From Bacillota bacterium (GTDB taxonomy: Bacteria; Bacillota; Clostridia; Saccharofermentanales; Fastidiosipilaceae), in assembly GCA_030057555.1 (NCBI GenBank), contig JASGUU010000041.1, positions 1-40,939 on the forward strand: a stretch of DNA of 40,939 nt. Reading direction: 5' to 3'. Below, piece by piece: positions 1-40,939 of this stretch; within the stretch, counting starts at the first letter, position 1, and each line of letters starts with the position of its first letter. The position numbers were made by a program, and so were the translations under genes. The notes beneath the pieces are model-generated. The model saw nothing but the letters and a program-made list of their open reading frames with translations, ran no database searches and was not told the DNA's origin.

Positions 1-108
1 TATTAGCAACCAAAGACGCCTTGAAGAGCCCGGTGCGGGAAAACCGCACGCCGGGTTCTGTGGGGGGCAGGCAGCTTCTTGAAGAAGAAGCTGACCTGTC
101 TACTCGAC
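1..108 (+). mobile_element. Group II intron, 3' end (domains V and VI)
   Basis: Bases 26-58 fold as a canonical group II domain V: an AGC triad at 27-29 faces GTT at 55-57, a CCGG/CCGG helix follows, CG at 49-50 is the two-base bulge, and a GAAA-type loop lies at 39-43. Domain VI follows: CAGG (68-71) plus CAGCTTCTT (72-80) pair with AAGAAGCTG (85-93) and CCTG (95-98), leaving A94 bulged as the branch-point adenosine. The 3' splice site lies between about 103 (...CTAC) and 108 (...CTCGAC). The rest of the intron, including any reverse transcriptase gene, is outside the window. The downstream exon is the 71-bp repeat. I cannot assign the intron subclass from this piece. Confidence 0.85.
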
Positions 109-210
109 AAAGTCCCCATATTGACCAAAAAGGGTCTGTTTCTGGTCAAAACGAAGAGAAATCTAAAAGGCGATTTGGATTACTCGCTATCTTGACCACG
201 AAGGGGTGCG
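109..210 (+). repeat. 71-bp two-hairpin repeat, copy block A
   Basis: One full unit (121-191) and the start of a second (192-210) match the block at 17830-18045 with the same 71-bp period. Hairpin 1 is TTGACCA/TGGTCAA around a 15-nt loop. Hairpin 2 is AATCTAAA/TTTGGATT with one G-T pair. The upstream boundary is cut by the group II intron: the preserved part starts AAAGTCCC, the same sequence that joins two units in the other block. No convincing coding sequence overlaps it. Confidence 0.8.
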
Positions 211-264
211 CACGCAGCTGCGCGGTGCGCATGCCGCTGCTGCGCGGGCCATGGGTCAAGTGAT

Positions 265-373
265 TTCCATATGCGTGCATATCTGCTGCGCCAACACTTC
301 GCTGTTTCCGGTGTTTGAGGAAGGCTCGGAAGAAACTATTACCAGATCCCGACCAATATGACGTGCATCCGAC
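265..373 (+). repeat. Conserved ~107-bp tail following the 71-bp repeats, copy A
   Basis: This stretch aligns nearly end to end with 18243-18348. Shared blocks in order include TTCCATATGC, TGCAT, GCTGCGC, GTTTC, GTGTTT, GAAGGCTC, CCGAC, ATATGAC and TGCA. Both copies lie downstream of the 71-bp repeats in the same orientation, so repeat plus tail look like one composite non-coding element. No function is recognised. Confidence 0.65.
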
Positions 374-606
374 TCCTTTAAGCGATACTCGTCAGAACTG
401 CCACACACGGGAGGGCAGGAGGGGAGAAGGGGAGGTCCGAAGGCGGCATCTCTCCGTCAGGAGTGCGGCCATCTGGCCGCCGGAGTCCCTTTGCCGATCA
501 GGATTGCAGTAATTTCAAAAAAACATGGACGCGATTCATCCCGACCACCCGGTCCCTCCTGGGCGTCACAATCATGAGATGGATACACCCCGCTAACATT
601 TCCAGC
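374..606. other. Non-coding spacer upstream of the leuA leader
   Basis: I see no credible gene here: the short ORFs lack ribosome binding sites and one runs into the T-box. The only clear structure is a perfect hairpin at 465-480, GCGGCCA/TGGCCGC with a 2-nt loop. It has no T-tract, so it is not a standard intrinsic terminator. Confidence 0.5.
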
Positions 607-635
607 TTGACGTCAGCCGCAGGCGTCAGTAAAAT
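607..635 (+). promoter_or_regulatory. Sigma-A-type promoter of the T-box/leuA unit
   Basis: TTGACG at 607-612 and TAAAAT at 630-635 are separated by exactly 17 bp, which fits a vegetative promoter. Transcription would begin near 642, just before the first T-box helix. CGTCAG occurs twice in the spacer region. Confidence 0.7.
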
Positions 636-641
636 GCACTC

Positions 642-956
642 TAATTGCAAATGGGCGCTGACAGGTAGCAGGAATCGGCCCATCTCTTCCAGAGAGGCAC
701 GGGTTGGTGAAACGTGCTGGAGATACTGATTCCGACTCGACCTTGAGCCTGTTCCGGCGAGAGCCGCCCCGCGGGCGGCATGTAGTTGGAACCGTCCGGC
801 CGTCGTTATCCGGCCCGGTGATCGGACAAGTAGCCTGTCCCGTCGCCTTGGAGTGCCGTGAGACGGCTGCCCCTTTTGAAGGGGAGCCCAAAGCTCACGG
901 AAGCAGAGTGGTACCGCGAAGCACCCTTCGTCTCTGAAGACCGAGGGTGCTTTTTT
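642..956 (+). promoter_or_regulatory. T-box riboswitch (tRNA-Leu type) with terminator, controlling leuA
   Basis: The signature T-box sequence AGAGTGGTACCGCG is at 905-918. It is followed by an intrinsic terminator: GCACCCTTCG (921-930) pairs with CGAGGGTGC (942-950), then six T residues (951-956). Stem I is visible: GACAGGTAG on the 5' side, ACAGG/CCTGT (661-665/748-752), GGAATC/GATTCC (671-676/728-733), and a distal arm with AGAGAGG and GGTGAAA. The internal loop on the 3' side (734-747) contains CTC at 736-738, a leucine codon, which suits a leuA leader. Uncharged tRNA should stabilise the antiterminator and allow leuA expression. The specifier assignment is inference; the T-box itself is secure. 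Confidence 0.9.
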
Positions 957-984
957 ATGTGTTCGAAACAACAGGAGAAAACAG

Positions 985-2679
985 ATGAAAGAAATGAACT
1001 GGCGCCGCTACCGCCCCTTTGAGGCCATCCCACTGTCGGATCGGACCTGGCCGGATCGCCGCATAACCGCAGCCCCTGAGTGGGTCAGCGTCGACCTCCG
1101 CGACGGCAATCAGGCCCTCGTGATCCCGATGAGCCTGGAACAGAAGCTTGCCTTCTTTCACTATCTCGTCGACATCGGATTCAAGACCATTGAGATCGGC
1201 TTCCCGGCGGCCAATGACACGGAGTACGAGTTCACCCGCCGCCTGATCGAGGACGACCTCATACCCGATGATGTCGCCATCCAGGTGCTGACACAGTCGC
1301 GGGCGCACATCATCGACCGCACCTTCGAGGCCCTCAAGGGCGCCAGACGCGCCGTTATCCACCTCTACAACTCGACCTCCGCCATCCAGCGCGATGTCGT
1401 CTTTGGCATGTCCCGCGCCGCCTGCCGCCAGCTCGCCGTCGACGGCGCCCGGATGATCCGCGAACGCTTCGAGGGCGGCTGCGGCACCCGGGACTGGCAG
1501 CTGGAGTACTCGCCCGAGTCCTTCTCGGCCACCGAATCTGACTTTGCCGTAGAAGTTTGTGATGCCGTCTATGAAGTCTGGGAGGGCCTGGTTAATGAAA
1601 AGATTATCATGAATCTCCCGAGCACGGTGGAGATGTCAACACCCAACCACTACGCCGACCAGATTGAGTGGTTCTGCCGCCATACCCGCTACCGCGACGG
1701 CATCCGCGTCAGCCTGCACACGCACAACGACCGCGGCACCGGCATCGCTGCGACCGAGCTCGGTCTGCTCGCCGGCGGCGACCGCGTCGAGGGCACGCTC
1801 TTCGGCAACGGCGAGCGCACCGGCAACTGCGACATCATGACCGTCGCTCTCAACCTGCTCTCGCAGGGTGTCAATCCCGAGCTGGACTTCACCGACATCA
1901 ACCGGGCCATACAGATGTATGAGCTCAGCACCAGCATGCCGGTTCATCCCCGCCATCCCTATGCCGGCGATCTCGTCTACACGGCCTTCTCCGGCTCGCA
2001 TCAGGATGCGATCAACAAGGGGCTGCAGCGTCTCGGCAGCGACGTCTACGCCTCCGCACGTGCGGCTGACACTGGCCGCGACGACGTCTGGAACGTGCCC
2101 TATCTGCCGATCGATCCCCACGATGTCGGCCGCAGCTACGAGCCGATCATCCGCATCAACGCCCAGTCCGGCCGCGGCGGCGTCTCCTTTATCATGGAGC
2201 AGCGCTTCGGCTATCAGATCCCGAAGCCCATGCAGCGCGCTTTCAGCGAGGTCGTCACCCGCTACTCGGACCATGTTCAGGACGAACTTCTGCCCGAGAA
2301 GATTCTCGAGCTCTTCCAGGAGGCCTATGTCAACCTGCGCTACCCGCTCGAGCTGATTTCCTGGGAGGACATGAAACTGTCCGAGAGCGAAGTCGCCGCC
2401 CGCGGCCGTTTCACCATGAACGGCAGAATGGTCGAGGTCGAAGGCCGCGGCAACGGTGTTCTCGACGCCCTTGCCACGGGTCTCTCCCGCCTCACCGGCC
2501 TGGACTTCAACATCTCGCTGTATCATCAGCACGCCCTCACGCAGAGCTCCGCCTCGCGTGCCGTCTCCTATATCGGTATCACCTGCGGTGACCGGATCGC
2601 CTATGGTGCCGGCATCAGCAGCGACATCACCCGTGCCTCCATCCGCGGCCTGGTCAGTGCGATCAACAGCCTGGTCTAG
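985..2679 (+). CDS. leuA: 2-isopropylmalate synthase
   Basis: The enzyme condenses acetyl-CoA with 2-oxoisovalerate, the first committed step of leucine synthesis. At 564 residues it has the size of the longer (type 2) LeuA proteins. An N-terminal HMGL-type TIM barrel carries DLRDGNQ at 37-43, with a metal/substrate Asp and Arg, and the metal-binding HTHND at 245-249. The last ~130 residues correspond to the regulatory LeuA dimerisation domain, the usual site of leucine feedback. The start is supported by AGGAG at 973-977, 7 nt upstream. It stands alone after its T-box leader and ends before a strong hairpin; no leuB, leuC or leuD is in the window. High confidence. Confidence 0.96.
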   Translation: MKEMNWRRYRPFEAIPLSDRTWPDRRITAAPEWVSVDLRDGNQALVIPMSLEQKLAFFHYLVDIGFKTIEIGFPAANDTEYEFTRRLIEDDLIPDDVAIQVLTQSRAHIIDRTFEALKGARRAVIHLYNSTSAIQRDVVFGMSRAACRQLAVDGARMIRERFEGGCGTRDWQLEYSPESFSATESDFAVEVCDAVYEVWEGLVNEKIIMNLPSTVEMSTPNHYADQIEWFCRHTRYRDGIRVSLHTHNDRGTGIAATELGLLAGGDRVEGTLFGNGERTGNCDIMTVALNLLSQGVNPELDFTDINRAIQMYELSTSMPVHPRHPYAGDLVYTAFSGSHQDAINKGLQRLGSDVYASARAADTGRDDVWNVPYLPIDPHDVGRSYEPIIRINAQSGRGGVSFIMEQRFGYQIPKPMQRAFSEVVTRYSDHVQDELLPEKILELFQEAYVNLRYPLELISWEDMKLSESEVAARGRFTMNGRMVEVEGRGNGVLDALATGLSRLTGLDFNISLYHQHALTQSSASRAVSYIGITCGDRIAYGAGISSDITRASIRGLVSAINSLV

Positions 2680-2727
2680 GGAGGGGGCGCTCGACGCTCC
2701 CGAAAGCCACAGCGCTGACTACGGAAA

Positions 2728-2759
2728 GAGGGGCGAGCCCTGCGACTCGCCCCTCTTCA
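2728..2759 (+). terminator. Intrinsic terminator after leuA
   Basis: GAGGGGCGAG (2728-2737) pairs perfectly with CTCGCCCCTC (2746-2755) across an 8-nt loop, followed by a weak T-rich stretch (TTCATATTT). It lies 48 bp past the leuA stop. On the other strand it could also serve the minus-strand gene region. Confidence 0.7.
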
Positions 2760-2828
2760 TATTTCAGGCTCTGTCTGATTTCAGGCCCTGTCTGCCAGTA
2801 CCGCTGTCAGCCCATGCGAGAGATGCGA

Positions 2829-4034
2829 CTAGCCATCCTGCTCGACGACCACGACCTCTGTTTTTGCGGCAGCTTCCCTGCCGCCCCGCTTCCCATGGCC
2901 ATGCCGGCCACGGGTAAACAGAAAGGCACTGACCAGGCTCGTCAACGGTGAAACCAGTACGATGCCGATGCAGCCGACAAAGGTGGAGAGGATCTCGGCC
3001 GCTATGGTACGGCTGGTGAGGATGGTGCTCAGCGAGGTGCCCTGGGCCATGAAGACCATCAGGGTGGCGAGGTAGTTGCCGATATAGGCCAGCAGCAGAG
3101 TGCTCGTCTGCGTGCCCACAACCTGACGCCCGATGCGCAGACCGGAGGCGAAGAGCTTGGTCCGGGTGATGTCCGGGCTGTGTTCCTGCACCTCTTCCAG
3201 CGCCGATGAAATATCGATGGCCAGGTCCATGACGGCGCCCGAACAGCTCAGGTAAATGGCACTCTGAAAGATCTCCTTGAGATTGAGGTTGAAGTAGCCG
3301 GCATGCAGCAGTCCCTCGGACTCCTGCATGACCGTTCCACTGAGCTTAAACACATCGGTAAAAACAATGGCGATGACGAAGGTGCAGAAGGCGGACAGGA
3401 CGGCACTGATGATGGCGGAGTAGCTCTTGGGCGTAAAGCCGCCCACCAGCAGCAGCGTCGTGATCGTGATAAAGCAGCCCAGTGCCAGTGCCAGCAGCAT
3501 CGGTGGCCAGCCCCGCAGCAGTCCGGGAATGAGCACCTTCCACAGGGCTACCAGCGTCAGGGCAAAACTGAGGATCGTGCGCATGCCTGTTGTGCCGGCA
3601 AAGAGTATGAGAAGCACGGCAAAGATCAGGAACAGCAGGGCCTCCACATGAAGTCGATACTGGTCCACCAGGGTGGCAAAGGTCACGTTTCCGTCATCAT
3701 CCTGCTCCAGTATGGCAAAGGCGATGTCACCGGGCTTGAAAATCACGTCGCGCTCGACACTGCCCACCATGAGCCTGATGCCGGTCACAAGCTCTCCCTT
3801 GTGGCTGCCGTTCAGAATTCGGATCAGGCAGGACTGCTCGCCCTGATACACCATGCCTGTCTGATAGAGATAATCGTTGTAAACCTCGACAATCTCGGCC
3901 CGCACCTCCTGGGAGTTGCGGTAGAGCTGGCGTTTGTACCCCGTGGGCAGAAGCATCAGGATAAGAAGTACTGCGAGCAGAACGATCGAGAAGATTCTGT
4001 CTCTCTTTTTGGCCTGGCCAGGTACTAACGTCAT
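2829..4034 (-). CDS. YibE/F-like multi-pass membrane protein
   Basis: The 401-residue protein resembles the YibE/F family of Firmicutes. It has an N-terminal membrane segment, a soluble extracytoplasmic part of about 100 residues, then roughly seven further hydrophobic helices rich in Gly and Thr, and a basic, polar C-terminal tail. The conserved style of the last half (SAIYLSCSGAVMDLAIDISS, then GTQTSTLLLAYIGN) fits this family. Its biochemical role is not established; transport is often suggested. I chose the ATG at 4034 because GAGAGGAA lies 8 nt upstream. The longer frame to 4079 begins inside the spacer and has no ribosome site. The phosphatase gene is upstream, separated by a terminator, so it may have its own promoter. 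Confidence 0.8.
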   Translation of the reverse strand: MTLVPGQAKKRDRIFSIVLLAVLLILMLLPTGYKRQLYRNSQEVRAEIVEVYNDYLYQTGMVYQGEQSCLIRILNGSHKGELVTGIRLMVGSVERDVIFKPGDIAFAILEQDDDGNVTFATLVDQYRLHVEALLFLIFAVLLILFAGTTGMRTILSFALTLVALWKVLIPGLLRGWPPMLLALALGCFITITTLLLVGGFTPKSYSAIISAVLSAFCTFVIAIVFTDVFKLSGTVMQESEGLLHAGYFNLNLKEIFQSAIYLSCSGAVMDLAIDISSALEEVQEHSPDITRTKLFASGLRIGRQVVGTQTSTLLLAYIGNYLATLMVFMAQGTSLSTILTSRTIAAEILSTFVGCIGIVLVSPLTSLVSAFLFTRGRHGHGKRGGREAAAKTEVVVVEQDG

Positions 4035-4082
4035 GAAGCGTAATTCCTCTCCAAATGGTACATAGAATAGTACTTTCACGAA

Positions 4083-4110
4083 AAACCCGCGTCCATATGG
4101 GCGCGGGTTT
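4083..4110 (-). terminator. Intrinsic terminator after the alkaline phosphatase gene
   Basis: AAACCCGCG (4083-4091) pairs with CGCGGGTTT (4102-4110). Read on the minus strand the stem is followed by a run of T, and on the plus strand by TTTCGTTTTTG, so it could act in both directions. It separates the phosphatase from the YibE/F gene. Confidence 0.75.
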
Positions 4111-4207
4111 CGTTTTTGTTTTTGATGGCCGGGGACTTCCGCTTAAGGCCTTGCCGCACGCACGTGCAGATTCCTGCGCCGTCCAGTCCCTGCGCTGCTC
4201 TCCGTTC

Positions 4208-5722
4208 TCAGTCGCCGGTCTCCACACCGACAGCATTCAGGAAAGCCGTGAAGATATCCGTGTTGTCATAGGAGCCGCCGAAGTATTCGGCACCGGCACC
4301 GTAGGCATGAACCGCAACGGGCGTTCCCGTATGGCTGTAAGAGGTCCAGCCGATGCCCGACTTGTTGTTCAGGATATGGGTCAGAGTGACGCTCAGGGGG
4401 TTGTAGCCGCCGTAGAGGATGTAGGCTTCCTCGTTGTTCGTCTGCTCTTCGGGAGTCATCAGAGAGGTCTCAAAGGCATCCAGAAGCTTCTTGTACTCAT
4501 ACTTGCTCAGCACCAGGCGCTCGTCTGCGGCAGTAGAGGCCTCAACGGGCGTGACCAGACCGAAGTTCTCGGTGATGATGGGCATGACTTCCTCGAAGCT
4601 GAGTTCGGGATCCTCCTCGAGCATGCCGGAGATCAGGGAGTCGAAGGCAACGAAGCTCATCTGCTGGTAGGCGAGAAGGTCGAAAGCCGTGTCATAGCCG
4701 GTGTAGGACTGGCCGATGGTCATGCCACCAGTCTCATGGTCGCCGGTGACAACGATGAGGGTCTCATCGGGATGCTCGGCAGCGAAATCCAGGGCGACCT
4801 GAATCGCATTTTCCAGCTCGAGGGTGTCGTAGATCGTCGCCTTGGCGTCGTTGGCATGGCAGGCCCAGTCGATCTTGCCGGACTCGACCATGAAGAAGAA
4901 GCCGTTCTCGGGGTTGCCCATGACGTTGATACCGGCCGTGACATAGTCGCTCAGGGTCAGAACGCCTTCCTCGGCGTCGAGTGAGTAGGCCATGGCGCCG
5001 CCGTCCTGGGGCGAGTTGGTGTAGGCATAGACCTTGTCGGCCTCGGCATCGAAAGCCATGATCTCAGCGGGATCACTGGTGACGGTGTAGCCCTTTTCAA
5101 CCAGAATCTCATAGGCGTCCTGCTGATCCTTGTCGGCACCGGTCGGCTTGTTGATCGTGCCGCCGCCGAAGTAGTTGTAGCCGGAGTCGGCCATCTGCAT
5201 GGCGATGTCATAGTACTCGTTGCGGCTGGCAACATGAGCGTAGAAGGCAGCCGGCGTGGCATGGTTGATGGTAACGGTTGAGGCGATGCCGATCTCGTAG
5301 CCCAGATCCTGGCTCAGAATCTCGGAGAGGTTTCTGGGTGCGGTTTCTTTATCAACCTCCAAACCGATGACGCCGCTGTGGGTCTTGATGCCGCAGGAGC
5401 AGGCCGTTGCGGTCGAAGCGGAGTCGGGGCAGAAAGAGGTCGAGTCGAAGGTCGAGGCAATGCCGTTGACGGGGAAAGACGTGAAGTTCAGCTCGCCGGT
5501 CATCACTTCGCCTTCCGTGTTGTTGCCCTTGTAAACTCTGGCTGCACTGGCCTGTACGTGACTCATGCCGTCACCGATAAAAAAGAAGATGTACTTCGGC
5601 ACCGCCGTGGCGTCATCTTCCTCGGCACGGACCGTACCCAGTCCCAGACCGAAGCGGATACCCGCAATCATGGCAAAGGCCAGAATCGCCGAGAGAATCC
5701 TCTTGCTCATTCTTTTACTCAT
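4208..5722 (-). CDS. Secreted alkaline phosphatase (PhoA superfamily)
   Basis: A 504-residue phosphomonoesterase, likely exported to release phosphate outside the cell. The N-terminus is a Sec signal peptide: basic residues, a hydrophobic core at ~9-30, and a VRA cleavage motif near 33. Metal and catalytic motifs are present in order: FFIGDGM with Asp51, DSAS with nucleophile Ser101, VESGKIDWACHAND with Glu280, Asp285 and His289, TGDHETGG with Asp328 and His329, and SHTGTPV with His464. No lipobox or membrane anchor is seen, so it is probably released or wall-associated. The start at 5722 is preceded by AGGAGGAAA; a longer frame to 5764 has no ribosome site. No Pho-box-like repeats were recognised upstream. 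Confidence 0.92.
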   Translation of the reverse strand: MSKRMSKRILSAILAFAMIAGIRFGLGLGTVRAEEDDATAVPKYIFFFIGDGMSHVQASAARVYKGNNTEGEVMTGELNFTSFPVNGIASTFDSTSFCPDSASTATACSCGIKTHSGVIGLEVDKETAPRNLSEILSQDLGYEIGIASTVTINHATPAAFYAHVASRNEYYDIAMQMADSGYNYFGGGTINKPTGADKDQQDAYEILVEKGYTVTSDPAEIMAFDAEADKVYAYTNSPQDGGAMAYSLDAEEGVLTLSDYVTAGINVMGNPENGFFFMVESGKIDWACHANDAKATIYDTLELENAIQVALDFAAEHPDETLIVVTGDHETGGMTIGQSYTGYDTAFDLLAYQQMSFVAFDSLISGMLEEDPELSFEEVMPIITENFGLVTPVEASTAADERLVLSKYEYKKLLDAFETSLMTPEEQTNNEEAYILYGGYNPLSVTLTHILNNKSGIGWTSYSHTGTPVAVHAYGAGAEYFGGSYDNTDIFTAFLNAVGVETGD

Positions 5723-5913
5723 GTGTTCAATTTCCTCCTGATTTTCTGTGAACCTCAGCAGCATACGTATCTGCTTACCGTGATCACAGCCAAGTTTAGG
5801 GGGACATTGTTATGGTTATTGGTAGAGAAGATAAATTCCCAGTAAAGCGGGTGGCCGCTCACGGGAAAGCGGGTGGCCGCTCACGGGCCTGCCTGATGCA
5901 TGGGCCGGACAGC
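5723..5913. repeat. Intergenic region with a perfect 22-bp tandem duplication (5844-5887)
   Basis: Two identical 22-bp copies lie at 5844-5865 and 5866-5887, each starting AAAGCGGGTGGCCGCT. GC-rich tandem boxes of this kind resemble the terminal repeats of IS21-family elements, and no transposase gene is nearby, so this may be a remnant; this is from memory and unproven. The same spacer holds the upstream region of the phosphatase gene. Confidence 0.5.
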
Positions 5914-6552
5914 TCAGAGGGCTGTTTTCAGGCAAAGCTCTGCCAGAGGACAGCCCGGACAGCTCATCTGCTTTCTGCAGTGCTCCTTGCCGTTCTGGAC
6001 GATCAGGGCGTGGAAATGCTGGTAGATCTCTACATCTCGTGGCAGCCCGGCTTCGCAGAACGCTTTTACTTCCATATAGGTTTCTCCGGCAGGAATCGGG
6101 AAACGCCTGAAGAACCTCATCGTGTAGGCATCGACGACAAAGCTCGGAAGCTGAAAGGCATAGAGCAGGATTGAGTCAGCCGTCTCATTGCCGACGCCCC
6201 GAATGCCCAGCAGCTCGGCACGGATCTGTGGCAGAGGACGGCTGCTCAACATGTCCATATCACCGCCAAGGCTCAGCAGCCACTCGCTGACGGCCTTCAG
6301 GTACTGCGACTTTTGCCTGAAAAAGCCTGCGGGCCGGATGATTTCCTGCAGCTCCTCCGGCGACAGAGCCAGAATCCGCTCCGCTGACAGGTCGCCCCCG
6401 AAGCGCGCGATGGCCTTCTCCACATTCGTCCAGGCGGTATTCTGCGTGAGAATGGCACCTACGATGACCTCGAAGGCTGTTTCAGCAGGCCACCATTCGA
6501 GATCACCGTAGTGCGCTAAAAGAATCTCATATATCGTTTCGAGCTTCTGCAT
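5914..6552 (-). CDS. HhH-GPD DNA glycosylase, endonuclease III-like (MagIII-type)
   Basis: A 212-residue base-excision repair enzyme of the Nth superfamily. The helix-hairpin-helix is LGIRGVGNETAD at 115-126, the catalytic Asp is Asp141 in VVDAYT, and a C-terminal 4Fe-4S loop has Cys192, 198, 201 and 207 (C-x5-C-x2-C-x5-C). True endonuclease III has a Lys after the GVG turn; here the residues are Asn-Glu, as in monofunctional alkyl-base glycosylases of the MagIII type. A beta-lyase activity is therefore unlikely; removal of alkylated bases is a reasonable guess. The start at 6552 follows TGAGGAT, which overlaps the stop codon of the upstream GH5 gene, so the two are translationally coupled. 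Confidence 0.85.
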   Translation of the reverse strand: MQKLETIYEILLAHYGDLEWWPAETAFEVIVGAILTQNTAWTNVEKAIARFGGDLSAERILALSPEELQEIIRPAGFFRQKSQYLKAVSEWLLSLGGDMDMLSSRPLPQIRAELLGIRGVGNETADSILLYAFQLPSFVVDAYTMRFFRRFPIPAGETYMEVKAFCEAGLPRDVEIYQHFHALIVQNGKEHCRKQMSCPGCPLAELCLKTAL

Positions 6553-6562
6553 CGTCCGATCC

Positions 6563-8110
6563 TCACAGTCCATGCGCAGGGAAGTGGAGTTCGAGACGGC
6601 CGGCATCACCCGTTTCCAGCTCCAGCCAGCCGCCCTCCGGCGCTACGGCCGCGAAGTCCGCCAGCACATCTACGGCATCGAGCTTTGCCTCCAGCGGCGG
6701 CCGGTGACAGTAGAGGCGCAGGCGACGGTTCCAGCTCTCTTCCTGCCCGGACGGCTCCCACTCGAGCCTGAGACAGCTGCCGCCGGCATCGCTCTCCCAG
6801 ACACGCAGCCTGCCCGGAACCGCCGCCGGATGCGGACGTTTCAGCAGCTCCGCCACCGGCAGCCGCCCGAAACCATGCTCGTGGCACCAGTAGGTCTGGC
6901 TCCAGTGATGGCGGGCGAAACCGGCGAGCAGATCCGCTCCATGCGCGAGTACGGCGGAACTGTGTCCGAAGGCGCCCCATTCGCCGACAATGAGCGGCAT
7001 CTGAAGCTCAAGCTGGGTCTCCCGGTGACGCTCGAAGATCACCGCCGTGCGGCGGCTGTCGGCCTGGTCCAGCGCCTCCGTATCGACGACGAGATCATAG
7101 CCGTGCGCCGTGTAGGCCTGGCGCGGATCGCGGCTGCCGTCGCCCAGCAGGATCGGCGTCGCACCCGAGGGAACTCCCATGTTGGCGAGGTAGCTGTGCG
7201 CCCGCAGCAGGATCGTTTCACGATCGTGTGCCCGTATCGCAGTCGCCACCCGGGTGTAGAAGGGCGCCAGCACACGGGCATCCCAGTCGGCGACGAGCGG
7301 CGCCGCGGCATCTCCCAGACGCCGGTAGCGCCCGGCCTCCGTGAGAACATCCAGCGCAGCCAGGCGTCGTTCGGGAGCGAAGAAGACGGCAGCCAGATCA
7401 GCCTGGGTCAGCTCTCCCCTTAATCCGAACGTTTGTTTTTCGTGTTCGGAGAGGAGGGAGGCGAAGCCGGAGAGGAGGGAGGCGAACTGCTGCCGGAGTT
7501 CCCGCCCCGGAGTCGGCTCGTTGAGGATGTCATAGGCAAAGAGCGCCTCGTGACCGCCAAGCCCGCGGGCGAGGAGACTCCAGACAGCGGCGAAGCTGTC
7601 CTGCAGGCCCTGGCTGCCACCTGCAGGTCTGCGATTTTCCCAGAAGGCATCCCAGGCCTCCTGAACGGCCGTCGAAGTCAGATAGGCGTCGCTCCAGACC
7701 CGGCCCGGCTCGTACGGAGCGTCTGTCAGAACCGCCCAGTCCGGCGCGCCGTCGCTGAAGCGCTGGGCGTAGAGATCCTGGTGCATGTCGAGAATGACAT
7801 GGATGCCGGCCGCGGCCGCCAGATCGAGCTGACGGCGAATAGCGGCCAGCCGGTCGAGGGAATAGACTCCGGGCTCGGGCTCGAGGGAATCCCAGGTGAA
7901 TCCGAGCCTCACGAGATCACAGCCGGCCTGGTGCAGTCGCTGCCAGACGGCATCATCCCAGGGGAAGCTGTGATCGCAGCCGCCATCGGGCATAAGGACA
8001 CCTTTGCAACAGAGATTGATGCCGTAGAAAAGGCGTTCGCGCCCGGTGGCATCGCAAAAGTGAAGTCCATGGCAGCCAATGTGATCCGGTCTGTTTTTCA
8101 TCTTATTCAT
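6563..8110 (-). CDS. GH5-family glycoside hydrolase, endoglycoceramidase-like
   Basis: A 515-residue (beta/alpha)8 glycosidase. Motifs fit GH5 endoglycoceramidases: LDMHQDLY at 107-114, general acid/base Glu198 in DILNEP, YTAHGYD at 333-339, and nucleophile Glu377 in VGEWG. After ~430 a beta-rich C-terminal domain follows. The family cleaves the bond between the glycan and ceramide, or related beta-glycosides. There is no signal peptide, whereas known endoglycoceramidases are often secreted, so the substrate here may be an intracellular lipid glycoside. The ATG at 8110 has GGAG 11-12 nt upstream; ATG 8101 is an alternative. It heads a pair with the DNA glycosylase gene. Confidence 0.85.
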   Translation of the reverse strand: MNKMKNRPDHIGCHGLHFCDATGRERLFYGINLCCKGVLMPDGGCDHSFPWDDAVWQRLHQAGCDLVRLGFTWDSLEPEPGVYSLDRLAAIRRQLDLAAAAGIHVILDMHQDLYAQRFSDGAPDWAVLTDAPYEPGRVWSDAYLTSTAVQEAWDAFWENRRPAGGSQGLQDSFAAVWSLLARGLGGHEALFAYDILNEPTPGRELRQQFASLLSGFASLLSEHEKQTFGLRGELTQADLAAVFFAPERRLAALDVLTEAGRYRRLGDAAAPLVADWDARVLAPFYTRVATAIRAHDRETILLRAHSYLANMGVPSGATPILLGDGSRDPRQAYTAHGYDLVVDTEALDQADSRRTAVIFERHRETQLELQMPLIVGEWGAFGHSSAVLAHGADLLAGFARHHWSQTYWCHEHGFGRLPVAELLKRPHPAAVPGRLRVWESDAGGSCLRLEWEPSGQEESWNRRLRLYCHRPPLEAKLDAVDVLADFAAVAPEGGWLELETGDAGRLELHFPAHGL

Positions 8111-8152
8111 CTATAGAGGCTCCAGAGGGTGTTTTGCCTCTTCCGAGTAGAG

Positions 8153-8168
8153 CAAAATTGTTATTTTG
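8153..8168. promoter_or_regulatory. Palindromic operator candidate upstream of the GH5 gene
   Basis: CAAAAT (8153-8158) and ATTTTG (8163-8168) form a perfect inverted repeat with a 4-bp centre, 43-58 bp upstream of the GH5 start. The base composition differs sharply from the GC-rich surroundings. No regulator gene is adjacent, so the binding protein is unknown. Confidence 0.35.
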
Positions 8169-8185
8169 TTCAACTCGTTCAGGAT

Positions 8186-8854
8186 TCAGGCCGACCTGTT
8201 TTCAGCGGCAACAGAGCCGGAGCCCGTCTCCCCGGCAACCGGCAGAGCCTCCTCTTCCTCGCCATAGACGACGGGGAACTCGTCCACAACCCTGTTACGC
8301 CTCGTAATCCCCTCCTCCGAGATCGCCCGTCTGAGCCAGTCGAGCACCGCGAAGCCGCGAATGGAGACCGTGCGCCTCTCAGAGCCAAAGCGATAGCGGA
8401 TCACGGCGGTATTCGGGTCGGCTGTTTCCGGCGCAATCGTATACACTGCTCCGGTTGGCAAAGCGAGGTGTATCTCTTCTGCTCCGTTCGTCTGTGGCTC
8501 CAGCAGACGGAGATTGATTTGCGACAGAGTCAGAGCCCAGTGGATACGGTTGAGATTGTCATTACTGACCAGGGTCTTTCTGCCCTGATATTCAGCCTGC
8601 AGCGGCCATTCAGAACTCACTGTCAGCAGATGAAGCTCCACATCGCTGCGGTAGCGATTCATGATGATTCCCCGCCAGATCGTGAAAGCCAGACTGCCGA
8701 GAACTACAATAATGACAGCCAGAACGGGCAGCAAAACACGCATCCAGATGGTGCGGCGCCGCAGGCGTCCCTGTCGTTCTCTCGTCTGGCCGTCCTGAAC
8801 CTGGTCATAAAGATGCAGCGTCCGCCGCTTTTGATCTCTCTCTTCCTGTGTCAT
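8186..8854 (-). CDS. Hypothetical single-pass membrane protein
   Basis: I do not recognise this 222-residue protein. It has a charged N-terminus rich in Arg, Lys and Gln (1-36), one strong membrane segment at about 38-61, and a C-terminal part of ~160 residues that should face outward by the positive-inside rule. The latter has beta-strand-like spacing (SIRGFAVLDWLRRAISEEGI) and ends in an acidic, Gly/Ser-rich tail. The start at 8854 is chosen because GAGGGGAG lies just upstream; the frame extends to 8986 without a ribosome site. It precedes the GH5 gene on the same strand with a 75-bp gap. Confidence 0.65.
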   Translation of the reverse strand: MTQEERDQKRRTLHLYDQVQDGQTRERQGRLRRRTIWMRVLLPVLAVIIVVLGSLAFTIWRGIIMNRYRSDVELHLLTVSSEWPLQAEYQGRKTLVSNDNLNRIHWALTLSQINLRLLEPQTNGAEEIHLALPTGAVYTIAPETADPNTAVIRYRFGSERRTVSIRGFAVLDWLRRAISEEGITRRNRVVDEFPVVYGEEEEALPVAGETGSGSVAAENRSA

Positions 8855-8957
8855 CGGCTCTCCCCTCAAACAGCCAGCCATCCGCAGCCGGCTGATGCAA
8901 ATCATAGCATGAACTCCGCAACGGATCCGACCCGCGCAAAACGCCGGTTTGGCAGCC

Positions 8958-9034
8958 GTGAAACATAGGCGGGGCAGCCGTTTCACGCTTTGTTACATGT
9001 TAATTACAGAGACGCATATTACAACTTTGTTACA
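8958..9034 (-). promoter_or_regulatory. Promoter candidate and repeats upstream of the 8854 gene
   Basis: On the minus strand TTGTAA (9019-9024) and TAACAT (8997-9002) are 16 bp apart, a plausible but weak promoter. The boxes lie between two direct copies of CTTTGTTACA (8988-8997 and 9025-9034). GTGAAAC/GTTTCAC (8958-8964/8980-8986) can form a hairpin in the leader. The spacing suggests regulation, but no regulator is identified. The rest of 9035-9180 shows nothing clear. Confidence 0.35.
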
Positions 9035-9181
9035 CAGATGGGAAACGGCCTCGTTTTTGTGGAAAGCCGTGTGGAGAAGTGTTGCGAACAGCAGGCTAAT
9101 GCTGGTTTGCCTGAACTCGGCCGGCTGACCTGCTGTCTGATGCAGAGCGCCAGCTGAACTTTCTCAGTCACGGCAGCAAAG

Positions 9182-9218
9182 AACGGCCGCGGCGCCTGAT
9201 AAAAGCGCTGCGGCCGTT
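9182..9218 (-). terminator. Terminator-like hairpin downstream of asd
   Basis: AACGGCCGC(G)GCGC (9182-9195) pairs with GCGC(T)GCGGCCGTT (9204-9218). On the minus strand the stem is followed by CTTTG, a poor T-tract. It is the only strong hairpin after asd. Confidence 0.5.
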
Positions 9219-9337
9219 TCCTGTCCCTGGCCTGATGGTCCCGTCAGACTCTTTTCATCTCACCATCACACCAGTGCAACCGGAGCTGTGGCGTTTCCTC
9301 TCTCCTGCTGCTCCCGTGATCCATGATATGGACCGCG

Positions 9338-10420
9338 TCAGCGCGCGAGATATCCCTCGGCTGCCAGCAGCTCGGCAGTCAGGACAGCACCGCCCGCCGC
9401 TCCGCGCAGCGTGTTATGGCTGAGGCAGGTAAACTTCCAGTCCAGTATGGGATCTTCGCGGAGACGGCCGATGCTGACGGCCATTCCACCTTCCAGGTCG
9501 GCATCCAGCCGCGGCTGGGGACGGTTGTCCTCGTCGAAGTAGTGCAGAAACTGCCGCGGCGCCGAGGGCAGTTCGAGCTGCTGTGGACGTCCGGCACAGG
9601 CGGCCCAGCGCTCCAGAATCTCCCCGCGTCCGGGCTTCTCGCGGAATGACACCGAGACGGAGGCCGTATGACCCTCCTGCACCGCCACCCGGTAGCACTG
9701 TGCCGATATCAGCGGCTTCGTCGCCGGAACGATGTGATCTCCGGCGAAGCGCCCCCAGATGCGCAGTGGCTCCACCTCGCTCTTCTCCTCTTCCCCGCCG
9801 ATATAAGGAATGAGGTTCTCGACCATCTCAGGCCAGTCGGCGAAGGTCTTCCCCGCGCCCGAGATCGCCTGATAGGTGGACACGAAAAGCTGCTCGATGC
9901 CGAAATCCAGCAGCGGGCTGAGCGCCGGTACATAGGACTGAATCGAGCAGTTGGGCTTGACGGCGATGAAGCCATGGCTGGTGCCGAGACGACGACGCTG
10001 CGCCGGGATCAGGGCGAGGTGTTCGTGATTGATCTCCGGAACCACCATCGGAACATCAGGAGTGGCACGATGGGCGGAGTTGTTGGACACGACAACCGTC
10101 TCCGTGCGGGCCATGCGCTCCTCGAGTTCGCGCACGGCGTCCTTCGGCATGTCGACGGCACAGAATACGAGATCAATGCCGTCAAGCTTGTCCTCGATCG
10201 CCTCGCTCGACTCAACCATCAGAGCGGCGCTCGCGGACGGGACGGGCGTTGTGAGCCGCCAGCGTCCGTCAACAGCGTCGCGATAGCTCTTCCCGGCCGA
10301 ACGCGGCGAAGCAAAGAGCCGGTCAACATGAAACCAGGGGTGGCTGTCCAGCAGCGTGACAAAGCGCTGTCCTACATAACCGGTGGCACCTACTACGGCA
10401 ACACGATAGGAATGGGTCAT
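9338..10420 (-). CDS. asd: Aspartate-semialdehyde dehydrogenase
   Basis: Reduces aspartyl phosphate to aspartate semialdehyde with NADPH, the branch point to lysine/diaminopimelate, threonine and methionine. The 360-residue protein has the nucleotide-binding GATGYVGQ at 11-18, catalytic Cys158 in KPNCSIQ, and the active-site His251 in EGHTASV. The motif set and length match the longer Asd class found in archaea, fungi and some clostridia rather than the E. coli form. The start is supported by GGGAGGAAAA 3 nt before the ATG. It appears monocistronic: no lysC, dapA or hom is adjacent. A divergent recombinase gene lies 115 bp away and shares the intergenic region that holds a LexA-like box. Confidence 0.93.
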   Translation of the reverse strand: MTHSYRVAVVGATGYVGQRFVTLLDSHPWFHVDRLFASPRSAGKSYRDAVDGRWRLTTPVPSASAALMVESSEAIEDKLDGIDLVFCAVDMPKDAVRELEERMARTETVVVSNNSAHRATPDVPMVVPEINHEHLALIPAQRRRLGTSHGFIAVKPNCSIQSYVPALSPLLDFGIEQLFVSTYQAISGAGKTFADWPEMVENLIPYIGGEEEKSEVEPLRIWGRFAGDHIVPATKPLISAQCYRVAVQEGHTASVSVSFREKPGRGEILERWAACAGRPQQLELPSAPRQFLHYFDEDNRPQPRLDADLEGGMAVSIGRLREDPILDWKFTCLSHNTLRGAAGGAVLTAELLAAEGYLAR

Positions 10421-10510
10421 CCGTTTTCCTCCCAGCCGGCATTTCCTGGGCCGGCGTCAAAGTTCGCGCTATTTTATCATTCAAGTCGCCTTCGCGCTCT
10501 GGCGCGATTG

Positions 10511-10524
10511 CGAACAAACGTTTA
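10511..10524. promoter_or_regulatory. LexA (SOS) box candidate in front of the recombinase gene
   Basis: The sequence CGAACAAACGTTTA fits the Bacillus LexA consensus CGAACRNRYGTTYC at all but the last position. It ends 12 bp before the recombinase ATG and overlaps a possible -10 box, TAGAAT (10523-10528). A transcript from that -10 would start at or next to the ATG. No good -35 box is seen. Confidence 0.45.
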
Positions 10525-10535
10525 GAATAACAGTC

Positions 10536-11579
10536 ATGGATGAAAAAACACCCGACAACAGCGAAGCCGGGGAAAACGGTGACTTCGAGCTTCTCTCCGA
10601 CTTTATCTCCTATATGGAGGCCATACTCGGTCGCTCTCCCCTCACCTGCCGCGAATACCGCTATGATCTGCTGCTGTTCTTCCGTTTTCTCCGCGCGAGT
10701 GCGGCCCACAGCCGCACTTCTCTGCCGGGCGAGGAGGAGGTGGCCGCGGCACGGACGGACGACATAGGGCTCGAGGAGATCCGCCAGGTCCGCCTGAGCG
10801 ACTGCTACCGTTTCCTGACCTGGCTCACCCGCGCGCGCAGCGCCTCGGCGGCGAACCGGGCCCGGAAGGTGGCGGCCCTGCGCGCCTTTTTCCGTTACCT
10901 GAGCAGCAACCGCCAGCTGCTGGATCGGAATCCTACGCTCGAACTCGAGACGCCGCGGCAGGCGAAGCGCCTTCCCCGCCATCTCAATCTCGAGGAGAGC
11001 GCCCGTCTGCTCGACCGCACCGGCGAGGCCGACACGCGCTTTCGCACCCGCAACTACTGCATTCTGACCCTTTTCCTCAACTGCGGTCTGCGCCTCTCCG
11101 AGCTCTGCGGCATCGACCTCGACGACATCAGCGACGACACACTCCGTGTCACGGGAAAGGGCAACCGCGAGCGGACCATCTATCTCAACCGCGCCTGTCT
11201 CGAGGCCCTGAACGCCTGGTATCCCGACCGCGGGAAGCTGCCGAAACGTACCGCGGCTTCGCGGGCCCTTTTCATCAGCAGGCAGGGCAACCGCCTCTCC
11301 GCCTCTGCCGTCCAGCACATGATTCGCCGTCAGCTCGTGGCCGCCGGCCTCGACCCCAGGCGCTACTCAACCCACAAGCTGCGCCATACGGCCGCGACCC
11401 TGATGTATCAGCATGGCCATGTCGACATCCGCATGCTGCAGCGCATACTGGGGCATGCCTCGGTCGCCACGACGGAGATCTATACCCACCTCGACGATCG
11501 TTCCCTGCACGATGCGGTCGCCTCGAATCCGCTGGCCAATCACAGCCTGCCGGAACCGGTGGACGGGAAGCCCGACTGA
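10536..11579 (+). CDS. Tyrosine recombinase, XerC/XerD-like
   Basis: A 347-residue site-specific recombinase. The N-terminal SAM-like DNA-binding domain spans ~15-125; the catalytic domain holds the complete set Arg186 (CGLRLSEL), Lys208 (TGKGN), His280 and Arg283 (HKLRH), His307 (LGHAS) and nucleophile Tyr316 (TEIYTH). Xer proteins resolve chromosome dimers at dif sites; integrases of mobile elements share this fold. About 45 residues beyond the usual ~300 come from a charged N-terminal region, a loop near 55-80 and a C-terminal tail. There is no Shine-Dalgarno sequence before the ATG, and the possible -10 at 10523 would give a leaderless message. No element ends or integrated genes are adjacent, so a housekeeping Xer role is more likely than an integrase. 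Confidence 0.85.
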   Translation: MDEKTPDNSEAGENGDFELLSDFISYMEAILGRSPLTCREYRYDLLLFFRFLRASAAHSRTSLPGEEEVAAARTDDIGLEEIRQVRLSDCYRFLTWLTRARSASAANRARKVAALRAFFRYLSSNRQLLDRNPTLELETPRQAKRLPRHLNLEESARLLDRTGEADTRFRTRNYCILTLFLNCGLRLSELCGIDLDDISDDTLRVTGKGNRERTIYLNRACLEALNAWYPDRGKLPKRTAASRALFISRQGNRLSASAVQHMIRRQLVAAGLDPRRYSTHKLRHTAATLMYQHGHVDIRMLQRILGHASVATTEIYTHLDDRSLHDAVASNPLANHSLPEPVDGKPD

Positions 11580-11664
11580 AGACAGCCGGGATTCACATTT
11601 CATTCACATTTTTAACTTCTGTCTGACCAGCTCCGGCAAAACATAAAATGAAAAGCTTTATCAC

Positions 11665-11725
11665 TTTACAGATCGAGTTCAGACCTAGTATTGTAACTGG
11701 AACGTTTAAACCGGGGCGTTATAAT
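11665..11725 (+). promoter_or_regulatory. Promoter region of the liv operon
   Basis: Two candidates: TTTACA (11665-11670) with TATTGT (11689-11694) at 18-bp spacing, and a perfect TATAAT (11720-11725) with no good -35 box. The palindrome GTTTAAAC (11704-11711) lies between them and could be an operator. The livK ribosome site follows at about 11771-11779. Confidence 0.45.
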
Positions 11726-11784
11726 TGCGTTTCACAACGCTGTAAGCACAGCAGTGTTCACAGTGAATCACAGGAGGAAGAACC

Positions 11785-13017
11785 ATGAAAGCCAAATCCA
11801 AAGCAAGCCGCTGGCTGGCTGCCCTGCTGACGGGCGTCCTGATGCTGGGACTGCTCGCTGCCTGCCAGAGCACACCGGCCGCCACTACCGCGCCGACGAC
11901 GAAGGCCGCCGCCACCGAAGCAGACAAGACCGATGCTCCGGCCTCGGACGACGAGCCGATCGTCATCGGCGGCCTCGCCCCGCTGACCGGGGGCGTTTCC
12001 GTCTACGGTATCGCCTCGGACAACGGGACACAGCTCGCGATTGATGAGATCAACGCAGCCGGCGGCATCAACGGCCGCCAGATCAAGTACGTTGTCCTCG
12101 ATGAACAGGGCGACGAGGAACAGGCTGTCACGGCCTACGACCGTCTGGTCAACGAATACAACATCGTCGCACTCATCGGTGACGTCACCAGCAAGCCCTC
12201 GATCGCTGTGGCACAGCGCGCCGCCCGCGACGGTCTGCCCATGATCGCCCCGACGGCGACGGCAGCGGATGTCACCCTGCAGGGCAAAAACGTCTTCCGC
12301 GTCTGCTTCCTGGATCCCGACCAGGGCCGGACGATGGCCGACTTTGCCAAAAACAACCTCAATGTGACAAAGGCAGCCGTCATCCACAACGCTTCCGACG
12401 ACTACTCCGTTGGTCTCGCCGAGGCCTTTATCGCCCAGGCGAAGGAACTCGGCATCGAGATCGTCAGCGAGCAGACCTACGTTCAGGACGACAAGGACTT
12501 CCGCACCCAGCTGACCACGATCGCCGCCGCCGGCCCGGACATTCTCTATGCCCCCGACTACTACGGCACCGACATTCTGATTCTCAACCAGGCGAAGGAC
12601 GCCGGCCTCAATGTGCCGCTGCTGGGTGGTGATGGCTGGGACGGTATTCTGACCCAGACAGCCGAAGACAATCCGAAGGAAGCCGACGGCAACTATTTCA
12701 CCAACCACTACGCCACGAGTGACGAGAGCCCCATCGTTCAGGACTTCCTGAAGGCCTTCGAAGCGAAGTACAACGAGGTTCCGATCTCCTTCTCGGCTCT
12801 CGGCTATGATGCCGCGCACATTCTCGCCGCCGCCATCGAGCGCGCCGGCAGCACCGACAAGGACGCCATCGTTGCAGCCCTGAACCAGACCGACTATGAG
12901 GGCGTCACGGGTCACATCACCTTTGACGAGAACGGCGACCCTCTGAAGCCCATTTCGATCATCGAGGTGGTCGACGGCGCCTACAAGCTGATCACAAAGA
13001 TCGACATCGAGCGCTGA
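11785..13017 (+). CDS. livK: Branched-chain amino acid ABC transporter, substrate-binding lipoprotein
   Basis: The 410-residue extracellular receptor captures Leu/Ile/Val (or a related amino acid) and delivers it to the LivHM permease. It has a lipoprotein signal peptide with lipobox LAAC and lipidated Cys27, then a Thr/Ala-rich linker (~30-57), then the periplasmic-binding fold of the peripla_BP_6 family starting IVIGGLAPLTGG. AGGAGGAAG lies just before the ATG. It is the first gene of livKHMGF, and a hairpin between it and livH probably lets it be made in excess. Ligand specificity cannot be read from sequence; the nearby leucine-controlled leuA is consistent with leucine. Confidence 0.93.
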   Translation: MKAKSKASRWLAALLTGVLMLGLLAACQSTPAATTAPTTKAAATEADKTDAPASDDEPIVIGGLAPLTGGVSVYGIASDNGTQLAIDEINAAGGINGRQIKYVVLDEQGDEEQAVTAYDRLVNEYNIVALIGDVTSKPSIAVAQRAARDGLPMIAPTATAADVTLQGKNVFRVCFLDPDQGRTMADFAKNNLNVTKAAVIHNASDDYSVGLAEAFIAQAKELGIEIVSEQTYVQDDKDFRTQLTTIAAAGPDILYAPDYYGTDILILNQAKDAGLNVPLLGGDGWDGILTQTAEDNPKEADGNYFTNHYATSDESPIVQDFLKAFEAKYNEVPISFSALGYDAAHILAAAIERAGSTDKDAIVAALNQTDYEGVTGHITFDENGDPLKPISIIEVVDGAYKLITKIDIER

Positions 13018-13100
13018 TCAGGGTATTCTGACGCGGTGCCGGGCTTTCGACGCCTGAAGAGGCAACGATCCGCCGGGGCACCTGCCGAACAGTTCGCGAA

Positions 13101-13128
13101 GCCGCCCGGCTGCTGTCTGGCGGCTTTT
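13101..13128 (+). terminator. Partial terminator between livK and livH
   Basis: GCCGCC (13101-13106) pairs with GGCGGC (13119-13124), followed by TTTT. The short stem and short T-run suggest an incomplete terminator that lowers permease expression relative to the binding protein. The rest of the 152-bp gap shows no gene. Confidence 0.5.
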
Positions 13129-13169
13129 GCGTAATTATTGCCATGTATGTCGAGGAAGGATGAGCGGGC

Positions 13170-14054
13170 ATGCTCTTTTTCGTCCAACTGATTAACGGCC
13201 TGCAGCTGGGGGCGATCTACGCCCTCGTTGCGCTGGGCTACACGATGGTCTACGGCATCGTCAAACTGATCAATTTCGCCCACGGCGATCTGATGATGGT
13301 CGGTGCCTACCTCTCGCTGTTCCTGTACAGCAGCGGACTGCCCCTGTACTTTGCCCTCCCGCTCGCCATCGTCGCCACCTCGCTGACCGGCGTCCTGATT
13401 GAGCGCGTGGCCTACAGGCCGCTGCGCAACGCCTCACGCCTCTCAGCCCTGATCACGGCCATCGGCATCAGCCTGCTGCTGCAGAACGCCTTCATGATCC
13501 TCTTCTCCTCGACACCCCGCCGCTTCCCCTCGGTGAGCGAGCAGCTGCCGGTCTTCGTCATCGGCACCAACCGCATCAGCTTCATGGCGGTGCTGACGGT
13601 GCTCTTCGCCGTCGGCCTGATGCTCCTGCTGACCGCCTTCGTCCACGGCACCCGCATGGGGAAGGCCATGCGGGCCGTCTCTGAAGACATGCGCGCCGCC
13701 CAGCTGATGGGCATCAACGTCAACCGCATCATCAGCCTGACCTTCGCGATCGGCTCGGCGCTCGCAGCCTTCGCCGCCATCCTCTATGGCTTCAGTTTCC
13801 AGCAGATCGATCCCTACATGGGCGCGATGCCGGGTATCAAGGCCTTTATCGCCGCCGTTCTGGGCGGCATCGGCATCCTGCCCGGGGCCATGCTCGGCGG
13901 CTTTCTCCTCGGCATCATCGAGAGTCTGACCAAGGCCGTCATGCCTGCCGGCTACACGCAGCTCGCCGACGCCGTTGTCTTCCTCGTGCTGATTCTGGTT
14001 CTGCTCTTCAAGCCCTCGGGTCTGCTGGGCCAGACCACACGCGAAAAGGTTTAG
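13170..14054 (+). CDS. livH: Branched-chain amino acid ABC transporter permease LivH
   Basis: A 294-residue inner-membrane permease, almost entirely hydrophobic, with about eight membrane helices. The N-terminal QLINGLQLGAIYALVALGYT and YGIVKLINFAHGD and the cytoplasmic loop SEDMRAAQLMGINV are characteristic of LivH; the loop contacts the ATPases. The start at 13170 follows GAGGAAGGATGAG. LivM starts 10 bp after its stop, so the two permease halves are co-translated. Length and motifs are normal. Confidence 0.94.
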   Translation: MLFFVQLINGLQLGAIYALVALGYTMVYGIVKLINFAHGDLMMVGAYLSLFLYSSGLPLYFALPLAIVATSLTGVLIERVAYRPLRNASRLSALITAIGISLLLQNAFMILFSSTPRRFPSVSEQLPVFVIGTNRISFMAVLTVLFAVGLMLLLTAFVHGTRMGKAMRAVSEDMRAAQLMGINVNRIISLTFAIGSALAAFAAILYGFSFQQIDPYMGAMPGIKAFIAAVLGGIGILPGAMLGGFLLGIIESLTKAVMPAGYTQLADAVVFLVLILVLLFKPSGLLGQTTREKV

Positions 14055-14064
14055 GAGGCGCTCC

Positions 14065-15279
14065 ATGGATAAGGTCAAACTGCGTTCCTATCTGCTCAAC
14101 GCCCTTTTCGCCCTCGTGGTCTACGGCATCCTCCATGCCCTGCTGAAGAGCGGCGTCATCAACCCCTACTACCGCGGCGTCATCCTGCTCATCGGCATCA
14201 ACGCCATCGTCACGATCGGTCTCAACCTCGCCACCGGCATGCTCGGCGAACTCTGTCTGGGCCATGCCGGCTTCATGGCCGTCGGCGCCTACACCTCCGC
14301 CCTCTTCACACTGAACAGCGGTCTGCCCGGCCTGATCGGCCTCATTCCCGGCCTCATCCTGGGCGGCCTGCTGGCCGCCGCCACAGCGGCACTGGTCGGC
14401 GTCCCTGCCCTGCGCCTGCGCGGCGACTACCTCGCCATCATCACCCTGGCCTTCGGCGAGATCATCTCCGTCCTGCTGCGCAGCTTCGCCTTTACCGGCG
14501 GCGCCCGCGGCCTCAACGGGATTCCACTGCTGACGAACTTCCCCCTCGTCTACTGGATCCTCGTTCTGACCATTGTCGCCGTCTACATGCTGATCCGCTC
14601 CCGCCATGGCCGGGCCATCCTCGCCATCCGTGAGGACGACATCGCGGCCGAGGCCTCCGGCATCAACGTGACGCGCTTCAAGATGACGGCCTTTGTCATC
14701 TCGGCGGCCATCGCCGGCATCGGCGGCGGGCTCTACGCCCACTACATCGGCATCCTCTCGCCGAACAAGTTCAACTACAACTACTCCATCGACTACATGG
14801 TGATGGTCGTCTTCGGCGGCATGGGCTCGATCACCGGCTCGATCCTCTCGGCCGGCACGCTGACCATCCTGCCGGAGCTGCTGCGCCGCTTCGCCGACTA
14901 CCGCATGCTGGTCTACTCCGTGCTCCTGATCATCCTTATGATATTCAAGCCTGAGGGCCTGCTCGGGCAAAAGGAGTTCTCGCAGCGCTTCGCTGCCAAC
15001 CTCATCCGCCGCCTGACCGGCCGCGAGGAGCGCAGCGCCGCGAGCTACGACCGCCATGAACTCTCCGTCGCCCGCGAGACCACGCGCAGGGCGCGCGAAC
15101 GCGGCTACCTCACCGAGCAGGGTCCCGGTGACCTCGGCGTCGGCGGACGCCGGCGCCGACCGGAGGAAAACATCCCTGTGGCCGGAACGGCGGTGGCCGA
15201 GTCGGAGGGGCGGACCCTGACCCGGCAGGGGCTCGATGCCGGTTCCTACGAGACGGCCGAGCGCAAGGGGCGGCGCTAG
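14065..15279 (+). CDS. livM: Branched-chain amino acid ABC transporter permease LivM, with long C-terminal tail
   Basis: The second permease half, 404 residues. The membrane core (~10-300) has LivM hallmarks such as NLATGMLGELCLGHAGFMAV and the ATPase-contact loop IREDDIAAEASGINV, and ends FKPEGLLGQ. Beyond this lies an extra hydrophilic tail of about 100 residues, rich in Arg, Glu and Gly, with no recognised domain; typical LivM proteins end near here or shortly after. The ribosome site GGAGG is 6 nt before the ATG. livG follows after 13 bp. The tail shares the base composition of the rest of the gene and shows no sign of a frameshift. Confidence 0.93.
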   Translation: MDKVKLRSYLLNALFALVVYGILHALLKSGVINPYYRGVILLIGINAIVTIGLNLATGMLGELCLGHAGFMAVGAYTSALFTLNSGLPGLIGLIPGLILGGLLAAATAALVGVPALRLRGDYLAIITLAFGEIISVLLRSFAFTGGARGLNGIPLLTNFPLVYWILVLTIVAVYMLIRSRHGRAILAIREDDIAAEASGINVTRFKMTAFVISAAIAGIGGGLYAHYIGILSPNKFNYNYSIDYMVMVVFGGMGSITGSILSAGTLTILPELLRRFADYRMLVYSVLLIILMIFKPEGLLGQKEFSQRFAANLIRRLTGREERSAASYDRHELSVARETTRRARERGYLTEQGPGDLGVGGRRRRPEENIPVAGTAVAESEGRTLTRQGLDAGSYETAERKGRR

Positions 15280-15292
15280 GAGGCTACCAGGC

Positions 15293-16087
15293 ATGGCATT
15301 ACTTGAAGTCAAGAATCTCAGCATTGAATTCGGCGGCCTGAAGGCCGTCCAGGATGTCAACTTCGAAGTCGACAACGACGAAATTGTCGGCCTCATCGGA
15401 CCCAACGGCGCCGGCAAGACCACGGTCTTCAATCTGCTGACCTCGGTCTATCAGCCGACAGGCGGGGATATCCAGCTGCGCGGGAAGTCCATTCTCGGCA
15501 ACCCGAGCTGGCGCACCTCGGACATCGGCATGGTCCGCACCTTCCAGAACATCCGCCTCTTCCGTTCGCTCAGCGTTCTGGACAACGTGCGCATCGGCTT
15601 TCACAACCAGGGCAACTACAGCCTCACGGCCGCCCTGCTGCGTCTCCCCTCCTACTGGCGCGAGGAGGCACGCTACCGCGAGCGCGCGCAGGAGCTGCTC
15701 GAGATCTTCCAGCTCGCCGATGTCGCCCAGGTACAGGCGCGCCATCTCCCCTACGGTCAGCAGCGCCGCCTCGAGATCTGCCGCGCCCTGGCAGCCAGCC
15801 CCCTGCTGCTGCTGCTCGACGAGCCCGCCGCCGGCATGAATCCGACCGAGACGCACGAGCTGATGGACATGATCCGTTTCGTCCGCGATCGCTTTGAGCT
15901 CGCCATCATGCTCATCGAGCACGACATGAACCTGGTCATGGGCATCTGTGAACGCCTCATCGTCCTCGACCACGGTGAGGTCATCGCCCGCGGCCTGCCC
16001 GAGGAGATCCGCTCCAACCCGCGTGTCATCGAGGCCTATCTGGGCACCCCTTTTGACGACGAAAGTGAGGCCGCCGATGACGAATGA
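15293..16087 (+). CDS. livG: Branched-chain amino acid ABC transporter ATP-binding protein LivG
   Basis: A 264-residue ABC ATPase that pairs with LivF to energise uptake. Walker A is GPNGAGKTT at 36-44, the signature region is LPYGQQRRLEI around 152-162 (YGQQR replacing the usual SGGQ, as is typical of LivG), and Walker B is LLLLLDEP at 171-178. The C-terminal region PEEIRSNPRVIEAYLG is the family's usual ending. I start it at 15293, where AGGAGG lies 9 nt upstream; an upstream ATG at 15236 would overlap livM by 44 bp and has no ribosome site. It overlaps the livF start by 11 bp. Confidence 0.94.
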   Translation: MALLEVKNLSIEFGGLKAVQDVNFEVDNDEIVGLIGPNGAGKTTVFNLLTSVYQPTGGDIQLRGKSILGNPSWRTSDIGMVRTFQNIRLFRSLSVLDNVRIGFHNQGNYSLTAALLRLPSYWREEARYRERAQELLEIFQLADVAQVQARHLPYGQQRRLEICRALAASPLLLLLDEPAAGMNPTETHELMDMIRFVRDRFELAIMLIEHDMNLVMGICERLIVLDHGEVIARGLPEEIRSNPRVIEAYLGTPFDDESEAADDE

Positions 16088-16802
16088 AATGCAGCCGATG
16101 CTCGAGGTGGAGAACCTCGAGGTCTTCTATGGCGCCATCCAGGCCATCAAAGGAATCAGCTTCCATGTCATGCCGGGCGAGATCGTCTCCCTCATCGGCG
16201 CCAACGGAGCCGGCAAGACCACCTGCCTGCAGACCATCAGCGGCCTGCTGCACGCCCGCGTCGGCGACATCCGCTACGAGGGTCAGAGTCTGAAGCGCGT
16301 GCCGCCGCACCGCATCGTCGAGATGGGCCTGGCGCAGGTGCCGGAGGGGCGCCGCGTCTTTACCGAGCTCAGCGTGGAGGACAACCTCGCGATGGGCGCC
16401 TACACGCTTTCGGATCGCAGCCGTGAGGCCGCCCTGCTCGAGGAGCAGTTCCGGCACTTCCCGCGTCTCAGGGAACGCCGCGACCAGAGGGCGGGAACGC
16501 TTTCGGGCGGCGAACAGCAAATGCTCGCCATCGCCCGCGCCATGATGTCGGCGCCGCGCCTGCTGCTGCTCGACGAGCCCTCAATGGGCCTCTCCCCTGT
16601 TCTTACGCGCGAGATCTTTCTCACCATCCGCGAACTCGCGAAACAGGGCATCACCATCCTGCTGGTCGAACAGAATGCCGCCGTGGCCCTGCGTCTCGCC
16701 GACCGCGCCTATGTCCTCGAATCCGGCCGTCTCGTCATGGCGGGCAGCGGACGCGAGCTGCTGCGCGACGAGCGTATCCGTGAAGCCTATCTGGGTGAGT
16801 AG
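16077..16802 (+). CDS. livF: Branched-chain amino acid ABC transporter ATP-binding protein LivF
   Basis: A 241-residue ABC ATPase, partner of LivG. Walker A is GANGAGKTT at 41-49, the signature LSGGEQQ at 142-148, and Walker B LLLLDEP at 162-168; the sequence QVPEGRRVFTELSVEDNL is typical of LivF. The start at 16077 overlaps livG and is preceded by GTGAGG; the longer frame from 15948 lies wholly inside livG and is not used. It is the last gene of the operon. No strong terminator follows within the 46-bp gap to the next gene, so read-through is possible. Confidence 0.94.
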   Translation: MTNEMQPMLEVENLEVFYGAIQAIKGISFHVMPGEIVSLIGANGAGKTTCLQTISGLLHARVGDIRYEGQSLKRVPPHRIVEMGLAQVPEGRRVFTELSVEDNLAMGAYTLSDRSREAALLEEQFRHFPRLRERRDQRAGTLSGGEQQMLAIARAMMSAPRLLLLDEPSMGLSPVLTREIFLTIRELAKQGITILLVEQNAAVALRLADRAYVLESGRLVMAGSGRELLRDERIREAYLGE

Positions 16803-16848
16803 CACATGATAGAGTACCGCATGCCAGGAAGCGGTCGGAGTACTGCAT

Positions 16849-17796
16849 ATGAGTATCCTGTTTGAGAGAACCCGTTCCTTTATCTACCGCAATGCGCGGC
16901 CGCTGGATCTCGCCCGATGGCAGTATCATTTTGAAAACGGATCCAAAGAAGCCGTCCTGACGACCCTTGCCTGCTATCAGAACACAGATGGAGGTTTCGG
17001 GCACGCGTTGGAACCGGATGCCTGGAATCCCGAATCCTCTCCGATTCAGACCTGGGCGGCGACGGAAGTTCTGCGTGAAATTGCGTTTACCGACCGTGAT
17101 CACCCCATCATTCAAGGGGTCCTGCACTATCTTGCCAGCGGCCGGGATTTTGCGGACGGCTTCTGGTTCAACTCCGTCGCGGGCAACAATGATCATCCGC
17201 ATGCGCCCTGGTGGCACTTTGACAGTAGCGTCAGCTCCCGGCAGTCCTACAATCCCACGGCCTGCCTGGCGGGCTTTATCCTGCGTTTTGCCGCCTGCGA
17301 GAGTGAGCTCCACCAGTTGGGCTGCCGGATTGCCAGAGAGGCCTGCGACACGTATTTAGGGCAGGATCTCCTTGACGACATGCATACAGCTGCCTGTTAT
17401 CTCCGTCTCTCGCAGTACTGTGTCGAGTCCGGCCTCGATGATCTTATCGATCTGAACGCCCTGGAAAAACGTCTGCGGGATCAGGTGCACCACAGCATTA
17501 CAAAGGACACCACAGTCTGGGATGCGTCGTACAGCTGCAGGCCATCGCAGTTTCTTAACAGCCGCCACAGTGTGTTTTATCTGGATAACAGGGAACTGGC
17601 TGACTTTGAATGCTGCTTTATCAGAAGCTCGCAGCTGCCGGACGGCTCCTGGAGCATTCCCTGGAGCTGGAAGGAATATCCTGAAGCGTGGCCCATCAGC
17701 AGAAACTGGTGGAAAGCGGACGTCGCGATCAAGAATTTGCTGTACCTTCGTGGACTGGGCGATGAGTCGGTGCCCGCGAGAGCTCAATCCGGCTGA
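16849..17796 (+). CDS. Alpha/alpha-toroid protein related to terpene cyclase/prenyltransferase repeats
   Basis: A 315-residue protein. Repeats of the squalene-cyclase/prenyltransferase type are visible: QNTDGGFGHALEPD near 44-57 and QLPDGSWSIPWSW near the C-terminus, with helices between. The DxDD catalytic motif of hopene cyclases is not seen, and there are no membrane segments, so a cyclase activity is not supported; a toroid-fold enzyme or binding protein of unknown substrate is the safest reading. GGAG lies ~9 nt before the ATG. It starts 46 bp after livF but its codon usage appears less GC-biased than the liv genes, and the repeat block follows directly, so it may be an acquired gene. 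Confidence 0.6.
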   Translation: MSILFERTRSFIYRNARPLDLARWQYHFENGSKEAVLTTLACYQNTDGGFGHALEPDAWNPESSPIQTWAATEVLREIAFTDRDHPIIQGVLHYLASGRDFADGFWFNSVAGNNDHPHAPWWHFDSSVSSRQSYNPTACLAGFILRFAACESELHQLGCRIAREACDTYLGQDLLDDMHTAACYLRLSQYCVESGLDDLIDLNALEKRLRDQVHHSITKDTTVWDASYSCRPSQFLNSRHSVFYLDNRELADFECCFIRSSQLPDGSWSIPWSWKEYPEAWPISRNWWKADVAIKNLLYLRGLGDESVPARAQSG

Positions 17797-17829
17797 TTTC
17801 GCAGGAGGATCCGGGGCAGATGCCCGAAG

Positions 17830-18045
17830 CTGACCAGCAGTGAATTCCGGTGGTCAAAACAGGCCAAAAACGTTTTGGCTTACTCGCCATCCTGACCACA
17901 AAGGGGCCGTTTCTGGTCAAAACGAAGAGAAATCCAAAAAATGTTTTGGAAAAGTCCCTATCTTGACCACAAAGGGGCCGTTTCTGGTCAAAACGAGGAG
18001 TTATCCAAAAAAACATTTGGATTACTCGCCATCTTGTCCACAGAG
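17830..18045 (+). repeat. 71-bp two-hairpin repeat, tandem block B
   Basis: Units begin at 17830 (62 bp, variant), 17892, 17963 (exact 71-bp period) and 18034 (truncated). Each full unit has hairpin 1, TGACCA/TGGTCA, and hairpin 2, which differs between units but stays paired: GCCAAAA/TTTTGGC, TCCAAAA/TTTTGGA, ATCCAAA/TTTGGAT. In the first unit the arms of hairpin 1 are kept but the loop is unrelated. Between units lies either TTACTCGCCATC or AAAGTCCCTATC. Matches block A at 109-210. No gene was found in 17797-18464. Confidence 0.85.
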
Positions 18046-18242
18046 ATACGACAAGTCCGGGAAATGTCGGACCCACCTTTATCATGCGGCATCAGGGAAA
18101 CAGAACCCTGGATCGTTTCACAATCTTTGGAACGTGCCAGGTCTTGCCAGTCAGCCTCACTGCCCGCTATCCTATTCCTATCCCCTTCACATTCCGGCCG
18201 TTTATGAGGCTGGCCGTTACGCAGGCAAATGGAGAGAGGATC

Positions 18243-18348
18243 TTCCATATGCCTGCATGCAAGCTGCGCTAAAACTCCGGTGTTTCAAGTGTTTTAAGAA
18301 GGCTCAAAAAGGTTTTACTTTTCCGACACATATGACAACATGCACCCC
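18243..18348 (+). repeat. Conserved ~107-bp tail, copy B
   Basis: Aligns with 265-373 across its length, with shared blocks TTCCATATGC, TGCAT, GCTGCGC, GTTTC, GTGTTT, GAAGGCTC, CCGAC, ATATGAC and TGCA. It lies ~200 bp after the tandem repeats, farther than in copy A (~55 bp), so the intervening 18046-18242 is an insertion here or a deletion there. Confidence 0.65.
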
Positions 18349-18399
18349 CAAAATGGAACTTATATGATCTGCAGGGTGCCGGACGTGTGTTTTATGCAG

Positions 18400-18428
18400 C
18401 AGGATTTGGATTACTTGCGAATTTAACC
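18400..18428 (+). repeat. Fragment of the 71-bp repeat
   Basis: ATTTGGATTACTTGCGAATT followed by TAACC matches the end of hairpin 2, linker and start of hairpin 1 of the 71-bp unit with a few substitutions. It is an isolated, degraded piece just before the minus-strand gene end at 18465. Confidence 0.5.
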
Positions 18429-18464
18429 GGCAAAAGTCACGCTCACTGCCAGACTGAAGCTCTG

Positions 18465-18908
18465 TTAAAAGCCCAGAACGCGCCGGAGGTCGGCGATTTT
18501 CGGCAGCGGATCGAGCCAGAGATAGAAGAGAATCAGAATCGTAACGATAATGGCGGTGATGATCAGCTGATTTCGCGCATGGCGCAGCCGCTCGCGCCGA
18601 CGTTTGCGGTCGACACGGGCGGCTGTCGTGTAGCCCTTGAAACGGTAGATCTTCTGGCGGCCCGTGCGCTTGAGCCGGCTGGGCAGTCCGCGGTAGCGCC
18701 AGGGCTGCCACTCGTCGCCACTGCCTTTGGCACGTCGTCCCCAGTTGGCTGCGAACCAGGCACGCAGACGATCCTGCCGCGAGCCAGCCTCGTCGAGATC
18801 AAGTGTCGAGAAAACATCAACACCCTCATCCTGCCCTTCACCAGTGTAATGGATCTCGGGCACCCGCCGTGTAGGTTCCGGCGCCTGATCTTCGACACGT
18901 TTTTTCAT
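18465..18908 (-). CDS. Hypothetical small C-terminally anchored membrane protein
   Basis: I do not recognise this 147-residue protein. The first ~110 residues are hydrophilic: an acidic stretch, then a highly basic Arg-rich stretch (~75-112). A single hydrophobic segment at ~114-132 is followed by a short tail, so it looks tail-anchored with the bulk in the cytoplasm. The ATG lies 3 nt after the stop of the upstream M18 aminopeptidase gene and has no clear ribosome site, which points to translational coupling and a shared mRNA. Confidence 0.6.
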   Translation of the reverse strand: MKKRVEDQAPEPTRRVPEIHYTGEGQDEGVDVFSTLDLDEAGSRQDRLRAWFAANWGRRAKGSGDEWQPWRYRGLPSRLKRTGRQKIYRFKGYTTAARVDRKRRRERLRHARNQLIITAIIVTILILFYLWLDPLPKIADLRRVLGF

Positions 18909-18911
18909 CGT

Positions 18912-20453
18912 TCAGCGTCTGGTGAGGAAGGCTGTATAGGCGGCATGGGCCTCGCGCAGGTCGAGAACATGGGCGATCTCAAAGGGGGCATGCATCGACA
19001 GCAGCGGTACGCCGCAGTCGAGGACATCCATGCCGAGGTGGGCGAAGAGATAGGCGATCGTGCCCCCTCCCCCCTGATCGACGCGCCCAAGCTCGGCGGC
19101 CTGCCAGACGACGCCGGCAGCATCGAAGACACGTGTCACCGCGTTCATGAATTCCGCGGAGCAGTCGCTCGCGCCGCCCTTGCCGCCTCTGCCGGTCACC
19201 TTCATCAGGGCGACGCCCTGGCCCAGATGGGCATTGTTGCGCTTGTCGGAGACAGATGCAAAGGTCGGATCGAAGCCGTTGCAGACATCCGCCGAAAGCA
19301 TGCCGGAGGCCTCGAGGCCATAGCGCCAGGCGCGCTCGTCGGCCTTCCCGTTGATGCGCTGCATGATGTCGAGGAGGACGTTCTCGTAGCTCCGTGCCTG
19401 GGCGCCTGTGTTGCCGACACTGCCGATCTCTTCCTTGTCCGTCAGCAGGACGACAGCGGTGCGGCTCGTTGTCTCGAGCCCGGCCAGAGCTTCGATCGCA
19501 GTCCAGGCGCAGATGCGGTCATCATGGCCGTAGGCACCGATGAGGGCGCGGTCGAAGCCGACATCGCGGGCCTGGCCGGCCGGAACGATTTCGAGCTCGG
19601 CTGTCAGCAGATCGCGCTCGGTGATGCCGTATTTCTCGTTCAGGAGCTTGAGCAGGCCGAGGCTGAAGCGGCGCTCACCGCGGTCCGGCAGCGGTCGCGC
19701 TCCAACCAGCAGATTCAGCTCCTCTCCCGTGACAACCTCGGAGGCTGTCTTTTTCATCTGCTCGCGGCCGAGGTGCGGCAGCAGATCCGTGAAGCAGAAA
19801 ACAGGATCGTCATCATCCTCGCCCACGCAGATCTCGACCGCCGTACCATCGGCGCGGATCACAACGCCATGCAGTGCCATCGGGCGGCTGGTCCACTGGT
19901 ATTTCTTGATCCCGCCATAGTAGTGGGTTTTGAAGAGGACCAGCTCGGCATCGTCGTAGAGCGGGCGCGGCTTGAGGTCGACGCGCGGTGAGTCGATGTG
20001 GGCTCCGACAATATTGAAGCCATCGGTCACAGGACGCGAGCCGATCACGGCCGCAACGAGACCCTTTCCGCGGATGGAGCGGTAGACGCGGTCGCCGGGC
20101 ATGAGGCGGGGCTGTTCGTCGAGAGCCACGAAGCCGGCCTCCTCAAGGCGGGCGATGGTCTCGCGCACATAGGCACGCTCCGTCTTCGCACCGTTAAGAA
20201 AATCCTGATAATTCCGCGACATCTCCATCGCCTCGGCGATCTCCGCCTCGCTGCGGACATCCCAGAGTGTCACCGGCTCATAGGCCAGGCTCTCGCGCAG
20301 ATAGTCGATCGTCGACTTTGTCTCGTCCGTACCGGTGGCGCTGCGCTCGTCGATGATGCGCTTCATGGCCTCGGCCGAACTCGAAGCCGCTTTGCCTTCG
20401 CGCTTGTTCGGACGCCTGTTGCCGTTTGTCGTCTTTTCCTTTGCCACCTGCAT
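18912..20453 (-). CDS. M18-family metallo-aminopeptidase
   Basis: A 513-residue cytoplasmic aminopeptidase of the M18 family (aspartyl aminopeptidase/aminopeptidase I group), which removes N-terminal residues, usually acidic ones, and forms tetrahedral dodecamers. Metal ligands are seen in GAHIDSPR (His152, Asp154), LLTDKEEIGS (catalytic and metal Glu pair), and SMHAPFE near the C-terminus (His). The ~40 N-terminal residues are basic and low-complexity. The start at 20453 is supported by AGGGAG; the frame extends to 20555 without a ribosome site. A possible -10 box, TATAAT, is on the minus strand at 20482-20487. It leads a two-gene unit with the small membrane protein. Confidence 0.9.
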   Translation of the reverse strand: MQVAKEKTTNGNRRPNKREGKAASSSAEAMKRIIDERSATGTDETKSTIDYLRESLAYEPVTLWDVRSEAEIAEAMEMSRNYQDFLNGAKTERAYVRETIARLEEAGFVALDEQPRLMPGDRVYRSIRGKGLVAAVIGSRPVTDGFNIVGAHIDSPRVDLKPRPLYDDAELVLFKTHYYGGIKKYQWTSRPMALHGVVIRADGTAVEICVGEDDDDPVFCFTDLLPHLGREQMKKTASEVVTGEELNLLVGARPLPDRGERRFSLGLLKLLNEKYGITERDLLTAELEIVPAGQARDVGFDRALIGAYGHDDRICAWTAIEALAGLETTSRTAVVLLTDKEEIGSVGNTGAQARSYENVLLDIMQRINGKADERAWRYGLEASGMLSADVCNGFDPTFASVSDKRNNAHLGQGVALMKVTGRGGKGGASDCSAEFMNAVTRVFDAAGVVWQAAELGRVDQGGGGTIAYLFAHLGMDVLDCGVPLLSMHAPFEIAHVLDLREAHAAYTAFLTRR

Positions 20454-20606
20454 GTATTCTCCCTCTTTTGTGCTGACCGCTATTATAACGAAGCACCTGC
20501 ATCCTGCCGAGTACAGGGACGGACTGTAGCACCGGCGACAGGCGCAATCCGCCATGTCATGCTAGGATGCCGGACGAAAGCAAACACCCCGGACAGGAGA
20601 CGGTTC

Positions 20607-21488
20607 ATGCGCATCTACGACAATCACAGCCATACCAGAGAGTTCTCGCCTGATGGTTCTCAGAGTTTCGACGAACTCATCGCGGACGTCGAGGCGGCCG
20701 GGCTCGCCGGTTTCATGATCACAGAACACTATGACAAGGACATGATCGACGGCATCCCCCACCCCGGGATTTCTGAATATGGTGCGCCGGCAGCAGCCGG
20801 CGAGTGGGTCTTCCCCTTCGCGGCTGCACGCGAGCGAACGGAGGCCGCCCGGGAGGCTCTGGTGGCGCGCGGCAGTGAGCTTGAGATTCTGCATGGCATA
20901 GAAATCGGCTGGCTGCCCTACCAGAATCCCGGTCTCTGGGACTGGATGGCCGGGAACGGGCAGGGATTTGACGGTATCATCGTTGCGGTTCACTGTGTGG
21001 ACGGACGCGACATCTATTACGACCGGCGCTCCTATGAGGACGGGCGCGCTGCCGCCTACGGGCGCTATCTCGACCATGCCATCGACCTGCTGCGGGCGGA
21101 TCTTGACTTCGACATTCTGGGGCACTTTGACTACGTGATGCGCTATGCCCACTACGAGGATGCCAGGCTGCTTTATGAGGAACAGGCCGGGAAGCTGGAT
21201 GAGATCTTCCGTCTCCTGATCGCCCAGGGAAAGAGCCTTGAGTTCAACACCCGGACCCGCTATCGCCTCCTCGATGCGGGCGGTGTCGACATCGGACTGC
21301 CCGACGGCGCAATTCTGCGCCGCTATCTGGAGCTCGGCGGCGAGCGGGTTTCGCTGGGCAGCGACTGCCATGAGGCAGGCAATGCCGGGCGCTTCTTCCC
21401 CGATATGATCGAATGGCTGCGCGCGAACGGGCTTCGCTATCTGACCCATTTCAGAAAGCGCGAGGCGGTCTTCGAGTCCATCGAATAA
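20607..21488 (+). CDS. PHP-domain phosphoesterase, histidinol-phosphatase-like
   Basis: A 293-residue PHP-fold metal hydrolase. Metal ligands appear in the family order: HSH (His7, His9), TEHYD (His41), GIEIGW (Glu99), AVHC (His129), GHFDY (His173) and SDCHEAG (Asp253, His255). The closest named activity is HisJ/HisK-type histidinol phosphatase, the penultimate step of histidine synthesis, but no his genes are nearby, so another phosphoester is possible. CAGGAGA lies just upstream of the ATG. A much longer frame starting at 19998 overlaps the M18 gene on the other strand and is not real. It is a single plus-strand gene between two minus-strand units. Confidence 0.85.
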   Translation: MRIYDNHSHTREFSPDGSQSFDELIADVEAAGLAGFMITEHYDKDMIDGIPHPGISEYGAPAAAGEWVFPFAAARERTEAAREALVARGSELEILHGIEIGWLPYQNPGLWDWMAGNGQGFDGIIVAVHCVDGRDIYYDRRSYEDGRAAAYGRYLDHAIDLLRADLDFDILGHFDYVMRYAHYEDARLLYEEQAGKLDEIFRLLIAQGKSLEFNTRTRYRLLDAGGVDIGLPDGAILRRYLELGGERVSLGSDCHEAGNAGRFFPDMIEWLRANGLRYLTHFRKREAVFESIE

Positions 21489-21630
21489 ATGTTTTGAGGC
21501 CACCTCAGGTCGGAAAGTGCCGGCTTGGCGGAAAAACCAACAAGGAATGTTTTTGAGAGACAGGGTGCATCTTTCAGACAGCAATCCTGAAACCTGCGTC
21601 AAACATCATCCCGCAGGGTGCTCCGGAGCC

Positions 21631-22974
21631 TCAGTCCTCTGATCCGCCTCCGCCGCGCAGGGCATCCAGCCAGTCGCGGATACGCCTCTCATAGCCATGC
21701 TCCGTTGGTTCGTAGAAGCGCTCGTCCGCAATCTCGTCGGGCAGATACTGCTGCCGGACGATGCCGCCGGGATAGTCATGAGGATAGCGGTAGCCCTCGG
21801 CATAGCCAAGATCGCGCATGCCGGATGCCGGGGCATTTCTGATGTGATAGGGGATCTCTCCCGTACGCCTCGAGCGGACCGCCTCGAGGGCGCGGTCGAT
21901 CGCGAGGTAGGAGGCATTGGACTTCGGACTCGTCGCCACCATGATGACGGCCTCGGCGAGAATGATGCGCGCCTCCGGCATGCCGATGCGAGAGATGGCC
22001 GAGTAGGCGGCCTCGGCGGTCACCAGCGCCTGCGGGTTCGCCATGCCGACGTCCTCGGCGGCGCAGATGACGATGCGCCGGGCGATGAACTCGATGTCCT
22101 CCCCTCCCTCAAGCATGCGGGCGAGATAGTAGATGGCAGCGTCGGGGTCGGAACCGCGCATGGATTTGATAAAGGCGGAAATCGTGTCGTAGTGCTCCTC
22201 GCCGGCGCGGTCAAAGCGCACGGCGCGGCGCTGCATGCTCTCCTCGACATCCCGCAGCGTGATCGTGATGCGTCCCGACTCATCGGGCTCGGTAGAGCGC
22301 ACGGCGAGCTCGAGCGCATTGAGGGCACGGCGGGCGTCGCCGTTCGAGACATTGGCGATGTAGTCGAGGGATTCCCGGTCGATTTCGACGTCGAGTTCGC
22401 CGAGACCGCGCTCACGGTCCGTCAGGGCCGTCTCGAGAATCTGCAGGATGTCCGGAGCCGAGAGGGGTTCGAGCTTGAAGACCGTGGAGCGCGAGATGAG
22501 GGCCTTGTTCACCTCGAAAAAGGGATTCTCGGTTGTCGCGCCGACGAGGATCAGCGTGCCATCCTCCACCTGCGGCAGGAGGGCATCCTGCTGGGCCTTG
22601 TTAAAGCGATGGATCTCGTCGATGAACAGCAGGGCGCGGCCGCCGGGATTCAGAAGCAGGTTCCGTGCCTCGGCAATCACGCGCTTGATGTCGGCGACAC
22701 CGGCCGTCACAGCGTTCAGGCGGTAGAAGGGCAGCTTCGTCGTCTGGGCGATGACGCGGGCGAGCGAGGTTTTCCCGGTGCCCGGCGGTCCGAAAAGGAT
22801 GATCGAACTCAGGCGGTCGGCGCGAATCATGCGCTCCAGGAGACTGCCCGGGCCGAGAATGTCGCTCTGACCCCGCATCTCCTCGAGGCTGCGCGGCGCC
22901 ATGCGCCAGGCCAGAGGTTCGCGGGCGCGTCCCTCGGGACTGTTGTCCAGTGCGAAGGCGCGGCTGTCAGGCAT
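21631..22974 (-). CDS. rarA: Replication-associated recombination protein A (AAA+ ATPase)
   Basis: A 447-residue MgsA/RarA/WRNIP1 homologue that acts at stalled replication forks. Walker A is GPPGTGKT at 62-69, Walker B FIDEIHRF around 118-124, sensor-1 GATTENP, and arginine-finger region ALISRSTVF; the C-terminal half is the MgsA tetramerisation domain. The start at 22974 overlaps the glyA stop as ATGCCTGA, so it is coupled to glyA; the longer frame to 23010 lies inside glyA. It is the last gene of the gntR-led minus-strand unit. No clear terminator follows in 21489-21630. Confidence 0.94.
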
Positions 22975-24208
22975 CCTGATAGAGCGGGTAGCGCGCGAGC
23001 ATCGCGGCAACGCGTTCCCGGACGCTGGACCTGCTGCCGTCGGGATCCGTCAGGGTCAGATGGATGAACTCGGCGATCTCATCCATGTCGGCCGGCACGA
23101 AGCCGCGTGAACTGACGGCCGGTGTGCCGATGCGCAGGCCGCTCGTAATCGTCGGCTTCTCCTCATCGAAGGGAATCGTGTTTTTGTTCACCGTGATGTG
23201 CACCTGATCGAGGCGGTCCTGCAGTTCCTTCCCGCTGACGCCGGTGCCGCGCAGGTCGAGCAGCATCAGGTGGTTGTCGGTCCCGCCCGAGACGAGCTTC
23301 AGGCCACGCCTGAGCAGGCCCTGGGCGAGTGCCTGGGCGTTGTCCCAGGTGCGCTGCTGCAGCTCACGGAAGGGGGGCTTAAGCGCCTCTCCGAGGCCGA
23401 CGGCCTTGGCTGCGATGATATGCATCAGGGGGCCGCCCTGACTGCCCGGGAAGACGGCGCTCGCGAGACGGCGGGCATGCTCCTCGCGGGCGAGAATCAT
23501 GCCGCCGCGGGGACCACGCAGGGTTTTATGCGTGGTGGTTGTCACCACATCGGCGTAGGGTACGGGGCTCGGGTGCAGGCCGGCGGCGACGAGGCCGGCG
23601 ATATGGGCCATGTCGACAAAGAGAATGGCGCCGACACGGTCGGCAATCGCGCGGAAGCGGGCAAAGTCGAGTGTTCTGGGATAGGCGGAGGCACCGGCGA
23701 TCAGGATGCGCGGCCGCCATTCGAGGGCCTGCTCTTCGAGCCTGTCATAGTTGATCCGGCCGGTCTCACGGTCCACCTGATAGAAGGCGGCTTCATAGTA
23801 GAGGCCGGACACATTTTTTGCCATGCCATGCGTCAGATGTCCGCCATGGCTGAGATCCATGCCGAGAATGCGGTCGCCCGGTTCGAGAAAGGCGAGATAG
23901 ACGGCGCTGTTGGCCTGGGCACCCGAGTGCGGCTGAACATTGACATATTCGGCGCCGAAGAGGAGTTTGGCCCGTTCAATCGCGAGGTTCTCGATGACAT
24001 CGACGGCCTCGCAGCCACCGTAGTAGCGGCGGCCGGGATAGCCCTCGGCATATTTGTTGGTCAGGGGTGTGCCGGCGGTCTCGAGCACGGCTTCGGAGAC
24101 GAAGTTTTCGGAGGCAATGAGCTCGATGGTGTTACGCTGGCGCCGGATTTCCTGACAGATGGCTTCGTAGACGGCCGGATCACTCGCGGCCAGATGAGGG
24201 TAGTGCAT
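22967..24208 (-). CDS. glyA: Serine hydroxymethyltransferase
   Basis: A 413-residue PLP enzyme that converts serine and tetrahydrofolate to glycine and methylene-tetrahydrofolate, the main source of one-carbon units. The PLP Lys is Lys228 in [23 protein letters not shown] (28-36) and the [13 protein letters not shown] region (53-65) are family hallmarks. Length is normal. AAAGGAACGG lies 11-14 nt upstream of the ATG. It follows thiI by 51 bp and overlaps rarA by 8 bp. Confidence 0.96.
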
Positions 24209-24259
24209 GGGGAGGTCTACCGTTCCTTTCAGTGTATGTCGGGAGCCATTCTAAACCAT

Positions 24260-25501
24260 TCAGAGATCTTCGGGGCTCATGGTCACAAGTTCGATACGCT
24301 CGAGACAGCCGCTGACGAGGGCTTCGACATCGAGCCTGCGCTCGGCTTCATCGGCATGGCGGAGTTCGGGATGGACACGGGGATGGCGGTGGACGAAGAC
24401 CGTGCAGCAGTCCTCGTAGGGCAGGATCGAGGTCTCGAAGGTACCGATTTCGCGGGCGATCTCGATCGTGGCATCCTTGTCCAGGCCGATCAGGGGGCGA
24501 AAGATGATGTGACGGGAAACAGCATCCGTACAGGCAAGAGCCGCCAGCGTCTGGCTCGCCACCTGGCCGAGGCTCTCCCCGGTCACCAGGGCACAGAGTT
24601 TGCGGCGTTCGGCGATACGGTCGGCAACACGGATCATCAGGCGTCGCATCACGACGGTCAGCATCTCCGGCGGGACCTTCTCGTTCAGCTCGAGCTGCGC
24701 CGGGGTGAAATCGACGACATGTATGGGCAGGCGACCGGTATAGACGCTGAGCTCGGCACCGAGACGCAAAACCTTCTCCCGCGCCTGGTCCGTGGTAAAG
24801 GGCGAGGTGTGGAAATAAACCGCCTCGAGCCGCAGGCCGCGGGAGGCCATCAGGTAGCCGGCGACGGGGCTGTCGATGCCGCCTGACAGCAGCAGCAGGG
24901 CACGTCCGGAGGAGCCGAGAGGCAGGCCGCGGGAGCCGGGCAGGATCTCGTGATAGAGCGTCAGATCGCGGCGCAGCTCGACGTGGAGCGTCACCTCCGG
25001 CTGATGGACATCGACTTCAAGCGTCGGGCAGGCGGCGAGGACGGCGGCGCCGCAGGCGGCCGAGATACGCGGGGAGGTCAGCGGGAAGGTCTTGTCGCCG
25101 CGGCGGCTCTCGACCTTGAAGCTCGCGATGCGCGGCTGCCGCTCGAGGAGTTTTCGCATGTACCCGGCCGCGGCCTCCTCGAGGTCGACCGGCGAAACCG
25201 GACCCCTCCACTGCCTGGCGGGGCTCACGGAGACAATGCCAAAAATGGTCCGGGCACGTTCGGCCGCCCGTGCGAGGAGTTCCGCATCCGTCTCCTCCCG
25301 TGGCCGGACCCAGATGCGTGAATCGACCAGTTCGACCTGGAAGGAACCGAGTCCACGCAGGCGGGCTCTGAGATTCTGCATCACACGAATCTCAAACTGT
25401 CTGCGGTTCTGTCCCTTTAGCGTAATCTCGCCGATGCGGCACAAAAGCACGGCAACGGCTTCCTGCAGCGGCTGCAGGTCACACGGAGCATCTGGTGTCA
25501 T
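24260..25501 (-). CDS. thiI: tRNA 4-thiouridine synthase ThiI
   Basis: A 413-residue sulfurtransferase with N-terminal ferredoxin-like and THUMP domains (~15-185) and a PP-loop adenylation domain (SGGIDSP at 206-212). It uses sulfur from a cysteine desulfurase to make s4U8 in tRNA; some homologues also serve the thiamine thiazole. The C-terminal rhodanese domain of E. coli ThiI is absent, as in Bacillus, where sulfur comes directly from a dedicated desulfurase; such a gene is immediately upstream here. The ATG at 25501 has GAGAAAG upstream; a TTG at 25522 is an unlikely alternative. Confidence 0.94.
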   Translation of the reverse strand: MTPDAPCDLQPLQEAVAVLLCRIGEITLKGQNRRQFEIRVMQNLRARLRGLGSFQVELVDSRIWVRPREETDAELLARAAERARTIFGIVSVSPARQWRGPVSPVDLEEAAAGYMRKLLERQPRIASFKVESRRGDKTFPLTSPRISAACGAAVLAACPTLEVDVHQPEVTLHVELRRDLTLYHEILPGSRGLPLGSSGRALLLLSGGIDSPVAGYLMASRGLRLEAVYFHTSPFTTDQAREKVLRLGAELSVYTGRLPIHVVDFTPAQLELNEKVPPEMLTVVMRRLMIRVADRIAERRKLCALVTGESLGQVASQTLAALACTDAVSRHIIFRPLIGLDKDATIEIAREIGTFETSILPYEDCCTVFVHRHPRVHPELRHADEAERRLDVEALVSGCLERIELVTMSPEDL

Positions 25502-25528
25502 AGTCTCGAAACTTTCTCTCAAATACCG

Positions 25529-26671
25529 TCAGCGGTAGCGTACTCGTTCATAGCAGTGGTGTATCGCCGCGGCCAGGGCATCCACCTCCGCCTCCGTATT
25601 GGTGCTGTCAAAACTGACACGCAGGCAGTTGTCGACCAGGTTGCCGCGCAGGCCCATGGCGGCGAGGACATGGCTTTTACGCCGGCGGCCCGCTCCACAG
25701 GCCGAACCCGTGGAGACCTCAAAGCCCTCGTGCGACAGAGCCGTCGCCATCGTTTCGCCACGGGCGGAGGGCAGGGAAAAACTCAGGATCGACGGCAGAC
25801 CCTCCTCGCCCTGACCGTGCTCAACCACTTCCAGATCGGCGATGGCCGCGAGCAGGCGGCGGCGCAGAGCACGGGTATAGATATAGGCCTGTGACTGCTT
25901 CTCGATGCTGATTTCAGCCGCCATGGCCAGCAGCTCCAGAGCGAGGGGATCCTCGGTGCCGCTGCGTCTCCCCTGCTGCTGTCCGCCACCCATGATCAGG
26001 GGCAGCAGGGGCGCGCCGTTTCTGACATAGAGCAGACCGCAGCTACGGGGACCATGGATCTTGTGCCCGCTGAGGCTGGCGTAGTCGGCGCCCAGGCGGC
26101 TGAGCGAGAGGCGTGTCGCCGTCTTTGTCCAGGCCTGCACGGCATCGACATGCCAGAGACACTGCGGGGCGCGGGCGGCCAGGATGGTGCGGATCGCCTC
26201 GAGATCCGAAATGGCACCGGTCTCGTTATTGACATGGATGGTCGACAGGAGGATGACATCGTCGGAGAGTTCCTGACGCAGACAGTTGAGGTCGACGGCA
26301 CCGTCCGGTGTCAGAGGCAGCTCGACGAGTTCGAAGCCGCGGCCGGCGAGCCAGCGCGCCGGCTGCAGGGTGGCGTCGTGGTCGCCCTGGCCGACCAGAA
26401 TGCGCCGGCCCTGACGGTGCCTCTTCTCGGCCACGGAAAAAAACACCTGATTGGTCGCTTCCGTCGCCGAGCTGGTTGCCACCAGCTCCCTCGGTTCGCA
26501 GTCGAGAGCTTCGGCGAGGCGTTTGCGCGCCTGTTCGAGACGGCGTGCCTGCCGCTGTCCGGACAGATGTGCCGAGGCGGGGTTCTGCCAGGCGTCATGG
26601 ATCTCCGTCTGCCAGTGCCGGACCAGCTCCGGCCAGGGTGCGGTCGTCGCCGCATGATCGAAATAGGGCAC
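25529..26671 (-). CDS. Cysteine desulfurase (NifS-like), ThiI partner
   Basis: A 380-residue PLP enzyme that mobilises sulfur from cysteine. N-terminal YFDHAATT, PLP Lys204 in SGHKIHGP, and catalytic Cys325 in STGSACGAG are all present. The adjacent thiI (27-bp gap) and the absence of isc or suf genes point to a role like Bacillus NifZ, feeding ThiI for tRNA thiolation. The start codon is GTG at 26671, preceded by AGGAAGT; it begins 14 bp after the gntR stop. Co-transcription with gntR is likely. Confidence 0.92.
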   Translation of the reverse strand: MPYFDHAATTAPWPELVRHWQTEIHDAWQNPASAHLSGQRQARRLEQARKRLAEALDCEPRELVATSSATEATNQVFFSVAEKRHRQGRRILVGQGDHDATLQPARWLAGRGFELVELPLTPDGAVDLNCLRQELSDDVILLSTIHVNNETGAISDLEAIRTILAARAPQCLWHVDAVQAWTKTATRLSLSRLGADYASLSGHKIHGPRSCGLLYVRNGAPLLPLIMGGGQQQGRRSGTEDPLALELLAMAAEISIEKQSQAYIYTRALRRRLLAAIADLEVVEHGQGEEGLPSILSFSLPSARGETMATALSHEGFEVSTGSACGAGRRRKSHVLAAMGLRGNLVDNCLRVSFDSTNTEAEVDALAAAIHHCYERVRYR

Positions 26672-26685
26672 GGATCAGTGACTTC

Positions 26686-27441
26686 CTAGTCGCGGCGCAG
26701 ACTCGTCGGTTCAAACTGCAGGACGCAGCGATCGGCGCGGAGTACGGCGACGGAGAACTCGCTGACATTGCCCGAACGCGAATGACAGGCGCTCTCCACC
26801 ACCAGCACGGGAGTGCCGCGGCTGATGTCGAGCGCCCTGGCCTCGTCATGGCCTGCCGGCCGCACATGAACGCGCCAGTCGGCGCGGTGTGGCAGCAGCG
26901 GGTAGCGGTTCGCGGTAATGTCAATCATGCGGCTGCGCCGGCGAATGTGCTCGGCGAGGTTCGGAAACATCCCCACAGGGATCCACGAGCGGCAGTAGGC
27001 ATAGTTGCTGCGCCCCTCGCCCTCGGTCCAGATCACCTCGAAGAAATGTCCGGAGCCGTCGCCGGTATTGGCGGCAAAGGCGGCCTCGTACTCGCCCGGC
27101 AGCTGGTCTGTCGGCTCATAGTCGATGAAGTGCTTGTCCTCGAGACTCTGCCCGGCGAGGAAGCAGAAGCGAAAGGGTGTAAAGTTCGCCAGAATCAGGT
27201 GATCGGGCGCCTCGCGGACAAAGGTGCCCTTGCCCTTCCTGATGATCAGGAGCCCTTCGGTGACGAGCTCGGAGATGGCCTTCCGCACCGTCGGGCGGGA
27301 CAGGTCGAGTTCCTCGCAGAGCGCGAGCTCGGTGGGAATCTGGGAACCCGGACCATAGCTGCCATCCTCGATGCGCTCGCTGAGAAGGTCCTTCAGCTGC
27401 GCGTAGAGCGGCACACTGCTGTTTTTATCGATTCTCATCAT
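26686..27441 (-). CDS. GntR/HutC-family transcriptional regulator
   Basis: A 251-residue regulator. The N-terminal winged helix (~8-76) has SRPTVRKAISELVTEGLL as the recognition region and RKGKGTFV in the wing; the C-terminal UTRA domain (~95-245) binds the effector. HutC-subfamily members respond to small metabolites such as amino sugars or histidine derivatives; the effector is not predictable here. GGAGGG lies 8 nt before the ATG. It is the first gene of a minus-strand unit with a cysteine desulfurase, thiI, glyA and rarA, and a 24-bp palindrome lies in its own leader, suggesting autoregulation of the whole unit. Confidence 0.9.
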   Translation of the reverse strand: MMRIDKNSSVPLYAQLKDLLSERIEDGSYGPGSQIPTELALCEELDLSRPTVRKAISELVTEGLLIIRKGKGTFVREAPDHLILANFTPFRFCFLAGQSLEDKHFIDYEPTDQLPGEYEAAFAANTGDGSGHFFEVIWTEGEGRSNYAYCRSWIPVGMFPNLAEHIRRRSRMIDITANRYPLLPHRADWRVHVRPAGHDEARALDISRGTPVLVVESACHSRSGNVSEFSVAVLRADRCVLQFEPTSLRRD

Positions 27442-27471
27442 CTTTTCTACCCTCCGGGTCCGTCCGCCTAA

Positions 27472-27495
27472 GGCATGTTGTTAGGACAACATGCC
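27472..27495. promoter_or_regulatory. GntR-type palindromic operator
   Basis: GGCATGTTGT (27472-27481) and ACAACATGCC (27486-27495) are perfect 10-bp inverted arms around a 4-bp centre. It lies just downstream of the likely transcription start of gntR, between the -10 box and the gene, an ideal repressor position. Confidence 0.8.
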
Positions 27496-27506
27496 GAAAC
27501 AACCCC

Positions 27507-27512
27507 ATTATA
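27507..27512 (-). promoter_or_regulatory. -10 box of the gntR operon
   Basis: A perfect TATAAT on the minus strand, 65 bp before gntR and just upstream of the palindrome. The -35 region (TTATCC at 17 bp) is poor, so the promoter may be weak. Confidence 0.5.
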
Positions 27513-27526
27513 GCACGGGCTGAAAA

Positions 27527-28816
27527 TCAGGATAAAACACCGGCCGCCTGCCTCAGGGCACAGACCTCTATCGCATCGCAGAGAACCTTCATCGCGGTCT
27601 CAAGCTCCGTGAGAGTCGGACAGGTTGGGGCCAGGCGCAGACAGGAATCCTCGGGATCGTGGCCATAGGGCCAGGCGGCACCGGCCGCTGTCAGCTTCAC
27701 ACCGCAGCGGGCACATTCCGCCACCACCGCGCGGGCCAGGCCCCGGGCGAGATGCAGGCCGATGAAATAGCCGCCCCTGGGTTCCAGCCAGCTGACGACA
27801 GCGCCGTTGCCGTGGCGTGCGCTGAGCATGTCGGAGGCCAGACGGAACTTCGGCCGCAGCAGCTCGGCATGGCGCTCCATCAGGGCTTCCAGGCCGCCGG
27901 CGGCCTCGAGCAGGCGCAGGTGGCGCAGCTGGTTCATCTTGTCCGGGCCGATGGTCTGGTAGAACAGGGAGCCAAGCAGCCACTCGACGTTACGGGGACT
28001 CGCAGCGACCGCGGCGATGCCGGAGCCTGCATAGCTGATTTTCGAAGTTGAGATGAATTCGAAGAAGCGGTCGGGATTTCCCGCCTCAGCCGCGAGCGGC
28101 AGTATGGCCGGACAGAGCTCTGGCTCATCCACGAGGTGGTGGAAGCGGTAGGCGTTATCCCAGATCACGCAGAAGCCGGGGGACGCTTCCATCTCGGCCA
28201 GACGGCGGCAGACCGTCCCGGAATAAACGACACCGTCGGGATTCGAATACTGCGGTACCGCGAACATCAGCTTGACGGCCGGATCCCTGACGAGCTCCTC
28301 GACCTGGTCCATGTCAGGTCCATCCTCCCGCATCCGGACGGGAAGCAGTTCCAGTCCCAGACTGGCGGCGAGGGCAAAGTGGCGATCATAGCCGGGAGCC
28401 GGGCAGAGAGCCGCGACACGGTCGAGGCGGGACCAGGGTCCCGAACCGCCGGGGGGACCGGTCAGCAGGCATTGAACGACGAGGTCGTACATCAGCTTGA
28501 GGCTGGAGTTGTTGTGCACGATAACCTGAGCCGCCGGCACCTCGAGCAGACCGCCGAAGAGTGCGCGCATTTCGGCGAGACCCGCGAGGGCTCCGTAGTT
28601 GCGGCAGTCGGTGCCGTCTGCCGCATAATGATCCGTGCTTGACAGCAGCTGGTCGAAACCCAGCCCGCTGACCATGTCAAGCTGCTCGGTCGATGGCTTG
28701 CCACGGGTGAGATCGAGATTGAGACCCTGTTTCTGCCAGTCATTCATGCAGGCCTCGGCGGCGGCGAGGCGCTGTTCAATATCGGCCGGGCTGAGTTCGG
28801 CATATGGATTGTACAT
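27527..28816 (-). CDS. Class I aminotransferase of the aspartate aminotransferase Ic/MocR-like group
   Basis: A 429-residue PLP aminotransferase. It begins with the group's typical NLDLTRGKPSTEQLD (33-47); PLP contacts include Asp220 and Tyr223 in IWDNAYRFHH, and Lys259 in STSKISYAGSG. Members of this Pfam group (PF12897) are annotated as aspartate or alanine-type aminotransferases; the true substrate is uncertain. There is no DNA-binding domain, unlike MocR itself. GGAAGGATGG precedes the ATG. It is divergent from an XRE regulator gene and ends 15 bp before the gntR promoter. Confidence 0.88.
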   Translation of the reverse strand: MYNPYAELSPADIEQRLAAAEACMNDWQKQGLNLDLTRGKPSTEQLDMVSGLGFDQLLSSTDHYAADGTDCRNYGALAGLAEMRALFGGLLEVPAAQVIVHNNSSLKLMYDLVVQCLLTGPPGGSGPWSRLDRVAALCPAPGYDRHFALAASLGLELLPVRMREDGPDMDQVEELVRDPAVKLMFAVPQYSNPDGVVYSGTVCRRLAEMEASPGFCVIWDNAYRFHHLVDEPELCPAILPLAAEAGNPDRFFEFISTSKISYAGSGIAAVAASPRNVEWLLGSLFYQTIGPDKMNQLRHLRLLEAAGGLEALMERHAELLRPKFRLASDMLSARHGNGAVVSWLEPRGGYFIGLHLARGLARAVVAECARCGVKLTAAGAAWPYGHDPEDSCLRLAPTCPTLTELETAMKVLCDAIEVCALRQAAGVLS

Positions 28817-28867
28817 ACGGCTGATACCATCCTTCCAGCTTCTGTCTTCAGAGCATCAATACGCCAT

Positions 28868-28925
28868 TATAATGTATGCAAATTTCAGGCTCCAGTCCGG
28901 AAGCGCCTGAAACATGGTCTATAAT
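28868..28925. promoter_or_regulatory. Divergent control region with inverted repeat
   Basis: Two TATAAT sequences (28868-28873, nearly palindromic so readable in both directions, and 28920-28925) flank an inverted repeat, TTTCAGGC (28883-28890) and GCCTGAAA (28905-28912). This layout between divergent genes suits an operator for the adjacent XRE regulator. No good -35 boxes were identified. Confidence 0.45.
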
Positions 28926-28979
28926 GATCTTTCATATGCAAATCAGTTCCGCTTTGCTTCAGGAAGCGAGGGGTTCACG

Positions 28980-29606
28980 ATGGGCGAAGCGACGCGTTTC
29001 TCCCGCACACTGAGAAATCTGCGGCTTCACCGGCACATGTCACAGCTGGAGCTGGCCCGCAGCGCAGGTGTCACGCAGCAGGCCATCAACGGCTGGGAAC
29101 ACGGAGAGGGCACACCTGACCCGGACATGCTCTGCCGTCTGGCGCGTTGCCTCGACACCACCGTAGACCAGCTTGTCGCCTGCCGGCAGGAGCTGCCCGG
29201 ACGCGGTCAGCTGCTGCAGCCTGAACCCGACAGCCCCGGGGTCCGCCTGTGCCTGCCCGCCGCCGACAGCCTGACAGGACCCGCAGACAGCAGTTTCGAA
29301 GTTCACTGGCACGGCCGCAGCATGCTGCCGCTGCTGCGGCCCGGCTGCTGGATGCGTTTTCGCGTCGGTGATGGCGGGCGCAGACGCGGCATGGGACTCG
29401 TCGACATTCCCGGCGACGGACTCTTCTTTGCCCGCTTCTACCATGACCGTGATCAGCTGCTGCTGCAGTACGTAAATCCCGACTATTCCGAACGCCGCCT
29501 GCCCCGTACGGCCTGCCGCATCGTGGCCCTGCTCGTCGCCTGGTATCACCCGGACGAGCCCCTGCTGGCGGCCAGTCAGAATGCCAAGGAGAACAGCGAT
29601 GTCTGA
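28980..29606 (+). CDS. XRE-family regulator with S24 (LexA/cI-like) C-terminal domain
   Basis: A 208-residue protein. An HTH-3 domain (~9-63, SQLELARSAGVTQQAINGWE) is followed by a C-terminal domain of the LexA/cI type. The peptidase serine motif is present (GRSMLP, Ser114), but where the catalytic Lys should be the sequence reads FFARF (149-153), so Lys is replaced and autocleavage is doubtful. The NPDY near 166-169 matches the NP-x-Y of S24 proteins. The start at 28980 is preceded by GAGGGG; an earlier ATG at 28914 has no ribosome site. It overlaps the following aminotransferase by 8 bp (ATGTCTGA), so the two are co-expressed. Confidence 0.8.
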   Translation: MGEATRFSRTLRNLRLHRHMSQLELARSAGVTQQAINGWEHGEGTPDPDMLCRLARCLDTTVDQLVACRQELPGRGQLLQPEPDSPGVRLCLPAADSLTGPADSSFEVHWHGRSMLPLLRPGCWMRFRVGDGGRRRGMGLVDIPGDGLFFARFYHDRDQLLLQYVNPDYSERRLPRTACRIVALLVAWYHPDEPLLAASQNAKENSDV

Positions 29607-30762
29607 GCCGAAACTGCCCCTGTCGCAGACGACAAAAGAGCTCGCCGAGGCCTCACCCGGCGTCCGCCGCATGTTTGAGCGCGGCCGCGAGCTCGCCGCC
29701 CGCTATGGCGCCGACGCGATAGCCGATCTCAGCCTCGGCAATCCCGACCTCCCCGTCCCCGGCGAGCTGACCCGGGCCCTCGTCGAGGTCGCGCGGGAGG
29801 CCCGGCACGGCTACCTGCCCAATGCCGGCCTGCCCGAGCTTCGCGAGCTTCTCGCGGCCCGGGCCGTCCGCGAAAGCCGGCGTCGGGTCACGGCCGCGGG
29901 TGTGGTCATCACGGTCGGCGCGGCCGGAGGTCTGGCCGTCGTCCTGCGCGCTCTTCTCGACCCCGGCGACGAGGTGATCCTCTTCTCCCCCTATTTCTCC
30001 GAGTATCCCATCTATGTCGCCCTCGCCGGCGGACGTACGGTGGTGGCCGAGGGAGACCGGGAACACCTGCCCGATCCGGAGGCTCTGCGGGCGGCGATCA
30101 CGCCGCGGACCAGGGCCGTCATCCTCGACAATCCCAACAACCCCTCGGGTTCACTCGCCGATGCCGGGCGCCTGGCGGAGCTCGCCGCCATCCTGGACGT
30201 GGCGGAGCAGCCCATCTGGCTCATCAGCGACGAGCCCTACGCAGACATCGTCTTTGACGGCCTCGAGACCCCCGCGGTGCTCGATGCCTTCAGCAACGTC
30301 ATCGTGGTGCGTTCCTGGTCAAAGACGCTCTCCATCCCCGGCGAACGCATCGGCGCCGTACTCGTGCCCTCGGACACGGCGGCCTGGTCCGAACTGATGG
30401 CGAACATCGTTTTCGCGAATCGCGCCCTCGGCTTCGTCCATGCTCCCGCCATCTGGCAGCGGGTGCTGGCCCGGGTTCCCGACCTGGCAGTCGACCCGGC
30501 ACCCTATCAGCGGCGCCGTGACCGTCTGCTGCAGCTCGTGCGGGCGGCGGGCCTGGACGTGGTCACGCCACGGGGGGCCTTCTACCTCTTCCCTGCCGTC
30601 CCCGGCGACGACCAGGTCTTCGCCGAGCGCGCCGCCGCCCTGCGCCTTCTGGTCGTCCCCGGCAGCAGCTTCGGCAGACCCGGGCACGTGCGCATGGCCT
30701 ATTGCGTTGCGGATGAAGTCATCGAGCGCGCCGGCGACTCTCTCGCCCGCCTTATGAGATAG
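29599..30762 (+). CDS. Class I/II pyridoxal-phosphate aminotransferase
   Basis: A 387-residue fold-type I aminotransferase resembling AspC-like enzymes. Key residues: LDNPNNPSG (176-184), SDEPYADI (Asp211, Tyr214), PLP Lys242 in SWSKTLSIPGERIG, and carboxylate-binding Arg in HVRMAY near the C-terminus. Substrate is not determinable; aspartate or aromatic/branched-chain amino acids are possible. The start at 29599 follows AAGGAG and overlaps the regulator gene, so expression is coupled. Its 3' end overlaps the convergent thiN gene by 11 bp. Confidence 0.9.
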   Translation: MSEPKLPLSQTTKELAEASPGVRRMFERGRELAARYGADAIADLSLGNPDLPVPGELTRALVEVAREARHGYLPNAGLPELRELLAARAVRESRRRVTAAGVVITVGAAGGLAVVLRALLDPGDEVILFSPYFSEYPIYVALAGGRTVVAEGDREHLPDPEALRAAITPRTRAVILDNPNNPSGSLADAGRLAELAAILDVAEQPIWLISDEPYADIVFDGLETPAVLDAFSNVIVVRSWSKTLSIPGERIGAVLVPSDTAAWSELMANIVFANRALGFVHAPAIWQRVLARVPDLAVDPAPYQRRRDRLLQLVRAAGLDVVTPRGAFYLFPAVPGDDQVFAERAAALRLLVVPGSSFGRPGHVRMAYCVADEVIERAGDSLARLMR

Positions 30763-31459
30763 TATCCTCGCGGGTGAGTACGAGCAGGGCCAGACCACTT
30801 TTAACGGTTACGCAAAACTCTCCGCCCGCGTCCGCCGGCCGGTTGCTCAGCGTGCGCGAGGGACCGCGCCTGAGCGTGGCCGCCTCGAGAGACCAGACGA
30901 GCCCGCGATAGCTGACACCCTCGAGCTGCGGCGACAGCGGCAGCAGCGAGACGACCGGGATGCCCGGCAGCAGCGGATCGCGCTGCGGATGGCAGAGCGT
31001 GGCGGACTCCGGGCCCAGCAGCGGCAGAAAGCGGCTGCGTCCGTCGGTCAGCTCGAGGCGGCGGCGGGCATCCTCCTGTTTCGCGGCGGCGAGCAGGTCG
31101 AGGTTGGCGAGAAAATGATCCGGACGGGTGAAATCGCAGGAGCCGATGATGAGCATGTCGCGGGCTCCCGCTTCGCATGCCAGGCGGAGGGCGATCTCGC
31201 CGTCACTTTCATCCTTCGCACTGGGAAAACGCAGGATTCTGGCAGACCCGGCAGCGGCGAGCCGTTCCGGAGCGAGGGAGTCAAAATCGCCGAGGAGGAT
31301 ATCCGGCTCGAGACCGAGCGTGTCGAGATGGACGAGTCCCGCATCGGCCGCGAGGATGCGTTCAAACGGCGCCTCCCGGCGGAGGCGGCGCCGCAGTGCC
31401 TCCGGTGCGCGCAGGCAGCCGCCCAGAGCGATGAGCCAGCGGGTTCCGGCGGCCGTCAC
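30752..31459 (-). CDS. thiN: Thiamine pyrophosphokinase
   Basis: A 235-residue enzyme that makes thiamine diphosphate from thiamine and ATP. Motifs in order: ADAGLVHLDTLGLEPD (38-53), LLGDFDS (55-61), KDESDGE (82-88) and RPDHFLANL (112-120), all in the usual family positions. The GTG start at 31459 overlaps the rpe stop by 4 bp (GTGA). It is the last gene of the def-to-thiN cluster. Confidence 0.92.
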   Translation of the reverse strand: MTAAGTRWLIALGGCLRAPEALRRRLRREAPFERILAADAGLVHLDTLGLEPDILLGDFDSLAPERLAAAGSARILRFPSAKDESDGEIALRLACEAGARDMLIIGSCDFTRPDHFLANLDLLAAAKQEDARRRLELTDGRSRFLPLLGPESATLCHPQRDPLLPGIPVVSLLPLSPQLEGVSYRGLVWSLEAATLRRGPSRTLSNRPADAGGEFCVTVKSGLALLVLTREDTIS

Positions 31460-32136
31460 GAGGGCCGGCAGGCCGCGCGCAGGGCGCGGATCGCGGCGCC
31501 CGGATCCGGAGACCCAAACACGGCGGAGCCGGCCACCAGAATGTCGGCACCCGCCGCAGCCGCGATGGGCGCGGTCCCGGTGGTGATGCCGCCGTCGACT
31601 TCGATCGGGAGAGACAGCCCCAGGGCATCAATCCGTTCGCGCAGCCGGCGGATGCGCCCGGTAGCGGCCGGCAGGTAGTGCTGGCCGCCGAAGCCGGGAT
31701 TGACACTCATGATCAGCACCTGGTCGGCGAGCTCCAGCACGGCATCGAGCTGGGCGAGGCTGGTTCCGGGATTCAGCGTCACGCCGGCACGGGCTCCCGT
31801 GGCCCGGATCTGCTCCAGCGTGCGGCAGATATGGGGGCAGGTCTCCACATGCACCGTGATCGTCTGGGCCCCGGCGGCGGCGAAGTCCTCGATATAGCGC
31901 TCGGGCTCACGGATCATGAGGTGCACATCGAAATGCAGACGCGTCAGCGGCCGCAGGGCCGCGAGCAGGGAGAAGCCGAAGGAGAAGTTCGGCACGAACT
32001 GGCCATCCATGATATCGAGGTGCAGGAGATCGGCCTCGGACTCGATCGAGGCGAGAGACTGCGCGAGATGGGTGAAGTCGGCCGCGAGCAGCGAGGGGGC
32101 GATGCGAACGGGACGTGGATCGGACTTTGGGGACAT
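31456..32136 (-). CDS. rpe: Ribulose-phosphate 3-epimerase
   Basis: Interconverts ribulose 5-phosphate and xylulose 5-phosphate in the pentose phosphate pathway. The 226-residue TIM barrel has IAPSLLAADF, LHLDIMDGQFVPN (metal His/Asp), HLMI, SVNPGFGGQ and EVDGGI, all standard. AAAGGAGGT lies 4 nt before the ATG. The 30-bp gap after rsgA and the overlap with thiN place it inside the operon. Confidence 0.96.
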   Translation of the reverse strand: MSPKSDPRPVRIAPSLLAADFTHLAQSLASIESEADLLHLDIMDGQFVPNFSFGFSLLAALRPLTRLHFDVHLMIREPERYIEDFAAAGAQTITVHVETCPHICRTLEQIRATGARAGVTLNPGTSLAQLDAVLELADQVLIMSVNPGFGGQHYLPAATGRIRRLRERIDALGLSLPIEVDGGITTGTAPIAAAAGADILVAGSAVFGSPDPGAAIRALRAACRPS

Positions 32137-32166
32137 GATGACCTCCTTTTTCTCTCTGGCGTCTGG

Positions 32167-33108
32167 CTAGAAACGGTTGCTGCTCAGCGGCAGGCCCGGG
32201 GGCGGCAGCTGCCCGCGCCGTCGGCGCAGCAGCCAGGGCTCCTCGGCCTCCAGCAGTTCACGGAACAGCGTGTAGCGATCATAGCGCGGGATCAGCTCCG
32301 GCCGGTCGGCGACGGCCTGACGGACGGCGCAGTCCGGCTCCTGAATGTGGCGGCAGCCGGGAAAGCGGCAGGCGGGGGCGTAGTGCTCGAATTCCGGATA
32401 GCCCTGGATCGTCTCTTCGGGCAGGATGCCGAGCTGGTCGAGCTCCAGCTGGCTGAAGCCCGGCGTGTCGGCGATCCAGCCCCTCCCGGAGCGAAAGAGC
32501 TCCACATGGCGGGTGGTGTGGCGGCCGCGGCCGAGCTTTTCGCTGATCTCGCCGGCCGCCATGACCTCCTCTCCCAGGAGGGCGTTCGTCAGCGTCGACT
32601 TCCCCGTGCCGCTGGCTCCGGCGAAGGAGACCAGATGGCCGTCGATCTCGGCCTCGAGAGAGGCGACGGGCTGCTGCTCCAGCGAGGACTCATACTGTGG
32701 CCAGCCGCTGGCCGTGTACTGCAGACGATGGCCGGCGAGCTCCTCCGGGGCGAGATCGGTCTTTGTCCAGATGATGAGAGGTTCGATATTGTGGACGCGG
32801 CAGATGATGCCCAGCTTATCCACCAGCTCGAAGTCGGGCGCCGGATCGGCGAGGGCCACGGTGATGAAGCAGCGCTCCAGATTGGCAACCGGCGGGCGCA
32901 CGAGGGCGTTGCGACGTTCTGCGATCTCCTCGATCGTGTAGGGGAAGTCATCGTCGCCGGATTCCGTGCAGAATACCCTGTCGCCCGGCAGCGGACTGAG
33001 GCGACGGCGGCGAAAGATGCCCCGCGGTTTCGCGGCGGTGACGCGGCCGTCGGCCTCATGAACCCAGTAGGCGCCCCCCACGCCGCGCAGGATGAGACCC
33101 GGGATCAT
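32167..33108 (-). CDS. rsgA: Ribosome small-subunit-dependent GTPase A
   Basis: A 313-residue circularly permuted GTPase for late 30S assembly. An N-terminal OB fold is followed by G4 TKTD (115-118), G1 GASGTGKST (164-172), G3 DTPG (214-217), and a zinc site with Cys247, Cys252, His254 and Cys260. The order G4-G1-G3 is diagnostic. The ATG overlaps the prkC stop as ATGA, matching the conserved prkC-rsgA arrangement. Confidence 0.95.
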   Translation of the reverse strand: MIPGLILRGVGGAYWVHEADGRVTAAKPRGIFRRRRLSPLPGDRVFCTESGDDDFPYTIEEIAERRNALVRPPVANLERCFITVALADPAPDFELVDKLGIICRVHNIEPLIIWTKTDLAPEELAGHRLQYTASGWPQYESSLEQQPVASLEAEIDGHLVSFAGASGTGKSTLTNALLGEEVMAAGEISEKLGRGRHTTRHVELFRSGRGWIADTPGFSQLELDQLGILPEETIQGYPEFEHYAPACRFPGCRHIQEPDCAVRQAVADRPELIPRYDRYTLFRELLEAEEPWLLRRRRGQLPPPGLPLSSNRF

Positions 33109-35069
33109 GGTGCGGCCGTGGTCTCGGGCGGCGGCTCGGGCGGCTCGGTCGGCGGCGGTTCAGGCGGCGGAGTTGTGCTCGCCACCGTGGTGGGCGGATC
33201 GGTTGGCTGCGTGGTGGGTGGCAGGGTCGTCGTTTCCTCCGTCGTCGGCAGGGTTGTCGGCTCCGGGGTGGTCGTCGGGACAGTGGTGGGTTCCGGGGTC
33301 GTGGTCGGCACCGGCGTCGGGTGCAGCCAGTTGTAGTCCGCAAAGGACAGCGTCACCCGGCTGCCGCGGCGCACCACGGTACCCGGCATCGGCTCGATGG
33401 CGACCAGGAACTGCGATTCGGGAGGCAGTGACGGATCCGGAGAGATGACGGCCGTCTGGGCAATGATGAGACCCATCTCCTCCAGGATGTACTCGACATC
33501 GCTGCGGGAACGCCCGTTGAGATCCAGAGGTATGGCGACGTCGGGCGGTCCCTCGCTGACATAGAGGATCACGATGCCGTCCGCCGGAATCTCCCCCGCG
33601 GGCGGGTCGTGGCGGATGACGACATTCTGCGGCGTCTCGTCGTTCGCCTCCATCACCACCCGCACCTCATACTGGCTGTCGTAGCGGTAGCGGATGTCGG
33701 CCTCGGCGGTACGGACGTTCTGGCCGGCGTAGTTGGCCAGGCGCAGACTCGAGTCGCCTGTGCTGACATAGAGTATCAGGCGTCTGATGCCGCTGAGCGA
33801 GATCACTTCACCCTCGGGCGGATCCTGGTCGTAGACCTGGTTCATCGGGGTGTCCGAGCGCGCCTCCTCACGGATGTCGGGCGGCGGCAGACCGGCAGCC
33901 GCGATCAGGTGTTCGGCCTCGTCGCGGGTTTTGCCTATGAAATTCTCGACAACATACTCGCGGCCCTGCGTTTCCTCCACATGCGCGGGTGGACTCAGGC
34001 GGCTCCAGATGAACATGGTCAGAGCGATCAGCATCGCTGTAAAGAGCAGGATAAAGACGATCAGCAGACCGTTTTCGCGCTGTCGCGAGCGCCGCCGCTG
34101 CTGAATCGAGCGTTCGAGTTCGTGGATGCGCTCGTAGTCGGCGTCCGGAGCGAGGGACGGGCCTTCGACCGAAAGTGTCTGGCTGTCCAGGGTGTCGTCG
34201 ACATAGCCGTAGCGCCCCGACGGGTCGAGGACAAAGGCGTCAAGGTCGTCGATCAGCTCGCGGGCGTTGGCGTAGCGCTGGCGCGGCGTCTTCCGGATGC
34301 ACTTCATCACGATGTCGCAGAGCCCGATCGGGAGTTCCGGGACAATCTCACGCGGATTCGTCGGCGTGTCCTGCAGATGACGGATGGCAACAGCAACGGA
34401 TGTTTCGCCGTCAAAGGGAACATCTCCGGTCAGCATCTCGTAGATGAGGATGCCGAGCGAGTAGATGTCCGCGCTGGGCCCCACCATGCCGCCGCGGGCC
34501 TGCTCCGGCGAAAAGTAGTGCACCGAGCCCATGGCGGTACCGCTGGCGAAGGTGATGGTGTTGGCTGAGGATGCGCGTGCAATGCCGAAGTCCGTGACCA
34601 GTGCCTGCCGGTCGGGCGTGATCATGATGTTGTGCGGCTTGATATCACGGTGGACGATGCCGGCGGCGTGGGCATGTTCGAGAGCCAGGGCGACCTGGAG
34701 GGCGATGGGCACGGCGACGCGCCAGTCGAGGCGGCTGTACTGGTCGATGAGCTCCTTCAGCGTGGTACCTTCGACATACTCCTGCACCATGTAGCGGATG
34801 CGCCGCTCCTCACCCACCCCCAGTACGCGGACGATGTTGGGATGCGAGAGACTCGAGGCTGCCTTCGCCTCGGTGTCAAAGCGGCGGACGAACTCCTCGT
34901 CGTTGGCCAGTTCGGACTTCAGGATCTTTATGGCGACTTCACGGCCGGTCTGGGTGTCGACGGCGAGATAGACCAGAGCCATGCCGCCGCTGCCGATCAT
35001 GCGCATGATCCGGTAGCGGCTGCCCAGAATCATGCCGGTAGATATGGTGCGTTCGTTTTCGTTGGCCAT
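33105..35069 (-). CDS. prkC: PASTA-domain Ser/Thr protein kinase
   Basis: A 654-residue transmembrane kinase sensing cell-wall fragments. Kinase domain: GSGGMA (26-31), Lys48, HRDIKPHN (140-147), DFG (160-162). A single membrane helix lies at ~334-355, then three PASTA repeats (~370-437, 439-507, 508-578). The last ~70 residues are an extracellular tail of Thr, Pro and Glu with repeated TTTPEPTT units, resembling a stalk or a glycosylation target. The ATG at 35069 is 11 bp after the prpC stop, with TGAGG upstream; a GTG at 35102 inside prpC is less likely. Its cognate phosphatase prpC is adjacent. Confidence 0.95.
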   Translation of the reverse strand: MANENERTISTGMILGSRYRIMRMIGSGGMALVYLAVDTQTGREVAIKILKSELANDEEFVRRFDTEAKAASSLSHPNIVRVLGVGEERRIRYMVQEYVEGTTLKELIDQYSRLDWRVAVPIALQVALALEHAHAAGIVHRDIKPHNIMITPDRQALVTDFGIARASSANTITFASGTAMGSVHYFSPEQARGGMVGPSADIYSLGILIYEMLTGDVPFDGETSVAVAIRHLQDTPTNPREIVPELPIGLCDIVMKCIRKTPRQRYANARELIDDLDAFVLDPSGRYGYVDDTLDSQTLSVEGPSLAPDADYERIHELERSIQQRRRSRQRENGLLIVFILLFTAMLIALTMFIWSRLSPPAHVEETQGREYVVENFIGKTRDEAEHLIAAAGLPPPDIREEARSDTPMNQVYDQDPPEGEVISLSGIRRLILYVSTGDSSLRLANYAGQNVRTAEADIRYRYDSQYEVRVVMEANDETPQNVVIRHDPPAGEIPADGIVILYVSEGPPDVAIPLDLNGRSRSDVEYILEEMGLIIAQTAVISPDPSLPPESQFLVAIEPMPGTVVRRGSRVTLSFADYNWLHPTPVPTTTPEPTTVPTTTPEPTTLPTTEETTTLPPTTQPTDPPTTVASTTPPPEPPPTEPPEPPPETTAAP

Positions 35070-35082
35070 GTCAGCGTGAACC

Positions 35083-35835
35083 TCAGGATTGCACGAAGGC
35101 ACAGATGACCGTGACGTTGTCGACCCCGGCCTCGGAGTTGGCGAGCAGAATCGCCTGTTCGGTCACGGCCTGGGGTGTGCGTTCATGCTTCAGTATATGT
35201 TTGATGTCAGCTTCGCTGACATAGTCATGCAGTCCGTCAGTTGAGAACAGGTAGCGGTCACCACGGTGCACCTGATGGACGGAGGTGTCGGGCATCATGT
35301 GCTCGGCGGCGCCCAGTGCCCGCGTCACCACATTTCTGCGCGGATGGCGCCGGGCTTCTTCGGGCGTCATCTCGCCGCGGTCCACGAGGGCCTGCACCAG
35401 CGTGTGGTCGTGGGTCAGGCTCAGCAGTTCGTCGCCGCGCAGACGGTAGACGCGGCAGTCCCCGATGTGAGCGATGATGAGGCGGTCATCGGCGAAGACA
35501 CCGATGGTCATCGTTGTCCCCATCCCCTGATTGAACTCGGATTCGAGCGACTGGAGATAGACTTTTACATTCGCTTTCTCGATGACCCTGCTGACGGTAG
35601 TCTGGATTTCCTCGCTCGTCATCGCCGCGCGGATTTCGCGCGACAGGGTGTCCGAGGCATAGCGTACGGCGAGCGAAGAAGCGAGTTCGCCGCGCTGATG
35701 GCCGCCCATCCCGTCGGCCAGGAGGACGACATAGGAACCGGGCTCCATCCCCTTCAGGACGACATAGCTGTCCTCGTTGTTCTGGCGCGTCAGGCCGGTG
35801 TCCGTGTCGGCGGCGAAGATGATGCGGTTGTTCAT
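35083..35835 (-). CDS. prpC: PP2C-family protein phosphatase
   Basis: A 250-residue cytoplasmic Ser/Thr phosphatase that reverses PrkC phosphorylation. Metal-binding motifs are complete: TRQNNEDS (Glu21, Asp22), DGMGGH (Asp41), IGDCRVYRL, FSTDGLHD and GVDNVTV. The ATG overlaps the rlmN stop as ATGA and prkC follows after 13 bp, the classic order. Confidence 0.95.
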   Translation of the reverse strand: MNNRIIFAADTDTGLTRQNNEDSYVVLKGMEPGSYVVLLADGMGGHQRGELASSLAVRYASDTLSREIRAAMTSEEIQTTVSRVIEKANVKVYLQSLESEFNQGMGTTMTIGVFADDRLIIAHIGDCRVYRLRGDELLSLTHDHTLVQALVDRGEMTPEEARRHPRRNVVTRALGAAEHMMPDTSVHQVHRGDRYLFSTDGLHDYVSEADIKHILKHERTPQAVTEQAILLANSEAGVDNVTVICAFVQS

Positions 35836-36902
35836 GATCCGGCATCCCGTCGCAGCTGGCCGCAGGCGGCAGCGATGTCGCCGCCCAGAGAGCGGCGCAC
35901 GGTCACGGCGATATGGCGCTCCTCGAGGCGCGCACGGAAGCGCTCGATGCGTTTGGAATCGGATGGTGCGAGCTCGCTGCCGGGCACCGGATTTGCCGGT
36001 ATCAGATTGACATGGCAGCGCTGGCCGCGCAGCAGGGCCGCGAGCTCATCGGCAGCTGCGGGCTGGTCGTTGACATTCTGGAAGAGGGCGTATTCGTAGC
36101 TCAGGCGGCGCGAGGTCTGTGCCAGATAGTAGCGGCAGGCGGCCATGAGTTCGTTCAGAGAGTAGCGCCGGGCCACCGGCAGCAGGCGGCGGCGGACGAT
36201 ATCGTTGGCGGCGTGCAGAGAGACGGCGAGATTCGCGGCGAGGCCCTCGTCGGCGAAGCGACGGATCTCAGGTACCAGGCCGACCGTCGAGACAGTGATG
36301 TGGCGGGCGCCGATCCCGAAGCCTTCGGGGGCATTCGCGCGGCGGATGAAGTCCAGTGTCTCGTCGTAGTTGTCAAAGGGCTCGCCGATGCCCATCAGTA
36401 CCACGTGGCTGACGCGTTCGCCGCGGTCCTCGGCGGCGAGGCGCAGCTGGGCGAGCATCTCCCCGGCGCGCAGATCGCGGCCGAAGCCCCTGTGGGCGGA
36501 GGCACAGAAGGTACAGCCCATGCGGCAGCCGGACTGCGAGGATACGCAGACGCTGTGGCCGTGACGATAGCGCAGGGAGACGGTTTCCACCTGGTGGCGT
36601 TCATCAAGGGCGACCAGATACTTCACTGTTTCGCCGTCGCTCGCAACCTGGCGCTGCAGAACCTCAACGTGGTCGAAGCGGAAGTCTGCCTCCAGCTGCG
36701 AACGCAGCGAGAGCGGCAGGTCGGTCATGTGACGGCTCTCCGTTACCTGTCGTTTTAGCCAGACCGCAAGCTGACGCCGCCGGAAAGCCGGGTAGCCATG
36801 GGCGGCAAACCAGGCATCCAGTTCCTTCTCATCCACGCGATCGATATATGGTCGCCTGACGTGGGATGAGCGGGTCTCGGTATCAGATCCAGTTAAGGTC
36901 AT
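35832..36902 (-). CDS. rlmN: 23S rRNA/tRNA adenine C2-methyltransferase
   Basis: A 356-residue radical SAM enzyme that methylates A2503 of 23S rRNA and A37 of some tRNAs. The cluster motif CRMGCTFC has Cys126, 130 and 133. The two mechanistic cysteines are Cys119 (SVCVSSQ) and Cys347 (AAACGQL). GIGEPFDN and SLHAAND are family motifs. I start it at 36902, although AGGAGG is 14 nt upstream, longer than usual; the frame extends to 37025 without another start signal. It restarts the operon after the 60-bp repeat region and is followed by prpC with a 4-bp overlap. Confidence 0.93.
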   Translation of the reverse strand: MTLTGSDTETRSSHVRRPYIDRVDEKELDAWFAAHGYPAFRRRQLAVWLKRQVTESRHMTDLPLSLRSQLEADFRFDHVEVLQRQVASDGETVKYLVALDERHQVETVSLRYRHGHSVCVSSQSGCRMGCTFCASAHRGFGRDLRAGEMLAQLRLAAEDRGERVSHVVLMGIGEPFDNYDETLDFIRRANAPEGFGIGARHITVSTVGLVPEIRRFADEGLAANLAVSLHAANDIVRRRLLPVARRYSLNELMAACRYYLAQTSRRLSYEYALFQNVNDQPAAADELAALLRGQRCHVNLIPANPVPGSELAPSDSKRIERFRARLEERHIAVTVRRSLGGDIAAACGQLRRDAGS

Positions 36903-36908
36903 GGCAGT

Positions 36909-36956
36909 GGAGGCTACCTCCTGATGTGCTCGGCTAATACTAGATATCCCATTATA
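36909..36956 (-). promoter_or_regulatory. rlmN leader: -10 box and hairpin over the ribosome site
   Basis: On the minus strand a perfect TATAAT (36951-36956) could serve a promoter internal to the gene cluster. Downstream, AGGAGG (36917-36922) can pair with CCTCC (36909-36913) across a 3-nt loop, which would hide the ribosome binding site. No good -35 box is visible. Confidence 0.4.
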
Positions 36957-37240
36957 GCGGACGTCAGACAATGGCGCTCGCCAGGGCTGACACAATTGTT
37001 GTGAGTAATGGTATGCGAATAACACGTAAGCCCACAGCTGCAGGTTTTGACGGGTTGATCGATGTCAAAATGCAGCTCACGTGTGCATGTTCGTGATCTG
37101 GTGCTTTTTGCTTCCCTGCGCGCAAGGATTACGATAATCCCCGGAACCTGGTCGACGCAGGTAAGGGGCGCGCGGTATTTGGGGTTGAATGGAAAACAAC
37201 CGGTCTTTACTAAAACCGACGTGCATAAAGACCTCTGGAA
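36957..37240. other. Non-coding gap between rlmN and the 60-bp repeats
   Basis: No supported gene. The short frames through here have no ribosome sites and the base composition is mixed. A small inverted repeat, CACAA/TTGTG, is at about 36991-37003. Nothing else was recognised. Confidence 0.4.
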
Positions 37241-37494
37241 TGGACAAAAAAGTCGCTGGTGCCCCGAAATCGGGGCAGGAACGGAAAATTTGGCCATGGC
37301 TGGACAAAAAAGTCGCTGGTGCCCCGAAATCGGGGCAGGAACGGAAAATTTGGCCATGGCTGGACAAAAATGACGCTGGTGCCCGTAAATCGGGGCAGGA
37401 ACGGAGAATTTGGCCATGGCTGGACAAAAATGACGCTGGTGCCCGTAAATCGGGGCAGGAACGGAAAATTTGGCCATGGCAGGACAAAATGTCG
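37241..37494 (+). repeat. 60-bp tandem hairpin repeat, four copies plus a partial
   Basis: Copies start at 37241, 37301, 37361 and 37421 with an exact 60-bp period; a fifth begins at 37481 and decays. Each has a GC hairpin (GCCCCGA/TCGGGGC in copies 1-2; GCCCG..CGGGGC, less paired, in copies 3-4), then AACGGAAAATTTGG, and the palindrome GCCATGGC. Copies 1 and 2 are identical; copies 3 and 4 share other substitutions, so duplication came in two steps. On the minus strand, the direction of the surrounding operon, each hairpin is followed ~10 nt later by a T-run, terminator-like. 37495-37643 shows nothing. Confidence 0.9.
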
Positions 37495-37643
37495 ACAGAC
37501 TCGCCGGCAGGTTCGTGAATCAGAGCAGCCAGCCCTGGATATCTGTTCCCTGAATACCCCTGGTTCTGATGTGGCTTCTCGACGAGACCATAAAGAGTGG
37601 CTGTATCCTGTCTCAGGCAGGGACGTCTCCGCAGCGAATACCG

Positions 37644-39038
37644 CTACAGACGCTCCAGCAGCGCCACGAAAAAGCCCTCTGTTCCAGCCGGTGGCGGCCA
37701 GAGAGAAAGCTCCCCGGCGGCAGCTCTGTTACGGATAAATTCATGGGCTGCGAGGGCGGGCGGCAGCAGCGGACGGAGATCGCAGCGACGCCAGGAGCCA
37801 TCTGCCGCACGCAGGAAATCGCGCACGACACCTTCGTTCTCGGCGGGGTTGATGGTGCAGGTGGAATAGACGAGGCGCCCGCCGGGGCGCAGATAACGGC
37901 TGCCCGCCTCCAGCAGGGCGCGCTGCAGCGCGATGAGACCGCTCTCCGTCGCGGCGAGGTCGCGGCTGCGCATCTCCGGAAGGTCGGCGATGCGGCCGAG
38001 GCCAGAGCAGGGCGCGTCAACCAGGACAACATCGAAGCCGCCGGCCGGCACGGCGGACGGGGGAAGCGTCTCGCGTCCGTCTTGCTCGAGCAGGCAGACA
38101 TTCTCAACAGCGAGCCGCGAGAGGTTTTCCCCGAGACGCTCGAGGCGCCGGGCCTCGATGTCGACCGCCAGCACACCGCCGGCGGGGCCGACCGCTGCGG
38201 CCGCCTGGATGGCTTTGCCTCCCGGAGCCGCACAGAGGTCCAGAACCCGTTCTCCCCTTTTGAGTCCGGCGAGATGAACGGGCAGCTGCGCCGCCTCGCC
38301 CTGAATATAGAGACAGCCTTCTCTGAAGGCAACCAGCTCCGTCAGAGCCGCTCCGCCGAGCTCGAGTATCGCCGCCGTCGGCATGTAGACAGGTGGCAGC
38401 AGTCGTGCCGGTGCAAGGGCTTCGTGTTCGAGGGGCACGCTGAGAGGACCGTCACCGAGGCCGAGGCGGTCGCGCAGGGGTCGCGTCAGGCGGATCGTCA
38501 GCGGCAGTGCTTCCTGCGCCCCCTCGAGCCAGGTCATGACCGCCTCTCTGCCGAGACGTTCGGAGAGCAGCGCAAAAGTGACCGGCTGGAGACCGAGCCG
38601 CTGCCATTCAGCGAGATCCGTATCATCGGGAGGCTCGCGCAGCCAGCGGCGCAGGATACCGTTGGCATAGCCCGCGGCACCGCCATGGAGCTGACGCCGG
38701 GCGATGGCGACGGCCTCGTTGACAACGGCATAGGACGGGCTGCTGTCCATGTTCTCCAGCTCGGTCACGGCGGTCAACAGAACAGCCGCGAGCGGTGCGT
38801 CGAGACGCTCCAGAGGGTGCCGGGAGAACCGCTCCAACAACGCGGCAAAGCGATGGCGCCCAACGAGGGCACGATACAGAAGCGCATGGGCGAAGCGCGC
38901 CTGCCGCGGATCTCCCACTGGCAGCTCGCTGTCCAGCCGGGCGGAGGCATCCACGACATCCGAGGCGAGACAGGCATCCAGTGTTAGCACCACCGCCTCC
39001 CGTGCCGTCCGCGCCCGTCGGCGCCGCTGTCTCGTCAC
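37644..39038 (-). CDS. rsmB: 16S rRNA cytosine C5-methyltransferase
   Basis: A 464-residue enzyme that methylates C967 of 16S rRNA. An N-terminal NusB-like RNA-binding domain (~10-140) precedes a Rossmann-fold methyltransferase: SAM motif DLCAAPGGK (267-275), DAPCSG with Cys344, and catalytic YSTCT with Cys394. The start is GTG at 39038 and overlaps the fmt stop by 4 bp. The stop is followed by ~150 bp of spacer and the 60-bp repeats, the only break in this operon. Confidence 0.95.
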   Translation of the reverse strand: MTRQRRRRARTAREAVVLTLDACLASDVVDASARLDSELPVGDPRQARFAHALLYRALVGRHRFAALLERFSRHPLERLDAPLAAVLLTAVTELENMDSSPSYAVVNEAVAIARRQLHGGAAGYANGILRRWLREPPDDTDLAEWQRLGLQPVTFALLSERLGREAVMTWLEGAQEALPLTIRLTRPLRDRLGLGDGPLSVPLEHEALAPARLLPPVYMPTAAILELGGAALTELVAFREGCLYIQGEAAQLPVHLAGLKRGERVLDLCAAPGGKAIQAAAAVGPAGGVLAVDIEARRLERLGENLSRLAVENVCLLEQDGRETLPPSAVPAGGFDVVLVDAPCSGLGRIADLPEMRSRDLAATESGLIALQRALLEAGSRYLRPGGRLVYSTCTINPAENEGVVRDFLRAADGSWRRCDLRPLLPPALAAHEFIRNRAAAGELSLWPPPAGTEGFFVALLERL

Positions 39039-39994
39039 GTTTCTGACGACCTCCCGAAGCGGGTGTCAGGGGCGAGGTTGTGGCCGACGGCATCGGCCGG
39101 CTGACGGCCGCGGCCGGCCAGCTGCAGCTCACCGATCACGAGCTCGCCGGAGCCCGTGGCAACACGGATCCCCCCACGCTCGATACCGATCAGGCTGCCG
39201 GGAGGGAGTTCACAGCCGCCCTCCCCTGCACGTGCGCTGGCGGCATGGATCTTCACGCGCTCGCCGTCCAGCATCGTCCAGGCACCGGGCCAGGGACGCA
39301 GGCCGCGTACCTGCAGGGCGAGCTCGGAGGCAGGCCGCGCCCAGTCAATCTCACCGTCCTCGCGTCTCAGAAGGCGGGTAAAGGTCGCCGCCCCGTGATC
39401 CTGCTCCTCTGGCTCAATCTCGCCCGCGAGCCAGGCGGCCAGGACATCACCGGTCTGCGCAGCTGCGAGCTGCGCGAGACGCTCCATCAGCGAGGCGCTG
39501 TCATCGGTATCCAGAATCTCGAGGGGTTTGCGATACAGCACCGGCCCATGGTCGACCTCCTCGTCCATCAGCAGCCAGGAAATACCCGTCTCGCGGTCAC
39601 CCGCGAGCAGGGCCGCCTGCACCGGCGCCGCACCACGGTAGAGCGGCAGCAGCGAGGCATGCACGTTGACCGCGCCGCGCGGCGGGATGTCGAGCACCCA
39701 GGGCACGAGGATGCGCCCGTACGCGGCCGTCAGAATGAGTTCAGGCCGGACCTCACGGATGGCAGTGGCAAAGGCCTCGTCGCGCACCCGCTCGGGCTGG
39801 ATCAGTGGCAGTCCGCATTCCTCCGCCACACGTCGTACCGGTGTCGGCAGCAGCTCCCGGCGCCGCCCCTGCGGGCGGTCCGGCTGACTGACGACAAGGA
39901 CAATGTCAAAGCGCGGATCCCGGGCCAGACTGCGCAGAATCGTGGCCGCATAGTCCGGCGTGCCCATATAGACCACGCGGGCCGGCTGCATCAT
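39035..39994 (-). CDS. fmt: Methionyl-tRNA formyltransferase
   Basis: A 319-residue enzyme that formylates initiator Met-tRNA using 10-formyl-tetrahydrofolate. Active-site residues Asn110 and His112 lie in VNVHASLLPLYRGAAP, with Asp148 in MDEEVDHGP. The C-terminal OB-fold (~210-310) binds tRNA. The ATG overlaps the def stop (AATGATG). Order def-fmt-rsmB is the standard one. Confidence 0.96.
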   Translation of the reverse strand: MMQPARVVYMGTPDYAATILRSLARDPRFDIVLVVSQPDRPQGRRRELLPTPVRRVAEECGLPLIQPERVRDEAFATAIREVRPELILTAAYGRILVPWVLDIPPRGAVNVHASLLPLYRGAAPVQAALLAGDRETGISWLLMDEEVDHGPVLYRKPLEILDTDDSASLMERLAQLAAAQTGDVLAAWLAGEIEPEEQDHGAATFTRLLRREDGEIDWARPASELALQVRGLRPWPGAWTMLDGERVKIHAASARAGEGGCELPPGSLIGIERGGIRVATGSGELVIGELQLAGRGRQPADAVGHNLAPDTRFGRSSET

Positions 39995-40464
39995 TTCTCA
40001 ACCTCACGGCGCAGCGGTCCCTCGGCACGGTCGCGGAAGAGCACGCCGTCCAGATGGTCATTCTCGTGGGCCACACAGACGGCGAGCAGACCGTCGGCCT
40101 CGAGACGGAAGGATTCGCCCCCGCGATCCAGCGCTTCAACGACGAGGCGGGCAGGGCGCTCCACCTCGCCCCAGAGGCCAGGAAGGCTGAGACAGCCCTC
40201 GGTGCCGCACTGGCTGCCCTCGGTCTCCACGATGCGCGGGTTGATGAAGACACGCGTCCCCGTACCGTCCTGCATGTCAATGACGAAAATACGACGCAAA
40301 ACGCCAACCTGCGGCGCCGCGAGCCCGATACCATTGCCGCTGGAGGCAAGCGTATCGGTCAGGTCGGTGATGATCTGTTCGGTACGGGCGTCGATCTCCT
40401 TGACCTCACGCGCCGTTTTGCGCAGAACAGGGTCTCCTTCTGTAATAATCTGCCGAATGGCCAT
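39991..40464 (-). CDS. def: Peptide deformylase
   Basis: A 157-residue metallo-enzyme that removes the formyl group from nascent proteins. All three motifs are intact: GIGLAAPQ (45-52), EGCLSLPG (89-96, metal Cys91) and HENDH (133-137, metal His pair and catalytic Glu). AGGTGG lies 4 nt before the ATG. It is the first gene of the minus-strand cluster within the window; in Bacillus priA comes before def, but here the upstream 475 bp is non-coding repeats. Confidence 0.96.
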   Translation of the reverse strand: MAIRQIITEGDPVLRKTAREVKEIDARTEQIITDLTDTLASSGNGIGLAAPQVGVLRRIFVIDMQDGTGTRVFINPRIVETEGSQCGTEGCLSLPGLWGEVERPARLVVEALDRGGESFRLEADGLLAVCVAHENDHLDGVLFRDRAEGPLRREVEK

Positions 40465-40616
40465 GGTCCACCTCTATCTATGAAGATTTACTAAGGCATC
40501 CTAGCACGCTGAAGCTCGGTCTGCTGTCACCGCGGTTCCGGGCAGCTCGGATAAGAGACATTCGCAGCTTCAAATCCGTCAGTGAAGGCTACGAATATGA
40601 AGTTCTCGTTAGCAAA

Positions 40617-40822
40617 GGGTCGCAGGTGTGCAGTTTTTCCGCTCTGGACATGTTTTTCTGTCCAGAACGTAAAATTTGCTCAACAACAGGTCGCAGGTGC
40701 AGTTTTTCAAGCTTCCGCACACTTTCGCTGCGGAACCTCGAAATTTTGCTCAGAATGCCCCGGAAATGTGCAGTTTTTCAAGCTTCCGCACGTTTTCGCT
40801 GCGGAACCTCGAAATTTTGCTT
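40617..40822 (+). repeat. Hairpin repeat series with exchanged stems, three copies
   Basis: Three units (40617-40682, 40689-40752, 40760-40822) share the left flank GTGCAGTTTTTC and the right flank C(T/G)(C/T)(A/G)AAATTTTGCT or close variants. Between the flanks unit 1 has TCTGGACA/TGTCCAGA (40643-40650/40659-40666), whereas units 2 and 3 have TTCCGCA/TGCGGAA (40713-40719/40729-40735 and 40784-40790/40800-40806). The stem is kept but its sequence is entirely different. Frames through it are open by chance and have no ribosome sites. 40465-40616 holds the def upstream region with no clear promoter. Confidence 0.8.
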
Positions 40823-40837
40823 GTATATTGCAGTCGG

Positions 40838-40900
40838 CCAAGGATACATGGCCTTGGTCAGGCTTTCCACAGATCCTATGAGCCACATAGGATAATGGAA
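40838..40900 (+). repeat. Two further hairpins at the right edge
   Basis: CCAAGG/CCTTGG (40838-40843/40852-40857) is followed by a longer two-part stem: TTCCA/TGGAA (40865-40869/40896-40900) outside ATCCTATG/CATAGGAT (40873-40880/40886-40893). They continue the hairpin series but lack its flanks. 40901-40939 shows no feature apart from a run of seven T at 40920-40927. Confidence 0.55.
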
Positions 40901-40939
40901 CCGTACAGTTGAGGGCGCCGTTTTTTTGCTTGGGATCTA

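Follow-up and report, generated by a model that had tools for sequence, protein, structure and literature searches.

A 71-bp tandem hairpin unit is very probably a module of a genus-restricted, MITE-like mobile element and is entered by a group II intron

The 71-bp repeat found in the stretch of Bacillota DNA analysed here (40,939 nucleotides in all, hereafter the window) is very probably the tandemly repeated module of a mobile element that is confined to one genus, non-autonomous and MITE-like, and that resembles BOX in its layout. The element has inverted-repeat ends and target duplications, is dispersed and intergenic, varies in its number of units, and shares its core with a second shell. 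Terminal inverted repeats, target-site duplication and the absence of a transposase of its own, the marks of a MITE, were all found. This mobile-element nature was missed in the initial annotation, and the data can be explained without invoking a function for the host or as RNA. The genome from which the window comes (G000, 90 contigs totalling 2.9 Mb) was compared with that of one sister species of the same genus (G001). Site counts are minimum values, and copy numbers are lower bounds because several G000 contigs (C15, C38, C44, C21, C41, C87 and others) end within the intron or at the second shell.

The exact 71-bp step initially reported between units, at 17892, 17963 and 18034 and again at 121 and 192, was confirmed. 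TRF assigned the window repeat a period of 71 with 2.3 copies and 82% matches, and a 23-nt piece of the unit (up to 3 mismatches) occurred three times in the window versus never in 100 shuffles. Two hairpins per unit had been proposed; a conserved hairpin is indeed present, but the unit is more simply described as one long imperfect hairpin of 55 nt plus a 16-nt spacer, with position i opposite 53-i of GGTCAAAACGAAGAGTAATCCAAAAAACGATTTGGATTACTCGCCATCTTGACCA. This register is simpler because arrays start at GGTCAAAAC and stop at TTGACCAC, and because the six shortest elements consist of one long hairpin each, thus without the proposed first hairpin. The arms listed for the second hairpin are as initially written, except that the fourth pair requires a G.U. 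The supposed first hairpin with an unrelated loop at 17830 is very probably a chance match, its TGACC being found at that place in 0 of 39 other copies' left ends (8 truncated left ends excluded).

The window contains two copies of one kind of element, both on the forward strand. The first (109-370) is cut by a group II intron that terminates at position 108. The contig starts inside this intron, whose 3' end occupies 1-108, with an Rfam RF00029 match at 24-108 (51.9 bits versus a gathering score of 40) and the intron end GACCTGTCTACTCGAC at 93-108. Next comes the remnant of the intron-split hairpin unit at 109-127 (3' exon AAAGTCCCCATATTGACCA), with a junction identical to 8 other intron 3' ends, followed by a hairpin unit at 144-198 and the right part at 199-370, which has an internal gap relative to other copies (right-end query matches at 198-230 and 239-365) and an inverted repeat at 349-370. 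In the second copy, a shortened first hairpin unit of 47 nt (17852-17898) precedes two units of 55 nt at 17915-17969 and 17986-18040, the latter with the 3' arm variant TTGTCCA. The right part of the main shell follows at 18042-18349, matched by the right-end query at 18081-18336 and retaining an inverted-repeat remnant at 18323-18349. It adjoins the right end of the second, IS1634-like shell at 18350-18389, whose inverted repeat at 18374-18389 now forms the right end of this copy; its own left end, upstream of about 17840, is inferred to be missing.

Complete elements of the main shell run from a left end of about 97 bp through one to seven hairpin units to a right end of about 315 bp. The left end opens with GGGGGTGCACGTCAAGAATGTCGGGAAGCGGG and leads into GGTGGTCAAAAC; the right part often opens with a GC-rich palindrome and has the consensus terminus TCCCGACAAATATGACGTGCACCCC. 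The two ends are inverted repeats, GGGTGCACGTCA...TGTCGGGA. With up to one mismatch, the end pattern GGGTGCACGTCA occurred 64 times in G000 versus 9 for the reversed control, and 60 versus 9 times in G001; the remaining GGGTGCACGTCA-like end matches looked like chance and were set aside. A left end was located for 47 elements of G000, 35 of which have both ends, and it is across these 35 that the hairpin count (loose pattern) ranges from 1 to 7. The right-end query matched at least 40 places in G000 (best 40 of 87 candidates scored).

Insertion is accompanied by target duplications of about 9 bp. In a scan using the end pair from 29 of the 35 G000 elements and 8 of 9 G001 elements, flank identity reached 0.55 to 0.56 at the best offsets, whereas 100 permutations never exceeded 0.454; two of the 29 rows, L055 and L066, lie in the second shell, and all 29 were taken as independent. 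Clean 9-bp duplications flank L166 (CATCCAGAA) and L174 (GGCGGTCAC), and most others are imperfect. Our own crude gene caller predicted no gene inside any of the 47 elements. A transposase with GGGTGCACGTCA ends was not found in the genome stretches examined, and none of 17 IS1634-family loci searched for inverted repeats had main-shell ends. An IS1634-family transposase remnant in G000 (L111, contig C42) is bounded at 886-902 and 2763-2779 by perfect 17-bp inverted repeats, ACCCACATTCCGCACCC, of another end type with a GGGTGC tip.

The same hairpin core also occurs between the ends ACACGTCCGGCACCC and GGGTGCCGGACGTGT of a second shell, which the sequence suggests is an IS1634-like relic with duplications of about 6 bp. 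A longer left flank is common to ten copies, and at least 29 matches of that flank were found in all. Five of seven second-shell copies examined have 6-bp duplications (L246, CTGGAC; L260, TCTCAG; L077, GTACAG; L059; L055), and none was seen in L255 or L078. The left part of the shell shares 60-67% DNA similarity with an IS1634-family transposase locus of G001, L124, matching the start of the transposase and the sequence that follows its end. In some copies much of the middle is lost and the hairpin core lies inside (L246, L260). Scanned against NCBIfam, three translated frames of the relic gave no match, so the IS1634 link rests on the similarity to L124 and on the frames themselves, which we take to resemble the IS1634 family. 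The occurrence of one hairpin core in two transposon shells gives this element part of its interest.

Shells and cores do not seem to be fixed partners. Among 43 G001 arrays lying away from contig edges, 31 have at least one known end and 12 have neither, which implies that more shells exist or that ends have decayed. In G001, tandem hairpin arrays of other kinds were also found within the main shell (L160, L161, L171). A plain internal-deletion MITE would not predict unrelated arrays in the same shell, and the main shell seems to carry differing array cargo. A family of 60/61-bp tandem arrays with a similar layout (TGGNCA arms and an inner GCCCCG...CGGGGC stem) is present in the window at 37241-37489; members occur in G000 and G001 alike, some of them next to or within the main shell (L058, L139, L152, L154, L171, L172, L173). 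Further arrays, of 92 bp, 70 bp and the GTTGTGTCA type, lie in or adjoin GGGTGCACGTCA-ended shells (L161 2585-2862, L150 4100-4420 and L160).

The element is numerous within its genus and restricted to it. The initial expectation of many dispersed copies was upheld: a short spacer-and-arms pattern (up to one mismatch) matched 96 times in G000 and 268 times in G001, and a 321-base query found at least 86 matches in G000 (best 40 of 100 candidates scored). Confinement of the copies to the two window sites, which had been named as a refuting outcome, is thus excluded by dispersal through two genomes. In ten other genomes of the family the short unit pattern had no match; the reversed control of this pattern gave 0. 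Across 84,980 species, the exact pattern matched 63 stretches, of which 'Bacillota bacterium MAG87_KBP' (JASGUW01) accounts for 61; the single hits outside that MAG, L190 and L202, resemble coding DNA and were rejected. An exact 32-nt pattern had no match outside the genus, and the plasmids and viral contigs searched had none. Covariance model R1, scanned under stricter filters with 26 candidates scored per genome, hit three genomes among the 188 from the order. Two of them, G000 and G001, scored strongly, while the third genome's one weak match (E 3.5e-4) was a lone palindrome and was discarded.

Within G000, all 47 elements lie outside genes as predicted by our own crude hexamer script. In raw counts, the 39 elements flanked left and right by called genes lie between divergent genes in 15 cases, tandem genes in 19 and convergent genes in 5.

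Pairing within the units was assessed on larger samples than the window offers. In 136 units from 53 arrays of G000, the foot and the upper stem (CCAAA/TTTGG) were nearly invariant, and the variable arm positions were 15 to 17 versus 36 to 38. These varying arms pair no better than shuffled ones: pair 16-37 was formed in 58 of 136 units (shuffled mean 70.5) and pair 17-36 in 75 of 136 (shuffled mean 81), neither showing covariation. Whole-array permutation gave 372 paired cells versus 384 expected, and compensation in the next-unit register was absent. The initial annotation had argued from four window units that hairpins changed in a compensatory manner and that paired substitution implies selection on structure; the larger G000 sample supports neither point and serves as a caution that four stems matched by eye can mimic covariation absent from a larger sample. 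An apparent anti-correlation between neighbours (25 and 30 of 76, under all 500 shuffles) came from unit shuffles rather than array permutation. We do not claim it, because the same-unit deficit vanished under whole-array permutation, where a fraction of 0.11 gave values as low as the observed one or lower. Units are more similar within an array (0.906) than between arrays (0.867).

Hairpin conservation is borne out chiefly in the sister species, by swaps of whole stems between unit classes. The main stem classes among 319 oriented G001 units were CCA/TGG (187), GGC/GCC (71) and ACA/TGT (38), which sometimes adjoin in one array; 40 units of uncertain orientation were dropped. Pair 19-34 was kept across classes in 281 of 282 distinct units versus 0.48 when shuffled, and the class-defining pairs are invariant inside each class. 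Of 148 sampled units, 132 were aligned and 16 left out; in this alignment 77.5% of cells were paired, compared with 71.1 in shuffles and at most 45.3 when slid, and 253 cells were double-changed versus 153. Columns 20/35 were paired in 131 of 132 units (CG 76, GC 30, AU 25). Neither the pairs showing a double change (12 versus 13.6 shuffled) nor the further pair types (29 versus 32.6) were more numerous than in shuffles. The covariation anticipated for a larger alignment was absent from the variable arms of G000, and in G001 pairing was kept through class-wide stem swaps.

With so few class-wide swaps, the palindromes can be said to be kept or renewed, while the mechanism is not revealed; a few founder events or palindrome-correcting template switching may be the sources. 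The latter corresponds to a neutral account, in which template switching between the arms during replication lets them correct each other and produces paired changes without selection. Pairing that is kept between classes and not tuned within them agrees with it, as do arms that look exchanged between orientations in L271, L272 and L285. Mismatched arms (TTTT with ATTA) nevertheless persist across a whole array in L019/L046, indicating that arm correction is not efficient, and we regard neutral maintenance as possible but doubtful. That the stem classes keep their pairs leaves room for selection on structure.

One form of such selection would act on RNA: the arrays would be transcribed and their hairpins would serve as processing sites, a protein sponge or an attenuator, hence the preserved stems. 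The pairs kept through class swaps, including columns 20/35, are compatible with this, and the fold of the 191-nt window array is more stable than those of 200 shuffles. This holds, however, for both strands (z -5.2 and -6.9), as for any inverted repeat, so that no strand is indicated, and none of the findings on the arrays is strand-specific in a way that would favour RNA over cruciform DNA, the other form initially proposed. The variable arms of G000 without covariation, the unraised counts of double-change pairs and further pair types, a hairpin number ranging from 1 to 7 and flanking genes in all orientations also speak against a structured RNA, and no Rfam family covers the arrays at gathering score. 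A free-standing RNA family was rejected too: within the window Rfam identifies only the group II intron, the weak MIR5380 and mir-942 matches being far under their gathering scores. We therefore judge the RNA reading improbable and retain that of a mobile-element module.

The hairpin units are themselves entered by a second mobile element, since every mobile group II intron found in G000 sits inside a hairpin unit and none was found outside one. Nine domain V matches (RF00029; L271-L279) and nine places with the intron-start pattern (L281-L289) were identified in G000, the 5' and 3' ends being counted separately and unpaired, as the assembly is interrupted within the intron. Every one of the nine 5' flanks ends in TCCAAA-loop-TTTGG and then C (8) or A (1), and all nine 3' flanks continue after the intron end with AAA[GC]TC and then the right arm of the hairpin unit. 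The insertion point is thus constant, just after the upper stem at TTTGG[CA]|AAA, at 9 of 9 3' ends and 9 of 9 5' ends. In the arrays of L271, L272, L285, L287 and L289, hairpins appear to be inverted or to have recombined with respect to the spacer, and many units carry the target TTTGGCAAA[GC]TC.

Domain V and a reverse transcriptase/maturase identify the intruder as a group II intron. The protein, read from one copy (L290), scored 387 bits against TIGR04416 (cut-off 300) and contains RVT_1 and GIIM domains. Its nearest solved proteins, the GsI-IIC RT and other group II proteins, LtrA included, have near-equal scores, and the protein consequently does not settle the intron class. Class IIC is the group II class known for hairpin targets. 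A hairpin directly upstream of the insertion is present at 9 of 9 G000 5' junctions; domain V, however, opens with GAGCCC, read by eye as AGC, where PMC7923331 gives a CGC catalytic triad for class IIC, and the intron accordingly does not look like a member of that class.

The exon ends in TTTGGC, six bases that comprise the 3' strand of the upper stem and one base more; their complement, GCCAAA, is present in the intron. Exon bases further upstream vary by site and are only A/T-rich, so that no IBS2 contact stands out. In 738,644 strand-bases, TTTGGCA was counted 41 times outside the hairpin context and 12 times within it. Such frequency outside hairpins, set against introns present only in units, suggests that the intron reads more than seven bases, for which a longer exon sequence and the hairpin would both be suitable. 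The constant placement makes it testable whether non-IIC group II introns can use a hairpin instead of the IBS2 contact.

An intron this faithful to its target raises the alternative that the arrays are maintained as landing pads, with the intron retrohoming into structure-recognised hairpins and co-evolving with the array. Both the single insertion point shared by the nine 3' and nine 5' ends and the match of the exon end to the upper stem and to GCCAAA would follow from it. The flanks TTTGGC|AAA[GC]TC could be recognised by sequence alone, and G001, with more arrays, has no domain V (RF00029) match, so the intron is not required for arrays to persist and spread. The one start-like match in G001, the tenth in all, has 2 mismatches, lies outside any unit and was rejected. 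We consider landing-pad maintenance rather unlikely.

A CRISPR or integron-like (attC cluster) array is hardly credible. The spacers are conserved 16-nt pieces, too small for cassettes, and most arrays lie inside transposon shells. By reading, the consensus of the 132 units lacks the GTTRRRY/RYYYAAC pair, taken here as the attC end motifs. Tandem hairpins with fixed spacing and inserted group II introns do recall attC sites as presented in PMC7923331, which gives the motifs as RYYYACC/GTTRRRY.

As the MITE-like element that we favour, copies would be moved in trans by a transposase recognising the ends, and unit number would shift through slippage or unequal recombination, with some homogenisation within arrays. 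The palindromic arms could extrude as hairpins in single-stranded DNA and would be kept or renewed as palindromes. In G000 the group II intron would use the hairpin units as its landing site, and by landing there would make the arrays serve as safe intergenic targets. A bolder extension, which we offer tentatively, is that a non-IIC group II intron lands exclusively in the transposon-borne tandem hairpin, which it recognises by structure, that the core is exchanged between unrelated shells and is itself selected, and that intron, shells and array form a nested mobile community in the intergenic DNA of one genus.

By title or abstract start, no paper on these elements was found among the best matches in the open-licence literature, from which we do not conclude that they are absent from print; searches there with the end sequences and record names gave only unrelated papers among the best matches. 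Described systems nevertheless offer parallels. The BOX elements of Streptococcus are hairpin-forming, dispersed repeats of the form boxA-(boxB)n-boxC; PMC3049150 reports that they are overrepresented between convergent genes and that in S. suis two end pairs (A/C and E/F) carry the same boxB modules. Our element likewise has two different ends, variable tandem modules, hairpins and dispersal, and places one core in two shells, as boxB is placed in the two S. suis end pairs. It differs in its 71-bp unit, its ends of about 97 and 315 bp with inverted repeats of their own, its duplications of about 9 bp, its other Bacillota lineage and the group II introns in its hairpin units. The likeness is one of layout (end, tandem core, other end), and we set the element beside BOX by description and claim no membership. 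With MITEs derived from insertion sequences it shares inverted repeats, target duplications, high copy number and no coding capacity seen, whereas it differs in a core made of tandem hairpins in varying number and in a second shell that is an apparent IS1634-like relic.

REP palindromes, described in PMC1525189 as specific targets of insertion sequences, are similarly repeated extragenic palindromes targeted by other mobile elements; their guests are insertion sequences rather than a group II intron, and the units here are tandem and shell-borne. Group IIC and IIC-attC introns also insert directly after or into a hairpin, but they have CGC in place of AGC and the target here is a MITE-borne hairpin. 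A closer parallel is the group IIB intron reported in PMC7923331 just after an attC site. With this element, the BOX design is seen again in a different lineage.
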